A stretch of 64,000 bases of DNA. It comes from Odoribacter splanchnicus DSM 20712. Its GTDB lineage: Bacteria; Bacteroidota; Bacteroidia; Bacteroidales; Marinifilaceae. Below, in pieces: positions 1-64,000 of the stretch. The stretch is from the NCBI RefSeq assembly GCF_000190535.1, contig NC_015160.1:1798001-1862000 (forward strand), read 5' to 3'. A program made the position numbers and the translations under genes. The notes below the pieces were generated by a model. That model was not told the origin of the DNA. It made no database searches and worked only from the letters and a program-made list of their open reading frames with translations. Within the stretch, counting starts at the first letter, position 1. The number at the start of each line of letters is the position of its first letter.

Positions 1-386
1 TCTACCGTTCCTTTGTCCCAGACCGGCACGCTCCCGTCGGGATATTCGAACAGCAGAAACTCTTTTTTCCCTTTCCGGATGATCCCGGACAAACGGAAAG
101 CAGGAGGCTCTTCCGGAGAGGGAGAGGTTTGCACAGGCCGGGAAACCGGTACCGACTTTATTGCCGGACACTCCGGTTCCGGCAGGACTTCGACGAAAGG
201 GTCGCGATAATTCAACCGTAACGTGTCCTTTCCTACCGGATCAACCGGGGAAGGCGGCGAATATGCGGGAGCGACCGCTTTCCCCTCGCCGGTATAGCGT
301 ACCAACCGCCAGAGAATCCCTCCCCAAAGCCCTGCCGCCAATACGATAAGCACGGCCACGGTTTTCCGGTTTTGCAAGCCGTTCAT
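1..386 (-). CDS. PilP/GspC-like inner-membrane protein of type IV filament operon (partial)
   Basis: The frame opens at an ATG at 386 and runs off the left edge of the window, so only about 128 N-terminal residues are visible. It starts with a short basic stretch and one membrane segment (about residues 10-27, rich in V, L, I, A and G), followed by a proline-rich linker and the start of a small folded domain (about residues 95-128, pattern FRLSGIIRKGKKEFLLFEYP). A single N-terminal anchor, Pro-rich linker and small beta domain is the layout of GspC and PilP, which link the inner-membrane platform to the secretin. Its ATG overlaps the TGA of the preceding lipoprotein gene by four bases, so it belongs to the same operon. 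The assignment rests on layout and position only, because no family motif is visible in the part present. Confidence 0.6.
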   Translation of the reverse strand, partial: MNGLQNRKTVAVLIVLAAGLWGGILWRLVRYTGEGKAVAPAYSPPSPVDPVGKDTLRLNYRDPFVEVLPEPECPAIKSVPVSRPVQTSPSPEEPPAFRLSGIIRKGKKEFLLFEYPDGSVPVWDKGTV

Positions 387-772
387 GGTTCCTCCGCCAA
401 AGGTGAAACAATCAGCAGGCGAACGGCATATTCCCCTGCCCAGGCTGAGTTTTCGGCCCGTATTCCCCAAGTGTATACTCCCGGCTGAAAAGCATACTCA
501 TAACGGCACCCCGCCACCAACGTATCCAACAGGCAGGCTTCGGGCCGGCAGAAATCCGGAGTCGCTATCCGCAGGCGGTAAGCCGTCGCCCCTTCCAACG
601 GTTCCCACAAAAACAACTGCCGCGCCACCACGGTAGTCACACTGTCACCGGGAGCGAGCAGCCGGACCGGACAGCCCGTCAGGTCGGTCTCGAAAACATC
701 GTCACACCCTGACAGGAGCAACACTCCTCCCGCCAGGATTCCCATCCAGGTTTTCATTCGTTTCATTTTCAT
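383..772 (-). CDS. Small lipoprotein in type IV filament operon
   Basis: This 129-residue protein begins MKMKRMKTWMGILAGGV and has a lipobox ending LLLSGC at about residue 23, so it should be lipid-anchored. The rest looks like one beta-sandwich domain (pattern LFLWEPLEGATAYRLRIATP, then YTWGIRAENS), similar in outline to a fibronectin type III fold. A longer frame reaches 985, but the start at 772 is preferred because its ATG overlaps the TGA of the upstream PilO-like gene in an ATGA junction, and the signal peptide begins there. Its own stop overlaps the next gene in the same way. Position between PilO- and PilP-like genes suggests a pilotin-like or secretin-associated role, but no sequence motif proves this. 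Confidence 0.65.
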   Translation of the reverse strand: MKMKRMKTWMGILAGGVLLLSGCDDVFETDLTGCPVRLLAPGDSVTTVVARQLFLWEPLEGATAYRLRIATPDFCRPEACLLDTLVAGCRYEYAFQPGVYTWGIRAENSAWAGEYAVRLLIVSPLAEEP

Positions 773-1269
773 TCCTCCGTAATTTGTTGTATCCATAAAG
801 TCAATTGCAATTGCTTTTCCCGACGGCGGACATCGGTATGCAACCGGAAGCGGGCAGCCACCGGCCTCATCGCTTCCCCTTCCCGTTCCAAAGCGGCCAA
901 CACCTCCAACATCGGCAGGAAACCGCCGGCCAAGGTGAATTCGGCCGTGTAAAGTTTCCACCCCCGCTCCTCTCCGCTCAGCCAAGGCGTATAACCGAGC
1001 ACCGTCACACCACGCCCCTCACCCCATTGCCGTACCCGCTCCAACAAACGGCCGTCACGCAACAAAGCTTCCTTTTTCAAGCGGACAGCCAAGGTGTCGC
1101 CCGATGTTTCACGACACTGCCGCAGCTCCCGCAACACCGCTTCGTTCTGCCTGTAAGACCGCCACAGGGCGACAGGCTTCCTCCAACCGCCGAACCAGAC
1201 CGCTAAAGGCAGACCGAAAAGCAAGGCTGCCAAACCGATTTTCCCATACCGATAATTATTCCGTTCCAT
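769..1269 (-). CDS. PilO/GspM-like inner-membrane assembly protein
   Basis: This 166-residue protein has a short cytoplasmic N-terminus, one membrane helix (about residues 11-27, IGLAALLFGLPLAVWFG), a charged coiled-coil-like stretch (about 37-85) and a C-terminal alpha/beta region of about 70 residues with pattern WKLYTAEFTLAGGFLPMLEV. This is the layout of PilO and GspM, which pair with PilN/GspL in the inner-membrane platform of type IV pili and type II secretion systems. It overlaps the upstream PilN-like gene by 14 bases and the downstream lipoprotein gene by four. Identity is very low in this family, so the call rests on topology, size and gene order. Confidence 0.65.
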   Translation of the reverse strand: MERNNYRYGKIGLAALLFGLPLAVWFGGWRKPVALWRSYRQNEAVLRELRQCRETSGDTLAVRLKKEALLRDGRLLERVRQWGEGRGVTVLGYTPWLSGEERGWKLYTAEFTLAGGFLPMLEVLAALEREGEAMRPVAARFRLHTDVRRREKQLQLTLWIQQITEE

Positions 1270-2266
1270 GTCCCTGTTCTTTATCTGCCCGCCATACGAT
1301 ACTGATGCGGAAGGTGAAATCCGCCTTTTCCGTCCTACGGTCCAATCTTTCGAGCGTCACCCGCCATGAACGGCCTGCCCCGGACAGTTTTTCCGTAAAC
1401 AAAGCCACATCGGCCGGCTCCCGGGTATACCCCTCCACCATCACACACCCTTCTTTTAAAACCAAAGGCTTACCCGCCTCCACCCGCCGTTCGGGAGGAT
1501 TTGCCTCCAACCGGACAAGGGTGACACCCCGAGGCACTGCGGCGGCAATCCGGTCGAACAGCGGAGCCAAACGCCCGCCTCCGGTCAGCATCCGCGACAT
1601 TCTCCCGGCCCTCTCCTCGTCGTCCCGACGCAACTGGATCTTCCGTTGCCATAACGACAGTTCCTCCTCCTGCTGCAAAACCTGCCGCCGTAAAGCGGTC
1701 TGCAAAGGATAAGCGATTCCCGACAGGACCAAGGCCGCCAAGAGTACAGGCCACTTCAAGCGTTTCAGCAAAAGGGCCGCTATCACCTGCTGCTCTTTCT
1801 TGCCCTTGCGCCAATATTTCCATGTCTGCCAATGCCGGTAAGTTTGCTCTACCCACGCTTCCAAATCCAGCACACCGGCAACTGCCGACAAGGAAATTCC
1901 GGCCATCGCCCATCCCTCCTGTTCCCACTTTTCCAACCACGATACAACTTCCACCCTACGCACAAACACCAACAGACGCTTTTCCCCTACCTCTTTCCAT
2001 TCCCACAGGAATTCATCTCCTGCCGTCACCCTTCCGGCCCAATCCGTCTTCCCGGTACAATCCTTCGCAATCACCCCGTACCCGGTGAACAATACCAATA
2101 CCGGCCATCGCCCCGGTTGTATGCCGTCGGCCCGCTCGAGGCATACCTTTTTCCTCTTCCAGTATCCCCGGTAATACACGACATCCGGGTCGGCCTCCTT
2201 TTTCAAAGTGACGACCACCACCGCAAAACGGTTCAACAGGCTCCGTAATCCATTGCTCGGTTTCAT
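1256..2266 (-). CDS. PilN/GspL-like inner-membrane assembly protein
   Basis: This 336-residue protein has a soluble N-terminal half of about 165 residues, one membrane helix at about 170-190 (LKWPVLLAALVLSGIAYPL), a coiled-coil-like segment and a C-terminal ferredoxin-like domain (about 235-325) with the pattern AAAVPRGVTLVRLE followed by MVEGYTREPADVALF. That C-terminal pattern is typical of PilN. The N-terminal half would take the place of GspL or PilM, which recruit the assembly ATPase, and no separate PilM gene is present. The ATG at 2266 shares one base with the secretin TGA. The protein should sit in the inner membrane with its C-terminus in the periplasm. Confidence 0.75.
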   Translation of the reverse strand: MKPSNGLRSLLNRFAVVVVTLKKEADPDVVYYRGYWKRKKVCLERADGIQPGRWPVLVLFTGYGVIAKDCTGKTDWAGRVTAGDEFLWEWKEVGEKRLLVFVRRVEVVSWLEKWEQEGWAMAGISLSAVAGVLDLEAWVEQTYRHWQTWKYWRKGKKEQQVIAALLLKRLKWPVLLAALVLSGIAYPLQTALRRQVLQQEEELSLWQRKIQLRRDDEERAGRMSRMLTGGGRLAPLFDRIAAAVPRGVTLVRLEANPPERRVEAGKPLVLKEGCVMVEGYTREPADVALFTEKLSGAGRSWRVTLERLDRRTEKADFTFRISIVWRADKEQGHGTE

Positions 2267-4158
2267 CAGAATATCACGGTCGGTTTGATAAATATGCTCA
2301 ACTTCTCATCCACCTTATTGTCTGTGGATACACCGAACAACCATTTCAACACCGGAATCCGGGCAATCAGCGGCAAACCGCTGGAACCTTTCTCGCGGGT
2401 ATTGCGGTCGATGCCGCCCAACAGCACCATATCCTCGTTGTCCACCCGGATCCGGGATTTAAAACTGCGGGTAGCCGTCCCCGGCGGGGCGTCCTTCTCT
2501 TCACGGGCGGTAAATTCGCTCTGTTCGATTTCGATCGTCAGGGTGATTTTTCCGTCACTGCTGACATAAGGGACGATTTTCAGGCTTAAATCGGCCTCCG
2601 TACTCTTCCAGGTATAGGATTCGGACTGAATGGGATTCTGCGTGCCCATGATGTTATTCTGCACCTCTTTGTAATAACGGGTTTCCCCGCTCTTTAAGCT
2701 CGCCTCATGACCGTTCAGGGTAGACAATTTGGGAGTGGAGCGCAATTCCAATGTCCCCGCCTCTTCCAATGCCTTCAAGGTGAGATAAAAGTTGGGCGTC
2801 ACTTTTCCCAGATTCACACTGCCGAAACCGTTAAAACTGTGAATCAACCGGTTGACCGACGCCGCGGATAAAGTAAAATCCACCCCGGGACTAAGCCTTC
2901 CGGCCGTCTTTACCGGTTTTTCTCCCAAACCGGCCGTTATCCCTGCTTCCCGAAGGCTGCTTTTCTTCGAATCGACAATCAGCACTTCAATGGTAATCAG
3001 TGGCACCGTCCGGTCAATCGCTCCGACAAACTGCCGGAGCGAGGCAATCTGCCGGCTGGTGCCCGAAACGATAAGGCTGTTCTGTTCGGCAAAAGCACCG
3101 ATTTGCATATCGGCCTTCAAGGCTTCGGGTATAAGCTCGGGAACATTCTCCACCGTCCGGTAGCGCAACGGAATGACAGCCGTGGTACGCAAGATTTTCT
3201 GCTGTTCCTGAGCCCCGAAAAGATAAACGCCGTTCTCTTCCCGGAAAAGAAAAGGCGTCCCCGCAAACAGCACATGGAAAAGCGAAGGAATATCGACATC
3301 GCGGACATACAAGGAAACCTGCCGGTTAAGCGGCGCAAGGAACATCCGGTCGAGATTCGCCTGCCGGCATACTTCGGTGACAATATCCTGAATACTTCCC
3401 CGTTGAATCGAAACGGTAGCTTTGCCCGTACTGTCCACCCGGACCTGGTCGGCAGTAAAAAAGTGCCGGGGCTGGAAAGATACCGTCTTGTCCTGTGCCC
3501 CTGCCTCTCCTGCCAGCAAATGCCAGTATTTTCCATCCCGGCGCTCCGCCGTCAGACCGTTCGACACCGCCAACGCCTCTATCGCCTCACTGACCGGTAA
3601 TCCGTTGATAAATCCCGACACCTGCCGGCCATACAAGTTTTGGGGAATGACAATCTTTTCACCGGTAAGCCGGGCAATCTCACGCACCGCTTCCACCAAT
3701 CCCTCCCCCTGCAAATCATACGACAATTCCCGCTTCAGGCTATCGTATCCGACTTTTATCACAGGAGGCGGGGAAGGCAAAGGCAGCGGGTCGCTCACAG
3801 AAACAATATTTCCGACCACCTCGATTTCCAACCGATATTCCCGGCAGAGATACGCAAGCAAATCCACGACCCGGACCCGGTTAAAATGGCAGGTCACCAA
3901 CGGATGTTCAGCGGTTTTTACACACAAGTTCACCCCGTTGGTTTTGGCCACATTCCGCAACAATTCCCCCAAGGGCAACCTACCCGCGGAAAGGTCTATC
4001 TCCGTCCCATACGCCGGGTCGGCCAGGAGCAACGAATCCAATCGCCGGCCGATTGTTTCCAATCTCAGCGAATCCTGCGGAGGCCGGGCATTTACGGTTG
4101 TCGCCGTCATCCAGACAAGCAACAACGCAGCAAACCATTTTTTTCTGTTCATAAGCAT
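2266..4158 (-). CDS. Type II/IV secretin (GspD/PilQ family)
   Basis: This 630-residue outer-membrane secretin should form the gated channel of the filament machine. It has an N-terminal signal peptide (about residues 1-25), an STN-like N0 domain (about 55-125, LAYLCREYRLEIEV), further N-domains, and a C-terminal secretin domain from about 390 to 630. The hallmark C-terminal pattern is present: VLLGGIDRNTREKGSSGLP, then IPVLKWLFG, then KLSIFIKPTVI. The protein ends just after this, without a C-terminal S-domain, so any pilotin must bind elsewhere. An ATG at 4152 would give the ATGA overlap with the ATPase stop seen at other junctions in this operon and is as plausible as the one at 4158. Confidence 0.93.
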   Translation of the reverse strand: MLMNRKKWFAALLLVWMTATTVNARPPQDSLRLETIGRRLDSLLLADPAYGTEIDLSAGRLPLGELLRNVAKTNGVNLCVKTAEHPLVTCHFNRVRVVDLLAYLCREYRLEIEVVGNIVSVSDPLPLPSPPPVIKVGYDSLKRELSYDLQGEGLVEAVREIARLTGEKIVIPQNLYGRQVSGFINGLPVSEAIEALAVSNGLTAERRDGKYWHLLAGEAGAQDKTVSFQPRHFFTADQVRVDSTGKATVSIQRGSIQDIVTEVCRQANLDRMFLAPLNRQVSLYVRDVDIPSLFHVLFAGTPFLFREENGVYLFGAQEQQKILRTTAVIPLRYRTVENVPELIPEALKADMQIGAFAEQNSLIVSGTSRQIASLRQFVGAIDRTVPLITIEVLIVDSKKSSLREAGITAGLGEKPVKTAGRLSPGVDFTLSAASVNRLIHSFNGFGSVNLGKVTPNFYLTLKALEEAGTLELRSTPKLSTLNGHEASLKSGETRYYKEVQNNIMGTQNPIQSESYTWKSTEADLSLKIVPYVSSDGKITLTIEIEQSEFTAREEKDAPPGTATRSFKSRIRVDNEDMVLLGGIDRNTREKGSSGLPLIARIPVLKWLFGVSTDNKVDEKLSIFIKPTVIF

Positions 4159-5522
4159 TCGTTTAATAAAGGCAACACTTCTTCGTAGGAGGTCAGGCCT
4201 TGTTCCACCAATTCAAGAGCCGACGCACGCAACGTACGGATTCCCAATCGTTCCGGATCGACCGCAACCTCCTCTGTCCGCCGGATAGCGGAAGCCAACC
4301 GGTCATCTACGGGCAACACCTCATATATGGCTTTCCGTCCGGCATATCCCGTATCGTAACAAGCCTCACAGCCTACAGCCCGAAAGCCGTGCCGGTCATC
4401 CCGGGGAACTTTGCAATGCGGACACAACAGCCGCACCAACCGTTGGGCTACACACAAAACAAGGGTATCGGCAAGCAGATAAGGATGTACCCCCATATCC
4501 GTCAACCGCGACACACATCCCCAGGCGCTGTTGGTATGGATAGTCGAAAAGATCAGATGTCCTGTCAAGGCACTGCGAATCGCCATCTGTGCCGTATCGG
4601 CGTCCCGGATTTCTCCCAACATGACGATATCGGGATCCTGCCGCAGGAATGTCCGCAAAGCCGCCGAAAAAGTCAGTCCGATATCTTCCCTCAACTGCAC
4701 CTGATTTACCCCTTCCAAAGTATATTCCACCGGGTCTTCTATAGTGAGGATATTCCGGGTCGTCTCATTCAGCAAGCGGAGGGTGGCATATAAGGTGGTG
4801 CTCTTCCCCGATCCCGTAGGCCCGCAAATCAACACCAATCCATGCGGCTTACGGACCGCCCCTAAGTAATCCCTCAACTGACGCGTATCGAACCCTAAGT
4901 TGTCCAATTCCAGCAATTCGGCATGGCGGGTCAGCAGACGCAACACCACCTTTTCTCCGTGGATAACCGGCAACACGGAAACCCGCACATCGAAACGGGC
5001 TTCGTCGTGGTGATAAAAAATACGGCCATCCTGCGGCAGACGCTTTTCGGAAATATCCAGGTTCGCCAGAATCTTAATCTGATTGACCACCGATGCGTAG
5101 TTTCCTTTCTCGATGACATGCCGCTCGATGAGCTGCCCGTCGATACGGAAACGCACCCGGCAAATATGCTCGTAGGGTTCGAAATGAATGTCGCTGGCAT
5201 AATTCCGGTAAGCATCATCGATCAAATCGTACAGGAAACCGGAATGTCCTGCGACAAACTGTTTCGTTGCCTCTCTCCCGGTTTTCCGATAGCAGCGATG
5301 AATCAACCGGCGGAACTCTTCCGGTGCCATCGGCTCGACAACAAGGGTGTTTCCGGTCAATACTTCCAGTTCCTCCATCACCTGCGTATAATCACGGCCT
5401 TCTTCTCCGTAACAAACCAATACCTTGCCGCGAAAAGCACAGGGTATCACCCGGTATTCCCAGGCCTCAGCCGCCGAAAGCCGGTCCAGGACCTCCGTCG
5501 CAATACATCGTTCAGTATCCAT
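4149..5522 (-). CDS. GspE/PilB-family filament assembly ATPase
   Basis: This 457-residue cytoplasmic ATPase powers extension of type IV filaments or type II pseudopili. It carries the full motif set: Walker A GPTGSGKST (about residue 233), Asp box TIEDPVEY, Walker B VMLGEIRDADT, His box HLIFSTIHTN, and the two CxxC pairs of the zinc site (CPHC at about 366, CEAC at about 383). The N-terminal MshEN-like region is short. No second ATPase of the retraction (PilT) type is visible here, which favours a secretion-type or non-retracting filament, although it could be encoded elsewhere. It overlaps the prepilin peptidase gene by 11 bases and the secretin gene by about 10. Confidence 0.95.
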   Translation of the reverse strand: MDTERCIATEVLDRLSAAEAWEYRVIPCAFRGKVLVCYGEEGRDYTQVMEELEVLTGNTLVVEPMAPEEFRRLIHRCYRKTGREATKQFVAGHSGFLYDLIDDAYRNYASDIHFEPYEHICRVRFRIDGQLIERHVIEKGNYASVVNQIKILANLDISEKRLPQDGRIFYHHDEARFDVRVSVLPVIHGEKVVLRLLTRHAELLELDNLGFDTRQLRDYLGAVRKPHGLVLICGPTGSGKSTTLYATLRLLNETTRNILTIEDPVEYTLEGVNQVQLREDIGLTFSAALRTFLRQDPDIVMLGEIRDADTAQMAIRSALTGHLIFSTIHTNSAWGCVSRLTDMGVHPYLLADTLVLCVAQRLVRLLCPHCKVPRDDRHGFRAVGCEACYDTGYAGRKAIYEVLPVDDRLASAIRRTEEVAVDPERLGIRTLRASALELVEQGLTSYEEVLPLLNECL

Positions 5523-5967
5523 ACATCCGAAAAAATAAAACAGGTAAATAACAAATTCCTATCATGCTGACCAACGGAATGGTAGCAGAATGATTTTTCC
5601 CCGATATCAACCAATATATCAGCGATATGCCGAACGACACCAACAGAAAAACCAAAAACAGCCGCAAAGCAAAAACCGGCAGGAAACACACCAAAAAAGC
5701 CACATCCCCTTTTCCAATCCACCCTGTCCGGACACCCTTCCTACCCGGCCGAAGCCACCGGAACCAAATGCCGGTACCCACTCCCCAAACAGCCAACAGC
5801 AGGAAATTTTCCAATACTCTTTCCGCAAAAACCGCCGTACCCGACTCCGCTATACAGATGCCCCATTGAATGCCGCCGAATGCCAATAGGGCCGGCACCC
5901 CCACCTGCCGTTCCCGGAAATCCGACCGGATCAGTACCAACAGAGGCCACAATAAAAGCACTTCCAT
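5512..5967 (-). CDS. Minimal prepilin peptidase (A24 family)
   Basis: This 151-residue polytopic membrane protein should be the aspartic peptidase that trims the leader of the adjacent pilin. Both catalytic aspartates of the A24 family can be placed: the first in RSDFRERQV (D16) and the second in the GxGD-type motif IGKGDVAF (D88). About four to five hydrophobic segments are visible. It lacks the N-terminal N-methyltransferase domain with paired cysteines found in full-length PilD/GspO, so it resembles the short TadV/FppA-like or archaeal-type enzymes. It begins five bases after the pilin stop and overlaps the ATPase start. Confidence 0.85.
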   Translation of the reverse strand: MEVLLLWPLLVLIRSDFRERQVGVPALLAFGGIQWGICIAESGTAVFAERVLENFLLLAVWGVGTGIWFRWLRPGRKGVRTGWIGKGDVAFLVCFLPVFALRLFLVFLLVSFGISLIYWLISGKNHSATIPLVSMIGICYLPVLFFRMYGY

Positions 5968-5972
5968 CGCCG

Positions 5973-6383
5973 TCAGTCTTTGGTGATTTCCTTTAACTCC
6001 TTGTCCTGGTCGATTTCCCAGACATTGTATACTCCATCGCCGTCAAAGTCTACGACAGCCGTGGCCGTAGCCCGGAATCCCCGTTCGTCGGCCGATACAA
6101 TTTCAATGCGGTAATTGGCATTTCCTCCTTCCGTCACCAAGCGGGCATGCTCGAAACCGACTTCTTCCAACGAAGCGGAATAACGCGACCGGATATAGAA
6201 ATAACTCTTTTCCAGCGTATGCAGGAAAACCAGCTGCTGTTGCGCTTCCATACTTTTGGCCTTGGAAATCAACGGCATCAGATTAGGCAAAGCAATCAGC
6301 ACCAGAATGCCGATGATCACCAACACGACTAATAATTCAGGCAAGGAAAAGGCCTGCCATTTCCGTTTCAGAACCGTATTCAT
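5973..6383 (-). CDS. Type IV pilin / GspG-like pseudopilin
   Basis: This 136-residue protein has the class III leader and N-terminal helix of type IV pilins: a basic leader of 11 residues, then AFSLPELLVVLVIIGIL, with Glu at +5 of the predicted mature protein (residue 16). The residue before the cleavage site is Ala rather than the usual Gly. The globular part contains an Asp-rich loop DFDGDGVYNVWEIDQ near the C-terminus, which resembles the calcium-binding loop of major pseudopilins (GspG). It is the only pilin-like gene visible in the window and is the first gene of the machine operon, so it is probably the major subunit. Gene order and the Asp-rich loop favour a T2SS-like or stable filament. 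Confidence 0.9.
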   Translation of the reverse strand: MNTVLKRKWQAFSLPELLVVLVIIGILVLIALPNLMPLISKAKSMEAQQQLVFLHTLEKSYFYIRSRYSASLEEVGFEHARLVTEGGNANYRIEIVSADERGFRATATAVVDFDGDGVYNVWEIDQDKELKEITKD

Positions 6384-6435
6384 ATCATTCAGTTTTTATC
6401 TTTCACAATGTAAATACAATCCTTCGGATAAGTAT

Positions 6436-6475
6436 TGGCATTCCAATGGCATTCCAATGGCATTCCGATGGCAAT
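6436..6475. promoter_or_regulatory. 11-bp tandem repeats upstream of pilin gene
   Basis: Three head-to-tail copies of the unit TGGCATTCCAA lie at 6436-6446, 6447-6457 and 6458-6468 (the last with one change), and a partial fourth ends at 6475. They sit between the regulator stop (6490) and the pilin start (6383). The 11-bp period places each copy on the same helix face, as in direct-repeat boxes of OmpR/PhoB-family regulators. They end about 24 bases upstream of a poor -7-like element at 6405-6412, where an activator would contact polymerase. Binding by the adjacent regulator is inferred. Confidence 0.65.
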
Positions 6476-6489
6476 CTATTGCCCTATTG

Positions 6490-7173
6490 TTAAAAAACAT
6501 CCAGGTCTTCAAGCATATACCCGCGCTTGTATACATTCGTAATCGTCAAACCCGAATCTTCTCCCAATATATGGCGCAACCGTCCTATACATTTACACAA
6601 ATAAGTCTTCGTATCGGCATTGTATTCAAACCAATAGATTCCGATCAACTCCTCGTAAGCAACCACTTTCCCTTTATTCCGGGCTAAAAGTTCGAGTACC
6701 CGGAATTCACATTCACTCAGGAGCAATGACCCGTTAGGCAGAAACAGCCGCTGTGAGGCAACGGCCAAATGTACCTGCCTGTTCAATACATATTCTTTTT
6801 CTACCTGCCAGCCGGCATAGCGAAACCAAGCCTGTAAATAAGCTTTCAGTTCACGGGAAGTAAAATGAGTGATGTAATTGTCGGCTCCTTCGCCGAGAGC
6901 CATTTCAATCTCCTCATCCGCCATGGGGTGTCCTTTTACAAAAATGACCGTTTTCCGGTCCTCCAGGCGGATCCGCCGTAAAATCCGGTACAAACCGTCA
7001 TAATTATTCTCCAATACGATGGCTTTTGTCTGCCCGGAATCATAATACAGGAAAGCATCGGCATTGGTTTTCACTACTTCTACCTTGTAGTTCCCTATTT
7101 TCACGACTTTCAGAATCTCTTCCGCGATTACCGCTCTTTTCTCGACAATGATAATTTTTTCCATACAGTTCAT
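6490..7173 (-). CDS. OmpR-family transcriptional regulator with degenerate receiver domain
   Basis: This 227-residue protein has a receiver-like domain (about 1-120) and an OmpR-type winged helix at the C-terminus (about 130-225, pattern LSECEFRVLELLARNKGKVV, later GRLRHILGED and NVYKRGYML). The receiver lacks the phosphorylation site: the acidic pair after beta-1 is replaced in IIIVEKRAV, the phospho-acceptor Asp position reads VLENN (Glu or Asn), the beta-4 Ser/Thr is absent in VIFVKG, and the beta-5 Lys is His in YITHF. It therefore cannot be switched by a normal histidine kinase, and none is nearby. It is directly upstream of the filament operon on the same strand, so it is probably that operon's dedicated regulator. 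Start could also be the ATG at 7164. Confidence 0.88.
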   Translation of the reverse strand: MNCMEKIIIVEKRAVIAEEILKVVKIGNYKVEVVKTNADAFLYYDSGQTKAIVLENNYDGLYRILRRIRLEDRKTVIFVKGHPMADEEIEMALGEGADNYITHFTSRELKAYLQAWFRYAGWQVEKEYVLNRQVHLAVASQRLFLPNGSLLLSECEFRVLELLARNKGKVVAYEELIGIYWFEYNADTKTYLCKCIGRLRHILGEDSGLTITNVYKRGYMLEDLDVF

Positions 7174-7339
7174 TGTTAATAATTAGTTTTTTATTACAAC
7201 TATTAACATTAACTATGATAAATGAGTTTTACAAATTTCAAAGCGAAATAAATCAGGTAACTATACACCATTTTACTGTCATATTCTTTCACAATATCAT
7301 CTCTGCTGAAACAAAATATTCGGAAGAGCAATTCAAAAA

Positions 7340-7375
7340 CTAAAAAAAAGCCGGAGAACTTTTTCATCTCCGGCT
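7340..7375 (-). terminator. Rho-independent terminator
   Basis: A perfect 9-bp stem AGCCGGAGA/TCTCCGGCT spans 7349-7375 with a 9-base loop. On the minus strand it is followed by a run of eight T. It would end transcripts coming from the FecR gene and gene fragment at 7499-9038 before the regulator gene. Confidence 0.8.
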
Positions 7376-7413
7376 TGGGGGCTTTCGGCTTTAAAATAAA
7401 ATCCCAGGTTTAT

Positions 7414-7493
7414 GAGGAGTTCCGCCGGTTGAAGGAAAGCCTTAACGGACCGGTCTAACGGTATAAAAACCGGAATCGGAATAGAAAGAAAAA
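7414..7493 (+). repeat. Dispersed non-coding repeat, copy A
   Basis: About 80 bases beginning GAGGAGTTCCGCCGGT and ending GGAATCGGAATAGAAAGAAA match the reverse complement of 21021-21114. The match is near-identical at both ends; the other copy carries an extra block of about 14 bases in the middle and a 3-base insertion. The copy abuts the stop of the gene fragment at 7499. No open frame is shared intact between the copies, so this is probably a dispersed intergenic element or a mobile-element remnant. Confidence 0.65.
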
Positions 7494-7498
7494 TAAAC

Positions 7499-7864
7499 CT
7501 ACTTTACAGACTTCAACGGACTGAGGAGATAATCGATATATTCCTTCATTTGTGTACCTACAGTAGTATTGGGTTGGGCATCTTTGGCGATACGGGCTGC
7601 TGCGCGGGCTTTTGCTTCGTCACCGACCACGACGTAAGCGAGTACGCGCATCTCGGCAGCATTCCAGGGATTACTCTCACTGATGAAACGCTCTGTCCAT
7701 TCCGTCAGGACAGGACGACGCCCCTCAGCAGAGAGCTGTCCTTCCTGCAATTGGTCGAACAGAGTATAGAGCACGGGGACCACAAACCACAGGTCATGCC
7801 CCCTATAGCGGCTCATCATTTCTCCGGCCCGACGAAAACCGTCGGCATAATCTCTAACGCTCAA
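7499..7864 (-). pseudogene. Gene fragment of unknown family
   Basis: An open frame of 121 codons with credible protein composition (for example WTERFISESNPWNAAEMRVL and GDEAKARAAARIAKDAQPN) begins at a TTG, and a TAA lies only four codons upstream in the same frame. The first internal ATG is at about codon 16. It starts shortly after the FecR stop, where a SusC gene would be expected. The text looks like the all-helical C-terminal end of a larger protein, so this is probably a remnant left by a deletion. I do not recognise the family. It could instead be a small intact gene with a rare start codon. Confidence 0.4.
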
Positions 7865-7892
7865 ACTGCGAACTTAGATGAAACACTATGTT

Positions 7893-9038
7893 CTATTGCT
7901 TTTTTATCAAAACTGTCTTTCCCGATATTTCAAAAGCCACACCTGTTGTCTTTGCAATCATACCGAGAATTTCATCCAGCGTCTGATCGCGGCGGGCAAT
8001 ACCGGTAAAAGGATGATCATGAAACTCTGCGGCTTCGAAAATGAATCCGATATCATACCAACGCGCCAGTTGCCGCATGATATCTGCCAAAGGCATCCGT
8101 TCATATTCAAATATGCCGTTTACCCAAGAAGTATAAAGCGAAACATCTACTTGCCGCGTATCCAACTGTTGCGTCCTGACATCGAGCACCGCTTGCTGGC
8201 CCGGTTTTAAACGGACACTTGCATTCCCATGCCTGAATTCTACAGCTCCCCGCACCAAGGTTGTCAGTACCTGCTGTTCTTCCGGATAGGTATTCAGATT
8301 GAAAGCCGTACCTAAAACCGTCACCCGGCTATCTCCGGCTTCTACGACAAAAGGATGCTCTGCATCGGCCTGCACATCGAAATACAATTCACCGCTGGCA
8401 TATACAACCCGCTCACGGCCAGTAAACCGGGTAGGAAAACGCAGTTCGGAAGCGGAATTAATCCACACCTGCGAGCCATCGGGAAGACGGAAGCGATACT
8501 CTCCGCCACGGGGCACCCGTATGGTATGGTAATGTACTACCGTATCCTCCTCCTGTTGCCTGTATTGCAATCCCGACAAGGTATCGTGTACAATCACTGT
8601 TCCATCGGAAACAGTAATGCTGTCGGTCAACAATCCGTCCAAAGCGATCGCCTCCCCGTCTGCCAATAATAAGGTAGCTTTTGTAGTACCCGGCGTTATC
8701 TCCCCAGTAGCGACAACCGGTGGCAGGCCGATCGGTCTCCACAAAATTACCCCTACTCCTAAAAATAAAACAATAGCAGCCGCTATACCGGCAGCAATCG
8801 TCCGCCTTATTCTCCTGCGCCTGTTCCGCATTCCCGACAGAGCCTTCTGTAAACGTTCCCAGGCCTCCGCAGATGTCTCCACTTCGAGCATTTTCAATAC
8901 CGTCTCCATCTGCCGGACATCTGTAAATAACCGTTTCACCTCCCCGTCATTTTCCAGACGGTCACGAAAAACCTTTGCCTCCGGTTCGGTCAAAGTCCCT
9001 GCACTATAATCCGCTATCCATTCGTATATGGTTTTCAT
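7893..9038 (-). CDS. FecR-family anti-sigma factor
   Basis: This 381-residue protein has a cytoplasmic N-terminal anti-sigma region (about 1-80), one membrane helix (about 84-102, IAAGIAAAIVLFLGVGVIL), the periplasmic FecR domain (about 150-250, with TIRVPRGGEYRFRLPDGSQVWIN and GELYFDV) and a C-terminal DUF4974 domain similar to STN (about 300-381, GIFEYERMPLADIMRQLARWY). Such proteins hold an ECF sigma factor until a TonB-dependent receptor signals. The start at 9038 is chosen over the longer frame to 9164 because MKTIYEWIADYSAG is the usual family N-terminus. No SusC gene follows, so its receptor is missing or elsewhere. Confidence 0.9.
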   Translation of the reverse strand: MKTIYEWIADYSAGTLTEPEAKVFRDRLENDGEVKRLFTDVRQMETVLKMLEVETSAEAWERLQKALSGMRNRRRRIRRTIAAGIAAAIVLFLGVGVILWRPIGLPPVVATGEITPGTTKATLLLADGEAIALDGLLTDSITVSDGTVIVHDTLSGLQYRQQEEDTVVHYHTIRVPRGGEYRFRLPDGSQVWINSASELRFPTRFTGRERVVYASGELYFDVQADAEHPFVVEAGDSRVTVLGTAFNLNTYPEEQQVLTTLVRGAVEFRHGNASVRLKPGQQAVLDVRTQQLDTRQVDVSLYTSWVNGIFEYERMPLADIMRQLARWYDIGFIFEAAEFHDHPFTGIARRDQTLDEILGMIAKTTGVAFEISGKTVLIKKQ

Positions 9039-9153
9039 TTTTTCTAATTTTTTATTATATTCCAAAAAATTTAAAATAGGTGACAAAAAACAGAAAAAAA
9101 ATTCACCAAACAGGAAGAAGATAGGGTGAAGACAGGCAATACAAACGTTACAC

Positions 9154-9215
9154 CTCCTATTCATAGCCTATTTACTCCTTATTCCCGACGTATGTATATA
9201 GGGTGTGAATAGGAG
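9154..9215. repeat. Inverted repeat between sigma and fecR genes
   Basis: Arms CTCCTATTCA (9154-9163) and TGAATAGGAG (9206-9215) are perfect complements separated by 42 bases. They lie in the 223-base gap between the sigma gene stop and the FecR start. They could be an operator or a long leader hairpin; nothing else supports a role. Confidence 0.35.
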
Positions 9216-9261
9216 ATGAATAAGGGTTAATCCCTAACCTGATGCTTTTTACACCGGCCAA

Positions 9262-9885
9262 TCACCTGCAATAGGTGGCATTGACGGTGCCGACCCGGCA
9301 AGCCGAATAGTCGGAAAAGACAGCAAAAAACAAGAAATAAAATTTTTGTGCTCCCAAAGTTTGCCGTAATTTTTGTAAAGCACGAATATAATGGGTCTTC
9401 ACAGTATTGACGGAGATATTCATTTCGGCGGCAACGGTTTTGTAAGACTTTCCATTAAAAATAATATCGGTAATCACCCGACGGGGATGCTTAGGAAGCT
9501 GTCCGATCGCAATATGCAGCTCGGCACGGATGCGTTCCTGCCGTTCCGCCGTTTCTCCCAACACTTCATCCAAAAAACTTTCACAGGATATTTCTATATC
9601 TTCAAAATAGCGTTTTCCGGCCTCCCTCATGGTTTTAAGTGCCGCTTTATTCACCGCCCCGAAAAGATAGGCTTCCAAAGACCCCGAAAACTTCCGTCCC
9701 CTCCAATTCTGCCACAAAGAAATAAACACCGCCTGCACGATGTCTTCGGCATCTTCGCGGCTGACCAAATAACGCATACAATAAGCACAAAGAAGCCGAT
9801 GATAACTACGGAATAAAATGCCCGTCGCTTCTTCGTCGCCTTTCGCCAATAAACGGATAATATTTTTTTCCTGTTCTTCTGCCAT
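9262..9885 (-). CDS. ECF sigma factor (RpoE-like, Bacteroidota FecI type)
   Basis: This 207-residue protein has sigma-70 region 2 (about 22-90, LVSREDAEDIVQAVFISLWQNW) and region 4 (about 120-175, IIFNGKSYKTVAAEMNISVNTVKTHYIRAL), with no region 3, as in ECF sigma factors. The C-terminal tail is longer than usual (about 25 residues). It precedes the FecR gene on the same strand and should be its partner. It begins eight bases after the stop of the MuiA-like gene, so the two may be co-transcribed, which is an unusual upstream partner for this kind of sigma gene. Confidence 0.92.
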   Translation of the reverse strand: MAEEQEKNIIRLLAKGDEEATGILFRSYHRLLCAYCMRYLVSREDAEDIVQAVFISLWQNWRGRKFSGSLEAYLFGAVNKAALKTMREAGKRYFEDIEISCESFLDEVLGETAERQERIRAELHIAIGQLPKHPRRVITDIIFNGKSYKTVAAEMNISVNTVKTHYIRALQKLRQTLGAQKFYFLFFAVFSDYSACRVGTVNATYCR

Positions 9886-9893
9886 CGGTCCGT

Positions 9894-11783
9894 TTATTCT
9901 ACCTCCAACCGTCTGTCTTTCGGATATTTCACCTTATAGCGCAGGATAAGATCGCGCTGTTCGCCGGGTTGCAAGATCAGCGGCCAGGTAACGATACCGG
10001 TATCGCCGTCCACTTTGCCACCGCTCACCTCTTCGGCAGTCACGGTAATACTGCTGTTGGCGGAGACGGGCAACTGATCGTAAAGAGTCAGATCAACCGC
10101 CTGCGGACGATTATTCCGAACGGATATTTTCCAACCTATCGTCTGTGTCTGCATAGCTCCCATCAGTTTCCGCGAGGTATATTCATGCTCTTTCGTGCGC
10201 TGTACGGCAATCTGCCGGTCGCGTCCGAGAGAAAACGAAAGCGTATCCCCGGCCGTATTCACATCGAGCACCGATTTACCGATGAACGTGCCTTCGAAAT
10301 AAATGTTGGCTTCTCCCTCCAACAGGTTAAGCTTGCTCCAATCGGTAACCTGTGCCATCAAAAAGGCATCTTTATCGATTTTCGGAGTACACCGGTAGAC
10401 ATAAGAGACCGGCAGTTCATAGCGGCCTATCTCTGCCACAATAGGCTTATTGTCCGATAAAACCGTATAGGGCATCTTAATCCCGAACTCATAACCTGTC
10501 GGTTGCCGGGTTTGTTCTACTTCAATCGGTATGCTCCCCGCCTCCTCTTCGGCAACTACCTCTTCCACAGGCGCGGTAGACATAAGAGCCAAAGTGTTTT
10601 TCCGGGCTTTCCGGGGAGAGCCATGACCGGCAACCACCACTTCCTCCAAACTTTGCGTATCGGGATCCAAGACAACATGCAACGTATTGCTACGCACATC
10701 AACCGTCCGCGAAGTATAGCCGATATACGCAAATTCCAACCGGTGTTGTCCCCCGGGCATCGTCAACGAATAACGGCCGTCGACATCCGTAGCGCAACCG
10801 ATAGTAGTACCCGGAATTTTAACCGTAGCTCCGATCAAGGGTTCATGGGTAATGGCATCCGAAACAATACCCGATACGTTATTTCCATTCATTTCATCGC
10901 GATAGACCGGTGCCGCCCATCCATAATTCAGCCGATAAGGCAACAGCCGGGGAGCCACATTCCCCGTTGAGGGACTGGAGGAAGAGAGCGACAAAGCGAC
11001 ATTTTTCCATGCTTCGCCCGTATGTTGAAAGATATTCGCTTTATAAGTAATGGAAAGTGGTTCGGTCAGACTCTCCGAACGAATGTCGTAGGAAGGAAAC
11101 CAACCGGCATTTTTAACATAATAGCTCAAGGTAAAGGTTACGGTACAGGCAGCCGGAGCATGAATACCCACCAGGATTTCCCCGGTACGTTTCAAGTCCT
11201 TCCCTTTCACCTGGGCCAATTCCCGGGACACCTGCCGATGCCGCCCGGACAGTTCTTCCAGCTGCCCGCCAATAGTCAATTCTTCGGCAGTGAGCGCTTT
11301 CATCCGTTCGGTGAAATAAGCGGTCGCTTCCCGGACAGTCGCCATAGTCAACGCATTGCTTTTACCACCTATCGTACAATTGTTTTTCAATACCTCCTGC
11401 CCCGCCTTCACGACAGCAAGAGCCGCTTTCCGTTCTTCCTGTTGTTTTTCTATTTTTTTCAAAGTCTGCTGCAACTGCTCCTGCTTACGCCCTACCGCCA
11501 CACTGTCCAGGAAATTATATTGCAGATTCACATTCGTGATCGTCAGTTTTCCCTTCGCACTCACCTGCATACTCCGGGCATCGAGATAAGGTGAAAGACC
11601 GGTAAACAGTAAAGCCGAATTGCCAGCCGGGATGTCCACCCGTTTAGTACGGGTTACCTGTGCTCCGTCGATAAACAGCATGACTTTCTCTGCCACCGTT
11701 TCCACTTTGCGCTGAGCCGTCGACACCGTGGTCACTATACACAGACAAAGAACCAGCCCTACATAATTCCTGAACTTTTCCAT
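9894..11783 (-). CDS. MuiA-family DUF4139 protein with inserted carboxypeptidase-regulatory-like domain
   Basis: This 629-residue secreted protein has a signal peptide (about 1-23), an N-terminal DUF4140 region (about 29-125) with a coiled coil (about 90-200, KQEQLQQTLKKIEKQQEERK), and DUF4139 from about 210 to 629 (HAPAACTVTFTLSYYVKNAG at the start; PLILQPGEQRDLILRYKVKYP at the end). A carboxypeptidase-D regulatory-like domain of about 90 residues (NNVSGIVSDAITHEPLIGAT onward) is inserted inside DUF4139. The family includes the so-called mucoidy inhibitor A proteins; its biochemical role is not established. It should be periplasmic or surface-exposed. A good -7 promoter element lies at 11837-11844, and the sigma gene follows by eight bases. 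Confidence 0.85.
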   Translation of the reverse strand: MEKFRNYVGLVLCLCIVTTVSTAQRKVETVAEKVMLFIDGAQVTRTKRVDIPAGNSALLFTGLSPYLDARSMQVSAKGKLTITNVNLQYNFLDSVAVGRKQEQLQQTLKKIEKQQEERKAALAVVKAGQEVLKNNCTIGGKSNALTMATVREATAYFTERMKALTAEELTIGGQLEELSGRHRQVSRELAQVKGKDLKRTGEILVGIHAPAACTVTFTLSYYVKNAGWFPSYDIRSESLTEPLSITYKANIFQHTGEAWKNVALSLSSSSPSTGNVAPRLLPYRLNYGWAAPVYRDEMNGNNVSGIVSDAITHEPLIGATVKIPGTTIGCATDVDGRYSLTMPGGQHRLEFAYIGYTSRTVDVRSNTLHVVLDPDTQSLEEVVVAGHGSPRKARKNTLALMSTAPVEEVVAEEEAGSIPIEVEQTRQPTGYEFGIKMPYTVLSDNKPIVAEIGRYELPVSYVYRCTPKIDKDAFLMAQVTDWSKLNLLEGEANIYFEGTFIGKSVLDVNTAGDTLSFSLGRDRQIAVQRTKEHEYTSRKLMGAMQTQTIGWKISVRNNRPQAVDLTLYDQLPVSANSSITVTAEEVSGGKVDGDTGIVTWPLILQPGEQRDLILRYKVKYPKDRRLEVE

Positions 11784-11836
11784 AATCCCAATTAAAATAA
11801 GGTATCTATAATTCCTCTGACCTTTGTTTCAGTATA

Positions 11837-11844
11837 CAAATATA
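11837..11844 (-). promoter_or_regulatory. Bacteroidota -7 element for MuiA-like gene
   Basis: On the minus strand this octamer reads TATATTTG, a full match to TAnnTTTG. A TTTG lies further upstream at 11868-11871 with 23-base spacing, which is slightly long. The expected start of transcription is about 45 bases before the ATG at 11783. Confidence 0.55.
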
Positions 11845-11923
11845 GTGAAAGGTGAGAGCAAAAACAACAAACTGGTTTGATTGATTTTACCGAACCGAAA
11901 ACAACAGGAGCCATGATAATACA

Positions 11924-11953
11924 AAACGGCCGCCGGAACCCCGGCAGCCGTTT
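11924..11953 (-). terminator. Terminator hairpin after mutB
   Basis: Arms of 13 bases (AAACGGC-C-GCCGG and CCGGC-A-GCCGTTT) pair with one internal mismatch and a 4-base loop. On the minus strand the stem is followed by TGTATTATC, a weak U-tract. It lies 22 bases after the mutB stop and probably ends the mutase operon. Confidence 0.55.
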
Positions 11954-11974
11954 CTTTATCATCGGATAATATTT

Positions 11975-14131
11975 TTACTTCCTGGCCAGTTGAAGCAAAA
12001 TTTCCATGACCTGGATAGCGCTCTTCGATACTTTCGTACCGGGTCCGAATACGGCAATTGCACCGGCATCGAACAGGAATTGATAATCCTGGTGAGGAAT
12101 TACACCACCCACATATACGAGGATGTCTTCCCGGCCTAATTTTTTCAATTCGGCGATAACGGCGGGTACCAGCGTTTTGTGTCCGGCAGCCAGAGAAGAA
12201 ACACCAACGACATGCACGTCGTTTTCAACAGCTTGTTTAGCCGTTTCTTCCGGTGTCTGGAACAAAGGTCCCATATCGACATCGAAGCCCATATCGGCAT
12301 AACCGGTGGCAACCACTTTGGCTCCCCGGTCGTGACCGTCCTGGCCCATTTTAGCGATCATGATACGTGGACGACGTCCGGTCAGTTCGGCAAACTCATC
12401 GGTCATTGCCTTTGCTTTCTCGAAGTCGGCATCTTCGCCGGCAACACTTGAATATACTCCACTCACAGTTCTGATAACAGCTTTATAACGTCCGACAACT
12501 TTTTCACATGCATAGGAGATTTCTCCCAGAGAAGCGCGTTTCTTAGCAGCATCTACAGCCAATTCCAGCAAATTACCTTCGCCGGTTTCGACACATTTGG
12601 TGATGGCATCCAGAGCTGCGTCTACTTCGGCCTGATTACGTTCGGCTTTCAGTTTTTTCAGACGGGCGATCTGAGCTTCACGAACTGCAGTATTATCAAT
12701 TTCAAGAATATCGATCGGATCCTCTTTGTCTAAACGGTATTTATTCACTCCTACAATTGTCTGTTCGCCACTATCGATACGGGCCTGTGTACGGGCAGCA
12801 GCTTCTTCGATACGGAGTTTTGGCAAACCGGATTCTATAGCCGCAGCCATACCTCCCAGTTTCTCAATTTCCTGAATATGTTCCCAAGCCTTATGTACCA
12901 ATTCGTTGGTCAGGTTTTCTACATAGTAAGAACCGGCCCATGGGTCGACTGCCTTACAAATGGTAGATTCTTCCTGGATATAAATCTGAGTATTACGGGC
13001 AATACGGGCGGAAAAGTCGGTCGGCAATGCAATAGCCTCATCCAATGCATTGGTATGCAATGACTGTGTATGTCCCAGAGCAGCCCCCATAGCCTCGATA
13101 CAGGTACGTCCTACGTTATTGAACGGATCCTGTTCGGTCAGTGACCAACCGGAAGTCTGGGAGTGTGTACGCAGAGCCAGGGATTTCGGATTTTTCGGAT
13201 TGAATTGTTTGACAATCTTAGCCCACAACAGACGACCGGCACGCATTTTAGCGATTTCCATAAAATGGTTGGTTCCGATAGCCCAGAAGAAGGACAGACG
13301 CGGAGCGAAAGCATCGATATCCATTCCGGCGTTTACTCCGGCACGCAGATATTCCAAACCGTCGGCCAGGGTATATGCCAACTCGATATCGGCGGTAGCA
13401 CCTGCTTCCTGCATGTGATAACCGGAAATAGAGATAGAGTTGAACTTCGGCATATTCTTGGACGTATATTCGAAGATATCGGCGATGATCTTCATCGAGA
13501 ATTTCGGCGGGTAAATATAGGTATTACGCACCATAAATTCTTTCAGGATATCGTTCTGAATGGTTCCGGACAGCTGCTCCAGGGTAGCCCCTTGTTCCAA
13601 TCCGGCAACAATATAGAAAGCCAGCACCGGAAGCACGGCACCGTTCATGGTCATAGATACGGACATCTTATCCAAAGGGATCTGATCGAACAGGATCTTC
13701 ATGTCCAGGATAGAGTCGACAGCCACACCGGCTTTACCGACATCCCCGATTACACGCGGGTGGTCGGAGTCGTATCCACGGTGGGTAGCCAGGTCGAATG
13801 CCACAGACAAACCTTTCTGTCCGGCAGCCAGATTGCGGCGATAGAAAGCATTCGACTCTTCAGCGGTAGAGAATCCGGCATACTGACGGATCGTCCAGGG
13901 ACGCAAAGGGTACATGGCAGAATACGGTCCACGGAGATAAGGCGGAATACCGGCAACATAATCCAGATGTTCCATACCTTTCAAATCATCGGCAGTATAT
14001 ACCGGTTTCACCGGAATCAACTCAGGGGTCGTCCAGTTTTTAGCGATGTGGTTGGCTTTTTCCCATTCAGCGGCGCTCATGGAAGCCTTTTCAGACGCTT
14101 TAATATTTATATCTTTAAAATTCGGTTTCAT
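11975..14131 (-). CDS. mutB: Methylmalonyl-CoA mutase, large (catalytic) subunit
   Basis: This 718-residue enzyme interconverts succinyl-CoA and methylmalonyl-CoA with adenosylcobalamin, the step leading to propionate in Bacteroidales. The N-terminal TIM-barrel domain shows [20 protein letters not shown] and [20 protein letters not shown], and [19 protein letters not shown] further on. The C-terminal cobalamin-binding domain carries the DxHxxG motif in [16 protein letters not shown] (about residues 593-608) and [20 protein letters not shown]. Length is normal. It follows the small-subunit gene by 38 bases on the same strand, forming the usual mutA-mutB operon. Confidence 0.97.
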
Positions 14132-14169
14132 GTTTCAATAGTTAAAAAGTTACAGAGTTACCCGTTACT

Positions 14170-16047
14170 TTATTTAATACCTAATTTTACCTGGTAGCCT
14201 TTCAGTTCTTCCAGTACATTGTTCTTCACGTGGATATAGTTCAGCAATCCTTTTGCTTCCAGTTCGGGACGGCTTTCTGGATTACCCGCAACTACAACGA
14301 TAGCTTTATCTTTCAGTTTTTCGAAAGCTTCGGGTGCAAATCCGGCATATTCATCGTCGGAGCTACACAGCACAACGATAGCGGCTTTATTGTCCAGACA
14401 CGCCTGAACCCCTTCATCGACCGTCTTGAAGCCATTGTTGTCTTTTACTTCAAATCCGGCACAAGCGAAGAAGTTACATGCAAACTGAGCCCGTGCTTTA
14501 CGCATAGCCAGATTACCCATCGGAAACATATAGACAACCGGACGACCGTTTTTAGCCGAGAAAGCATCGGTTTGCAGGCGCATCGCCTCGAATGCAGCCG
14601 GTCCGCGGTAAGGTTTCAGGGTTTCGATTTCAGCGCCTTCGGCAGTTTCGTCTTCGGGTTCGAAGATGCAGGCACACAGCTGACGATCGATCTTTTCGTT
14701 GAAGTTAGGGAACTGGTTAACACCCACAAAGTTTTCTTTACGCTGAGCGATAGCCAGGTTACGAGCCTGGGCGGTAGCTTTCACAGCAGCCTGAACAAAT
14801 CCTTTCTTCAATGCTTCGATATACCCTCCCTGCTCCTGAGTTTCCAGGAATAATTTCCAGGCAGCTTCAGCAATATTCTGGGTCAGTTCCTCGATATAAT
14901 ATGAACCGCCGGCAACATCGACGATCTTGGCAAAGTGCGACTCTTCTTTCAGCAACAACTGCTGGTTGCGGGCAACACGTTCCGCCACGTCGGAGGGATG
15001 ACATTCGAAGGTATCGTCGAACGGATGAACGGTGAACGAATCGACACCGCCCAATACGGCCGACATCGTTTCGGTCTGAGTACGCAGCATATTTACGTTC
15101 GGATCGTATACGGTTTTATTCCATTCAGAAGTTTCTGCATGGATATTCATCTTACATTTGCAATCGCAAGACGGATTGTAGGCTTTCACGATGTGAGCCC
15201 ACAAGTAACGGGCAGCCCGCAATTTAGCGATCTCCATGAAATACTTGGAACCGGTAGCGAAGTGGAAACGGATTTTCGGAGCCACTTCATCGATCTTCAT
15301 TCCTGCATCCGTCAGTTTGTCCAGATATTCAACACCGGCAGCCAGTGAGAATCCCAACTCCTGAACGATAGAAGATCCTGAGTTATTGAAAACATATCCA
15401 CCTACTTCAATGGTCTTGAAGTTTTTGTAGGCAGCCATTTTTTCAAGATTTACTTTTACGTTTTCGAAAGGTTTGTCGCAACAGTTCTTTCCTTTCCGGG
15501 TGAGAGCGGTCAACGGATCGACATTGATTCCCCCCTGTATTTTTTCAGGTGCAATACCTCTTTCTTCCACAACAGCCTTAAATGCATCCAGGATACTTCC
15601 TTTTTTACATCCGGCGACAAAGTTGATTTCCACACATTCCAGGCAGATGTCTTTCAGGAGGACTTCCATATCTGCTTTGGTAAATTCCTGGCATCCATTC
15701 AGTACAAAACCCAGTGAGTTGACACCGCGATTCAATACATCCAATGCTTTTTTATTTGCTTCAGCCAGATCTTCCACAACGATATCCTGACGTACATACC
15801 AATCGTTGTTATCTTTTTTGTTACCTCTCACAAACGGGAATTCGCCGGGTAGACAATCCAGATTTTTCAGATCCTGCATATTCTCCAACCGGTACATCGG
15901 CTGAACATTAAAACCCTCATTGGTTCTCCATACAAGCTTTTTATTGAAATCGGCCCCTTTCAGGTCGACAGTGACTTTGTCGATCCACTCTTGCATTGTG
16001 TTCGGCGCAAACTCACTGAAAAGCTTACAATTTTCTTTTTCTGCCAT
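14170..16047 (-). CDS. mutA: Methylmalonyl-CoA mutase, small subunit
   Basis: This 625-residue protein is the non-catalytic partner of the large subunit. It shares the barrel fold (GSKYFMEIAKLRAARYLWAH; NIHAETSEWNKTVYDPNVNM) but the C-terminal cobalamin-like domain lacks the DxHxxG histidine, having NLAMRKARAQFACNFFACAG at that place, as is normal for this subunit. The start at 16047 (MAEKENCKLFSEFAPNT) is supported by the promoter element at 16090-16097. Several cysteine-rich stretches (CDCKCK, CNFFACAG) are visible. High use of CGT arginine codons fits strong expression. Confidence 0.96.
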   Translation of the reverse strand: MAEKENCKLFSEFAPNTMQEWIDKVTVDLKGADFNKKLVWRTNEGFNVQPMYRLENMQDLKNLDCLPGEFPFVRGNKKDNNDWYVRQDIVVEDLAEANKKALDVLNRGVNSLGFVLNGCQEFTKADMEVLLKDICLECVEINFVAGCKKGSILDAFKAVVEERGIAPEKIQGGINVDPLTALTRKGKNCCDKPFENVKVNLEKMAAYKNFKTIEVGGYVFNNSGSSIVQELGFSLAAGVEYLDKLTDAGMKIDEVAPKIRFHFATGSKYFMEIAKLRAARYLWAHIVKAYNPSCDCKCKMNIHAETSEWNKTVYDPNVNMLRTQTETMSAVLGGVDSFTVHPFDDTFECHPSDVAERVARNQQLLLKEESHFAKIVDVAGGSYYIEELTQNIAEAAWKLFLETQEQGGYIEALKKGFVQAAVKATAQARNLAIAQRKENFVGVNQFPNFNEKIDRQLCACIFEPEDETAEGAEIETLKPYRGPAAFEAMRLQTDAFSAKNGRPVVYMFPMGNLAMRKARAQFACNFFACAGFEVKDNNGFKTVDEGVQACLDNKAAIVVLCSSDDEYAGFAPEAFEKLKDKAIVVVAGNPESRPELEAKGLLNYIHVKNNVLEELKGYQVKLGIK

Positions 16048-16089
16048 AATTTATATATTTAACTGTAACTGTTTGTTTGAAAAAACGAA

Positions 16090-16097
16090 CAAATTTA
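16090..16097 (-). promoter_or_regulatory. -7 element of mutA-mutB promoter
   Basis: On the minus strand this reads TAAATTTG, a full match to TAnnTTTG. A T-rich stretch about 18 bases further upstream could serve as the -33 region. Transcription would start some 35-40 bases before the mutA ATG. Confidence 0.55.
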
Positions 16098-16170
16098 ACC
16101 CTTTCAAAGGATTAAAAAAATTATTTAGTGCCTTTTTTCCGTATTTAGAACGTTTGTACCCCCGTCACTT

Positions 16171-16500
16171 TTATCCTTCCTCATTCAGGCGCCGATAAAT
16201 ACGTACGGTTCCGGCTTCTTCCGGATTACCGTTATCCCATATCTTTATCCGCAATTCATTTGGATCTACCGATTGCCATTCCCCGATCCCCAATTCATTT
16301 TGCCGGGTATCCAACTCTTCGCAAATCAGCTTATCGCCTTCTTTTTTCATCCGGAAACGTGTAACTCCACACCACAACTCATTTCCAAGCGTATCTTTCA
16401 CGGAATAAAAACACAGGTTATAAATTCCGGCAGTCACCTCCATCTCATAATACAACTGATTCGCTTCGTATCTCCACCGACCGACGAAAGGAGCCGCCAC
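16171..16500 (-). pseudogene. Probable 3' fragment of a lipocalin-like protein gene
   Basis: A 109-codon frame starts at a GTG and encodes a beta-rich sequence (FVGRWRYEANQLYYEMEV, later YNLCFYSVKDTLGNELW and GTVRIYRRLNEEG) that looks like a small beta-barrel of lipocalin type. The reading frame stays open upstream to about 16530 with protein-like text, then meets a stop inside a perfect terminator hairpin (16524-16559). There is no room for a promoter or signal peptide, so this is more likely the 3' end of a lost gene than an intact one. I do not recognise the family. Confidence 0.4.
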
Positions 16501-16523
16501 CCCGGGGAAATCACTGCAGATAG

Positions 16524-16559
16524 AAAACCATTATCCAACTGGCTTTGGATAATGGTTTT
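16524..16559. terminator. Bidirectional terminator, perfect 15-bp stem
   Basis: AAAACCATTATCCAA (16524-16538) and TTGGATAATGGTTTT (16545-16559) are perfect complements around a 6-base loop. T-runs occur in the outer parts of both arms. It sits 50 bases after the AraC gene stop on the minus strand and probably ends that transcript. Confidence 0.75.
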
Positions 16560-16608
16560 ATTGAAAATCCAGAAAGTAAACTAAAACCGTCCGGTCTAAC
16601 CGGATGCT

Positions 16609-17487
16609 CTATGCTGTAGAAGAACGACGATAGCTTTCGGGGGAACTACCCGAAACACGACTGAAATATTTGGAAAAAAGTGATTGTTCATTAAACCCTA
16701 ATTCGTAGGCTATTTCCTTAATGGCCATTGGTGAATTACGCAACAGAATCTGTGCTTCGAGCACAATGTATTCCTCTATCCACCGTGCGGCACTGCGTCC
16801 GCTCACCAGTCGGATTACAGTAGTAAGATGGCGGGGTGTCAGTGAAAGTTCGCCGGCATAAAATGATACGCGCCGTTGCTTACGGTAATGGGTGTGTAGC
16901 AAATCGAGGAAATCATAAAAGATCTTCTCACTGTGCGACGCGGGAGTGGCAGTGTCTTCCAGCCGCCGACAGATATTACGTACTTGACAGAACATACCCA
17001 GGATGAGCGGATAAAGAGTATCTGCGGAATCTCTCAAACCAGGAGCATCGGCGCAAAGACATAGGAGCTCGTAGAAGCGAGTCAACCGCCCGTGCTCATC
17101 ATCATTGACGGCAATGAAAGCATCACGTATCGCAATCTTTCCCAAGGTACGTTCTGCTAAAACAAGCTGCCTCCAAAAAGATTTGGAAAGCAACAGCCCC
17201 ACACATCGGAAGCCGGGGCTACGACTTACAATACGACAGGCACAGGGGGCGATGAAACACAACAGGTGTTCACGGTTGAAGCGATAGGACTGTAAGTTGA
17301 TATCCAATTGCATTTCTCCATCCAGACACAAAAAAAGACAGGGTATGTCTATCTTTACCGGATTATCGTGTGTGCCGAAAAGGTCATTTTCGCGCCAAAT
17401 CACGAAAGGAGTCACCTCTTTACCCAACTGCAAACGTTGAAGTAATTTATCGAATGTAAATATAGGCTGAATCATACAAATAAACAT
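16609..17487 (-). CDS. AraC-family transcriptional regulator
   Basis: This 292-residue protein has an N-terminal cupin-like sensor region (about 20-170) and a C-terminal double helix-turn-helix (about 190-287): SFYAGELSLTPRHLTTVIRLVSG for the first helix-turn-helix, then MAIKEIAYELGFNEQSLFSKYF for the second, the usual AraC/XylS signature. It is divergent from the alkyl sulfatase gene, sharing a short promoter region, so it is probably that gene's activator. The ATG at 17475 (MIQPIFTF) is an equally good start. Arginine codons are mostly CGT and CGC, as in the sulfatase and unlike most neighbours. Confidence 0.88.
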   Translation of the reverse strand: MFICMIQPIFTFDKLLQRLQLGKEVTPFVIWRENDLFGTHDNPVKIDIPCLFLCLDGEMQLDINLQSYRFNREHLLCFIAPCACRIVSRSPGFRCVGLLLSKSFWRQLVLAERTLGKIAIRDAFIAVNDDEHGRLTRFYELLCLCADAPGLRDSADTLYPLILGMFCQVRNICRRLEDTATPASHSEKIFYDFLDLLHTHYRKQRRVSFYAGELSLTPRHLTTVIRLVSGRSAARWIEEYIVLEAQILLRNSPMAIKEIAYELGFNEQSLFSKYFSRVSGSSPESYRRSSTA

Positions 17488-17559
17488 GCAAATAGGGTCA
17501 ATAAACTATTTAATCCTCAATAATCGTACGAATATACAAATGAAATACAGAAAAGCACA

Positions 17560-17590
17560 TTTACAAGCGTGAAAAATCTCCGTTACTTTG
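17560..17590 (+). promoter_or_regulatory. Promoter of alkyl sulfatase gene
   Basis: TTTA (17560-17563), 19 bases, then TTACTTTG (17583-17590): each part differs by one base from the Bacteroidota TTTG/TAnnTTTG promoter. This places the RNA start downstream of the ATG at 17569 and so favours translation from 17608 or 17614. Confidence 0.5.
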
Positions 17591-17607
17591 TATCGAAATC
17601 AAATCAG

Positions 17608-19557
17608 ATGACAATGAACAAAAAGTTATTGACTATGGCGCTCTCACTGACGGTTATTCCGTCAGTTCTTTTGGCGCAGAAATCGGCTACGGAACACACT
17701 ATCCGTGCCAACGAAGCTGTAAAGACGGAACTGAATTTCAACGACCGTCAGGATTATGAAGATGCCAACCGGGGCTTTATCGCAAGTATCGATGGAAACG
17801 CTGTACTGGACAAAGAAGGCAAAGTTTCTTATTCTGTGGAAGAATGGGATTTTCTGAAGAGCAATACTCCTCAGACAGCCAACCCGAGTCTGTGGAGACA
17901 GTCGCAACTCAACCGCATAAACGGACTGTTTGAAGTGATACCCGACAAACTTTACCAGGTGAGAGGATTCGACATAGCCAACATGACTTTCATCCGTTCT
18001 GACAATGGTTGGATTATCATTGACGTGACGACTACAGATGCCGCTGCCAAGGCGGGCTATGACCTCATTAAGAAGCATGTGGCAGACCTACCTGTACAAG
18101 GCGTAATTTTCACCCACCCTCATGGCGACCATTACGGAGGTATCGCTGCGGTGAAGGAGGCTTCATCTAAAAAGGATTTCGACATCATCGCTCCCAAAGG
18201 CTTCATGGCCTCGGCACAAAACGAAAACGTGCTGGCCGGAGTGGCTATGACCCGCCGTGCCACTTATATGTATGGTTTGCAATTGCAACCGGGTGAAAAA
18301 GGTACATTGGGTTGTGGTCTGGGACAGCGTATGTCAACGGGTAGCAAAGGTATCGCCCGCCCTACCATTGAAATAGCAAACACCGGAGAGAAACATACCA
18401 TTGACGGCGTGGAGATGGAGTTTGTCTATGTACTTGACACAGAAGCTCCCGTGGAAATCATGATTTGGCTTCCGCAATTGAAAGCCTTCTGTACGGCAGA
18501 AGATATGACGCACAACATGCATAATCTGCAAACGTTGCGTGGTGCGAAAGTGCGCAACGGACTGCTGTGGAGTAAGGCGGTGGATACGGCTATCGAACGT
18601 TACGGAGACCAGGTGGAGGTGTCATTCTCCACCCATCACTGGCCCACTTGGGGCAATGAACGCATCGTGAACTACTGGGAAGCTCAACGTGATATGTATC
18701 GCTATCTGCACGACCAGACCCTGCATTTGGCTAACCGTGGGCTGACTCCTGATGAAATTGCCGAAGAGATGAAACTCCCCGCTTCGCTGGCATCGCAGTT
18801 CAACTGCCGTGGCTACTACGGTACGCTGAGCCACAACGTCAAGGCGCAGTATGACCTTTACTTCGGCTGGTTCGATGGCAATCCGGCACATCTTAACCCG
18901 CTGCCCCCTTCGGAATTGGGTGCCAAGTATGTAGAAGCTATAGGTGGTGCAGATAAAGTGCTCGAAGTGGCCAAGGCCTCGTATGCCAAAGGTGAATACC
19001 GCTGGGTAGCTACGCTACTGGATAATCTCGTTTTTGCCGAACCCGAAAACAAAGAAGCACGCCAGTTGTTGGCCGACACATATTCCCAATTAGGCTATCA
19101 GGCGGAAAGCGGTCCGTGGCGTAACTTCTACTTGACTGGGGCTCAAGATTTATTCAAGAAGAATGTGCCTTACACATCAAAACTCATCAATGACGGTGTA
19201 TTGTCCCAGATGGATATGGGCACTTTGCTCGACTACTGCGCCATCCAGTTGAACGGGGAGAAAGCTGGCGGAAAGGAAGCTGTTATCAACATTAACTTCA
19301 CAGATACGAAAGAGAAGGTGATGCTGATGCTCAATAATGGGGTGTTGAATCACCGCCTTGGCAGCCAGGATAAAAAAGCTGACCTGACCATGGAGATTGC
19401 GAAAATGGATTTCGTCAAACTGTTCTTCGGCAGAACGGATTTACAAACTTTGCATAAGACGAACAAGGTGAAAACTACCGGAGACACCAAAGCTATAGAT
19501 ATTATCCGTAGTGCCTGCGAACCGGCAGATCCTAACTTCAACATTGTGTTGCCGTAA
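17608..19557 (+). CDS. Secreted alkyl sulfatase (SdsA1/BDS1-like metallo-beta-lactamase fold)
   Basis: This enzyme of about 649 residues should hydrolyse alkyl sulfates to alcohol and sulfate in the periplasm. It has a signal peptide (MNKKLLTMALSLTVIPSVLLAQ), a metallo-beta-lactamase domain with the metal motif THPHGDHYGG (about residues 168-177) and the second-shell TAEDMTHNMHN, a helical dimerisation region, and a C-terminal SCP2-like domain (from about 530, NINFTDTKEKVMLMLNNGV). This is the full SdsA1 layout. The frame begins at 17569, but the promoter-like sequence and the signal peptide favour 17608 or 17614. It is divergent from an AraC gene and closed by a terminator, forming a stand-alone two-gene module. 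Arginine is written almost only with CGT/CGC, unlike the CGG-rich neighbours. Confidence 0.92.
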   Translation: MTMNKKLLTMALSLTVIPSVLLAQKSATEHTIRANEAVKTELNFNDRQDYEDANRGFIASIDGNAVLDKEGKVSYSVEEWDFLKSNTPQTANPSLWRQSQLNRINGLFEVIPDKLYQVRGFDIANMTFIRSDNGWIIIDVTTTDAAAKAGYDLIKKHVADLPVQGVIFTHPHGDHYGGIAAVKEASSKKDFDIIAPKGFMASAQNENVLAGVAMTRRATYMYGLQLQPGEKGTLGCGLGQRMSTGSKGIARPTIEIANTGEKHTIDGVEMEFVYVLDTEAPVEIMIWLPQLKAFCTAEDMTHNMHNLQTLRGAKVRNGLLWSKAVDTAIERYGDQVEVSFSTHHWPTWGNERIVNYWEAQRDMYRYLHDQTLHLANRGLTPDEIAEEMKLPASLASQFNCRGYYGTLSHNVKAQYDLYFGWFDGNPAHLNPLPPSELGAKYVEAIGGADKVLEVAKASYAKGEYRWVATLLDNLVFAEPENKEARQLLADTYSQLGYQAESGPWRNFYLTGAQDLFKKNVPYTSKLINDGVLSQMDMGTLLDYCAIQLNGEKAGGKEAVININFTDTKEKVMLMLNNGVLNHRLGSQDKKADLTMEIAKMDFVKLFFGRTDLQTLHKTNKVKTTGDTKAIDIIRSACEPADPNFNIVLP

Positions 19558-19585
19558 ACAGGAACAATATATTGATTTTTAACAT

Positions 19586-19616
19586 GGCGGGTACATAGAT
19601 GTGTATCCGCCTTTTT
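19586..19616 (+). terminator. Rho-independent terminator after alkyl sulfatase gene
   Basis: Arms GGCGGGTACA (19586-19595) and TGTATCCGCC (19602-19611) pair with one mismatch around a 6-base loop and are followed by five T. Confidence 0.8.
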
Positions 19617-19960
19617 CGTATCATCGCATGTGACTAAGTTTGCATCAGCAGACATAGCAAATTTGTTCTCCTGTCTCCTCCCTCAAAATGATCAAAAGCC
19701 ACTAATAGAAGGATCTGGTACAAAACTATGTACTTCTTTCGATTTCAAACACTTTGCATTATTTTCTCCAAAGCCATCTGTATGTGAGCGAGTTTTCGTA
19801 TATTTGTTCTCTAATTGATGATTATAACTGAAGATAAAGTTCCTGCCGTCGATTGAATTTATTATTGGGTCGGTGAGAATGGGGAATACGATTTTATTTA
19901 TACTAAGCTAAACGAACAAATTCGTTTGTTTTTCGTTTTGCTATCGAACTGTGTTTTATT
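19617..19960. other. Intergenic region without a convincing gene
   Basis: About 340 AT-rich bases. A 62-codon plus-strand frame (19630-19818) has no protein-like pattern and is not called. A small hairpin AAACGAA/TTCGTTT lies at 19910-19927, followed by a T-rich stretch, in the probable leader of the HAD gene. No good -33/-7 pair was found. Confidence 0.5.
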
Positions 19961-20668
19961 ATGGTCGAGATAAAAAAAGGGCATCTGTTGAAAGCTGTAC
20001 TCTTCGATATGGACGGCGTATTATTCGATTCGATGAAGAATCATACGTTAGCTTGGTATAGAGCTTTGTCTTCCCGGAAGATCCCTTGTGAAAGAGATGA
20101 ATTTTATCAATATGAGGGAGCTACAGCCGAATGGACAATTAATTTGATTTTTGAGCGGACCTATCATCGGCAAGCGACTAAACAGGAGATTGAAGAACTA
20201 TATACCTTAAAAAGTAAATATTTTAATGAGTTGCCTGAGGCCAGGCCTATGCCAGGGGCCAAAGAGGTTTTGAAGATCGTCCGGGAGCACGGTTTATTGC
20301 CCGTTGTCGTTACCGGTTCCGGTCAACAATCGTTGTTAAAACGGTTGACCGAAGAATATGCCGGTTTTGTCGATGCTTCGACTTTGGTGACTGCTTTCGA
20401 TGTCGAGCATGGTAAACCCCATCCGGAACCTTACCTGAAAGGCCTGAAAAAAGCACATGCTATGCCCGACGAAGCTTTCATTATAGAAAATGCACCTTTG
20501 GGGGTAAAAGCCGGTGTAGCGGCTGGAGTTTTCACTATCGCCGTGAATACAGGGCCTATTCCTGAAAAACAATTGCAAGAGGCCGGAGCTGACTTGATCT
20601 ATCCGGATATGTCGGCTTTACAAAAGTATTTGCCGCAACTATTGGCCGGACATCATAACCGGGCCTGA
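19961..20668 (+). CDS. HAD-family phosphatase, beta-phosphoglucomutase-like
   Basis: This 235-residue cytoplasmic enzyme shows all HAD motifs: motif I AVLFDMDGVLFDS (nucleophile D16, acid D18), motif II VVVTGSG, motif III Lys in EHGKPHPEPY, and motif IV-like IIENAPLGVKAG. In motif IV the first acidic residue is Glu followed by Asn (IIEN), as in beta-phosphoglucomutase-like members that have ED or EN there. A helical cap lies between motifs I and II (about 20-95). Substrate is probably a sugar phosphate, but the sequence does not decide between mutase and phosphatase. It stands alone with no operon partner. Confidence 0.88.
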   Translation: MVEIKKGHLLKAVLFDMDGVLFDSMKNHTLAWYRALSSRKIPCERDEFYQYEGATAEWTINLIFERTYHRQATKQEIEELYTLKSKYFNELPEARPMPGAKEVLKIVREHGLLPVVVTGSGQQSLLKRLTEEYAGFVDASTLVTAFDVEHGKPHPEPYLKGLKKAHAMPDEAFIIENAPLGVKAGVAAGVFTIAVNTGPIPEKQLQEAGADLIYPDMSALQKYLPQLLAGHHNRA

Positions 20669-20681
20669 ATTTTCCGGATTG

Positions 20682-20966
20682 CTAATCTATCGTATATCCA
20701 GAGAAATAGGTTTGAACAAAACCCATTGCCAATATAACCACCCATATCCCGGAAGGATTGCATTTCTCCCAGAATAAATGAGTTAATTCTTGACCCGATA
20801 GCTGGAATTGCCGGGCTACTTCTTCAAAATAAGCATTGTTCGAAAGCTGATCCGATAGTTGTAAGCCCTTCTCTGCTACTAGTTTCCGCGCCATAACTAC
20901 TTTATCCGACATTTGCTGATAGACGCCTCCGGAAATAATACCGGCAAACACCTTTCCTAGAAACAC
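20682..20966 (-). pseudogene. C-terminal remnant of an MFS-type transporter
   Basis: A 94-codon frame starting at a GTG encodes one truncated membrane segment (VFLGKVFAGIISGGVYQQM), a charged loop (KVVMARKLVAEKGLQLSDQL, then LTHLFWEKCNPSG) and a final membrane helix (IWVVILAMGFVQTYFS). This reads as the last two helices of a major-facilitator transporter of the kind common in Bacteroidales. The rest of the gene is missing upstream, where a stop codon and then a dispersed repeat (21021-21114) follow. It is convergent with the HAD gene, 13 bases away. Confidence 0.5.
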
Positions 20967-21020
20967 TGGTATAAAAGAAGGTGTTTATATACATGTTTAC
21001 CTTAAACGCAGATATATTTT

Positions 21021-21114
21021 TTCTTTCTATTCCGATTTCGGGTTTTATACCGTCAGACCGGGTCGTCTGGAACGGTCCGCTAAGGCTTTCTTTCTCTGAC
21101 CGGCGGAACTCCTC
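21021..21114 (-). repeat. Dispersed non-coding repeat, copy B
   Basis: On the minus strand this matches 7414-7493 closely along its length, with an additional block of about 14 bases (TTCCAGACGACCCG) in the middle. An unrelated inverted repeat AAAGGCATGG/CCATGCCTTT lies just beyond it (21148-21157 and 21210-21219). The element abuts a transporter gene remnant, as copy A abuts another gene fragment. Confidence 0.65.
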
Positions 21115-21279
21115 ACTCCGTTCGTCAGTGATAGAAAAAGCCAGTGTAAAGGCATGGGGACTGAACGTTACTTACGGCTTCAAGAAACCAAAGAAAAATC
21201 GGGCTTTGTCCATGCCTTTTCAAAGTTATAAATTATCGAATTATTAATTAATGTACAAATGTACGACTGAATAATTCTA

Positions 21280-21789
21280 CTATAAATCGGGACATTGCTG
21301 CAAAATGGATTGCATAATGACAGCTGCAGCCTCGGCATCGGCCAGGGCATGATGATGATTTTTCAGGTCATATCCGCAAAAGGAAGAAACGGTATGCAAC
21401 TGATAATTTTCCAGTCCTTTAAATAATTTCCGGGAAAGGCGGTAGGTACAGTAAAAGGAGTAACCGGGATAATCCATTTCGTAAAGCCGAAAGACAGCTT
21501 TCAGGCATCCCTCGTCGAACATGCTATTGTGAGCCACCAAAGGTATCCCTTCAATCATCGGAGCAATTTCCCGCCATACCGTAGGAAAAGCCAGAGCTTC
21601 CTCGGTATCCTCCCGACTCAAACCGTGAATAGCTGTATTACGCCGGGAATAAAAATTCGGTGCAGGATGAATCAGACTGTAAAACCGGTCTTCGATCACC
21701 CCCCGGTTCATCACGACGATCCCCACCGAACAAACACTGGTCTGCTGCCAATTGGCTGTCTCGAAATCTATTGCAGCAAATTTCTCCAT
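21280..21789 (-). CDS. DnaQ-like 3'-5' exonuclease
   Basis: This 169-residue protein is a single DEDDh exonuclease domain. Exo I is FAAIDFETAN (D8, E10), Exo II is LVAHNSMFDEG, and Exo III is HHALADAEAAA with the catalytic His and Asp. Such small proteins resemble the DNA polymerase III epsilon subunit but have no polymerase-binding tail here, so it is more likely a stand-alone exonuclease for DNA or RNA repair than the replicative proofreader. Confidence 0.9.
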   Translation of the reverse strand: MEKFAAIDFETANWQQTSVCSVGIVVMNRGVIEDRFYSLIHPAPNFYSRRNTAIHGLSREDTEEALAFPTVWREIAPMIEGIPLVAHNSMFDEGCLKAVFRLYEMDYPGYSFYCTYRLSRKLFKGLENYQLHTVSSFCGYDLKNHHHALADAEAAAVIMQSILQQCPDL

Positions 21790-21841
21790 TTTTACTTCAG
21801 CATTTATTTAGACAAAAATACATCATTAAAGCTTAAGATTT

Positions 21842-23437
21842 TCAAAACCCAGGCAACTGCATGACTACTGTGGGTATCAGTAACAGAAAACCCAGGACGA
21901 CAAACAACAGGAGGATTTTGGCAAACCATTTTACCCACACCTCATAGGGAATGCGGGCGATTCCCAAAGCACCGATCAATACGGCGGAGGTGGGCGTGAT
22001 CATATTGGTAAAGCCATCACCGAACTGGAAAGCCATCACTGTAGCCTGCCGGGAAATACCGATGACATCCGAGAAGGGAGCCATAATCGGCATCGTCAAA
22101 GCAGCTTTGGCCGATCCCGAAGGGATGATGATATTGATCAGCGTCTGAATTACATACATCGCACCAACCGAAGCCACTCTTCCGGCCTCGTTCATCAGAG
22201 AAGCCAAGGCATGTAATATAGGATCGATAATACGCCCGTCCTGCAAAATCTGGATGATTCCTCCGGCCAGTCCGACCACAATAGCCGCCGATAAGATATC
22301 TTTAGCTCCTTCGAGAAACAATTTGATGATGCTGTCGGTATCTTTGCCCGCAGCATACCCCGTCAACACTCCCATCGCCAGAAAAATCGCCGAAATTTCG
22401 GGCAGATACCAACCATGCCCCATCACTCCGATCACCAGAAAAATGACCGTAAAAGCCAGGATAGAAAGGATAAAAAAATGGAAAGATTTCCGTAGCCCCA
22501 ACCATCCGAACAAAGCGAACAAAACCGTACCGACCGGTACAGCATAAAAAGTGACCGAAGCATTCCCCAAACTAAAAGTAGTAACCGGATAAACGACAGC
22601 AAAAATAATCAGAGACACGAGAATCAATCCATACACGATATAAGAAGCCACCGGGATCGTATAAGCAACCTCTTCGCCACTTTCGGTACGGCGATTCCGC
22701 CAATATTCGTCGGCCCGATACATCGGGGAAAGGGTCGGATTGCGTTTCACCCGGGCCGCATAGATCAACACACAGGCAACTAAAATCACGGTGAGCAAAA
22801 ACCAGCAAAACAAGCGGTATTCAAAACCGGAAAACAAAGGTAAACCGGAAAGTCCCTGAGCGATACCGATGGTAAACGGATTCAGGATCGCTCCGGCAAA
22901 TCCCACGTGGGCCGCAACATAGACCATACACAATCCGGTAATCGAATCATACCCCATCGAAATAGCCAAAGGTACAATGATAATCACAAAAGCCAGCGTT
23001 TCTTCGCTCATACCGAAAACAGCCCCGAACATACTGAACAAGAAGATAATCATAGCGATCACCAGATTGTTCACCCCGATCCGCTTCATAAAACGATGCC
23101 GTTCCAATCCCTGCGTAAAACGCAAAAAAGAAAAAATCCCGACATCGATCGCCCGGCTATTGTTCATAATCTGAAAAGCCCCGCCGATAATCAGTAAAAA
23201 GGCTATGATTCCGGCCTGCTTCTCAAATCCTTGCAACAAAGCGGAAAATACCTGCCAGGTCTGTGGAACCGATTCCACCGCATGATAAGAATTATCGACA
23301 ATCACCGACCGGGTCGTTCCGTTGACCTCGACGGTATGGCGACTATACTCTCCCGCCGGAATAATCCAGGACAAGACGGCACAAAGCAGAATAATCGAAA
23401 AAATAATCGTATAAGTATGAGGAATCTTTTTCAGCAT
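21842..23437 (-). CDS. YfcC/DcuC-family membrane transporter
   Basis: This 531-residue protein has about 12 hydrophobic helices and the pattern of the YfcC family (C4-dicarboxylate/amino-acid antiporter superfamily): N-terminal PHTYTIIFSIILLCAVLSW followed by IIPAGEYSR, the GMSEETLAFVIIIVPLAISM segment, and the C-terminal hairpin NIIIPSGSAKAALTMPIMAP and ITPTSAVLIGALG. Members exchange basic amino acids or dicarboxylates; the substrate cannot be read from the sequence. The gene is single, with a -7 element TACCTTTG on the minus strand at 23485-23492. Confidence 0.9.
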   Translation of the reverse strand: MLKKIPHTYTIIFSIILLCAVLSWIIPAGEYSRHTVEVNGTTRSVIVDNSYHAVESVPQTWQVFSALLQGFEKQAGIIAFLLIIGGAFQIMNNSRAIDVGIFSFLRFTQGLERHRFMKRIGVNNLVIAMIIFLFSMFGAVFGMSEETLAFVIIIVPLAISMGYDSITGLCMVYVAAHVGFAGAILNPFTIGIAQGLSGLPLFSGFEYRLFCWFLLTVILVACVLIYAARVKRNPTLSPMYRADEYWRNRRTESGEEVAYTIPVASYIVYGLILVSLIIFAVVYPVTTFSLGNASVTFYAVPVGTVLFALFGWLGLRKSFHFFILSILAFTVIFLVIGVMGHGWYLPEISAIFLAMGVLTGYAAGKDTDSIIKLFLEGAKDILSAAIVVGLAGGIIQILQDGRIIDPILHALASLMNEAGRVASVGAMYVIQTLINIIIPSGSAKAALTMPIMAPFSDVIGISRQATVMAFQFGDGFTNMITPTSAVLIGALGIARIPYEVWVKWFAKILLLFVVLGFLLLIPTVVMQLPGF

Positions 23438-23575
23438 AGCACATTAAATAATTAAACTTTTACGACACGCATACGGTGAGGGAACAAAGGTATATATATT
23501 TTTTTATTGATCTATGTTTTATTCTACACATCGCGGGAAAAATCGGTTAGACGATTAACAATCCGGGGAACAGTT

Positions 23576-23606
23576 TTTGTCGTACAACAAATTATTGCGA
23601 AATTTG
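23576..23606 (+). promoter_or_regulatory. Promoter of dapD-ddh
   Basis: TTTG (23576-23579), 19 bases, then GAAATTTG (23599-23606), one base from TAnnTTTG. The predicted RNA start lies downstream of the first in-frame start at 23577, so translation should begin at the ATG at 23664. Confidence 0.6.
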
Positions 23607-23663
23607 CAATTCCAGAGACATCCTGGGCATAGGCACTTTCGTCCGACAAAAAACGAGTTAGAA

Positions 23664-24482
23664 ATGTATACAGCAATCAGAAAAATCATTGAAGCAGCCT
23701 GGGAGAACCGGGAATTATTGAAGAAAGAAGAGACCCGGTCGGCTATCGATCAGGTAATCGGGTTACTGGACAAAGGGAAATTGCGCACGGCTACTCCAAC
23801 CGACGAAGGTTGGCAAGTGAACGAATGGGTAAAAAAAGCGGTTATCTTATATTTTCCAACCCAACCCATGTCGACCATGACCACGGGACCATTCGAGTAT
23901 CACGATAAGATCCGGCTCAAACAAGATTATGCAGAATTAGGAGTACGGGTAGTTCCTCCGGCTGCCGCCCGCTATGGAGCCTATGTCGCCCCGGGAGTGG
24001 TGATGATGCCTTCCTATGTCAATATCGGTGCTTATGTCGATTCGGGAACGATGGTAGACACCTGGGCGACTGTCGGTTCGTGTGCCCAGATCGGGAAAAA
24101 TGTACATCTCAGCGGAGGAGTCGGAATCGGAGGAGTATTGGAACCGGTACAAGCTGCACCGGTCATTATCGAGGACAACTGCTTCATCGGTTCGCGTTGT
24201 ATTATTGTGGAAGGTGCCCATCTGGAAGAAGAAGTCGTGCTGGGTGCGAATACGGTAATCACCGCCTCGACCAGGATCATCGACGTCACGGGAAATGAAC
24301 CGATAGAATACCAGGGTTATGTGCCGGCCCGGTCCGTCGTGATCCCCGGTTCCCGAAAAAAACAATTTCCTGCCGGCGAATACGAAGTGCCTTGTGCGCT
24401 GATCATCGGAAAAAGAAAAGCATCTACCGACCTGAAAACCTCGTTGAACAGTGCATTACGGGAATTCGACGTGCCGGTATAA
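23664..24482 (+). CDS. dapD: Tetrahydrodipicolinate N-succinyltransferase
   Basis: This 272-residue enzyme adds succinate to tetrahydrodipicolinate in the succinylase branch of lysine and meso-diaminopimelate synthesis. The N-terminal helical domain (about 1-95) includes GWQVNEWVKKAVILYF; the left-handed beta-helix follows with hexapeptide repeats (SYVNIGAYVDSGTMVDTWAT, VHLSGGVGIGGVLEPVQAAP, CFIGSRCIIVEGA). Length and motifs match DapD. The ATG at 23664 is favoured by the promoter at 23576-23606. The ddh gene follows 40 bases later. Confidence 0.96.
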   Translation: MYTAIRKIIEAAWENRELLKKEETRSAIDQVIGLLDKGKLRTATPTDEGWQVNEWVKKAVILYFPTQPMSTMTTGPFEYHDKIRLKQDYAELGVRVVPPAAARYGAYVAPGVVMMPSYVNIGAYVDSGTMVDTWATVGSCAQIGKNVHLSGGVGIGGVLEPVQAAPVIIEDNCFIGSRCIIVEGAHLEEEVVLGANTVITASTRIIDVTGNEPIEYQGYVPARSVVIPGSRKKQFPAGEYEVPCALIIGKRKASTDLKTSLNSALREFDVPV

Positions 24483-24522
24483 GAGATATAAAACAGATTC
24501 AGATTATTAAGATTAGAAATAT

Positions 24523-25419
24523 ATGGAGAAAATTAAAGCAGCCGTTATCGGATACGGCAATATCGGGAGATATGTAATAGAAGCTCTTCAAGTTGCTCCC
24601 GATTTCGAGATCGTGGGTGTTGTGCGCCGGAATGCCGCCGATGTACCGGCAGAATTGGACAAATACAAAGTAGTAAGCCATCTGCAGGATTTGGAAGGGG
24701 TTCAGGTAGCTATTTTATGTAACCCGACCCGCAGCGTGGAACACTATGCAACCGAAGCCCTCCGGCTAGGTATCAATACGGTAGACAGTTTCGACATACA
24801 CACTCAAACCGTCGATTTACACCGCACTTTGGGAGAAGTGGCCCGCAAACACCATGCAGTGTCCATTATGTCGGCCGGCTGGGACCCGGGGACGGATTCC
24901 GTAATACGCGCATTATTGGAAGCCTGTGCACCCAAGGGGTTGACTTATACCAACTTCGGTCCGGGCATGAGTATGGGACATACAGTAGCCGTTAAAGCAA
25001 TCGAAGGAGTAAAGGCCGCCCTGTCTATGACTATCCCCACGGGAACCGGGATTCATCGCAGAATGGTATATATCGAACTTCAGGAAGGATATCCCTTCGG
25101 TGAAGTTGCACAAAAGATCAAAAACGATCCCTATTTCGCCCATGACGAAACCCACGTGATGCAGGTGGAAAACGTAGACACATTGCTCGACATGGGGCAC
25201 GGCGTGAACCTCACCCGGAAAGGGGTATCCGGTAAAACGCAAAACCAGTTGTTTGAATTCAACATGCACATCAACAACCCGGCCCTGACGGCACAAATCA
25301 TGGTATCGGCCGCCCGTGCCACCATACGCCAGCAACCGGGCTGCTACTCTCTCATCGAAATTCCAATGATCGATATGCTTTACGGCGACCGGGAAGAACT
25401 TATCAGGCATCTAGTATAA
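24523..25419 (+). CDS. ddh: meso-Diaminopimelate D-dehydrogenase
   Basis: This 298-residue NADPH-dependent enzyme converts tetrahydrodipicolinate to meso-diaminopimelate in one step. The N-terminal Rossmann fold begins KAAVIGYGNIGRYVIEAL; later motifs include SAGWDPGTDSVIRALLEA, TNFGPGMSMGHTVAVKAIEG and RKGVSGKTQNQLFEFNMHIN, all typical of Ddh. It lies in the same operon as dapD, which serves the alternative succinylase route from the same substrate. The gene ends inside a hairpin that may serve as a terminator for both converging operons. Confidence 0.95.
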   Translation: MEKIKAAVIGYGNIGRYVIEALQVAPDFEIVGVVRRNAADVPAELDKYKVVSHLQDLEGVQVAILCNPTRSVEHYATEALRLGINTVDSFDIHTQTVDLHRTLGEVARKHHAVSIMSAGWDPGTDSVIRALLEACAPKGLTYTNFGPGMSMGHTVAVKAIEGVKAALSMTIPTGTGIHRRMVYIELQEGYPFGEVAQKIKNDPYFAHDETHVMQVENVDTLLDMGHGVNLTRKGVSGKTQNQLFEFNMHINNPALTAQIMVSAARATIRQQPGCYSLIEIPMIDMLYGDREELIRHLV

Positions 25420-25433
25420 AAAGATGCCTGATA
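25401..25433. terminator. Hairpin between converging operons
   Basis: TATCAGGCATCT (25401-25412) and AGATGCCTGATA (25422-25433) pair perfectly around a 9-base loop that contains the ddh stop codon. No long T-run follows on either strand, so terminator strength is uncertain. Confidence 0.5.
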
Positions 25434-25485
25434 CCTTTCCCCGGAATATTTGGCAATGAATCGGAATCTAAATCCGCAAAGACAA

Positions 25486-26796
25486 TCAAGGCAGATGCTC
25501 GAGTCTGCTTTTCAGCAGGTCACCCGATGAAGGACGGGCTGTTTTATAATCCAGCAATGTCCCGTCTTTTCCATAGAGCAGGAAATGGGGAATGCCTTTG
25601 ACATTCATCATATCGGCGAAAGCCTCGTCGCGGACGAGCCATTGATTTCCGTGCATATGGAGCTGTTCCATTTGCTTTTCCCAGTTTTCGCGTTTGGTAT
25701 CCAAAGAAATGCTGACAAATACAATGTCCCGACGGTTCAAATCCTTTTCCAATTTCTGGAGGTGGGGGACTTCCGCCACACAGGGAGCGCACCACGATGC
25801 CCAAAGATCAATGTAGATATATTTGCCGGCAAATTCAGTGAGACGATGCTCCTGACCGTTCTTATCTTCAAATACAGCGTCGGGCAAGGGAGCACCGGGA
25901 GAGGCATAACGTTTGTCGCGAAATTTCCGGATAAGTTGTTCCTTATCGGGTCGGTCACTGCAAAGTTTGTCGAGGCGTGCCAGATGCTCCCCGGAATAAG
26001 GATGCCGGCGGATGTAGTCTTCGATGATTCTCCGGGTGATGTTTTCCCGGATGGAAGAAATGCGGAACCGCTCTTGCAGGAGACGGATTTGGTCTTCGGG
26101 TTCCGGGGCGTTTTGTTGCAAGTATTCGCTGATATAGAGGTCACTGCCGTATAACAGTTTCCAATAAGGCACATCCAGGGCCTGGGAGATGACAGGCAAA
26201 GCGGAGGCGAGCGCTGCAGGTATGCTGTCGCGGAACAATCCGTGGGCAAGATTCAGACATTCGATGTTTGCCCAGGCGGAAAGGTAACCGGCAGTCGTTG
26301 AATCGAGCCGCTCCCGTTCGGTAATACGTTGGACTTCGCATGGAAACCGGGCGAGGCGGGAAGCGAGTTCCGTTCCGGCAGGCGGATTGCTCCAAAGGGT
26401 TCGGCTTTGGTTGAGCGACCATTCCCGGAAGGCCTGCAATGCCCGGTTGTCCGGATCTGTAGCACCGATGGACGTCTGGCCGCCGGTAAGATGGAAATCA
26501 AGGTCTACGGAGGCATTGGCTTGCAGGGCGACAGGAGTCACGAATTGCCAGCGCTCTTCCCCGGTGACAGCTACGCCGAAGAGATTACAAAAAACCACCT
26601 CCCGAAAAGGAATAGTTGTGGAAAAATACCCGGCACTATCCACCTTAACATAGAGTAGTGTGTCCTCCATCTGAATACCGAGCATATCGACAACGGTATT
26701 GCTGTCCATATAGAGAGTGCCGCAAAGAGTATACTCCTGTTTGTTCCGACAAGCAAAACAAAGCAGGATGAAGAGATAAATGAATGTCTTTTTCAT
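25486..26796 (-). CDS. TlpA-like thioredoxin-fold lipoprotein
   Basis: This 436-residue protein starts MKKTFIYLFILLCFACRNKQ, a lipoprotein signal with the lipid-bearing Cys at residue 16. A helical, poorly conserved middle part (about 30-290) precedes a thioredoxin/AhpC-TSA-like domain (about 295-436) with the active site WASWCAPCVAEVPHLQK (CxxC at about 332-335) and the cis-Pro in KGIPHFLLYG. It should be a cell-envelope thiol-disulfide oxidoreductase. The start at 26796 is preferred to the frame start at 26853 because the signal peptide begins there. It is the last gene of a SusC/SusD operon, which suggests that it acts on the imported substrate or keeps an operon protein reduced. Confidence 0.88.
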   Translation of the reverse strand: MKKTFIYLFILLCFACRNKQEYTLCGTLYMDSNTVVDMLGIQMEDTLLYVKVDSAGYFSTTIPFREVVFCNLFGVAVTGEERWQFVTPVALQANASVDLDFHLTGGQTSIGATDPDNRALQAFREWSLNQSRTLWSNPPAGTELASRLARFPCEVQRITERERLDSTTAGYLSAWANIECLNLAHGLFRDSIPAALASALPVISQALDVPYWKLLYGSDLYISEYLQQNAPEPEDQIRLLQERFRISSIRENITRRIIEDYIRRHPYSGEHLARLDKLCSDRPDKEQLIRKFRDKRYASPGAPLPDAVFEDKNGQEHRLTEFAGKYIYIDLWASWCAPCVAEVPHLQKLEKDLNRRDIVFVSISLDTKRENWEKQMEQLHMHGNQWLVRDEAFADMMNVKGIPHFLLYGKDGTLLDYKTARPSSGDLLKSRLEHLP

Positions 26797-26878
26797 GGAT
26801 ATTGTTTCAAAAAGAGGAGAACGCGCCGAAAGACTTTTCCTCTCAAGGCACATTCTCCAGTTCGCAATAAGAAAATAA

Positions 26879-28315
26879 TTACCGGGGTTTATAAACTACT
26901 TTCAAGGGCTTGTATGCCACGTTCAAATAGGGAGAATCTCCTTCGTTTTTACCGGTGTTGCAATTCAACAGATAAAACGAACCGTTCAAACCACTTGCCT
27001 GAGGTTGATAGACGCCAACATAAAGCTGCTGGTTATCCGGACTGACGGCAAGACTGGTAATTTCAGCCCCTTCCAAGTCATCCAACGTGCGCCAAGGTTC
27101 GGTCGGGAACGAAGTGGCGGTATTGTAATACCAACGATAGATTTTATTGCCGGAAGCATAAAACAAACATTGGTAGGTCGTGTTGGAAACATAAGGGCTT
27201 TCCGAAGTGAGTGCCGGAGTACCGTTAATGACCACTTGATTATCGGATAGTCCGAAACTTTGTTGGGTGTAATCGCTATTCCATATTGTCCAGGTATATG
27301 CAATAGAGGTTTTCATAAAGACACCGTCTTTGCAAGTAATCATGGTAAAATAATTTCCATCCCGCTCATAAAGCGCTATCGGAGAATGACCTCTGAAATC
27401 CAATCCTTGGTCGGCAGCCGAATATTCATAGTAATAATTGTAGAAATCGACAATAGTCTCTTTTTCCATATCCCAAAAGATAATCGCATCCTGATAACCT
27501 AACCCTTTTGCCAAAACCACATTTTTATCGTAGGTAGACGCCATTTGCCGGCCATAATTTACAATCAATCCTTCCAATGTGGCCATTTTATATATTTTAC
27601 GGCTTTCCGATATAACAGGCGACGCCGCACCCGTTCCATCCACGACAAGCAATCGCTCCGGAATGAAATCCGGATTGCCGTCGGTAATGATATTCTCCAC
27701 GTTCAGCATTTTACTGTTCAAGGCATATACGGAAGGCTTATCCTTAAAACTGATAAAAAGTTGTTTGTCCCGTTGTCTGAAGTCGGTGGGCTGGCGTGGA
27801 AATTCCACGCCCGGATTATTCACCGCCAAGCAATTGGTCGTGAAAAAACGCTTTTTCCCTTCGGCAATTTCCCTGTCGCTCAATTCCCGCATAATGGAAA
27901 GCAAAGGTTCACCTTCGGAGTTGTCACTCAGGATAGCGATACCTTTTTCGTAGGCGGAATTGATGTTCAGGGTAAATTCGTAAAAACTGCTGCCGTGCTC
28001 GTTGCTGATTTTCAACCGTGCCGGGAACGCCCCCAATTCATTACCCGTAAAACGAAGTGCGGAGGAGTCGGAATAAAATTTGTAATTCACCTCCCATTCA
28101 TACGTAAGGGGCAATTGCCGTTCGCTTTGGCTGACCAACCCTTCAGTAGGAATAAGCAATTCCTCGTTTTGGTCGATGTTGTAGACTTTCTGCATTTTCA
28201 GCGTGTCGATACTGATTTCTGAAATGCGCACCGTATCCACAGTCGTTTCATCTTCGAAACAGCCGGCAAACAACGGCAAGCAAAGGATAAAGAACAGATA
28301 TTTCAATGTTTTCAT
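26879..28315 (-). CDS. PKD-like family surface lipoprotein
   Basis: This 478-residue lipoprotein (MKTLKYLFFILCLPLFAGCF, lipid Cys at 19) has an N-terminal beta-sandwich part resembling PKD repeats (about 30-125, LPLTYEWEVNYKF and LNINSAYEKGIAILSDN) and a long beta-propeller-like C-terminal region (LVVDGTGAASPVISESRKIY; AVSPDNQQLYVGVYQP). Proteins of this class lie downstream of SusD/DUF4843 genes in many Bacteroidales cassettes and are thought to bind substrate at the cell surface. The substrate is unknown. Confidence 0.78.
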   Translation of the reverse strand: MKTLKYLFFILCLPLFAGCFEDETTVDTVRISEISIDTLKMQKVYNIDQNEELLIPTEGLVSQSERQLPLTYEWEVNYKFYSDSSALRFTGNELGAFPARLKISNEHGSSFYEFTLNINSAYEKGIAILSDNSEGEPLLSIMRELSDREIAEGKKRFFTTNCLAVNNPGVEFPRQPTDFRQRDKQLFISFKDKPSVYALNSKMLNVENIITDGNPDFIPERLLVVDGTGAASPVISESRKIYKMATLEGLIVNYGRQMASTYDKNVVLAKGLGYQDAIIFWDMEKETIVDFYNYYYEYSAADQGLDFRGHSPIALYERDGNYFTMITCKDGVFMKTSIAYTWTIWNSDYTQQSFGLSDNQVVINGTPALTSESPYVSNTTYQCLFYASGNKIYRWYYNTATSFPTEPWRTLDDLEGAEITSLAVSPDNQQLYVGVYQPQASGLNGSFYLLNCNTGKNEGDSPYLNVAYKPLKVVYKPR

Positions 28316-28336
28316 GATATTTTTCTTTTTCGGTTA

Positions 28337-29128
28337 TTATACATTGGGCTTCGGAAAGGTGGTCACACCCAATTCCGGATGTGCCTGAAAGTATTCATAC
28401 ATAGGGCCGCATACGTATTTCTGAAGAGCATAGTTAAAATCCCAGTCCCAACCTCCGAAATCCTGTTCTCCCCAACCGGTATTGTATTTTTGATCCAAAT
28501 TCTCTCCGTATCTTTCCACCAGCGCTCTATAGGTTGCCGGCAACGTCTCTTCCAACCGGTGGAAAAAATCCATGAAAGTGACATACACCACCGGATTCCA
28601 GGGCCCCATATTACTTTCCGACCAGCCAAAACTTCCGTTCCACGTCGTCCAGTTCGGTTTGCTGACAACATTATTGAAAGTGATGATGGCTTCGCAACTG
28701 ATTTCTTTCTCGGTTTGTGCCGTGGGATTGAAATAATCGTTCGGCAACAGGCGGAACGCTACCGTCCATTCGGTGTCTCCGAGGGCAGAGCGTTTGAGGG
28801 TAACAGGCACTACGGCATTAACGGAATCTTTCTCCAGGGTGAGTTGTTCCGGCACCGTATAATGCAAAGGCGATTCGGCATTGGTGCGTTTATCTACTAC
28901 CTCGATTTTAAAGTTACGGGCCACCTCTTTCACAGATGCCCCGATAATGCGTACCGGAAGCTCAACCACATGCTCTGTGGTACTCAACGGAGTCACACCG
29001 AAAGAGTAGTTAACGGAGTCCTGGGTGAAATAGATGTCGATAACCGAGTCATCGAAAGTCGGATAATCCGTTTCATGGCAAGAGGCTATACACAAGCCGA
29101 TGAATAGAAATAATATCGTATGTTTCAT
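28337..29128 (-). CDS. DUF4843 lipoprotein
   Basis: This 263-residue protein has a lipoprotein signal (MKHTILFLFIGLCIASCHET, Cys at 17), an N-terminal beta-rich half (VIDIYFTQDSVNYSFGV; VVELPVRIIG) and a C-terminal half with many aromatics (TWNGSFGWSES, GWDWDFNYALQKYVCGPMY). This is the DUF4843 family, found between SusD and PKD-like genes. It is probably an accessory subunit of the outer-membrane uptake complex. Intact here, unlike the related broken gene at 39881-40617. Confidence 0.85.
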   Translation of the reverse strand: MKHTILFLFIGLCIASCHETDYPTFDDSVIDIYFTQDSVNYSFGVTPLSTTEHVVELPVRIIGASVKEVARNFKIEVVDKRTNAESPLHYTVPEQLTLEKDSVNAVVPVTLKRSALGDTEWTVAFRLLPNDYFNPTAQTEKEISCEAIITFNNVVSKPNWTTWNGSFGWSESNMGPWNPVVYVTFMDFFHRLEETLPATYRALVERYGENLDQKYNTGWGEQDFGGWDWDFNYALQKYVCGPMYEYFQAHPELGVTTFPKPNV

Positions 29129-29139
29129 GGTTTTCTGTT

Positions 29140-30585
29140 TTATTGTTTAACATCATAGACTTCGTTTCGATAGTTGAATTCCTCCTCGGGGACAGGTACC
29201 GTATAGATACTATTGGCGGCCGGGAGAATCTCGCCCGTGATAGCCTGAATGTCGAGGTTAAGACGCTTCATATTGAAAAAAGTCTGTCCTTCACCGACAA
29301 ATTCCTTGTAGCGTTCTTGTGTGATTTTTTCTATGGTCAGCGATTCGGCGGGTATGCGGTCATCCAATGCCACAAGCCCGCGGCTTTCCAATACGGCATT
29401 AAAATAATCGGCGGCTTTCGGATCATTTTTGCGCAAGAGACATTCGGCAGCGATGTAATACATCTCCGGCAACCGGATCAGGTTAACACCCGGAATCTGT
29501 CCAGCCGGACGATTATTGCCGGTACTCAGTTGATAAGGGTCTGTCAGTTTGACAAACCGGAGGTTATTGCTGATGGTCTGGAACCAGGCCGCCCAACGAT
29601 AATCGTTTTCTCCGCCTCCCTGCTGATACACGGTGGCGATACCGTTCCACGGGTTGAGACTTTTGAAAGAAACAGCGTCATACAAATCTTCTTTCGTACG
29701 GGTGTAAAAACTCTCTTTGGCATACAACCCGAAAATGGTTTCTTTTTGCGAAAGGGCACCGATAACATCCCCTGCGATTTCAGTTTTTTCCACTAATTCC
29801 AAACCGCCTTCACGGATGACTTTATCGGCATAATAGAAAGCACTGTCGATATTCCCCTGAGTGAGGTATACACGGGCCAGCGTGGCACGCGCTGCCTGAA
29901 GATTAAAGTGGATGGACTGGTCCAGAAAGAAACCGTCTTCCGGGGAAGCCGCCTCATAAAGTTTTTCGTTGTCCAACAATTTCTCAGCCGCACGCAGGTC
30001 TGCAATAATGCGCTCGTACACTTTTGTTTTGGGCAGTATATCCGACGGTTTCAGAGAGAATGCCGTATTATAAACGATACCGCGGGTCTTGGCGTCGGTT
30101 GCCTGGTCGGCATAGAGACGCAGAAGGTCGAAATGCATATAGGCACGAAGTCCTAAGGCCTCCCCTTTATAGATGTCGTAAAATTCAAGGGTCTCGGGAG
30201 ATTGGTTTTCCAGATTAACCAAAATATTGTTGGCATACGAGATATTCTGATACATGGTGCTCCAAATATCGGAAAACACCTTGGTAACTTCCGGATTCTC
30301 CTTGTATTTGAAGGCAGACAGGTCCGTAATGTCACTGTTGCCCGGACAATTGAAATACTGTGCCAGCACATCCATGACATAATAAGTCATATAAGCGCCA
30401 TAAGCTTTGTCATTGCGCATGGAAGCATAAACCCCGTAAAGGGCGTTTTCAAAACCTTTGCGTTCAGAGAGGAGGTCTTTGCCGACTATCTCTCCTTTGG
30501 GGTGTACATCGAGAAAATTGTCGCACGAGGTAGCCAACACCATGAGGCCAAGCCCGCAAATCATATTTTTTATATTGAGTTTCAT
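29140..30585 (-). CDS. SusD/RagB-family outer-membrane lipoprotein
   Basis: This 481-residue protein has a lipoprotein signal (LGLMVLATSCDN, Cys at 21) and SusD family patterns: NFLDVHPKGEIVGKDLLSER near the N-terminus, LGLRAYMHFDLLRLYADQ in the TPR region, and RLPEMYYIAAECLLRKNDPK and TQERYKEFVGEGQTFFNMKR near the C-terminus. It should cap the SusC channel encoded ten bases upstream and capture substrate. Length is at the short end for the family. The substrate is not evident; no glycoside hydrolase is encoded in this operon. Confidence 0.95.
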   Translation of the reverse strand: MKLNIKNMICGLGLMVLATSCDNFLDVHPKGEIVGKDLLSERKGFENALYGVYASMRNDKAYGAYMTYYVMDVLAQYFNCPGNSDITDLSAFKYKENPEVTKVFSDIWSTMYQNISYANNILVNLENQSPETLEFYDIYKGEALGLRAYMHFDLLRLYADQATDAKTRGIVYNTAFSLKPSDILPKTKVYERIIADLRAAEKLLDNEKLYEAASPEDGFFLDQSIHFNLQAARATLARVYLTQGNIDSAFYYADKVIREGGLELVEKTEIAGDVIGALSQKETIFGLYAKESFYTRTKEDLYDAVSFKSLNPWNGIATVYQQGGGENDYRWAAWFQTISNNLRFVKLTDPYQLSTGNNRPAGQIPGVNLIRLPEMYYIAAECLLRKNDPKAADYFNAVLESRGLVALDDRIPAESLTIEKITQERYKEFVGEGQTFFNMKRLNLDIQAITGEILPAANSIYTVPVPEEEFNYRNEVYDVKQ

Positions 30586-30595
30586 GATTCTGAAA

Positions 30596-33500
30596 TTAGA
30601 AAGTGGTACTTAAGGTAAATTCAAATCCGTTGCCGTAGAGATAATCGAGCCCCCGTTCGACTTTCACGTTCGAAAAGCGCAGGATATCCGACAGATTAAC
30701 GCCCAAGCGCAGATTTCGGAGCATCATCTTCTGACAGATACGTTGCGGAAATTCGTATCCAAGATTCACGGAAGTGATGGTGAGCACGTTTTCTTTTTCC
30801 ACAAAACGGTCGGTCTGCTGTGGAACGCTGTGTTCGGTGATATTGCGATACAGGGCAATATCGCCGACCTCCTTCCAACGGCTGTCAAATGCACGGCGAT
30901 CCACATTAGTCCGCCCTGTAGTCCCTTCCACACGGCTGGCCCGGGTCACATTATAAAGATAACCGCCGCATTTGAAAGAGCCCATAATATAAAGACTGAA
31001 ACCTTTATAGAAAACATTGGTATAGACATTGCCGTAAAAACGGGGGTCGGTATCGCCGACAACCACTTTATCGTCCGCCGAGTAGGTGAAAGTGCGGGTA
31101 CCGTCCAATTTGATGAACACCTCGCGTCCGGTAGCCGGGTCGATACCTGCCGACCGCACGACTTTCAGGGCGGAAGTCGATTCGCCCTCTTCATACTGTG
31201 CCAGCGGAGCAGGAGTCTGACGGGTTGGAGCCACGTCATTGTTCAGTTCATTCTGACGTTTCAAGGCATTACTGATTTTCAGGATACGGTTTTTATTGGT
31301 GGAACCGTTCATCCCCAATTGCCACCATACGTCATTCCGCTGAATGATAAACCCGTCGACAGAAAATTCGAAGCCTTTGTTTTCCATCTCCCCGATGTTT
31401 TGTTTACCACTGACCACCCCGGTAGACGGAGCGATACTGGCATCCAGCACTAAGTCTTTCGTCCTTTTGAGATAAAAATCGAGGGTGGCGTTCAACCTGC
31501 GATCGAAAAGGCTGATATCTGCACCGATATTGTAGGAAAATTCCCGCTCCCATTTCAAATCATCGTTACCGATGGTTTGCGGAATGGCGCCGATACCATG
31601 CAAATATTCCAAGGTGTTTTCGTATTTGTACATGGTGATAGACTGGAAAGGCTCGAAATTGACTTTACCCGTATACCCCACGCTACCACGTATTTTCAAC
31701 AAATTCAACTTCTCGAATTTCAGGAAATTTTCATTGTGCAGGTTCCAACCGAGCCCCCCAGACCAAAATTGCCCATACCGTTGGTTGCTTCCAAATTTAG
31801 AGGAACCGGAAAGACGGTATACAAAATCGGCATAGTAGCGATTGTTATACATATAGTTAGCATTGGCAAAGAAGCCGACTTCCGTACTGAGGTCCTGATT
31901 CCCGGAAGGTTTGTTCTTGCTGTCTGTCGGATACCCGGTGGCATGACCTATGAAGTTCAAAGCATCGTCATAGAATCCAGCGGCTTTCAGAGAGGAGTTC
32001 TCACTTCTGTTCTTGCGGATTTCCGCTCCGATAATCATACTGATTAAACTGTTGTTTTCCGTCAGCTTATTGAAAGCGCCGTTGATATTCCCCGCCCAGT
32101 CCACCGAGCGGCTGTTGCTGATTTCCAAGCGTCCTTTTTTGGTGATATCCGTCTCATCTTTGAATGCTTTGGAATCGGGCGATATGTATTTTTCTCCGTT
32201 GCCTTCAGAAACGGCGATATTGAAGTTACCGGTAATGCGGAACAAATCATTGATATCCCAGCGTATGTCTGTTGTATTGGTAATGCTTTTGTTGCTATTC
32301 AATGTGAAATTACCCAATTTGGCGTCTATCATCGGATTCCAGTTGTCCCACGAGAGGTTTCTGTTGGGATTGCCGTATTCATCGTATATCCGGTCATAAG
32401 GATTTTGGTCGATCCAGTTGCGGAAGCTGCCATAGGGGGTATCTTTCGTGTCCGTTTCGTTGTAGTTGGTACGATTGGAGAAAGTCAGTTGGTTGGGCAA
32501 GTGGTATTCCAATTTGAACCCGAGAGCATACCGGCGGCGATAGTCGTCTTTCATGACTCCTTGCGTATTGTTGAAACGTCCGGACAGTTCGTAACGGATG
32601 TTGGACGCTCCTCCGTAGATGCGCAAGGAATGGTCATGGGAGAATGCCGTGCGGGCAGGCTGTGAAAGCCAGTCGCTGTCTACTCCACGGGCTACTTCTT
32701 TGTATCGTTCGTTGTATAGCTGATCGAGACGATATTGTTCTTTATCCATATTCACACTGCCCCAACGGTCCTGTTCTGGGGTATAAAGTCCGGAAAGTTT
32801 TTCATATTCCAGTTTTTCCCGGGCATTCAAGAGATCGTAATCTTTCAGGTAAGGGAATTGGACGTTACCGGTAAGGTTGTAATTGACCCGGATATTTCCC
32901 TCTGCCAGTTTTTTACGCTCGATGACGATGACACCATTGGCGGCGCGGCTTCCGTATAAAGCAGTTGCGGAGGCATCTTTAAGTACGGTGATGTTCTCGA
33001 TTTCGTTCATGTCGAGGTCATATAATTCTTCCATACTGATTTCCACCCCGTCCAGCATAATGGTGGGTTGGTTCACAACACGCGTGCCGGAAGAGAAAGA
33101 ACTCATACCACGTAATAAAAGTTCAGGCACGCGATTGGGATTAGAACCGAGATCACTACGCTCCACTAAGTTCAATCCCGGAGTCAGAGCGCTGATAGCT
33201 GCAATGATATTGGTATTTGAAACCGATTTCAATTGGTCGTTGGTGATGGTTTTTACTGCACCGGTGTAACTGTTTTTGGATTTGGTGAAATAGCCGTTCA
33301 CCACAACTTCGTCCATCTCAGCGACTTCCTCTTCCAGGCGTACGGTCATCTCTTTATCGGTCTGGACGGGAAGCGTGACGGACTTATAACCGACGAAAGT
33401 GAAGGTCAGTTCCCGAATATCTTCCGGCAAATTCACAGTGAACAACCCATCGGCATCGGTAGCAGCACCCGTTACGGCACCGCCTCCGTCCATGGCAACA

Positions 33501-33910
33501 ACAGTAACCCCCGGCATAGGTTGTCCGGTTTTGGCGTCGATAACATGCCCCCGTACTTTCACTACTTGCGGCACCTGAGGTGCGGCTGCAAGTGCTTTGA
33601 TAATGATGGTGTTGTTTTGAATTTCATAGTCCAGCGCGTTCCCTTGCAGACAAGCCCGCATAACTTCGTGAATATCGTCACTATCAATACGAAGACTTAC
33701 CATACGATTGTTTTTCACCAGCTCATTACTGTAAAGAATGTTGAAACCGCTTTGCTGTTGTATCAGCTTTAATACTTCGGTCAACTGTTTGTCCTTCAGG
33801 TTCAGCGACACTTTCGTCTGCTGTGCCTTACTCGGGATAGCCGAAGTGTTCAACACCAAGGCCAAGCTAAAGAATAACAATAGCTTCATGGTTAATCGGA
33901 TTTTTTTCAT
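30596..33910 (-). CDS. SusC/RagA-family TonB-dependent transporter with STN signalling domain
   Basis: This 1104-residue outer-membrane receptor has a signal peptide, an N-terminal STN domain (about 35-108, VSLNLKDKQLTEVLKLIQQQ) for signalling to FecR, a carboxypeptidase-regulatory-like domain (about 117-195, VKVRGHVIDAKTGQPMPGVT), a TonB box near MDEVVVNGYF, a plug domain with LKDASATALYGSRAANGVI, and a 22-strand-type barrel ending in GFEFTLSTTF. The STN domain plus upstream FecR and sigma genes make this an inducible uptake system. It is followed directly by its SusD partner. Confidence 0.95.
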   Translation of the reverse strand: MKKIRLTMKLLLFFSLALVLNTSAIPSKAQQTKVSLNLKDKQLTEVLKLIQQQSGFNILYSNELVKNNRMVSLRIDSDDIHEVMRACLQGNALDYEIQNNTIIIKALAAAPQVPQVVKVRGHVIDAKTGQPMPGVTVVAMDGGGAVTGAATDADGLFTVNLPEDIRELTFTFVGYKSVTLPVQTDKEMTVRLEEEVAEMDEVVVNGYFTKSKNSYTGAVKTITNDQLKSVSNTNIIAAISALTPGLNLVERSDLGSNPNRVPELLLRGMSSFSSGTRVVNQPTIMLDGVEISMEELYDLDMNEIENITVLKDASATALYGSRAANGVIVIERKKLAEGNIRVNYNLTGNVQFPYLKDYDLLNAREKLEYEKLSGLYTPEQDRWGSVNMDKEQYRLDQLYNERYKEVARGVDSDWLSQPARTAFSHDHSLRIYGGASNIRYELSGRFNNTQGVMKDDYRRRYALGFKLEYHLPNQLTFSNRTNYNETDTKDTPYGSFRNWIDQNPYDRIYDEYGNPNRNLSWDNWNPMIDAKLGNFTLNSNKSITNTTDIRWDINDLFRITGNFNIAVSEGNGEKYISPDSKAFKDETDITKKGRLEISNSRSVDWAGNINGAFNKLTENNSLISMIIGAEIRKNRSENSSLKAAGFYDDALNFIGHATGYPTDSKNKPSGNQDLSTEVGFFANANYMYNNRYYADFVYRLSGSSKFGSNQRYGQFWSGGLGWNLHNENFLKFEKLNLLKIRGSVGYTGKVNFEPFQSITMYKYENTLEYLHGIGAIPQTIGNDDLKWEREFSYNIGADISLFDRRLNATLDFYLKRTKDLVLDASIAPSTGVVSGKQNIGEMENKGFEFSVDGFIIQRNDVWWQLGMNGSTNKNRILKISNALKRQNELNNDVAPTRQTPAPLAQYEEGESTSALKVVRSAGIDPATGREVFIKLDGTRTFTYSADDKVVVGDTDPRFYGNVYTNVFYKGFSLYIMGSFKCGGYLYNVTRASRVEGTTGRTNVDRRAFDSRWKEVGDIALYRNITEHSVPQQTDRFVEKENVLTITSVNLGYEFPQRICQKMMLRNLRLGVNLSDILRFSNVKVERGLDYLYGNGFEFTLSTTF

Positions 33911-33940
33911 AATTCAAAATGTTTAGTATTAATTCGCACA

Positions 33941-35119
33941 CTATTTTTTAGACACTATCACCGTGTCATCGCTAATAGTAAAGGAAATATCGTAGGCTTT
34001 CTCTATCATGCGGAGAAGGGTAGAGATCTGGTCGAAACGTCCTACATTTCCGGTAAAGCGATAGCCGGCAACCTGAGGATCCCGGAAGAATATTTTCACA
34101 TCATACCAACGTCCGAGTTGTTTTAATATTTCTTCCAATGTCTCGTTTTCAAAGACAAAACGCCCGTGTATCCATCCTAAAGAAACTTGCGGGTCGACCG
34201 TATGAATCCGCATCCGGCCATCGTGGGTAGTATAAATACATTGTTCATCGGGACGCAACAGCGCAGTATGCGCCGATTCACGCTCCTTTATTTGTACAGA
34301 ACCGGAAACAAGAGTAGTGAATATAGCCTGATCATCGGTGTATGCTTTGATATTGAATTTAGTGCCTAATACCTGGACTTCCATTCCCCCGGTCATTACG
34401 ATAAAAGGTTTCAGAGAATCGAAAGCTACTTCAAAATAGGCTTCTCCTTCTAAATGAACAACTCTCTTTTCGCCCGCAAAGACCAACGGAAAATGCAACT
34501 TTGTGTTGGAATTCAGATAAACGCGACTTCCGTCTTCAAGAACGAGCTTGTATTCCCCACCCCTCGGCACGACAAGGGTCTGATACTCTTCCGTGGCAAC
34601 CGAAGCCGGTTGACCGGATTTGATGGTCAGGGTGTTGTCTTTGTTATCCAATCTGACGTCAGAATCTTGTTGTGGAGAGAAGTTCCGTTCATCTTCCAGA
34701 TTTACCGTTTCTCCGGATGCAAAAACCAAAAATGCCCTGGCTGAACCCGGAAGCGGTTCCGTCTGCCAAACCATGGGGATAGAAACAGAAGGAGACTGTT
34801 TCCAATACAGGTAAACGGCAGTGCTGATCATAGCTAATAACAAAACAGCAGCAGCATAACGGATTATGTTCCGGAAATAAGATCTCTTTCTTAAATACAG
34901 CCGTTTTTCCAGGCGTTCCCAAGTCCGCTCCGGATGTAACTGTCCATACAGATTTTTCTTGTCATCCAAATTTCTTCGGGATAACGAAAGATACAACACG
35001 CGATTTGCCTCTATTGTTAACCAACGGTCCAACTCCTCTTGCTCGGCTTCCGTCAATTGCCCTTTCAGGCTTTTTATTATCAGTTGTGAGATGTAAAATG
35101 GGTATTTCGAATATTTCAT
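33941..35119 (-). CDS. FecR-family anti-sigma factor
   Basis: This 392-residue protein has an N-terminal cytoplasmic region (about 1-80), a membrane helix (IIRYAAAVLLLAMISTAVYLY), the FecR domain (QTLVVPRGGEYKLVLEDGSR, HLEGEAYFEVAFDS) and a C-terminal DUF4974 domain (RFVFENETLEEILKQLGRWY). The start at 35119 (MKYSKYPFYISQLIIKSL) is preferred to the longer frame at 35146. It lies between its sigma gene and its SusC gene, the standard order for transmembrane signalling. Confidence 0.93.
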   Translation of the reverse strand: MKYSKYPFYISQLIIKSLKGQLTEAEQEELDRWLTIEANRVLYLSLSRRNLDDKKNLYGQLHPERTWERLEKRLYLRKRSYFRNIIRYAAAVLLLAMISTAVYLYWKQSPSVSIPMVWQTEPLPGSARAFLVFASGETVNLEDERNFSPQQDSDVRLDNKDNTLTIKSGQPASVATEEYQTLVVPRGGEYKLVLEDGSRVYLNSNTKLHFPLVFAGEKRVVHLEGEAYFEVAFDSLKPFIVMTGGMEVQVLGTKFNIKAYTDDQAIFTTLVSGSVQIKERESAHTALLRPDEQCIYTTHDGRMRIHTVDPQVSLGWIHGRFVFENETLEEILKQLGRWYDVKIFFRDPQVAGYRFTGNVGRFDQISTLLRMIEKAYDISFTISDDTVIVSKK

Positions 35120-35196
35120 TTTCTTTCCGCTTTTTATGTAATACAACTAAGCGGATATGGTGGGTGAAAAAATGAAAAAAAATTGTTTAGAAAACT

Positions 35197-35730
35197 TCAT
35201 TTCTGAAGCAAAAAGAGCAGGCAGGTGATTTCGTAAATGTAGTCTTTGAGCGTTCTGTAGGCTATTTTTTTCTGAGTTTTTACGGTATTGACAGAAATAT
35301 TCAGTTCTTTGGCAATCTCATCATTGTTTTTGCCTTGTATGGCAAGAATGAAAATTCGTTTACATTTGGGCGGAAGATTTTCCTGGGTTTTAAGCAATAT
35401 CCGCTCCACTTCTTCCTCTATAATGAAATATTCGAATAAAGTTTTGTCTTCTAAATCGTGCAAACTCTGCTCGTAACGTAACCTGATTTTTTGATGTTTT
35501 ATATAATTCAAGACAGTATTGCGGGTCACGGAATAAAGGAAAGATTTAATGTGTATAACTGATTCCATTTCTTCCCGATGATTCCAAAGTGCACAAAAGG
35601 CTTCCTGCACAATATCTTCTGAAGCATCCAGATTATTTAAAAACCGGTTGGTAAAAAGGCACAACGAATGATACAGACCATCGAAAACGGTCTTGAAAAT
35701 CAAGCTATCTCCTTGCCTGAAACGTTCCAT
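35197..35730 (-). CDS. ECF sigma factor
   Basis: This 177-residue sigma factor has region 2 (NNLDASEDIVQEAFCALWNH) and region 4 (AIQGKNNDEIAKELNISVNT, VKTQKKIAYRTLKDY). The frame opens at 35820, but MERFRQGDSLIFKTVFDGLY at 35730 gives the usual length and N-terminus. It is the first gene of the cassette and should drive the SusC/SusD operon on release by FecR. It is divergent from tsaC, 170 bases away. Confidence 0.93.
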   Translation of the reverse strand: MERFRQGDSLIFKTVFDGLYHSLCLFTNRFLNNLDASEDIVQEAFCALWNHREEMESVIHIKSFLYSVTRNTVLNYIKHQKIRLRYEQSLHDLEDKTLFEYFIIEEEVERILLKTQENLPPKCKRIFILAIQGKNNDEIAKELNISVNTVKTQKKIAYRTLKDYIYEITCLLFLLQK

Positions 35731-35899
35731 ATCCAATGTCACACCTTCCACCGAACAACTTTTTAAGAAAAACAGTGTAAATATATATTTTCCTCCGGAT
35801 ACCCACCAACTATTCCACAACTAAACTGAAAAATAATCCCTTCATAGCCGAAAAACAAACGAAAAACTTCGTATTTTCGCCCTTTGAAATCTATATCAT

Positions 35900-36472
35900 A
35901 TGAACGATAAACTCAAAGAGGAAATCCGGAAAACGCTGGGAATCCTGAAAAACGGAGGTGTAATTCTTTATCCGACCGATACGATCTGGGGATTGGGTTG
36001 TGACGCCACTAATCCGGAAGCTGTCAAACGGATTTATGACATCAAAAAACGGGCCGACAACAAATCGATGCTTGTATTGTTGGACGATGCAGGGAAAATA
36101 GCTTCCTATGCCGACGTCCCGGATATAGCCCTCGATTTGATCGAAGTGGCCGACAAACCGACAACTATCATCTATCCGGGTGCTAAACGTCTGGCACCCA
36201 ATCTGATCGCAGAAGACGGTACGATCGGTATCCGGATTACGCGGGAAGAATTTACCCGATCTTTAATTTTCCGTTATAATAAACCCATCGTTTCGACTTC
36301 GGCCAATATCAGCGGCGAACCCTCCCCTCATTTTTTCGGGGAAATCAGTGAGGAGATCAAAAATGCAGTAGACTATATCGTAGATTACCGCCGCAACGAT
36401 CATAAACCGGCAGCTCCCTCGAGTATTATCAAACTGGGAATGGGCGGGGAGATTCAAATTATCCGGAAATAA
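35900..36472 (+). CDS. tsaC: Threonylcarbamoyl-AMP synthase (TsaC/YrdC family)
   Basis: This 190-residue YrdC-domain protein makes threonylcarbamoyl-AMP from threonine, bicarbonate and ATP for the t6A modification of tRNA. Visible motifs are GGVILYPTDTIWGLGCDATN, the basic KKRADNKSMLVLL, and KPIVSTSANISGEPSPH. It is the short form without the Sua5 C-terminal domain. It is followed 36 bases later by tsaB, which works in the next step, so the assignment as TsaC rather than an unrelated YciO paralogue is likely. Confidence 0.9.
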   Translation: MNDKLKEEIRKTLGILKNGGVILYPTDTIWGLGCDATNPEAVKRIYDIKKRADNKSMLVLLDDAGKIASYADVPDIALDLIEVADKPTTIIYPGAKRLAPNLIAEDGTIGIRITREEFTRSLIFRYNKPIVSTSANISGEPSPHFFGEISEEIKNAVDYIVDYRRNDHKPAAPSSIIKLGMGGEIQIIRK

Positions 36473-36508
36473 TCTTTAGCTCTTGACTTTAAACATTCGA
36501 CTTTAATT

Positions 36509-37195
36509 ATGGCTTTGATTTTAAATATAGATACCTCTACTTCTGTCTGCTCGGTAGCCTTAGCCCGGGACGGAAAAATGATTGCCTTGAAAGAAAATAA
36601 CGAGGGATTGAACCACTCGGTTTTATTAGGCACTTACATCGACGAAATCCTAAAAGACAATCACATGGATGCCCATTGTCTGGATGCCGTTGCGATCAGT
36701 ATGGGCCCGGGATCGTATACCGGATTACGCATCGGAGTATCTATGGCGAAAGGAGTATGTTTCGGAGCAGGTAAACCTCTGATCGCCGTACCGACCTTAC
36801 AAGCACTGGCCTTATCGGTATCGGAACGGATACGGGAAGAAGCGCTGTATTGCCCGATGATCGACGCCCGCCGGATGGAAGTCTATACCGCTTTTTTCGA
36901 CCGTAACAACCAACAGGTCATCGATACCAAAGCAGAAATCGTCGACGAAAATTCGTTTGCCGATTTATTGGCCGGACATAAAATTTATTTTTTCGGAAAT
37001 GGCAGCGACAAAGTCAGGATGCTCCTTACCGCTCCTAATGCTCATTTTATGGGGCAAGTAGAAACCTCTGCCCGGCACATGATCCCCCTTGCAGAGGAGC
37101 TGTTCGGCCGGCAAGAATTTGTCGATGTCGCCTACTTCGAACCGTTTTATCTCAAAGATTTTATTGCCACGACTCCGAAGAAAAAAGTGATTTGA
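36509..37195 (+). CDS. tsaB: tRNA t6A synthesis protein TsaB
   Basis: This 228-residue protein is an ASKHA-fold pseudo-enzyme that dimerises with TsaD in the threonylcarbamoyl transfer complex. It begins ALILNIDTSTSVCSVALARD and carries the family hallmark SMGPGSYTGLRIGVSMAKG, followed by PLIAVPTLQALA and the CPMIDARRMEVYTAFFD stretch. It lacks the metal-binding HxxxH of TsaD, as expected. The tsaC gene is directly upstream. Confidence 0.94.
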   Translation: MALILNIDTSTSVCSVALARDGKMIALKENNEGLNHSVLLGTYIDEILKDNHMDAHCLDAVAISMGPGSYTGLRIGVSMAKGVCFGAGKPLIAVPTLQALALSVSERIREEALYCPMIDARRMEVYTAFFDRNNQQVIDTKAEIVDENSFADLLAGHKIYFFGNGSDKVRMLLTAPNAHFMGQVETSARHMIPLAEELFGRQEFVDVAYFEPFYLKDFIATTPKKKVI

Positions 37196-37276
37196 TCCAA
37201 TTTTCGCCGGCATATCGGGTTTTGAATTTTTCGATTATATTTTTTATAAAAATATAGGAAATCATCTGTTAAAAGT

Positions 37277-37284
37277 TAACTTTG
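37277..37284 (+). promoter_or_regulatory. -7 element upstream of DUF3298 lipoprotein gene
   Basis: TAACTTTG matches TAnnTTTG fully and lies 54 bases before the ATG at 37339. No TTTG is found at the expected -33 spacing. Confidence 0.5.
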
Positions 37285-37338
37285 CAAATTCGATTTACGA
37301 TATACCGTAAATTGCAATTTTAATTTTCAAAAAACAGA

Positions 37339-38028
37339 ATGATGAAAACAAAACTTTTTACCCTGGTATTTGCAGTCCTTGTTTTAGGGGCTTGTAAAAA
37401 AGAGATTAAGCTGGATGTTAAACAAATCCATCTGACCGACACGACCGGACAATGGGACATCAAAATCGACCGTCCTGCCTTCTCGACTACAGATGCTGAA
37501 ACTGAAAAAAGCTGTGTCAAATTCAACGACGAGGTCAACGGGCTGATCAACGGTATTCATGCAGCCTTTATCGAACAAGCTAAAGAGAACATTGCCTGTT
37601 TAAATTCTGCAGGTTTCAAGCAAGCAGCTCCCTACGAACTGATCATTGAAGATTCGGTGTTCCTGGCAGACCAAAATTACATCAGTGTCCGGGTATTATC
37701 GTACGAAATGCTGGGAGGAGCCCATGGGATGACCGATTTTTATGCTATAAATTACGATGTGAAGACACAGAAATTCTTAACCAATAAAGATATCCTCAAC
37801 CTGGACAAAGCAGCAGATATCAATGCCCTTTTAAAGGCTAATCTGAAAGATCCGGACAAATGCTTCACTTTCGAAGCTCCGACAGTGGATAATGTCACCT
37901 GCATCAACCTTACCCTCCACACGGTCGATTTTACTTATGCCCAATATATCCTCGGTCCTTACTCTTGTGGCCACACCATCATTTCCATTCCCAAAGAAAA
38001 GATGAAGGATATGCTGGTGATCAAATAA
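37339..38028 (+). CDS. DUF3298/RsiV-like lipoprotein
   Basis: This 229-residue protein has a lipoprotein signal (LFTLVFAVLVLGACKKE, Cys at about 19), a DUF4163-like N-terminal half, and a C-terminal DUF3298-like half (YISVRVLSYEMLGGAHGMTD, YAINYDVKTQKFLTNKDILN). The combination is seen in the periplasmic part of RsiV, the lysozyme-sensing anti-sigma factor, but the cytoplasmic and membrane parts are absent, so this is a free lipoprotein of unknown role. The start may also be the second Met (37342). Confidence 0.8.
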   Translation: MMKTKLFTLVFAVLVLGACKKEIKLDVKQIHLTDTTGQWDIKIDRPAFSTTDAETEKSCVKFNDEVNGLINGIHAAFIEQAKENIACLNSAGFKQAAPYELIIEDSVFLADQNYISVRVLSYEMLGGAHGMTDFYAINYDVKTQKFLTNKDILNLDKAADINALLKANLKDPDKCFTFEAPTVDNVTCINLTLHTVDFTYAQYILGPYSCGHTIISIPKEKMKDMLVIK

Positions 38029-38044
38029 TGGTCCGACCGGTTGA

Positions 38045-38087
38045 AACGGATAAAACGGTAATAACAATAATAACCGTTTTATCCGTT
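38045..38087. terminator. Bidirectional hairpin between converging genes
   Basis: AACGGATAAAACGGT (38045-38059) and ACCGTTTTATCCGTT (38073-38087) form a perfect 15-bp stem with a 13-base loop, between the converging lipoprotein gene and the PKD-TlpA gene. Confidence 0.7.
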
Positions 38088-38126
38088 ATTATCTAAAGTT
38101 GATTATCTTCTTCCAGCACCTTAATG

Positions 38127-39869
38127 TCAGTTTTTCGCCGATAACAATTTTTTCAACAATAATTCTGTTCTGGGATCGGACGGACGCCAGCAGTTGTGTG
38201 CCATCATCTTACCGTCAGGGCCGATCAACATGAAACGGGGGATTCCGGTTACGCCATATTTCCGGATGAACGAACTCTTAAATCCCTCCGGAGCAATCAA
38301 AGTTACTCCCTGAATCCGATGTTCTGCCAGGTATAGTTTCCACTTCTCTTTCTCCGTCCACCGATCCATGGAGAGAGAAACAAAAACGATCTTTTCACCC
38401 CTGTATTGTTGCTCCAATTTCTGCATATAGGGCATCTCTTGTTTACAGGGTCCACACCAGGTCGCCCAGATATCCAGATATATATACTTTCCCCGGAAAG
38501 TTTCCGAACTCACTTTTACCCCGTCCTGGTCCTCGAAAATAAAGGCACATCCTTCACCATTCAAGGTGTCGTTCTTTATTTGTTCGCCGGCTTTGCTGCA
38601 AATTTCCTGAAAGAGGATTTTTCCTTTCCTGCTTTTTATCCAGGGAGCACAACACTCCAATGTCTCCGACAGACAGAGCAATTCCCGGTTATCTACCCGC
38701 CTGCTCAACTCCCTCAATAGATACTCCTCACCAATAGAACGGTTGGGAATACATTTCGCTTTTTTCAGTAAATAGTCCGAAAGAGTAAACCGAAAACGTC
38801 CTTCTTCCTCCTGTGCCAACAGATAATTATAAATCCACACCCGCCCTTCAGAAGTTTTAAAAAAAGCCGTATCCCGGAAGGGCATCCTTCCGATAGCCCG
38901 CAATAACGTACGGGGACGCTGCCAATGCTCATAACGCATTACATTATAAGTCGCCACAATGGCTTCCCAATACATTCGGCGAAGCCGACTTTTCCATTCC
39001 CGGATAAAATCAGGTTCCTCTCCTCCCCATTGTTCCACATCCCGGATACCTTGCCGGAAAATTTCCTTCAACTTACCGATATTAGCCGGCAATCCGAATT
39101 TTCCACTATTATCCGACATGTTGAAAATAGAATACACTTTTCCATCGTTGAGGAAATAACTACACATCATCGTCTCGAACATCATCTGAGGTCGAGGGTG
39201 TTCGGGGACTTCATAGAATATATTTTCGTAGGTCCGGTTTATCCCGGCCCTGGAAATATCTATTCCCAGTAAATCCCGATCGGTCAGGGCAAATAAAGTT
39301 TTTTGTGCGGTATACTTATTCTGTTCTTCATCAAACACCTGATGACTGGCGATAAAAGACAACTTCTGTGCTTTCCCTTTCAGATTTTGCCCATTCACAG
39401 CAAAAAGAATATTACTCAGTTTTCCCTGTTCGCTATACAAATCGATATCGGTCTGTTGTCCATCGTCCTTCAAGACATACCCCCCCCGGGAATAAGGAGT
39501 ACCTACGATCAATTCAGCCTCCTGGTAAACAGTATATCCGCTATTCATATTCGTAACTGCCAATACCAGCGTATAATTCTGATTGGGTTCCCAATTTACG
39601 AGAGTATCCAATACCTTATCCAGAGTGAGTGTATCCCCTAACCTTCTCTGAGCAGAAATCGTCCACAGATACTCGAAACGGGCGTCCGGATCGGTAGAAC
39701 AGACTTCAGGGCGAACAACCAGCCGATCGTTCATAAAATAACGCAAGTACTCCTTTTCTACTCCGGAAACCGTAATCTGTTCTCCGACTGTATAACTATA
39801 ATTGCCCTTATCTTCAAAACAAGACATCAACAGCAACCCCACGATTGCCAATAAAATATATTTTTTCAT
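38127..39869 (-). CDS. PKD-like lipoprotein fused to TlpA-like thioredoxin domain
   Basis: This 580-residue lipoprotein (LLAIVGLLLMSCFED, Cys at about 17) joins two proteins that are separate in the sister cassette. Residues about 1-270 match a PKD-like surface lipoprotein (FEYLWTISAQRRLGDTLTL; YSRGGYVLKDDGQQTDIDLY). From about 275 the sequence becomes that of a TlpA-like protein, with a helical region and a thioredoxin domain (about 430-580) with WATWCGPCKQEMPYMQ (CxxC at about 471-474) and TGIPRFMLIG. The PKD-like part is truncated at its C-terminus and the TlpA part lacks its own signal peptide. This fits an in-frame deletion between adjacent genes. Whether the fusion product is functional is unknown. 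Confidence 0.85.
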   Translation of the reverse strand: MKKYILLAIVGLLLMSCFEDKGNYSYTVGEQITVSGVEKEYLRYFMNDRLVVRPEVCSTDPDARFEYLWTISAQRRLGDTLTLDKVLDTLVNWEPNQNYTLVLAVTNMNSGYTVYQEAELIVGTPYSRGGYVLKDDGQQTDIDLYSEQGKLSNILFAVNGQNLKGKAQKLSFIASHQVFDEEQNKYTAQKTLFALTDRDLLGIDISRAGINRTYENIFYEVPEHPRPQMMFETMMCSYFLNDGKVYSIFNMSDNSGKFGLPANIGKLKEIFRQGIRDVEQWGGEEPDFIREWKSRLRRMYWEAIVATYNVMRYEHWQRPRTLLRAIGRMPFRDTAFFKTSEGRVWIYNYLLAQEEEGRFRFTLSDYLLKKAKCIPNRSIGEEYLLRELSRRVDNRELLCLSETLECCAPWIKSRKGKILFQEICSKAGEQIKNDTLNGEGCAFIFEDQDGVKVSSETFRGKYIYLDIWATWCGPCKQEMPYMQKLEQQYRGEKIVFVSLSMDRWTEKEKWKLYLAEHRIQGVTLIAPEGFKSSFIRKYGVTGIPRFMLIGPDGKMMAHNCWRPSDPRTELLLKKLLSAKN

Positions 39870-39880
39870 AGTGTTACTTT

Positions 39881-40617
39881 TTATTCCGGGAATCCCGTAA
39901 TTTCACGATTATCATCATCCAATAAAATATTTCCTTGCCGGTTGTATTCCAAAAGGTATTCATTCAATTTGTCCCTCCAATACATATCCGATCCCGGCTC
40001 GTCATTTAAAGCAGTAAGAAACTCGTCATCCCATTTTTTACCGGTCTGTTCAATCATCCACATGTGTTTATTGATGCTATAAGGTCCCAGAACAACACTT
40101 TCCAGATATCCTCCCCATCCGGCAGGTTTTAGTAAATCTTTTGAAAAAACCACCGTCCGGTGCAATTCAGTTTTCACCCCGGTCTTAAAGAAGTCATTTT
40201 CTACAATTTCCAATCGTAAATAATAAGTAGTCCGTTCAGCCAGTTTATTCCGGAAAATGACTACCGGTACTCTGGCTTTAACGCTGCCAGCCTCAACCGA
40301 ATAATTCATCTCGTCAAAAACTTATACTGTTCGCCGGCCACAGCATTATTTTGCCCTTCGATCTGTCCTTGTACCACTTTAAAACTACGCGGGTCGGAAG
40401 AAGTATATCCTGTCGTGATCACTTCAAACCAGACTGTGTCTTCCGTCACCTGTTCCGGCTGAAAATAAAACGAATAACGTTGCAGTGTATCTTTTGTTTC
40501 CGAGAATTGTATATAAGCTTCACCGGAATACATTTTATAATCGTTCGAATTACATGCAGCCCAACATCCTGCCAGTAATCCCGATATCAGAAACCTTTTC
40601 ATTTTTTTCATCTTCAT
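39881..40617 (-). pseudogene. DUF4843 lipoprotein gene split by frameshift
   Basis: Two overlapping frames together make one DUF4843 protein. The first (40306-40617, 103 codons) has the lipoprotein signal (FLISGLLAGCWAACNSN) and the N-terminal half, ending GEQYKFLTR; the second (39881-40309, 142 codons) continues with NYSVEAGSVKARVPVVIFRN and the aromatic C-terminal half. They meet at a run of five T on the coding strand (plus-strand A run 40316-40320). One more T, or two fewer, would join them as KF(F)DEMNYSVEAG. The gene may be dead, slippage-regulated, or a sequencing error. The intact relative is at 28337-29128. Confidence 0.75.
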
Positions 40618-40627
40618 TGCTTACTTT

Positions 40628-42037
40628 TTATTTTTCACTCAATTCCGTTTCAGGTAAAGGCAAAACATAATTTACCTCCAAGTCAGAAGGAGCCCAAAGC
40701 CATTGATTTTTAGGCAAATTCAGACGTTTATGCAGAAAAAAAGTAACGCCTTCCCCATAAAATTCTTTCCGGTATTCTGCAATAATAGCCGCTTTCCGCA
40801 GCGCAGCATCCGAAGGTAAATCTGCAGTAACCAGATTCCGGGCAGACAAAAACTCCTTCCACAAACGCTGCGCCTCGGTTTCCGGTCCCGCCTCTATGGC
40901 TATTAAATACATTTCACTCAATCGCAAAAGCGGAATAACCTTATCCTCTTCTTTCTCCGAAGTAGCCTCCGTCACCTGGTATTTATTGCATACATAATAA
41001 CTCGCTTTATTCGCCATCACCAACAAATTCCAAAGATTCATTTCCCGGATATCCGAACCGGTATTTCCATACAATTCTTTCTTTACCGTTGTTTCCTTGG
41101 TTCCTTTATAGAGGCCATCTCCACTGAACAATTCGGTATATTTATCTTGTAAATCAAACCGATAAAGTGAAAACACCTGTTCACAAGGTAGGGTAAAACG
41201 GCCTTCACTAAAATCACCGGCTGTCCCCAAACGGAATCTTGGATTCCCGTCTTCATCCTTAGCCGTAATCACCGCCTGTGCAGCTTCATAAGCCTTCTGA
41301 GTATCGCCGAACCACAGATAAGCGCGGGCTTGAAGGGCTTTTACCGCATAATAGTTCATCCGGATCGTCCGGTATTTAAAATAATCTTCCTCAATTTCGG
41401 ATTGTTTCTCCAAATGTTGTTTCAATAACCCTTCCGCATTTTCCAAATCGGCTATTAACCGGGCTTTATAGCCGTCGAAATTCACATGCCGGTGTAATTC
41501 TTTAGTCACTGTTTCCACATAGGGAAGTATCGGAACTGAAGTCGCCTCTGCCGGTACCGGTCCGAAAAGCCGTAGAATATCCAGATGGCACATCGCGCGT
41601 AAAGCCAGGCATTCTCCCTTTACGGCTTCATACGCTCCCGGATCAAAGATCGCTTGCCGAAGATCGACATACTCCAAAATGGCATTTACAGCCAAGATCA
41701 CCTTATATTGTTGTTCGTACAAGGCATCGATCATCGTCACTGCCTGAGCGTCGGAATAACGGTGGAGGGTCAATGCTTCCTCACCGCTACCCTTTTCAGG
41801 ATCCCAAAAATCAACCAGATATTCGATCTTACTCATCGTAAGATATTCACCATAACTTTTATCGCTCATCATTTCGATATAAGCACCGGTCAGGGCATCC
41901 CGGAAGCCATTCTGAGTTTCAAACAGCTGCTCTGTCGGCTTTTCTGTCCGAGGAGATACAGACAACCAATCGCTACATCCGGATACAATCAGGAGTAGTA
42001 CCCATCCTATCGCATATATAATCTTATTTTTCATCAT
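40628..42037 (-). CDS. SusD/RagB-family outer-membrane lipoprotein
   Basis: This 469-residue lipoprotein (WVLLLIVSGCSDW, Cys at about 21) has the family patterns FLSVSPRTEKPTEQLFET-like N-terminus (here WLSVSPRTEKPTEQLFET), LALRAMCHLDILRLFGPVPA, RLSEMYLIAIEAGPETEAQR and YRKEFYGEGVTFFLHKRLN. It should pair with the SusC encoded eight bases upstream. Substrate unknown. Confidence 0.94.
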   Translation of the reverse strand: MMKNKIIYAIGWVLLLIVSGCSDWLSVSPRTEKPTEQLFETQNGFRDALTGAYIEMMSDKSYGEYLTMSKIEYLVDFWDPEKGSGEEALTLHRYSDAQAVTMIDALYEQQYKVILAVNAILEYVDLRQAIFDPGAYEAVKGECLALRAMCHLDILRLFGPVPAEATSVPILPYVETVTKELHRHVNFDGYKARLIADLENAEGLLKQHLEKQSEIEEDYFKYRTIRMNYYAVKALQARAYLWFGDTQKAYEAAQAVITAKDEDGNPRFRLGTAGDFSEGRFTLPCEQVFSLYRFDLQDKYTELFSGDGLYKGTKETTVKKELYGNTGSDIREMNLWNLLVMANKASYYVCNKYQVTEATSEKEEDKVIPLLRLSEMYLIAIEAGPETEAQRLWKEFLSARNLVTADLPSDAALRKAAIIAEYRKEFYGEGVTFFLHKRLNLPKNQWLWAPSDLEVNYVLPLPETELSEK

Positions 42038-42045
42038 ATCTCATT

Positions 42046-45000
42046 TTAAAAAGTTGCACTCAATGAAAAGGAAAATTGCCGTGAAAAAGGATAAGCTGTT
42101 CCCCTTTCCCTCTTTACCGACGAAATATAAAAAAGATCGGAGGTACTGACATTCAGTGTCAGATTCTCCATACCCACTATTTTTTTCAAACGGGGGGAAT
42201 CGAAAAGATATTGTAAGGTCACACTCTGGCAGTTAAACACCCGCTCATTTTCGACAAAACGGGAAGTTTTAGAAGTTTTATCTTTGAGGTGCAAACCTTT
42301 AAAAGCGGCAATATCTCCGGCTTTCTGCCAACGTCCCTTATATACCCGGGCATCTACATTCTCCCGGAAATCGGTATTTTCAACTTTCTCGATCAAGGTC
42401 GAATTATAAAGCTGGCCGCCGAAACGATAGCCGAAAGAAAGATTCGCAGAGAATCCCTTATAGCGGAACATCGTACTCAGATTTCCCTGATATTTCGGTT
42501 CAGCTACTCCGCAAGCAGTCAGATCCCTGGAATCCCAGGTAAAGGTCGGTTCACCGAAACGATCCAGATACAACTCCCTACCGGTACTCGGATCAATACC
42601 CAAGGAGCGTACCACCCAAATCGTATTAGTAGAATATCCTGTTTTATACAACATATTGGGATTAGCCCCCTGATCGGCTTCCAAATCCTTTTGTGCATCC
42701 TGCAACGCTTCGGAAACTTCCAATATTTTATTTTCGTTGTGTATCAAACCACCGGTCACCGACCAGCTCAGTTCCCGGTCTGAATTACGGACCACAAACA
42801 CCGTCGCTTTCAGTTCGTAACCCCGGTTCCGCATTTTACCGATATTTTCGATATAAGAAGTAAATCCGTTCGCCATCGGGATATCTACCGAGGATACCAA
42901 ATCTTTCGTCGTCTCTATATAAAAATCGCCTGCCAAAGAAATACGGTTGTCTATTAATTTCATTTCGCCACCTACATTATAATTCATCTTTTGCTGCCAT
43001 TGCAAATCTTCATTTCCCAGTCCTATCATCGTCGCCCCCATCCAATTATAATAGCGTCGGTCAGTGATATAGCGATAGGTCGACAAAGCCTGGTAGGAAT
43101 CAAAATTCTGAGAACCGGTAATTCCGACCGAAGCCCTTAATTTCAAAAAATTCACAATCGGATTTCCCTGTAAGAACTTCTCCTGATGCAGGTTCCAACC
43201 GATACCCGTCGACCAGAAAGGAGCGAAACGCCGGGAAGTACCGAATTGCGAAGCCCCGTCAGTACGCCCCGAAAGATCGATATAATACCGGTTATCGTAG
43301 GTATAATTCATTGCTCCCGTCATACCGATTGCCCGGGTCAGGCTTTCAGAACCAGCTGGTTTTACTCCCGAGGCATATTGCAAACCCATCGGCAAAAAAT
43401 CGAAATCTTCATTATTGAAACCCTCTACCAGAATATCGTATCCTGTGATCTTATTTTGACGAATATTATAATCCAATCCGGCATACAACATATGTCGTTC
43501 TTTAAAAGTAACCGAATAACTCAGATTCAAACCAGCATCGTAAGAAAATTCCTTACCCGGAATATAGCGGTAGCTTCCTTTCCGGAATACATCGGCAGAA
43601 GAATAATCGGCAAAATCAGTATGATCGGCAGGTTTAAAAACATTCCGCTCCGTATGTTTCTGTTCTATGCCTATTCGGCCCCGTAACAACAGATCCGGAA
43701 TGATCTGCCATTCGATAGAAAAATTATTGACAACATCGGTATATTCACTTCGGTCGTAGGTATTCAGCAAAGCATTATACAACGGATTCTGATGCTGGCG
43801 GATATAACTTTTGATCAGTTTACCCGAGTCATCGTATATCCGGTAGTAGGGATTCATTTTTACATAATCGTTAAAACTACCATAAGGCGATTCTTCGCTT
43901 TTATTAAACCCCAACATCAGGCTATTGGTAAATTTCAGGGTTTTATAATAATAGCTCAGATTCAAAGTGCCGTTCAACGTACGGCGGGACGATTTTTTCA
44001 TTACCCCCTGGACATCATTATACTGGATCGAAGCAGCATAACGAAAGGTTTTGTCTCCTCCCTCCAAACGCAAGTTATGCCGATGACCGACACCTACCCG
44101 TAAAGGCTGGGACAGCCAATCCGTATTTACCCCGGAATTGATATCATTCAGAATTTTATTATAGGTCGCCAAATCTGTCAGGTTCGTCTCGCTCCACAAA
44201 CCGGCTTTTTTCTCTATCTCTAATTTCTGACAGGCATTTAACACATCATAAGAATTCAGGTCGGGCACTTCCAGATTTAAATCTCCCCGATAGGTAACGC
44301 GCAATTTTCCCATCGCCGGAGCTTTTGTCGTAATGACAATCACCCCATTGGCTCCCCTCGACCCATAAATCGCTGTAGCCGAAGCATCTTTGAGCAATGT
44401 GATCGCCTCAACCTCGTTTTCATTGATATCCAACAACTTTTCCAGGCTCGTCTCAAACCCATCCAATACCACCAACGGCGTATTCATACTCACCCTTGTT
44501 TCGTCTTTCAACTGGTCAACGTTCGGTAAACTCGAATTCCCACGGATCTGTATTTCCGGTAACCGATTGGGATTAGAACCGAATTCATTGTTTTCGACAA
44601 TATTAAACGAAGGGTCGATATTCCGTAAGGAAGTCAACAAGTTACGATTACCGAACTGCTTAAGTTCTTCTCCCGTCACTACGGTTGCCGCACCGGTATA
44701 ACTCGACTTCGCTTTCCGAAAAATACCGGTAACGACCACTTCGTCCATTTCCACCTTTTCTTCTTCGAGTTTCACCCGTAAGAATTCCTGATTCCCGAGG
44801 ACGACCTCCAAAGGTTTCATACCCACAAAAGAAAACTGTAAAACTGCTTCTCCCTCAGGAAGACTGAGCTGAAAGGCACCTTCGGTATCGGTTATCCCGC
44901 CCAAGGTCGTCCCTTTGATCCGGACAGTCACCCCCGGCAAGGTGTTTCCCTGTACATCCGTCACCACTCCTTTTATCTCCCGAATAGCCGACTGAAGCGG

Positions 45001-45354
45001 TGAAACCGTTTTTTCCCGGTCTTTAATAACCACCACATCGTCCATTACCGTAAAAGTAAGGACAGTATTTTTCAACAACCGGTCCAAAATCGTTTTAAAA
45101 TCTTCTTGTTTAGCTTGTAACGATAAACCGGTAATCTTTTCGATTTTATCCTGACTATAAAAAAATTGTAATCCGGTCTGTTTTTCCAATTCTTTAATCA
45201 CCTGTTCCAAAGAGGTTTCTTTCACATTCAGAGTGACCCGGTGTGTCTGGGCTTGTACCCCAAAAAACAGGAAGACATTCAGTAGAAATACCAACAAAAA
45301 TTTTTTTCGTCGTTCCCAGGAAAGCCCCGGTTTGTAATACCATTTTTTTTTCAT
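42046..45354 (-). CDS. SusC/RagA-family TonB-dependent transporter with STN domain
   Basis: This 1102-residue receptor has a signal peptide after a long basic N-terminus (MKKKWYYKPGLSWERRKKFL), an STN domain (about 38-110, VTLNVKETSLEQVIKELEKQ), a carboxypeptidase-regulatory-like domain (about 125-205, IKGVVTDVQGNTLPGVTVRI), a TonB-box region MDEVVVTGIF, a plug with LKDASATAIYGSRGANGVIV, and a barrel ending FSRQFSFSLSATF. Its plug (KSSYTGAATVVTGEELKQFG, GSNPNRLPEIQIRG) is clearly related to that of the SusC at 30596-33910, so the two cassettes probably serve related substrates. Confidence 0.95.
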   Translation of the reverse strand: MKKKWYYKPGLSWERRKKFLLVFLLNVFLFFGVQAQTHRVTLNVKETSLEQVIKELEKQTGLQFFYSQDKIEKITGLSLQAKQEDFKTILDRLLKNTVLTFTVMDDVVVIKDREKTVSPLQSAIREIKGVVTDVQGNTLPGVTVRIKGTTLGGITDTEGAFQLSLPEGEAVLQFSFVGMKPLEVVLGNQEFLRVKLEEEKVEMDEVVVTGIFRKAKSSYTGAATVVTGEELKQFGNRNLLTSLRNIDPSFNIVENNEFGSNPNRLPEIQIRGNSSLPNVDQLKDETRVSMNTPLVVLDGFETSLEKLLDINENEVEAITLLKDASATAIYGSRGANGVIVITTKAPAMGKLRVTYRGDLNLEVPDLNSYDVLNACQKLEIEKKAGLWSETNLTDLATYNKILNDINSGVNTDWLSQPLRVGVGHRHNLRLEGGDKTFRYAASIQYNDVQGVMKKSSRRTLNGTLNLSYYYKTLKFTNSLMLGFNKSEESPYGSFNDYVKMNPYYRIYDDSGKLIKSYIRQHQNPLYNALLNTYDRSEYTDVVNNFSIEWQIIPDLLLRGRIGIEQKHTERNVFKPADHTDFADYSSADVFRKGSYRYIPGKEFSYDAGLNLSYSVTFKERHMLYAGLDYNIRQNKITGYDILVEGFNNEDFDFLPMGLQYASGVKPAGSESLTRAIGMTGAMNYTYDNRYYIDLSGRTDGASQFGTSRRFAPFWSTGIGWNLHQEKFLQGNPIVNFLKLRASVGITGSQNFDSYQALSTYRYITDRRYYNWMGATMIGLGNEDLQWQQKMNYNVGGEMKLIDNRISLAGDFYIETTKDLVSSVDIPMANGFTSYIENIGKMRNRGYELKATVFVVRNSDRELSWSVTGGLIHNENKILEVSEALQDAQKDLEADQGANPNMLYKTGYSTNTIWVVRSLGIDPSTGRELYLDRFGEPTFTWDSRDLTACGVAEPKYQGNLSTMFRYKGFSANLSFGYRFGGQLYNSTLIEKVENTDFRENVDARVYKGRWQKAGDIAAFKGLHLKDKTSKTSRFVENERVFNCQSVTLQYLFDSPRLKKIVGMENLTLNVSTSDLFYISSVKRERGTAYPFSRQFSFSLSATF

Positions 45355-45428
45355 AACTTTGATTTGTTTAATTATCCAATAATTTTTCAGTGTGATACGG
45401 CAATTGCTGCTACAATTGTCGTATCGTT

Positions 45429-46601
45429 TTATTTCGGATTTACAGTAATAGTTCTGTCTTTCACAATAAAGGTAACATCCCCGCCGGTTTCTATAAATTG
45501 CAGGAATTCTTCTACCCGTTCATATTTTTTCAGTTGACCTGAAAAGCGTAATTTTTTTAAAGCTTCTCCATTGAAAAAAACTTCCACATCATAGTTACGT
45601 CCGACCGTCTTCATCATTTCTTCCAGGGATTCTTTGTTAAAGAAGTAAATGCCGTCCTTCCAGCTTATAAATTCTTTAGGATTCACTTGCAATAATTCCG
45701 GTTTCTCCCCCCGACGTCCGGCCCTGACCTGTTCTCCGGGTTTCATAACTATTTCCCCCTGTTTCAAATTCTTGCCGGTATAGCTGACAGCTCCTTTCAC
45801 CAAGGTAGTCACAACCCGTTCTTCATCTTCATAATCCCGGATATTGAACTCTGTACCCAAGACCCGGATCTCCCCGGATGAACCGGAAACAATGAAAGGA
45901 TGTGCTGTATCTCTTTCAACAGCGAAATAAGCCTCTCCCGATAAAAACACCCGCCGTTGCGAACCGTTGAAACGAACCGGATATTTCAGCTTCGAACCGG
46001 CATTCAGCCAAACCCGGGTACCGTCGCCCAAGACCAGCGAATACTCACCTCCACGCGGGACGGTCAATTCATTGTACAGGACTTGTGGTTTTGCTGTCTG
46101 TGATTGGGAAGAATAAACCAATTGTCCGTCGTGGTACTGAATCCGGGTACCGTCTTTTTCAGCTATAGGAGCCACTTCTTCTCCCAAATTTATTTTTTCT
46201 CCATTGGCCAGGGTCACCACCGCTTTCGGTTTTACAATTCCGATCTCTTCCGACAAGGGTATCGAAGCGGGTTGCCACCAAACGAATAGTCCGACCCCTC
46301 CACCGACCAACAACGGAATCAGCAACGAGGCCACCCATCTCCAGCGAAGGCGGCCGATAGACCGTTTTCCGGCCGTCATGCTCCAAAATCGCCGGTAAGC
46401 TTTATCCGTCTCAAAAATATCCGGTTCTTCCAATGCATTCTTTATCCACTCCCGGTCCTCAAATTCCCGGGCATACTTGTCCAACCCTGTCGTTTCTTTC
46501 ATATGCCTGTATTCCTCGAGCTCCGAATCTTTCATCCGCCCCAACCAATATTCGAATATCAGATCGACAACCCTACCGATATCATATCCACGACGCTTCA
46601 T
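45429..46601 (-). CDS. FecR-family anti-sigma factor without an adjacent sigma gene
   Basis: This 390-residue protein has the usual parts: cytoplasmic N-terminus (YWLGRMKDSELEEYRHMKE), membrane helix (WVASLLIPLLVGGGVGLFVW), FecR domain (ELTVPRGGEYSLVLGDGTRV, FLSGEAYFAVERDTAHPF) and DUF4974 (GIYFFNKESLEEMMKTVGRN). It precedes a SusC gene, as expected, but the gene immediately upstream is a thioredoxin of the fimbrial operon rather than a sigma factor. The nearest upstream sigma gene on this strand, at 59734-60300, carries an amber codon. Confidence 0.93.
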   Translation of the reverse strand: MKRRGYDIGRVVDLIFEYWLGRMKDSELEEYRHMKETTGLDKYAREFEDREWIKNALEEPDIFETDKAYRRFWSMTAGKRSIGRLRWRWVASLLIPLLVGGGVGLFVWWQPASIPLSEEIGIVKPKAVVTLANGEKINLGEEVAPIAEKDGTRIQYHDGQLVYSSQSQTAKPQVLYNELTVPRGGEYSLVLGDGTRVWLNAGSKLKYPVRFNGSQRRVFLSGEAYFAVERDTAHPFIVSGSSGEIRVLGTEFNIRDYEDEERVVTTLVKGAVSYTGKNLKQGEIVMKPGEQVRAGRRGEKPELLQVNPKEFISWKDGIYFFNKESLEEMMKTVGRNYDVEVFFNGEALKKLRFSGQLKKYERVEEFLQFIETGGDVTFIVKDRTITVNPK

Positions 46602-46718
46602 GCTTTTTCAGATTTTTGTTATTTTTATATATTAAATCCGAAAAAGAAAAAAAGTATAACAGAAAAATGATTTTTTTTTGAAAAAATAGCTTGTACTCCC
46701 CACGCTGCTCTCTTTCGG

Positions 46719-47612
46719 CTATTGTTCAGAGAGCCATGCCTCGATTTTTTCTGCCGAGGCATCCTTGAGTATTACCCGTTTCCCGCTATCGAGCAGGTAG
46801 AGGGTGGGCATTGCCTTGAGATCATATACCTGTTCACGGGTAAGCCGTTTTCCCTCGTCATAACCATCGATCCAACGGGCGGGAAAGATCGCTTTTTCCC
46901 AGGCCGGCGTTTTACCCTCCACACACACGGATAGCAGGCATAACCGTCCGGCCTTCATAAATTCATTCATAACCGGTAAGGAGAGAAGCGCCTCCTTCAC
47001 ACGTTGACAGTCCGTGCAATCGGGATCATTGAAATAAAGCACAACATAATCGGCTTTTATACCCGAAAGCCGGTTCATGGCACCGTCGCGGGTCCGGTAG
47101 GTAAAATCGGCAGCCACATCACCCGGACGATTTTTCAGGGCCATTTCCAAGAGGTAACGGGGACGTTCTTTATCCCAATCATCCAAGCCGGGATTCCCGA
47201 GCAGTGAACGCAGTACCAGGATATGCAGCTCCTCGTTGTACATAGGCGAGTTGGGTTCGTAAAGATACTTGTCCGCCAAGGATATGAAATGGTACAACAT
47301 CTCTTTTTTCACCATAGCACGCCGGAAAAGCGTGTCGACGGCAACCTGTACTTTTGCCGTGTAGGGAAGAATACTGATAAAATCGACAAATGCCTGTTCC
47401 GTGATTTCAGGCCGGGAAATTAAGGTGGTGTCAGCAAAATTGAAATAATCCCAGTAATGCACGGCCAGATAAGCAGCCCGTTCTGCGGGATCCGTCAGAA
47501 GAACAGGTACCTCGGGTAACCGAAACTCCTCCGTCGTTCGTTGCGCCTGAGCGAAGGACATAAGCCCGATACAGAAGATACACGCCCAAAGGGTTAGATT
47601 CAGAATTTTCAT
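46719..47612 (-). CDS. DUF5106 thioredoxin-like protein, last gene of fimbrial operon
   Basis: This 297-residue exported protein has a signal peptide ending AQAQ (about residue 24), an N-terminal DUF5106 region (about 28-165, AAYLAVHYWDYFNFADTTLI) and a C-terminal thioredoxin-like domain (about 170-297) with the active site FNDPDCTDCQRVKEALL and LKAMPTLYLLDSGKR with the cis-Pro. CxxC here is CTDC. It may help disulfide chemistry of secreted proteins. It is 76 bases downstream of the DUF4906 adhesin gene, so it probably belongs to the fimbrial operon rather than to the FecR gene that follows. Confidence 0.82.
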   Translation of the reverse strand: MKILNLTLWACIFCIGLMSFAQAQRTTEEFRLPEVPVLLTDPAERAAYLAVHYWDYFNFADTTLISRPEITEQAFVDFISILPYTAKVQVAVDTLFRRAMVKKEMLYHFISLADKYLYEPNSPMYNEELHILVLRSLLGNPGLDDWDKERPRYLLEMALKNRPGDVAADFTYRTRDGAMNRLSGIKADYVVLYFNDPDCTDCQRVKEALLSLPVMNEFMKAGRLCLLSVCVEGKTPAWEKAIFPARWIDGYDEGKRLTREQVYDLKAMPTLYLLDSGKRVILKDASAEKIEAWLSEQ

Positions 47613-47688
47613 GTCGCTTGGTATTATGATTTATGAAAAACTCCGGACGCTTCCACGTTCGGAGTTTCCGATTGTATCATTCAAAATA

Positions 47689-50600
47689 TCAGTTACCGGT
47701 AGCCGCTTGAAGTTCAATATCCGGCTTTGCGAACAGCTCAGCCAAATTATCGTAGATTTTGTGATAAACGTTTCCGGCAGTATCCTCGTAATGCAACTCG
47801 ATTTTGTCGGAATACCAGTTGAACTCGTACTCCCTACGCAGGCGCAATTCATATCGGCCGTCAGCCGTAACGGTAACCGAACCGATACGACTGTTGTTGC
47901 CGACACGCTCGAAAGAGACGAACGCACCGACAGGCACATCCTTTACACCGTCAGCGGCTGCATAACGGAGCGTTCCCGTAATCGACCGGTTGGTTACCCG
48001 GAAAGTCTTACTATAATACACTACTTGTTTCTCGTTGGAGGAAATCGTGATGTCGCCCGCACTTACAATGCTATTTGTGATAAACGGCAAGGTTTTACGC
48101 TCTCCGTTTTGGTTTACTGAAATAGTCGTTGTATTGTCTATGTTTTCGATTGCATTTGTACCATAGTTACGTTCGGCCTCCCTGTCAGCCTCCACTGTAT
48201 AAATGAAACGTCCCGGAACCGCAGGATCGGCCTTTAGTTTCGTTCCATTCAATTTGTTTGCCGCCAAGCGGTTTTCATCAATCTTCAGCATGGGCGCATC
48301 GATATAAATTTCGAACTCATTGCCGAACGGATCTACCGAGTTTCCGTCCGATCCGCAAAAACTGGTCACGTCAATGGCAATATCCACCTCCTGTTCGGGT
48401 TGATAAGTCCATACCAAAGGGGTTACCACTTCAGGAATATCTGCCGCTGAAGCGGACCTATCCGGTTCGTCATCTTTCCCTTTCCAATCCTCACCGGCAT
48501 ATTTTACACGTGCCCCGAAACGGAACGGATTGTAATTGGCCAGCTCAAACGTAACGCTTCGGTATGAATTACCGGCATATATACCCATATCACCGGCATC
48601 TGCCGCCAGTACCGCCTCATTACCGGGTTGGTTCGAGGCAATCCTGACCACTTCCGCGCTTTTTGCCCGGTTCGTGTACATATAAATCGAATATTTGCCG
48701 GTTTCCGTCGGACTGCCGGGCTTTATCGGTTTGAACATCAACATACGACCGCCTGCCGGATTGTTCTTTCTCCACCACGTATCTGCCTCGTCAGTATAGA
48801 AATTACAGTCAAACGACACAATATCGGCTTCCGACGGATCTTTATAATCCGACAAATACTGTGAATATAGCAAGAACTCATCTTTCTCTCCGGCATTGAA
48901 CGGTGTTCCTCTTTGGTCATCTTCCACTTCATCGCCTTGTTTCTGCATGAGTTGCAGATCAAACTGCACCTTAGCATTGACCTTCTGCGGCACCAGGCGG
49001 TATAACACATACTCGTCATCTGCATATCCATCCGGATTTTGGGTAGGATCGGCGCTATACGCTTTCAGTCCCGTTACCGTGATGGACTTACGGGTGTCAG
49101 AGAACGTAAATTCCCGAGTCATGGTTTCGAAGTGTTCGGCCTCAATATAGAGCGTCCCTTTATATCCGGCAGCCTGTGACAGGATATTCTCGAAATAAAC
49201 CCGTTGCACACCGGCCTGTTCGACCGTATATAGAAATTTATAGTCCGGTTCCGTTTTGATGTCTCCACTACTGTACCACTCCTTGTCGCCATTACGGACC
49301 ACGGGCAATGCCATACCTGCCTCGTAACGTATATCCAATTCGTTGGCCGATAGGTACACTTTCATCGGGAACAGCTCGTCAGGACATGTTTCGGGAATGG
49401 TAAACATCACCGTTACGTGCGAACGGTCTTCGGTTGGATTATTCTCGTTTATTTTTCCGTACACCTGCGTGCCTACCCATGAAGGAGTGAACGCCTGTCT
49501 CTTCACTGTGATCACTTTAATTTTGCGTTGCAGACGTCCTTTCTTTACAAGCAATGTACCTTCCAGCTTCTCGTTATTTCCCAAAGGAAGCAGAGAGATG
49601 ACGATACTGCCCTTACCAATCCCGTCTTCAATCTCAAAACTATTGTCTATATTTTGTCTAGCCACGAGGTTATCTATCCACGAGACATCTGCCTTATCGT
49701 CTTTTGTTATCGTCGTTCCGTTTTTACCTTTAACAGTATAAGAAAGTGTGTAGTTTCCGGTTCCGCCCGTAGCGTCTCCATCTATCACATAGCCGGTCTT
49801 TTCAACCGTGAGAATGTAATTCTGATCCTCTACCTCGTTCACCTCGTCGGAAATGGAGATCCAGACGTTGTTCGTGGCCGCTGCTGTCAATGCAGCGGCG
49901 AAGTTTTCCTGTCCAAAAGAAAGGGCTCCCTTGATATTCAACTTGTAATGATGGTTACGGCGTATGAGAATCTGATCGCCTTTTTCGTCAATCAGCATCA
50001 CCCGATAATATTTTTCCGTGGACTCACCCGGAACATGTCCGCGAATGATGATACTGACAGGATCATCTGCGCTGTTTTCACTTTCGAAGATATACTGTTT
50101 CGTGGCCGTGGTCACATCCGTGATGTCGCTCATCCTGGCATCATTCTGCGGAAGTGTGACAAACGGATCGTCTTCGCCCGGCCACTCGAAATCGAATCCC
50201 TTTTCCGGGTGATAGGGAGCTACCGTACCAAAGGCATTCGTGTTATAGGCTACAAAACCCGTCACCTCTATCCACCCGTTGATCGGATTGTCGATGGAAA
50301 CCTGCGCATGGTTGCGGATCATCTTTATCGTATTTCCCTTGTCGGCCATTTGAGCATCGATCTTACTATCGTTATCCGGATCGCAGGTAAAACGTGCCCA
50401 ATAGATCATACGCCCCGACGAGCCCTCCAGCAGAGCCATAACCTCGGCCTCCGATTTGTTACGAAATTTATCCTCCTTGAATTCCGACATATTCTGATTG
50501 GCGAGAAAATGTACGGTTCGGGTATTTTCAGGCACTTCGGCCTCGAAATTTCCTGTTAAGCCGGCTCCATTCCCGGTAGGGGTAACTTTGGCCTCGACGG

Positions 50601-50835
50601 TCGTGGTAAAAAGACCGTAACTGTCGAAACAGAACAGTGTCATGTCCTGTACACCACCTCCGTCGGGATCGACCGAACGGGTTACCACCTCCTGCATAGC
50701 CGGAATATCGGCACTGAACCGAAGGGCCACGTAACCTTCATGTGCCGTGGGCATCGAGTCCGGCAGATCATCTTGCCGGCAAGAGACCAGTAGCACAGCC
50801 AAAGTTATTGCCGTATGTATTACTCTTTTTATCAT
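47689..50835 (-). CDS. Large DUF4906-like fimbrial tip or surface adhesin
   Basis: This 1048-residue lipoprotein (AITLAVLLVSCRQDD, Cys at about 19) starts with a Mfa/fimbrillin-like beta-sandwich domain (about 30-300: VALRFSADIPAMQEVVTRSV, then TLFCFDSYGLF, RTVHFLANQ), then several beta-rich domains (about 310-1048) with repeated extracellular-adhesin character. This matches the DUF4906 proteins encoded near Mfa/Fim fimbriae. As the largest subunit encoded after the shaft and anchor genes, it is a candidate tip adhesin, like Mfa5 in size and place. The end (EYEFNWYSDKIELHYEDTAG) is a further beta domain. Confidence 0.75.
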   Translation of the reverse strand: MIKRVIHTAITLAVLLVSCRQDDLPDSMPTAHEGYVALRFSADIPAMQEVVTRSVDPDGGGVQDMTLFCFDSYGLFTTTVEAKVTPTGNGAGLTGNFEAEVPENTRTVHFLANQNMSEFKEDKFRNKSEAEVMALLEGSSGRMIYWARFTCDPDNDSKIDAQMADKGNTIKMIRNHAQVSIDNPINGWIEVTGFVAYNTNAFGTVAPYHPEKGFDFEWPGEDDPFVTLPQNDARMSDITDVTTATKQYIFESENSADDPVSIIIRGHVPGESTEKYYRVMLIDEKGDQILIRRNHHYKLNIKGALSFGQENFAAALTAAATNNVWISISDEVNEVEDQNYILTVEKTGYVIDGDATGGTGNYTLSYTVKGKNGTTITKDDKADVSWIDNLVARQNIDNSFEIEDGIGKGSIVISLLPLGNNEKLEGTLLVKKGRLQRKIKVITVKRQAFTPSWVGTQVYGKINENNPTEDRSHVTVMFTIPETCPDELFPMKVYLSANELDIRYEAGMALPVVRNGDKEWYSSGDIKTEPDYKFLYTVEQAGVQRVYFENILSQAAGYKGTLYIEAEHFETMTREFTFSDTRKSITVTGLKAYSADPTQNPDGYADDEYVLYRLVPQKVNAKVQFDLQLMQKQGDEVEDDQRGTPFNAGEKDEFLLYSQYLSDYKDPSEADIVSFDCNFYTDEADTWWRKNNPAGGRMLMFKPIKPGSPTETGKYSIYMYTNRAKSAEVVRIASNQPGNEAVLAADAGDMGIYAGNSYRSVTFELANYNPFRFGARVKYAGEDWKGKDDEPDRSASAADIPEVVTPLVWTYQPEQEVDIAIDVTSFCGSDGNSVDPFGNEFEIYIDAPMLKIDENRLAANKLNGTKLKADPAVPGRFIYTVEADREAERNYGTNAIENIDNTTTISVNQNGERKTLPFITNSIVSAGDITISSNEKQVVYYSKTFRVTNRSITGTLRYAAADGVKDVPVGAFVSFERVGNNSRIGSVTVTADGRYELRLRREYEFNWYSDKIELHYEDTAGNVYHKIYDNLAELFAKPDIELQAATGN

Positions 50836-50874
50836 AGTCTTATCCTTTATCTGTTCTTCGTACTAATTACCGGT

Positions 50875-53094
50875 CTATTTGCCATTGTAAACGTCGCGGA
50901 CACAACGAACACCGGTTCCATTCATATTGTTTTTAGAATTGGATACCCTGCCGCTTGCACTATAATAATATGCAGCATTTAACAGATAATCTATAGCATC
51001 TGCATCTGCATTTTCTGTTCCTTGAAAATCCATGATAATCTTCAATTCGGCCTCGGTTGGCAAACGCCAATCGTCATACACCGTTCCATCCTCTGCAACC
51101 TCCACATAATTAGCGCAATGCTCCCGTGCAACCCTCAAACTTTTGTCGCTGTCATCCAATGTCAAATTTCCAGCCCCCAACATAAAGCCACCTAATGAAG
51201 ATGCAATCATAAAAGATGGGGAGACCAGTTGAGCATTATCTTTTCCGGGATCTGTAACCATCAGTCCGGGATTACTTTCGTCTTCAATCAATCGAGGACG
51301 TCCCACTGTATATTTATTCGATGTTGCTGTTAATCGAATATGGTACAAACGTCCATTGTATTCTCCTGTGCTGCTTGTCTCTCTCTGCTCCCTACTATTC
51401 CAATAATAGTGCAGAATGGTTGATTTTCCGTTCGTTACACTGGAAACAAACTTAGATCGGAAAAAACCGCTGGATGTATTAGTTTCACCCCACCAACCAC
51501 TTCTTTCTGATGCTTCGTAATCATATTGTCCGTTCCAGCTGGATATATTTCCCGTGGCAAGGCTGATTCCGTATATACGGTCTCCCATATACTCATACGT
51601 GGTAGGCCGGGTGTTATTTGTTTTAAAATCGTCACGATAAGAATACCTACTCTGTATGTTTATGATGTACTCCAACGGGTACTGGATAATTTCGACCTCA
51701 CGTTCTACCTGATCATCATTAAAGACTTTCACTTTGATATAGCGGATCGTGTTGTTGGTCGGTACCGGGCTATGAATGCCGATATTTCCTGTTACATCAG
51801 GCTCGGGGGTTATGGTGATTTGCCTGAGAGTCTGAGCATCTACAGAACGTTGCACTCCGAACTTGTCGTAATAATAAGCGCTTACAACTTCAGCATGTAC
51901 TTCCGATGACGATGCAAATCGCAGTGTAGTATTGTCATCCGCCATATTATGCATCTCTATCTCGTTTTCATTCAGCGTCAGGTAGACCGGACGATCATCC
52001 TCACCGCCAACCAGAATCGTTTGTTCATTCCAGTCCTGCACGGAATAAGTCATATCAGTCAATTCAACCGGTTTTGACGGGTCGTTGGCTCCGGGAGCAT
52101 TCACACTGACTACCACCTCGTAGCAGGTATTACGTTCCAGTGCTTTCTTTTCGCTGACAGGGATCTGGTACCAGTTGCTCTCACGAAGCTGTGCATCGTC
52201 TCCATCCCCCTCATACTTCATGGGAATATTCACAACCAGACGTACTTCCTTTTCAAGCGCACTTTCGTTTATCCACGTATGAGCATAGGTATAGGCGGTC
52301 ACGGTAATTAAATCCGCAGTCCAGTTGAAATAGCTGCCGGAGGACTTATCGGTATCTGTCAGATCAGCCGTACCGTTTACATCCGCTATTACCGATGTTG
52401 TATAAGGCATGTTGCGCAAGTAATATCCTGCATTATGGGCTTCCTTACTGTCATCGAACGTTACTCTGTCACCCTTCTGTATCCTGACGACAATCTTGGC
52501 TGCCGCACGGCGTAAGGTAACCTGCAGTTCCGTATTGTCCGTAGCCGTTCCGTAGTTTAGAGTTACCGTTTCGGGGGCATTGGGTTCATCGGTTCCAGCA
52601 TAAGCCACACCGTCCATCAGAAAAGTCCGCGGGGCACCGCTCACCTGCGATAATCCTGTCATGTGGATATTCCGGTCGCTCTGCGTCATGGCCTTGAGTC
52701 TATTCAGATCGAAATCTTTGGCATCGAATATTTCCGCCAGAGCTGTGCTGTTGGCAATCAGGTATACCCAATACTTTGTGTCTTTATTGAAACTGCTCCT
52801 CTTAGCTGTTAAGGTGATCTTACCGTTACCGGTTTCACTGCCCTCCACCCGCTCGTGCCATTTCCAATCTCCGTTCTCTTCGAAAATCACAACGTCGATA
52901 TGGTTGACGGCCATTTCCACTCCGGGTTCATTGCCGGCACGGCTCACAGGCAATGTCTCCGACGATAGATTAAGAATGATGCTATTACCGTTCTTTTCCA
53001 TGCTTCTGCCCGAAATATCGTCGTCTTTTTCACAGGCGGTAAGAAACAGTACCGCCATGCCACAAACAATAATATGATATACTAGCTGTTTCAT
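50875..53094 (-). CDS. Fimbrial accessory subunit with C-terminal lectin-like (FISUMP/DUF1566-type) domain
   Basis: This 739-residue lipoprotein (GMAVLFLTACEKDDD, Cys at about 21) begins with fimbrillin-like domains (about 30-350: MAVNHIDVVIFEENGDWKW, VTLRRAAAKIVVRIQ, MTYSVQDWNEQT). The C-terminal about 200 residues end in a domain with DWRLPTEAELKIIMDFQ, AAYYYSASG and GTGVRCVRD. That pattern is shared by Fibrobacter-major-domain and DUF1566 proteins, which have a C-type-lectin/FGE-like fold. Such tips are likely ligand-binding, so this may be an adhesin at the fimbrial end. It lies six bases after the neighbouring subunit gene. Confidence 0.75.
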   Translation of the reverse strand: MKQLVYHIIVCGMAVLFLTACEKDDDISGRSMEKNGNSIILNLSSETLPVSRAGNEPGVEMAVNHIDVVIFEENGDWKWHERVEGSETGNGKITLTAKRSSFNKDTKYWVYLIANSTALAEIFDAKDFDLNRLKAMTQSDRNIHMTGLSQVSGAPRTFLMDGVAYAGTDEPNAPETVTLNYGTATDNTELQVTLRRAAAKIVVRIQKGDRVTFDDSKEAHNAGYYLRNMPYTTSVIADVNGTADLTDTDKSSGSYFNWTADLITVTAYTYAHTWINESALEKEVRLVVNIPMKYEGDGDDAQLRESNWYQIPVSEKKALERNTCYEVVVSVNAPGANDPSKPVELTDMTYSVQDWNEQTILVGGEDDRPVYLTLNENEIEMHNMADDNTTLRFASSSEVHAEVVSAYYYDKFGVQRSVDAQTLRQITITPEPDVTGNIGIHSPVPTNNTIRYIKVKVFNDDQVEREVEIIQYPLEYIINIQSRYSYRDDFKTNNTRPTTYEYMGDRIYGISLATGNISSWNGQYDYEASERSGWWGETNTSSGFFRSKFVSSVTNGKSTILHYYWNSREQRETSSTGEYNGRLYHIRLTATSNKYTVGRPRLIEDESNPGLMVTDPGKDNAQLVSPSFMIASSLGGFMLGAGNLTLDDSDKSLRVAREHCANYVEVAEDGTVYDDWRLPTEAELKIIMDFQGTENADADAIDYLLNAAYYYSASGRVSNSKNNMNGTGVRCVRDVYNGK

Positions 53095-53100
53095 CGCTCG

Positions 53101-54642
53101 TTAGTTATTTATGGGTACTTCGATCTGTTTTATCACAATTGCCTCGGGAATGTTACTCCCCTGCCATTTCAAGGAAGCGCTCTGCCCGTTAATTAATAAC
53201 AATGAACTACCTGTCTGATCCCACGCCGGCGTGTAAGAGATAGCCAGACTTACCGTTTTGTCCACATTTGTGGACTTCAATGCCTTGATCTTGATTTGGT
53301 AGGGGTCAGAGGAAGCCACATAATTTCCCGGATCGACAAGCACTCCTTTTTGATAAACCGTTATCTCAAAATCTCCAGCTGTGGCATCAAGCAATGTGGG
53401 AACCCATATCTGTTTATCAGGCCCGAATATCGAGAATGTGAAAGAGTAACTGCCCTCCTCAGAAGTAGCATCGTTATTGTACCAAATAGTCGGTTGGCTG
53501 TATTGTCCATCTTCCGGTACCGAGCTTCCGTCAGCAGGTGTTATCGGATTGTCGTAACTCGGATAATCAAAAGTGATATTGTAATTCTCCTTATTCCAGT
53601 CGGCCACCTTATATTCGACGGTTATCTTACCATCGTTGTGCATCAGGCAACAGACCGTATAATATTTATTCCTTTCGATAGGAGGCATATATACAAAACC
53701 GCTTCGGGCGTTTCCATCGAATTCATAGTCTACCCGAAGAACATTACCGTCGTTATCCCCCTTAACGTCCCATGAGGTACTACCCCAAGGGTTTTCGAAA
53801 AGATAGAAAGATTCGTTCAGAACAGGTGTATAGTTCGCCGGGTTTTCCTTATCGGTTTGCGAGGCATTCTCAGCTAAAGTTTTCGTTACCTCTTCTTCGA
53901 CAACTTCGAGGCTGATATCACCTGTAATACCTGTTATCGCTTTCAGTGTTTCATCAGTTTGCGGCATCAGGTAATTGCGTGTCCTTGTTCCGGATGCCAG
54001 TACGGTCAATCCGGTAACACGCAGACTGCTATTCTCTCCGACAGGCTTGGCTGCGAATACGCCGAGCTTACCTATCGGGCGTTTCAGTTCAAACGTAAGG
54101 TCCTGCCGAAGCAACGTGTGCCCTGCATGTCCGGGATCGGCCGGGGTCTTATCCGACAACTGCGTCAAGTCGATTGTTTCCGTCTGTTTGCAAAACATCG
54201 GCAAACCTTTCGACGTATTCAGCTTCGTGAATGTAAAATGGTTCAACTGGGTTTCCGTTGTGTTTTCCGTCAATAAGACAGAAGAACCCGGTGTTTCCAT
54301 GGCCGCTTCGTTGGCCACGACATAGAAGTCCACCTTCTGTGTCATGGTGGAATACATGGTCAGGTGCATCAGGAACGAGGGATTGTTCACGTCCAGTCCG
54401 TCTTTCGTGTAGAAGTGTCCGGCCGGTTGTCCATCAACAAAAGCGTATACGCGCAACGAGTGCAGAACAGTCTCGTTGTTTGTGGGAATACCGTCGGTCT
54501 CCTCTACGGCCCGGGTGCCTATGTTCAGTTGCACCAACGCATCACCCTTTTCAGAGGGGACTGTATATTTTTCTTTGATACAGCCGGAGAGCAGAGAAGC
54601 ACAACAGCCGAATAAGAACACCGCATAAAGTATCTTTCTCAT
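53101..54642 (-). CDS. Fimbrial accessory lipoprotein (Mfa3/FimC-like)
   Basis: This 513-residue lipoprotein (FGCCASLLSGCIKEKY, Cys at about 21) has an N-terminal fimbrillin-like domain (VQLNIGTRAVEETDGIPTNN; LHSLRVYAFVDGQPAGHFY; VDFYVVANEAAME), a second domain ending in the usual VEYKVADWNKENYNITFD, and a further C-terminal beta domain (about 400-513). It is encoded between the anchor-like and lectin-like subunits and is probably an accessory or tip-proximal subunit. Family naming is by analogy with the mfa and fim loci of Porphyromonas. Confidence 0.78.
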   Translation of the reverse strand: MRKILYAVFLFGCCASLLSGCIKEKYTVPSEKGDALVQLNIGTRAVEETDGIPTNNETVLHSLRVYAFVDGQPAGHFYTKDGLDVNNPSFLMHLTMYSTMTQKVDFYVVANEAAMETPGSSVLLTENTTETQLNHFTFTKLNTSKGLPMFCKQTETIDLTQLSDKTPADPGHAGHTLLRQDLTFELKRPIGKLGVFAAKPVGENSSLRVTGLTVLASGTRTRNYLMPQTDETLKAITGITGDISLEVVEEEVTKTLAENASQTDKENPANYTPVLNESFYLFENPWGSTSWDVKGDNDGNVLRVDYEFDGNARSGFVYMPPIERNKYYTVCCLMHNDGKITVEYKVADWNKENYNITFDYPSYDNPITPADGSSVPEDGQYSQPTIWYNNDATSEEGSYSFTFSIFGPDKQIWVPTLLDATAGDFEITVYQKGVLVDPGNYVASSDPYQIKIKALKSTNVDKTVSLAISYTPAWDQTGSSLLLINGQSASLKWQGSNIPEAIVIKQIEVPINN

Positions 54643-54663
54643 GTTTCACATATTTTAAGGGTC

Positions 54664-55569
54664 TTAAAATTCAGGTTTCACTTGCTCAACATACCATTCG
54701 GGAACGGTGACCTTTATCGCGCCCGCCTTGAATTCGATCCGGATCGGAATCAGCACCTCTTGTTTAGAACAATCGATCATAGGGTTAGCAGCCAAAAAAT
54801 CAGCCAGGTTGATCTCCGCCAGCAGCTCTTCCCCGGAAGCCTGACGCAGACAGACGTTCACGTCCCTGTGATTCATGTGCCGCATTATGTTGGCACGAGC
54901 CGTCAGCAATTTTTTGCCGGACTCATATGTAGTTTCAAGCAAATAATCCGTAGCCTCTCCGCATGCCCGGTTCTCGAAATCGGTACAAGGCGAGACACCA
55001 CATATCTCAAGTACAGGCAATGAACCTGCACGTTTTCCCACAGCGGGAATCCCAACCACTTCTACGAACAAATCGTAGTGGGAGCTGGCAAATTCTATCG
55101 TTTTGGTCTGATCATCCTCTTCCCTGCCGGTAAAAGGCAGCACGGTATAGGACGTTGAAGCGTGATAAAGAGAGTCGTTGCCGGAAACCTGTTTACCGGC
55201 AAAATAATCCCCGTCAGCAAATACTATTTTGTTAAAGTCACAAGTGGTGAGGCCCTCCACTCTCGTGTGATGGGTGTTTCCCACGCAGACGATCCTGTAA
55301 TCCCCGGCTTTGAGCGGGGGAAGCAAAGCCGTACGGCTTGCTAACTCATCGTCGGATAAAGTATGCGAATTGACGCATTTATTCTCTGCATCGAAAACAT
55401 ACATTTCCACCCGGCAGATCTTGTCGGGGAATATCTCCGTCGTACCATCTCCCTTATAGCTGAGTGTCAATCTGTTGATGCTAAAACAGTCATCTATGTC
55501 TTCATCGATACAAGAAGTTAACGCACCTCCTAACAACGCCAGACAGAAAACAATACTCGTCAATTTCAT
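54664..55569 (-). CDS. FimB/Mfa2-family fimbrial anchor lipoprotein
   Basis: This 301-residue lipoprotein starts MKLTSIVFCLALLGGALTSC, lipid Cys at 20, followed by acidic residues. Patterns typical of the FimB/Mfa2 family are RVEMYVFDAENKCVNSHTLS, KAGDYRIVCVGNTHHTRVEG and VCLRQASGEELLAEINLADF. In Porphyromonas these proteins anchor the fimbria to the outer membrane and stop its growth. The frame opens at 55623, but the signal peptide begins at 55569. It follows the major fimbrillin gene. Confidence 0.85.
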   Translation of the reverse strand: MKLTSIVFCLALLGGALTSCIDEDIDDCFSINRLTLSYKGDGTTEIFPDKICRVEMYVFDAENKCVNSHTLSDDELASRTALLPPLKAGDYRIVCVGNTHHTRVEGLTTCDFNKIVFADGDYFAGKQVSGNDSLYHASTSYTVLPFTGREEDDQTKTIEFASSHYDLFVEVVGIPAVGKRAGSLPVLEICGVSPCTDFENRACGEATDYLLETTYESGKKLLTARANIMRHMNHRDVNVCLRQASGEELLAEINLADFLAANPMIDCSKQEVLIPIRIEFKAGAIKVTVPEWYVEQVKPEF

Positions 55570-55650
55570 AAATCTTATTTTTATTTCATCAAGGAGAAAA
55601 AAGAGGGGGAAGACGGGATACACCCGCCATTCCGCACCCTTTAATAATTA

Positions 55651-56787
55651 TTAGAATTCAGGAGAAACAGGAACGACAGTCCAGTCTGCCACATCCACAT
55701 TTAACTCCACGCAACGCTCAGGTTCGTCGAAATCACCATCCGTGAACGAGTAGAGCACCCGGTAGATCTTTCCTGATGTAAAGGCAGAAGCATTGGTAAA
55801 CTGTCCGCGTAAATAGAGAGGCACCTCTGAATTACTGTTCACACCGCGCAGGGCGAGCAACAACTCAGGATTCTTAGCAGCATCCGTCACGTGTGCTAAA
55901 CCGTAAGTGATGATTCCGGCGGCATCTTCTCCATCTTCAGCAGGATCGGTAATATCCGTACCATCTACGAATTTTTTCCCGCCGACAGCCAATTCTAAAT
56001 TCAATTCATCGGCCCACGGTGCGGAACGATCTTCGATCCAACCCCATACTTCCGTATGATCGATAGTTTCAAATACTTTAGTATCCTCCACAGGAAGTTT
56101 AGACACGAAATCAGACTGTGTATAGTAATTGTTCAATGCTATTTTCTGTAACTTGACAGAGGTATACTTGGGAACATCTCCCTCTTGGGTATACTGGAAT
56201 CCATAGATTTCGAAACGCGATACACGTGGCTCCAGGGTTACGTTCGCCGTGTAAACATTGTCATGAATTTCGCTCCCGTCAAGTTTTTTTTCTTCAAGCT
56301 CATCTTCACCATAAAGAGGATAGGTCGGGTGACCGCTTCCATTGTCATTCGGTATATGATCAACACGGGTTGCAATTGTAGAGTACTCCACGTCACCGAT
56401 ATTCCCCACGACAACGACTTTCGAGGTGGCAGCGGGCAGAAAATGATAGGTAATATCTTTTCCGTTCTCACCTATTTCAGCCCACTCAGAATCTGTTTTA
56501 CTGAAATAGACCTGTTGATCCTGATTCTCATACTGAGGAACGGTTTGCAGGTTGCCGGCAGCATCCACAAAGAACACCTTGAAATTTTCCAACGCAACCT
56601 GGGAACCACCTTTCATTGCATCACCCGTAGCACGTGACTTCACAGTCTTTTGGATATTAGGCAGTTTGATCGTCACACTTTTGGGCATAGTATCCGTTTT
56701 CACACCACCCTCATGCTCGTCCTTACTGCAAGAAACAAGTCCCATTGTAGCCACTAAGGCCATCAATACTAAATTTTTCACTTTCAT
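55651..56787 (-). CDS. Mfa1-like major fimbrillin
   Basis: This 378-residue lipoprotein precursor (LMALVATMGLVSCSKDE, Cys at about 20) is probably the shaft subunit. It has an N-terminal region with TVKSRATGDAMKGGSQVALE, where proteolytic cleavage after an Arg would expose the donor-strand groove, as known for FimA/Mfa1, and ends with CVELNVDVADWTVVPVSPEF, the expected C-terminal donor strand of the Mfa1 type. Sequence between is beta-rich. It lies between the DUF3868/OmpA gene and the Mfa2-like anchor gene. Confidence 0.85.
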   Translation of the reverse strand: MKVKNLVLMALVATMGLVSCSKDEHEGGVKTDTMPKSVTIKLPNIQKTVKSRATGDAMKGGSQVALENFKVFFVDAAGNLQTVPQYENQDQQVYFSKTDSEWAEIGENGKDITYHFLPAATSKVVVVGNIGDVEYSTIATRVDHIPNDNGSGHPTYPLYGEDELEEKKLDGSEIHDNVYTANVTLEPRVSRFEIYGFQYTQEGDVPKYTSVKLQKIALNNYYTQSDFVSKLPVEDTKVFETIDHTEVWGWIEDRSAPWADELNLELAVGGKKFVDGTDITDPAEDGEDAAGIITYGLAHVTDAAKNPELLLALRGVNSNSEVPLYLRGQFTNASAFTSGKIYRVLYSFTDGDFDEPERCVELNVDVADWTVVPVSPEF

Positions 56788-56817
56788 AAATACAAAAATT
56801 AATGGTTTTATTGAAAA

Positions 56818-58302
56818 TTATAATTGTTCTATTACTCCTTGTACTTGTGTCAGGTTATGCCGGGCCTCTTCCACCCCTGCTTCGGCGGCACGACGGAAAG
56901 CGTCTTCCGCTTTATAAGGCTTTCCGGCCCCGGCATAGGCAACTCCCAGGGTGTTGAGAAGCGTGGAATCTCTGAAGGTAACCTTCGAATATTCTAACAA
57001 TTGCACAGCCTTGTCATACTCCTTCTTTGCCATAGCCTCCAATGCCAGGTCGTTCAAGACGGCCGGTGCATCGGGGAAATAGCGGGCAGCCACCTGCATA
57101 ACTTTCCCGTATCCGGGTGATCCCTTCTCATAAGAAGCGGCCACTTTATACATCTCCGTCAAGCTCAGCAAATCGGGACGTTCGTCCACCATGCGCCGGG
57201 CCTCGTCGAGATTGAAGTTGCGAACATTGTATTCTATTTTATATTCATTACGCCGTAAAAGAGGATATATCTCGTTGAGCAGGCGATGATAGATGTCGGC
57301 AGGTACTAATTCCTGCAACTGTTTTTCACAGACATCACGGTCTCCTGTACATTCATCGATAATGCGCACGACCTCTCCACGTTTCAGAAGCCCTGGAAAC
57401 TTGTCCAGCACGAGACGGAAACCTTCCCAATCCTCACCTTTCCAATCGACGTGTATCATGGCAGGGTCGAACTTGTCATGGCGGCAAATATAGTCGGCCA
57501 ACGCTTTGGCACGATTCTCCGACAGTTTGAGGTTGTGAGCCACAGTACCCTCCGGAGAAGCGTAACCGGTAATAAAAATACCCGTGATGGAAACATCCTC
57601 GTTATCCTCGACTAGCTGAATCGAATGGGACACGGTATCCAATTCAGAACGATTATCCTTATATCCGGGAAGGATCCTGTAACTATCCTGACGAAACTGG
57701 AGACGCGCCGTACGGGTTTCAGCCCGGACTTTCACCGGTTCCGGTTCGGGCACAATCGTACAAATTCTGTAATCAGGGATGAAAGCGGGAAGAATATTCC
57801 CGGGCAGGACCTGTTCCGCTTTACCTTCCGAACAGTTTACACACCCATACACCTGCTCACGCAGTTCGATCCGCCCATCGAGCATCCAGTGTTCGTAAGG
57901 GACTGTCGCCAGATACTCGTACCCCTGATCTTTACCGTTACGGCGACGGATGACAACCTGTGCATTCTCGTCGTGATAAGGGGGAATATCTACACTTTCC
58001 AGACGCTGAGCCCGAAGATACATTTTGTTGCGGGCTTTACCGTCTATGACGATCGGTGGGAAAGCCGCTTCACGGTTTCCATCCTTGGATAGCAATATGG
58101 GAGTCAAGGCTATCGTATGCTGTGTCTTGATTTTAAGTTCACTCAAATCAACCAGCATGGTCAGTTGTACTTCTCTGCCTTTCTTGACAACTCCCCGGTT
58201 CTGTATCCCGATTTCGGCAAGGTAACTGATCTCGTTTTCAGCATGTATCACCTCCGGACAACATGCCAGTAACGCTAAGAATATGATATATAAATGTTTC
58301 AT
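56818..58302 (-). CDS. DUF3868 / OmpA-like protein of fimbrial operon
   Basis: This 494-residue exported protein has a signal peptide (about 1-21), a DUF3868 N-terminal domain (about 25-150, VQLTMLVDLSELKIKTQHTI), an OmpA-like peptidoglycan-binding region (about 235-330, ITGYASPEGTVAHNLKLSEN followed by RAKALADYICRH) and a C-terminal TPR-like helical part (about 370-490, VLNDLALEAMAKKEYDKAVQ). Such genes commonly precede fimbrillin genes in Bacteroidales and may help anchor the assembly system to peptidoglycan. The DUF3575 gene lies 12 bases upstream. Confidence 0.85.
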   Translation of the reverse strand: MKHLYIIFLALLACCPEVIHAENEISYLAEIGIQNRGVVKKGREVQLTMLVDLSELKIKTQHTIALTPILLSKDGNREAAFPPIVIDGKARNKMYLRAQRLESVDIPPYHDENAQVVIRRRNGKDQGYEYLATVPYEHWMLDGRIELREQVYGCVNCSEGKAEQVLPGNILPAFIPDYRICTIVPEPEPVKVRAETRTARLQFRQDSYRILPGYKDNRSELDTVSHSIQLVEDNEDVSITGIFITGYASPEGTVAHNLKLSENRAKALADYICRHDKFDPAMIHVDWKGEDWEGFRLVLDKFPGLLKRGEVVRIIDECTGDRDVCEKQLQELVPADIYHRLLNEIYPLLRRNEYKIEYNVRNFNLDEARRMVDERPDLLSLTEMYKVAASYEKGSPGYGKVMQVAARYFPDAPAVLNDLALEAMAKKEYDKAVQLLEYSKVTFRDSTLLNTLGVAYAGAGKPYKAEDAFRRAAEAGVEEARHNLTQVQGVIEQL

Positions 58303-58314
58303 CTTTTTCCGGTA

Positions 58315-58890
58315 TTACTTAATAATGTAGATAAGAGATATTCCCGCTTTCGTCGGGCCGAAATAATGCTTCTTCTGGTTACCCTTGAAACGACCGCAGG
58401 TCTTGCACTCGTACTTGTCGTACTTCGTGTAAATGTATCCGGCACCGATATTCGCTTCCAGATTCCAGCGTTTACCTAAAATCCACGTATAACCATAAGA
58501 AATACCGATCCCGGTGGCCCACCCCTCATAACGATGCTCTTGGGTAGACTTATTTTGGAAGGGAATCCGCACACCGCTGATATTGTATTCTGCAAACCCG
58601 GTATGAATACCGAAAAAATGTCCGTTGAAACGTTCGCACAACCAGTACCGGAATTCCGGCATCACCATCCAATGCTTGATCTTCTTATTATCGTCTTTAT
58701 TAAGGGTCCACGGATTATACCCCCCCACCAGATCGAGGGTTGTACGCTTGCCCAGCCCGAATTCAAACCCGATGTTGGGTGTTGAAGTGGCCCAATAAAG
58801 AAGATTGGTTTTAACCGCAATATCCTGCGCGCAGACAAGGTTTCCACACCACCACACGACAAGAAAAATTCCGAGGATTAATCTTTTCAT
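58315..58890 (-). CDS. DUF3575 outer-membrane protein, first gene of fimbrial operon
   Basis: This 191-residue protein has a signal peptide (MKRLILGIFLVVWWCGNLVC) and a beta-barrel-like remainder with the DUF3575 patterns DIAVKTNLLYWATSTPNIGF, EFRYWLCERFNGHFFGIH and GISYGYTWILGKRWNLEANI. DUF3575 and DUF3868 genes occur together ahead of Mfa-type fimbrillin genes. A CKTC pair is visible near the C-terminus. The operon promoter should lie in the preceding intergenic region. Confidence 0.85.
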   Translation of the reverse strand: MKRLILGIFLVVWWCGNLVCAQDIAVKTNLLYWATSTPNIGFEFGLGKRTTLDLVGGYNPWTLNKDDNKKIKHWMVMPEFRYWLCERFNGHFFGIHTGFAEYNISGVRIPFQNKSTQEHRYEGWATGIGISYGYTWILGKRWNLEANIGAGYIYTKYDKYECKTCGRFKGNQKKHYFGPTKAGISLIYIIK

Positions 58891-58918
58891 ATTTTCATTT
58901 TATCGTTATACCATTCGT

Positions 58919-58935
58919 TACCGGCCAAGCCGGTA
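58919..58935. promoter_or_regulatory. Perfect hairpin in fimbrial operon leader
   Basis: TACCGGC (58919-58925), CAA, GCCGGTA (58929-58935): a perfect 7-bp inverted repeat about 30 bases before the first ATG of the fimbrial operon. It could be an operator or a 5' UTR stem. Confidence 0.4.
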
Positions 58936-58983
58936 TGTATATTCACTCCACTTTATTTTCTTTAATATCGGTAAAACACAAAA

Positions 58984-59084
58984 TGTAATGTTGCCCCTGG
59001 CTGTATGTGTGTGTATGTATGTGTATGTATTTCTCTGTTTAAATACAGAAGAATAGAAAAGGTAATTCAGGGGCAAACATTACA
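58984..59084. repeat. Long inverted repeat flanking a TG/TATG microsatellite upstream of the fimbrial operon
   Basis: Arms TGTAATGTTGCCCCTG (58984-58999) and CAGGGGCAAACATTACA (59068-59084) pair over 16 bases with one bulged A. The 68 bases between hold a short TGTATG/TGTG microsatellite (59002-59030). The element is about 95 bases upstream of the DUF3575 start. It could be an invertible element, a MITE-like remnant or an RNA hairpin. No clear promoter match was found inside it. Confidence 0.6.
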
Positions 59085-59214
59085 TATTTTATCTGATATT
59101 TATACAATAGGACCAATAAAAAGGAACATTTTTATTGGTTGAAATTCGAAAAAAAGGAGGTCTTTATGATGAAGAGTTGACTTACTGAATATCAAATAAT
59201 TGAACTAAAAATAA

Positions 59215-59245
59215 AAAAGCCGATCTTATAAATAAGATGGCTTTA
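59215..59245 (-). terminator. Candidate terminator insulating the fimbrial operon
   Basis: On the minus strand AAAGCCATCTTAT and ATAAGATCGGCTTT pair with one bulged base and are followed by TTTTAT. It would stop transcripts entering from the broken sigma gene. Confidence 0.6.
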
Positions 59246-59733
59246 TGTATCAAAAAAAATAAGGTTCGTTTTCTATAGATAAAACTATAACTTTCTTTTC
59301 ATTAATATTATAATTACATTACAAATATAAATACTTTTTGGAATATGCAAAAATATAAATACAATTAATTTCATAATAGGTTCGTAAATCTGTTATAAAT
59401 TACTATGTTTTAATATATTATTTCATATAAAAAATATATGTTGTAATTGTAATTTTATCAGAAATTGATTTTAGTCTTTTTCATTATTTCGGTTGTAAAA
59501 ACTTTTGAATTCGTATCTCATAACGGTTGAAAAATACGTTGACCACTGACCGGCAGAAGTGACCGGGTCCCCACACACGAATACCGGAGACGGACAAGTA
59601 CTAAAAAATTCTACTCTTCCCGGCGCTAATCAGCCGATAGACCACATAAACCGATAGGATTTATCCCCCCTGAAGCAGAACCCTCCGGCAATAAAATCTC
59701 TACCCTTCGTTCCTTTGAATTTTCCTGTATTTT
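59246..59733. other. AT-rich intergenic region
   Basis: About 490 bases between the terminator and the broken sigma gene. The first 270 are very AT-rich with no frame of interest. The rest (about 59520-59730) is of average composition and holds short broken frames but no recognisable protein. If the fimbrial locus was inserted, its right-hand junction should lie here; no target duplication was identified. Confidence 0.4.
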
Positions 59734-60300
59734 TTATCGGAAAAAGAAAATAAACAACAAAGAAGTATATTGTCCCAATTGCTCCCGAAGAAATTTATAA
59801 GCCCTGTATTTTTGTTGTTTGACCGTATGTATCGTTATATTCAGGTCACAGGCAATCTCTTCTCCACTCTTCCCTTCAAGGCTCATCAGCATAATTTTTT
59901 TTCTTTCTTCGGGCAAGCGGTCGATCAATTCCCTCAATTTCCGGAATAACTCTTCCCGCACCACACTATAAAAATTTTCTTCCGACATTTCCCCTTCTTC
60001 TTCAAACCAGTGTTTTAGCCTTTCTTCTTCCACATTACGGTCACGCAAATATTTTAAAGCATTATTCCACACTGCACGGTATAAATAAACCGTCAAAGCT
60101 TTCCCATTCTCAAAGCGAACCGAACTATTCTACAAATTCACCAGGGTATTCTGAACAATATCGGGAACAACTTGTTCATCTGCCAAAATCCGGGAACTAT
60201 AATGACAAAGGGGAGCATAAAACGACTTGAAAAGTACTTTCCAGGCCTTTTCATCTTTTTGGTTTATTCCTTGAATCAATTCTTTCGTTTCTGGCAACAT
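59734..60300 (-). pseudogene. ECF sigma factor gene interrupted by an in-frame amber codon
   Basis: A frame of 188 codons starting MLPETKELIQGINQKDEKAW at 60300 is cut by TAG at 60130-60132 and continues in the same frame to 59734. Region 2 reads VVPDIVQNTLVNL-stop-NSSVRFENGKALTVYLYRAV, where the family normally has Trp, so a single TGG-to-TAG change explains it. Region 4 is intact (MSLEGKSGEEIACDLNITIH, TVKQQKYRAYKFLREQLG). No FecR gene follows directly. Unless the amber codon is suppressed, the protein ends inside region 2 and is inactive. Confidence 0.82.
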
Positions 60301-60442
60301 GATCCCAAGCTTTCGACAGCCGAAAATAGAAAATATATTTAAGAACAAAAAATAAGAAAGAAAAAACGCTGACCGGCAAAATTTCAATTCCGCCAATCAG
60401 CATACTGTTAATCGTAAAAAGTCAAAAGTCGGCCCCCATCGG

Positions 60443-61381
60443 TCATCGATAGGAGAACAAGCCTTCATTGCTTTCATCTTCGGCATTCGCGGCTATCCAG
60501 ACTTTAAAATCACCGGGTTCCGGTCCGTATTCCATTTTTAAATTATACATAGAAATTGTTTCGGGGGTAATCAAAAACTCAACGTTCCGGGTCTCCCCGG
60601 CCTTTAATGCCAACTTCTGATAAGTAGAATAGACATAAAATTCATACCTAAAAATCCATTCCCGCCGATTCAGTAAATCGATACCGAAACTGATACGGAA
60701 ACTCAAATCTTCGATTACCTCCCAAGTGAGATGTGCATTTCCCGTCACCCGGTCATCCCGGATATTCTTATTCAGGTAAGCGATCGTAGCCAACGGATTC
60801 CCGGTAGAAGAATTCTGAGAATCCGAGAAATCTCCTTCTTTATCGTAAGATTTAATAGTAAAGCTCAAACGGTAAGCCTGTCCGACTACCACCGGGGTTG
60901 CCATTACTTTTTTATCTAAAAGCAGCTGACATATTATGTCCGATCGTTATTTTTTCTCAGAGGTGATATTCATTATGCGCCCGCAACGTGAGCCGACGAT
61001 ATCCATTCTGTTTGATCACTTCTTTTTACTGGAAGAAACCGACACTCAAATTATAACTTACATTTTCAGCACCTCCACTCAAGCCAATCTGGTAATTCCT
61101 GACGGAATCAAGCCTGAAAATCTCGTCAAACCAATCAGTGCCTTTTTCTAGTAATTCGAGATGTGGATACGCAGGTTCTTCTCCCATAGCACCTTTGGCC
61201 AGAACCATGACTTCCGATAATGGCACCGATAGTTTCTTCCTTAACAACCACCGCAGCTCCGATAACGGATTCCCGGTCTTTTTTCTGTCACTTATCCCGT
61301 CACCGAAATTCTGTCCTGTCCGAAGAGTACTTCCGATAATAACAAAAGTGTACCGATCAAAAACAAGCCTCTTCCCTTCAT
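60443..61381 (-). pseudogene. Decayed SusC gene fused to the 3' end of a GH3 glycosidase gene
   Basis: Reading from 61381, a SusC start is visible (MKGRGLFLIGTLLLLSEVLF, then a carboxypeptidase-regulatory-like start DRISVTG) but stops and frameshifts follow within 30 codons. Barrel text reappears at GTDWFDEIFRLDSVRNYQIG, is stopped at 61026-61028, 60957-60959 and 60912-60914, changes frame, and continues NPLATIAYLNKNIRDDRVTG to about 60630. The last about 65 codons (KLALKAGETRNVEFLITPET, GPEPGDFKVWIAANAEDES) are instead the fibronectin-like C-terminus of a family 3 beta-glucosidase. This is the relic of a carbohydrate-uptake cassette after large deletions. Confidence 0.75.
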
Positions 61382-61463
61382 ATGTCTTAAATTTATCAGT
61401 AGTAATATAAATGAGTTACTCTCCCCCTTATTTCATCCGATTGCGATTTTCTTCAGCCTGTCG

Positions 61464-61494
61464 TTTGTTAGGGTTACAACTTTCCTTATATTTG
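61464..61494 (+). promoter_or_regulatory. Consensus Bacteroidota promoter of RyR-domain channel gene
   Basis: TTTG (61464-61467), 19 bases, TATATTTG (61487-61494): full match to both elements of the housekeeping promoter, 26 bases before the ATG at 61521. Confidence 0.8.
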
Positions 61495-61520
61495 CATATT
61501 TACATCCAATTTACGGTTTT

Positions 61521-63551
61521 ATGCGTTTATGGAAATGGTTAAAATTGGGGTTTGACCAGACTTTTTCGGGAGCCTGGTGGAAACAATTACTCTGGCTTAC
61601 CAGTGTGATCGTATTTTTCTTCGCGGGGATGTATATCCTGCGTCCCCAGGTCGGTATCTCCCCCCAGACGGAAAATGTCTTCACTTCTCCGGCAGAACAA
61701 GAAACCCAAAAACTGAATTTTTGGGATTTGGTAGAACTTTTTATCGATCCGGGAGGATTCGCCAATCAAAAAGAGGTCAACCGTCCTTATGCCTTATTGG
61801 TCGTACTGGCAGGCATGTTGTTACTTACGGGTATTTTAATTTCGGTATTTTCGAATATGCTGGAACGCCGGGTGGAACGTTTCCGCAAAGGCGACAGCCA
61901 TTATGCTTTTTCCAATCACATCATTATATTGGGTATCGACGATATGGTGCCTTATCTGATCCAGCAACTCCGACGAAATGCCGAGTATAAAAAATGCGAT
62001 ATCGTCGTATTGACCGTCGAAGATACCGAACAGGTGCGACTGAAATTCCATGCCGAACTGAACCGGAAAGAAGAAAGGAGACTGGTCATCCTGCACGGAC
62101 GGCGGGACTCGAAAGAAGAATTAAAAAAAGCCAGGGTTCATAAAGCGGAAAAATTGTTTATCTTAGGAGAAGCGAATGAATACGACCGGGATTCTTTAAA
62201 TATCGACTGTGTCAAACGTGTGGCAGAAATCTGTGAACAAACCAAACGTAAAAAACCACTCTGTTGTCATGTTTTATTCGAATATCAGGGTACTTTTTCG
62301 GTATTTCAGGTTTCGGATATCAGTCAGCAAATCAAACAATACATCGAATTTACTCCTTTCAATTTCTATGAGATCTGGGCTAGACGGGTTTTGGTAAAAT
62401 GCAGTGCGGAAAGTAACGGCACGATTCATTATTTCCCTCTGGACCGGGGAGGAATTAGCGAAAACTCGGAAAATTACGTTCATCTGGTCATTATCGGTAT
62501 GACCCGTATGGGTATAGCCCTGGCAATCGAAGCGGCCCATATCGCCCATTTCCCGAACTTCAAAACTCACCGGAAAAAAACGCGGATCACCTTTATCGAC
62601 CGGGAAGCCAGACGGGAAATGGATTTCTTCATGGGACGTTACCGTCATTTGTTCGACTTATCGGAAGCCCGGTTTATGGATTGTGAACAAGACAAGACAT
62701 TTCATCCCTGCCCCAGAACTTCGACAGCCGATTTTATCGATTTGGAATGGGATTTTATCCAGGGAAGGGCCGAATCCGAACCTGTCCAAACCTTATTAGG
62801 GCAATGGAGCGGTGAAAAAGATAAACTATTGACCATTGCCATCTGTTTTAATTTTCCGCATACCAGTCTTGCCCTCGGTCTTTATCTCCCGGATGCCGTC
62901 TATGCCCACCAGGTTCCGGTATTGATCCGCCAGGAAACCTCGGACACGATTCTACAAATCGTCAATTCTTCTATAAAATATCAGGCTTTACGGCCATTTG
63001 GAATGGTCAACCGCTGTTACGACCTGACGATGGAGAATTTATATCTGCCGAAATATATCAATTATGTCTACGACTATTTTTATCAACATGGGGTCAATCC
63101 CCCGGATCTCCCTTCCGAAAAAGAATTGACAGAAAAATGGAATAAGCTACGGGTAGTGAAACAATGGTCGAATATTTACAATGCCAGTTCTATAGCCACT
63201 AAGCTCCGCTCGATCGGAATCGCCTTACCTATGAAAGATAGAATGCGAGAACTCACTCCACATGAAATCGTTATCCTGGCAGAAGTAGAACACAACCGCT
63301 GGAATGTCGAGGAATTGTTAATGGGTTACCGGATTGTGACTCCCGAAGAAGAAAAAGAAATTGAAAAAAATATCGAATTGAAAAACGTATACAAGGAAAA
63401 ACGTACTGCCCACTATGACATCCGGCCTTATGAAGATTTACGGTCGGATGAAAGCGGTCGTTGTGCCAATGTCTACGACATCAGCATCACTTCGGCAATT
63501 CCTTTAATCCTCAACCATATACATACGCAAACCGATCAAGTGGAGGACTGA
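61521..63551 (+). CDS. Putative ion channel with NAD-binding (RCK-like) and RyR domains
   Basis: This 676-residue membrane protein begins with two hydrophobic helices (about 19-41, WLTSVIVFFFAGMYIL; and about 91-112, LLVVLAGMLLLTGILISVF) separated by a possible pore loop. Two cytoplasmic Rossmann-like domains follow: about 128-280 (SNHIIILGIDDMVPYLIQQL) and about 320-500 (VHLVIIGMTRMGIALAIEAA), as in RCK/TrkA-N and CASTOR/POLLUX-type channels. The C-terminal part (about 580-660) has the ryanodine-receptor RyR repeat pattern: VEHNRWNVEELLMGYR and AHYDIRPYEDLR. The gene stands alone behind a strong promoter. Ion and ligand are unknown. Confidence 0.85.
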   Translation: MRLWKWLKLGFDQTFSGAWWKQLLWLTSVIVFFFAGMYILRPQVGISPQTENVFTSPAEQETQKLNFWDLVELFIDPGGFANQKEVNRPYALLVVLAGMLLLTGILISVFSNMLERRVERFRKGDSHYAFSNHIIILGIDDMVPYLIQQLRRNAEYKKCDIVVLTVEDTEQVRLKFHAELNRKEERRLVILHGRRDSKEELKKARVHKAEKLFILGEANEYDRDSLNIDCVKRVAEICEQTKRKKPLCCHVLFEYQGTFSVFQVSDISQQIKQYIEFTPFNFYEIWARRVLVKCSAESNGTIHYFPLDRGGISENSENYVHLVIIGMTRMGIALAIEAAHIAHFPNFKTHRKKTRITFIDREARREMDFFMGRYRHLFDLSEARFMDCEQDKTFHPCPRTSTADFIDLEWDFIQGRAESEPVQTLLGQWSGEKDKLLTIAICFNFPHTSLALGLYLPDAVYAHQVPVLIRQETSDTILQIVNSSIKYQALRPFGMVNRCYDLTMENLYLPKYINYVYDYFYQHGVNPPDLPSEKELTEKWNKLRVVKQWSNIYNASSIATKLRSIGIALPMKDRMRELTPHEIVILAEVEHNRWNVEELLMGYRIVTPEEEKEIEKNIELKNVYKEKRTAHYDIRPYEDLRSDESGRCANVYDISITSAIPLILNHIHTQTDQVED

Positions 63552-63570
63552 TCATTTATTTTAGATTTTG

Positions 63571-63602
63571 TTTGTAAATTATCTGTTTATTAATTATACT
63601 TG
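63571..63602 (+). promoter_or_regulatory. Promoter of kelch-like lipoprotein gene
   Basis: TTTG (63571-63574), 20 bases, TATACTTG (63595-63602), one base from TAnnTTTG, 18 bases before the ATG at 63621. Confidence 0.55.
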
Positions 63603-63620
63603 TAAAAAAAAAACAAAATC

Positions 63621-64000
63621 ATGAAATACTTTTCGTTCCTTGTTTATCTAGTAGCCTTTATCGCTTGTCATGACGATCACCATACAGAACCGGAATTACC
63701 ACAAGGCCAATGGACCGAATCGCATCCATTCAAGGGAATTCCACGTACAGGAGGGGTCAGTTTTACTATCGGAGACGTCGCTTATGTCGGCCTGGGGCGT
63801 ACTTTGTCTACAGCTACCGAGGCATTAAAAGATTTTTGGATGTACAAAGATACGACCTGGACCCGTATCGCCGACTTTCCGGGGACAGAACGTTACGGAG
63901 CGGTTGCTTTTGTGCTCGGCAATATCGCCTATGTAGGTACAGGTTATACTCCATCCACCAAAAATCGAGCAGATGAATTTCATCATGATTTCTATGCCTA
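63621..64000 (+). CDS. Kelch-like beta-propeller lipoprotein (partial)
   Basis: The gene runs off the right edge; about 126 residues are visible. It begins MKYFSFLVYLVAFIACHDDH, a lipoprotein signal with Cys at about 16. The rest shows kelch-type blades: GGVSFTIGDVAYVGLGRTLS, DFWMYKDTTWTRIADFPGTE and RYGAVAFVLGNIAYVGTGYT. Each has the GG/GxG turn, tyrosine and later Trp of the kelch repeat. It is probably a surface-exposed six- or seven-bladed propeller. The function is unknown. Confidence 0.8.
   Translation, partial: MKYFSFLVYLVAFIACHDDHHTEPELPQGQWTESHPFKGIPRTGGVSFTIGDVAYVGLGRTLSTATEALKDFWMYKDTTWTRIADFPGTERYGAVAFVLGNIAYVGTGYTPSTKNRADEFHHDFYA

Follow-up and report, generated by a model that had tools for sequence, protein, structure and literature searches.

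Results

Machine genes at the left edge of the window

The window analysed here, a 64,000-nucleotide stretch of the Odoribacter splanchnicus DSM 20712 genome (contig NC_015160.1, positions 1,798,001 to 1,862,000), begins with eight minus-strand genes that are packed at intergenic distances of -16 to +5 bp, next to a regulator gene:

6490..7173, minus strand: OmpR-type regulator, whose gene adjoins the pilin gene on its upstream side (Trans_reg_C 44.8 bits, over cut-off; receiver domain weak, with Response_reg at 18 bits, under cut-off)
5973..6383, minus strand: major pilin / GspG-like pseudopilin, 136 aa (N_methyl PF07963 26.9 bits and TIGR02532, both over cut-off)
5512..5967, minus strand: short prepilin peptidase, GspO-like, 151 aa (Peptidase_A24 19.0 bits, below the cut-off of 26.5)
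4149..5522, minus strand: assembly ATPase, GspE/PilB-like, 457 aa (T2SSE 418.9 bits; GspE 465 and PilB 457 bits, each below cut-off)
2266..4158, minus strand: secretin, GspD/PilQ-like, 630 aa (Secretin 123.4 bits; GspD 135 and PilQ 126 bits, below cut-offs)
1256..2266, minus strand: GspL-like protein, predicted fusion of a PilM-like cytoplasmic part to a PilN-like part, 336 aa (PilN 16.3 bits, cut-off 22.8; predicted fold)
769..1269, minus strand: GspM/PilO-like protein, 166 aa (position, size and alignment with relatives)
383..772, minus strand: small lipoprotein-like component, its gene flanked by those for the PilO-like and PilP-like proteins (hydrophobic N-terminus followed by SGC, by eye)
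1..386, minus strand: PilP/GspC-like protein, whose gene extends 81 bp beyond the left edge of the window (T2SSC E 0.028, PilP E 0.012, both below cut-off)

A first-pass annotation had read the eight packed genes as a machine of the T2SS/type IV pilus type in a gut Bacteroidales genome, and the pilin, T2SSE and Secretin matches agree with this. The peptidase, PilN and PilP/GspC assignments rest on weak matches below cut-off, the PilO-like protein matched none of the Pfam-type and NCBIfam profiles, and the lipoprotein-like gene, likewise named by position, size and alignment with relatives, had no family match either. A profile built from the PilO-like protein and four relatives found a gene at the same position in many loci. 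Profile matches to the lipoprotein-like gene (start at 772 or 766) occurred in many relatives, and in a large number of distant loci the product is longer, at about 310-340 aa. The peptidase is too short for a methyltransferase part, as had been noted, and in the gene-order survey a similar gene comes after the pilin gene in many relatives. The family profile search gave no PDZ match in the PilP/GspC-like protein. An OmpR-type-like gene sits in the same place in genomes G007 and G011 (by eye), and a Bacteroidales-type promoter pattern matched seven times in the window against two expected, none of the matches lying at the operon.

A displaced second half completes the machine

The first-pass annotation had predicted a GspF gene beyond position 1, and extending the sequence leftwards revealed a GspF/PilC-type gene in the following block:

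G000:C1:1776421-1779461 (contig coordinates; 18.5-21.6 kb beyond the left edge of the window): a GspF gene (E 3.6e-46), a pair of minor-pilin-like genes and a GspK/PilX-like gene of 404 aa

Of the proposed profile searches, that for GspF found this gene, those for GspC and PilN stayed below cut-off, and the one for PilO returned no match to the PilO-like protein. The I- and J-like genes had one match below cut-off each (ComGE and TIGR02532, 13.6 bits each); the K-like gene matched no family, and its name rests on inspection by eye and on position. With these genes the claim of a single pilin is not confirmed and the reading as a minimal or reduced system is rejected: the machine of O. splanchnicus is a complete set that is physically split. 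Between the two halves lies an island that holds Rhs remnants and, judged by eye, IS3-like and ATPase genes; G+C is 0.40 in the part of the island in locus L004 versus 0.54 in the part of the machine in the window. A decayed half-operon is unsupported, since all core machine genes of O. splanchnicus are open reading frames.

The predicted machine is T2SS-like

In the predicted fold of the "PilN" gene product, an actin-like cytoplasmic part, a membrane helix and a periplasmic ferredoxin-like part lie in one protein; with both folded parts of GspL predicted, the product is modelled as a GspL-type fusion. Separate PilM and PilN genes are absent, and the earlier statement that PilM is lacking gives way to a predicted fusion of the two. 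Searched against PDB sequences, the GspL-like profile returned a weak PilN match alone (E 0.043). The whole genome contains one PF00437 match, the GspE-like ATPase gene, and therefore no PilT, in line with the first reading. Curated NCBIfam cut-offs were missed by GspE (465 of 630 bits), GspD (135 of 351) and GspF (198 of 424), and ATPase, secretin and platform fall below the curated type IV pilus cut-offs as well as those for T2SS.

In an 80-row secretin tree (no outgroup, L070 left out, and no row known to be a Cytophaga or Flavobacterium secretin of the paper by Wang and colleagues discussed below), the window groups with 25 loci on one branch with an SH-aLRT of 100, the inner set of loci having been picked by secretin identity before the tree, and the other 54 loci make up the rest. 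Breaks occur in other genomes: in G070 the secretin is in two pieces.

A predicted Rhs capsule-toxin cassette continues the operon

Past the PilP/GspC-like gene the operon continues, at successive gaps of 13, 12 and 1 bp, with a TcB-like shell gene, a DUF6443/Rhs gene and a gene of immunity-like type. The Rhs protein carries Rhs_assc_core, DUF6443 and, as a nuclease-type tip, a C-terminal Tox-REase-9 domain (116 bits), and its immunity-like neighbour matches DUF4304 (23.9 bits, cut-off 23.2); with an Rhs core, a C-terminal toxin domain and an immunity-like gene downstream, the locus has the make-up of an Rhs polymorphic toxin. Among six further Rhs proteins, one (L103) carries Ntox33 and the other five no known toxin domain, three of these (L033, L039, L100) being incomplete at the end. 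The shell assignment comes from the O. laneus protein, which stands in for the 1286-aa TcB-like protein of O. splanchnicus and whose model, at a mean pLDDT of 72.6, resembled YenB/RHS2 in Foldseek (E 2e-21, TM 0.46 of query). TcB-like and Rhs proteins each appear to start with a Sec-type signal (by eye), and no TcA-like gene was apparent next to them.

Machine and cassette recur together in relatives

Relatives carry machine and Rhs genes together much more often than chance would predict. Among 56 genomes of the family, DUF6443 was present in 13/13 secretin-positive and 8/43 secretin-negative genomes (Fisher 1e-7), and in a Bacteroidales sample of 393 genomes in 19/24 secretin-positive genomes, leaving five without it, versus 64/369 others (Fisher 4e-10). 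Within 20 kb of the secretin lay 12 of the 28 DUF6443 matches in the family (0.28 expected; 8/13 genomes) and, in the 19 Bacteroidales genomes with both, 14 of 55 (0.5 expected; 10/19 genomes), where the expectation assumes uniform placement along the genome and ignores contig breaks, close relatives are not independent, and some linked matches, e.g. the second of G007, are below the family cut-off. The eight secretin-negative family genomes with DUF6443 comprise G005 (a GspF half and an Rhs fragment), G417 (a strong match) and six with weaker or very long matches.

Gene order was surveyed in the best 80 of 147 loci, and the order-wide sample is an even draw from the larger group; the surveys overlap, as L024, L025, L036 and L026-L028 sit in family genomes. 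In the inner clade, 19 loci extend at least 2 kb past the last machine gene, and 15 of them had a TcB-like or an Rhs gene in the machine's orientation, either no more than 2.5 kb away or within the cluster (L070 and L042 belong to one bin and were both counted). A TcB-like gene is present in 12 of these, on the machine strand and mostly 13-271 bp away (1020 bp in L038), and an Rhs tip fragment alone in three (L042, L044, L070). Three of the four remaining loci (L031, L036, L046) have no such gene in the stretch; in L043 it is upstream and divergent. The cassette follows the P, F, N or PilO-like gene depending on the locus, which argues against a single inherited accident.

Across the phylum the machine-Rhs link is weak. 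Only 8 of 41 outer loci passed the same downstream test, and 27/54 had some TcB-like or Rhs gene in the stretch, a count to be read with the knowledge that the profiles built for the analysis also catch TANFOR-like giants and fragments in outer loci. Five of nine outer isolates searched had only faint, very long or fragmentary DUF6443 matches, and two Sphingobacterium genomes had 11 and 12 matches, 1 and 2 of them at the machine.

Other export routes

NCBIfam includes models of the T9SS sorting domain. None of them matched where the C-terminus is complete (17 TcB-like and 4 Rhs proteins), or in 3 TcB-like and 3 Rhs proteins whose cut C-termini cannot tell. SprA was not associated with DUF6443 in the 56 family genomes (13/34 vs 8/22, p 1) and was absent from 6/13 secretin carriers, leaving T9SS unsupported as the Rhs exporter. 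In O. splanchnicus SprA was detected, in two frames near C1:162.3 kb. VipB (PF05943), the model used for T6SS as a candidate exporter, matched in none of the 56 family genomes and was positive in the E. coli control only, and this model may miss the Bacteroidales type.

Discussion

The machine locus itself has been described before; what is new is the Rhs cassette adjoining it. Odosp_1522, 1524-1529 and 1507 of O. splanchnicus are listed as putative T2SS genes, with no minor pilins or pseudopilins in that list (Wang et al., 2017, PMC5553014), and 'the so-called T2SS of Bacteroidetes' is discussed by Denise et al. (2019, PMC6668835). The first-pass view that gut Bacteroidales are not known for this machine is therefore superseded. 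It had also held that membership of an already described Bacteroidota clade with the same reduced gene set would count against it, and these two papers come close to such a placement. 'Rhs' and 'toxin' do not occur in the main text of that paper (PMC5553014). Among the matches listed from open-licence papers (titles and abstract starts), none ties Rhs toxins to the Bacteroidota T2SS, and 'DUF6443' returned no papers in the open-licence literature.

We favour, with a probability of roughly 0.55, the reading that the machine genes in the window belong to a complete pseudopilus machine, a T2SS of the Bacteroidota type of which they make up one half, with a two-gene Rhs capsule toxin as its cargo in this lineage. 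The linkage was observed directly, and from it we infer, with slightly more confidence than doubt, that the machine exports Rhs capsule toxins. Both shell proteins of the cassette would enter the periplasm through Sec, where the closed shell would fold around the toxic tip; GspE, acting on GspL and GspF, would drive a short pseudopilus that pushes the capsule out through the secretin, while the immunity protein would protect the producer. The capsule may then be released, or be retained at the surface to strike a rival on contact. Evenly balanced, in our view, is the wider proposition that a T2SS-like machine of gut Bacteroidales is dedicated to the export of Tc-like Rhs capsules built from two proteins. 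It would be a polymorphic-toxin route distinct from T6SS, T9SS and contractile injection, with the toxin pair swapped and the machine kept. A shell of about 2,800 residues would exceed the known cargoes of T2SS in size, which weakens the export reading. The finding that t2s mutants of Cytophaga had scarcely altered soluble extracellular proteins (PMC5553014) also weakens it.

Wang et al. (2017, PMC5553014) report that t2s mutants are defective in cellulose utilisation and have changed outer-membrane proteins, which favours a general Bacteroidota T2SS that secretes or presents other surface proteins, as proposed for Cytophaga, with the Rhs cassette a passenger exported by another route. The many distant loci without Rhs at the machine and the many unlinked DUF6443 matches in some genomes point the same way, but this alternative, which we consider unlikely, does not explain why DUF6443 accompanies the secretin in 13/13 family genomes or why the cassette shares an operon with the machine, and of the other routes examined, SprA is missing in 6/13 carriers and VipB was found in none, with the caveat on its model given above. 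It is less probable still that the locus is an insertion hotspot into which Rhs islands recombine with no functional tie, the displaced K-I-J-F block being a scar: the island that splits the O. splanchnicus cluster, its lower G+C and the three Alistipes loci with an Rhs tip fragment alone inside the cluster would fit, whereas the 12 inner loci with a mostly closely spaced TcB-like gene on the machine strand, at several different points, would not. A type IV pilus that serves adhesion or the uptake of DNA is very improbable: Denise et al. (2019, PMC6668835) report that the Bacteroidetes system groups with T4aP, and among NCBIfam profiles the pilin scores best with a PilA model (56.5 bits against a cut-off of 400), but the genome lacks a PilT-type ATPase, a predicted GspL-type fusion takes the place of separate PilM and PilN, and the GspK/PilX-like gene (by eye) is long.

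How signal-peptide-bearing Bacteroidota Rhs toxins cross the outer membrane appears unsettled, a paper on a related class suggesting T9SS (PMC7073777). Since the machine is co-operonic with Rhs genes in gut species, export by the T2SS-like machine can be tested directly in culturable anaerobes (Odoribacter, Butyricimonas, Alistipes). If true, a machine otherwise studied, in the literature found, only in Cytophaga cellulose use would gain a competitive role.

Comparison with known systems

Judged by how its genes are ordered and spaced (G, O, E, D, three inner-membrane genes and a distant F), the locus is the same as the Bacteroidetes T2SS of Wang et al. (2017, PMC5553014), the Odosp locus tags having been assigned to genes by order rather than sequence. 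K-, I- and J-like genes were found here, whereas they are absent from that list, and its T2S-C/L/M labels disagree with our fold result, in which the gene following the secretin is predicted to be GspL-like (PMC5553014). With the Proteobacterial T2SS (Gsp/Xcp/Pul) it shares ATPase, platform, secretin, pseudopilin-like genes, a predicted GspL-type fusion and the lack of PilT, but it differs by an extra conserved lipoprotein-like gene, a short peptidase, a C-like protein without a PDZ match and GspE, GspD and GspF scores below cut-off. TANFOR toxins resemble the cassette in being large and polymorphic, mostly with Sec signals and with immunity genes, the toxin sometimes lying in the next gene; their authors suggest a T9SS route, more than 95% of carrier genomes having T9SS (Jana et al., 2020, PMC7073777), whereas SprA is absent from 6/13 carriers of the present machine. 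Compared with the Tc toxin B-C shell (YenB/RHS2, TcdB-TccC), identity in the Foldseek rows is 8-10% and both proteins here have putative Sec-type signals (by eye), but the two-gene arrangement is alike, the TcB-like gene preceding one for an Rhs protein whose tip varies, and the top Foldseek rows are B-C shells.

Gene content of the machine

The genome of Odoribacter splanchnicus DSM 20712 (G000) is one contig (C1) of 4,392,288 bases, in which the window occupies C1:1798001-1862000. The eight minus-strand machine genes that the first-pass annotation placed at the window's left end are present as claimed. By their called coordinates, neighbours lie -16 to +5 bp apart, and the genes encode in operon order a pilin, a short peptidase, a GspE-like ATPase, a secretin, PilN-like, PilO-like and lipoprotein-like proteins and a PilP/GspC-like protein. 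Family scans were firm for the pilin, ATPase and secretin, weak for the peptidase, PilN and PilP/GspC, and returned no match for the PilO-like and lipoprotein-like genes. A secretin scan of genome contigs gave 147 relatives; among the best 80 of these, which were kept, the closest named locus belongs to an uncultured Odoribacter (secretin identity 90%). In G000 (window 6490-7173), in G007 (same genus) and in the relative G011, the pilin gene is directly preceded by a gene for an OmpR-type regulator whose receiver domain is degenerate; this regulator is a candidate switch of the machine operon.

GspF, expected left of the window, was found there (C1:1776421-1777479; T2SSF match, E 3.6e-46) as the sole GspF of the genome, within a block encoding GspK-like, two minor-pilin-like and GspF proteins (K-I-J-F):

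C1:1776421-1779461, minus strand: K-I-J-F block, four overlapping genes

The two small genes gave one pilin-type match apiece (13.6 bits, below cut-off). The 404-aa gene had no match in family scans and was judged by eye to have a GspK/PilX-like N-terminus; its protein (L003:13247-14461 in a stretch left of the window, equal to C1:1778247-1779461) has a long C-terminal part which by eye appears beta-helix-like with a bactofilin-like pattern, a domain that would be unusual on a tip pilin. The relatives G011 and G021 carry the complete set in a single run, pilin through GspF, and in G007 K-I-J-F lies upstream of the regulator gene. Given these arrangements and the distance of K-I-J-F in G000, the system is complete but rearranged and not, as had been proposed from the window, reduced.

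An Rhs cassette beside the machine

The following genes lie on the same strand as the machine:

13 bases after the PilP/GspC gene, same strand: TcB-like gene, 1286 aa
12 bases after the 1286-aa gene, same strand: Rhs gene, 1553 aa
1 base after the 1553-aa gene, same strand: immunity-like gene, 152 aa

In the 1553-aa protein, family scans identified DUF6443 together with Rhs repeats, the Rhs core and a C-terminal Tox-REase-9. They gave a DUF4304 match barely above cut-off for the 152-aa protein, which is plausibly the immunity protein, and no match above cut-off for the 1286-aa protein. The predicted model of its 971-aa relative from Odoribacter laneus (mean pLDDT 72.6, pTM 0.76) matched Tc toxin B-C shells (YenB/RHS2, E 2e-21, TM 0.46 of query) and SpvB (E 4e-6).

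An island (L004:1-6900 and L003:14781-16822, both left of the window) separates the immunity-like gene from K-I-J-F and holds IS3-like transposase pieces and ATPase genes, called by eye, and Rhs remnants; G+C is 0.40 in its L004 part versus 0.54 in the machine's window part.

Conservation of the association

Machine, TcB-like and Rhs genes in relatives' loci were identified by profiles built from the G000 locus and its relatives, and this survey found the machine in order with TcB-like and Rhs genes nearby. In the secretin tree, made from the window and the best 80 of 147 relatives with the duplicate L070 left out, the window and 25 loci from Odoribacter, Butyricimonas, Sanguibacteroides, Alistipes and other Bacteroidales bins form a branch of 26 rows (SH-aLRT 100); these 25 loci and L070 make up the inner set of 26. 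TcB-like or Rhs genes occur in the fetched stretch of 18 of these; of the remaining eight, five (L029, L035, L037, L040, L045) have less than 700 bp beyond the last machine gene. A downstream test, applied to loci with at least 2 kb past the last machine gene, asked for a same-strand TcB-like or Rhs gene lying inside the cluster or no more than 2.5 kb away. It was passed by 15 of 19 inner loci (TcB-like gene in 12, Rhs tip fragment only in 3) and by 8 of 41 outer loci, some such gene being present in 27 of 54 outer loci, all from the same best 80. The trait requires at least 12 label changes on the secretin tree and thus comes and goes.

In two Alistipes loci (L042:6730-9805 and L044) an Rhs tip fragment that bears a separate signal peptide interrupts the machine between ATPase and secretin, together with small lipoprotein-like genes (by eye), and resembles spare toxin tips. 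Proteins of 1781-1892 aa, with beginnings resembling TcB-like proteins, adjoin distant machines in L055, L071 and L103; they resemble TANFOR toxins, and the machine may be tied to this class as well. In many distant loci the PilP-like and K-like genes are separated by an extra gene (about 210-325 aa), which in one case has a weak MORN_2 match; apart from a 153-aa gene in L046, the inner clade showed none. Examples are:

L049:15048-15836, extra gene
L071:15101-15820, extra gene
L061:7869-8660, extra gene

The same 393 Bacteroidales genomes were searched for secretin (24 genomes) and DUF6443 (83 genomes). DUF6443 was present in 19/24 secretin-positive versus 64/369 secretin-negative genomes (Fisher 4e-10), or 18/24 versus 58/369 with matches above cut-off only. 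Of 55 DUF6443 matches in the 19 genomes carrying both, 14 lay within 20 kb of the secretin, against 0.5 expected, in 10 genomes. Among 56 family genomes (secretin in 13, DUF6443 in 21), DUF6443 occurred in 13/13 secretin-positive versus 8/43 secretin-negative genomes, and 12 of 28 matches were linked to the secretin, against 0.28 expected, in 8 of the 13. The eight secretin-less genomes with DUF6443 include one strong match (G417) and six with matches weaker or in very long frames; in the eighth, G005, a short contig (L013) carries K-I-J-F together with an Rhs fragment.

Other export routes

VipB (T6SS) was found in 0/56 family genomes, with a model that may miss the Bacteroidales T6SS. SprA (T9SS) was found in 34/56 and was not associated with DUF6443 (13/34 with SprA versus 8/22 without); it was not found in G007, G011, G418, G420, G422 and G428, all of which have machine and DUF6443. 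SprA of G000 (C1:158886-162591) is split over two open frames, one of 1240 aa and the other of 822 aa, and in most SprA-bearing relatives forms one frame of about 2440-2530 aa; the G000 T9SS may be broken, or the sequence record in error.

Proposed mechanism and relation to known systems

Gene content, operon spacing and linkage were observed directly; the folds of machine and cassette proteins are predicted, and signal peptides were called by eye. We propose that the cassette proteins would be exported by Sec, that a closed shell would assemble around the toxin in the periplasm, and that the pseudopilus would drive passage through the secretin, which the lipoprotein-like component might, at a guess, anchor or pilot. 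A tie of this machine to Tc-like Rhs capsules was not found in the literature searched, and it is the part worth following.

The machine itself is of a known kind and the same locus is already in print: Wang et al. (2017; PMC5553014) list it for O. splanchnicus, with Odosp_1522, 1524-1529 and 1507 given as its putative T2SS genes, and we infer that the G000 gene order agrees with these locus tags. The G000 ATPase, secretin and platform all score under the cut-offs of the curated T2SS and T4P models alike, and according to Denise et al. (2019; PMC6668835) the Bacteroidetes system groups with T4aP, apart from T2SS.
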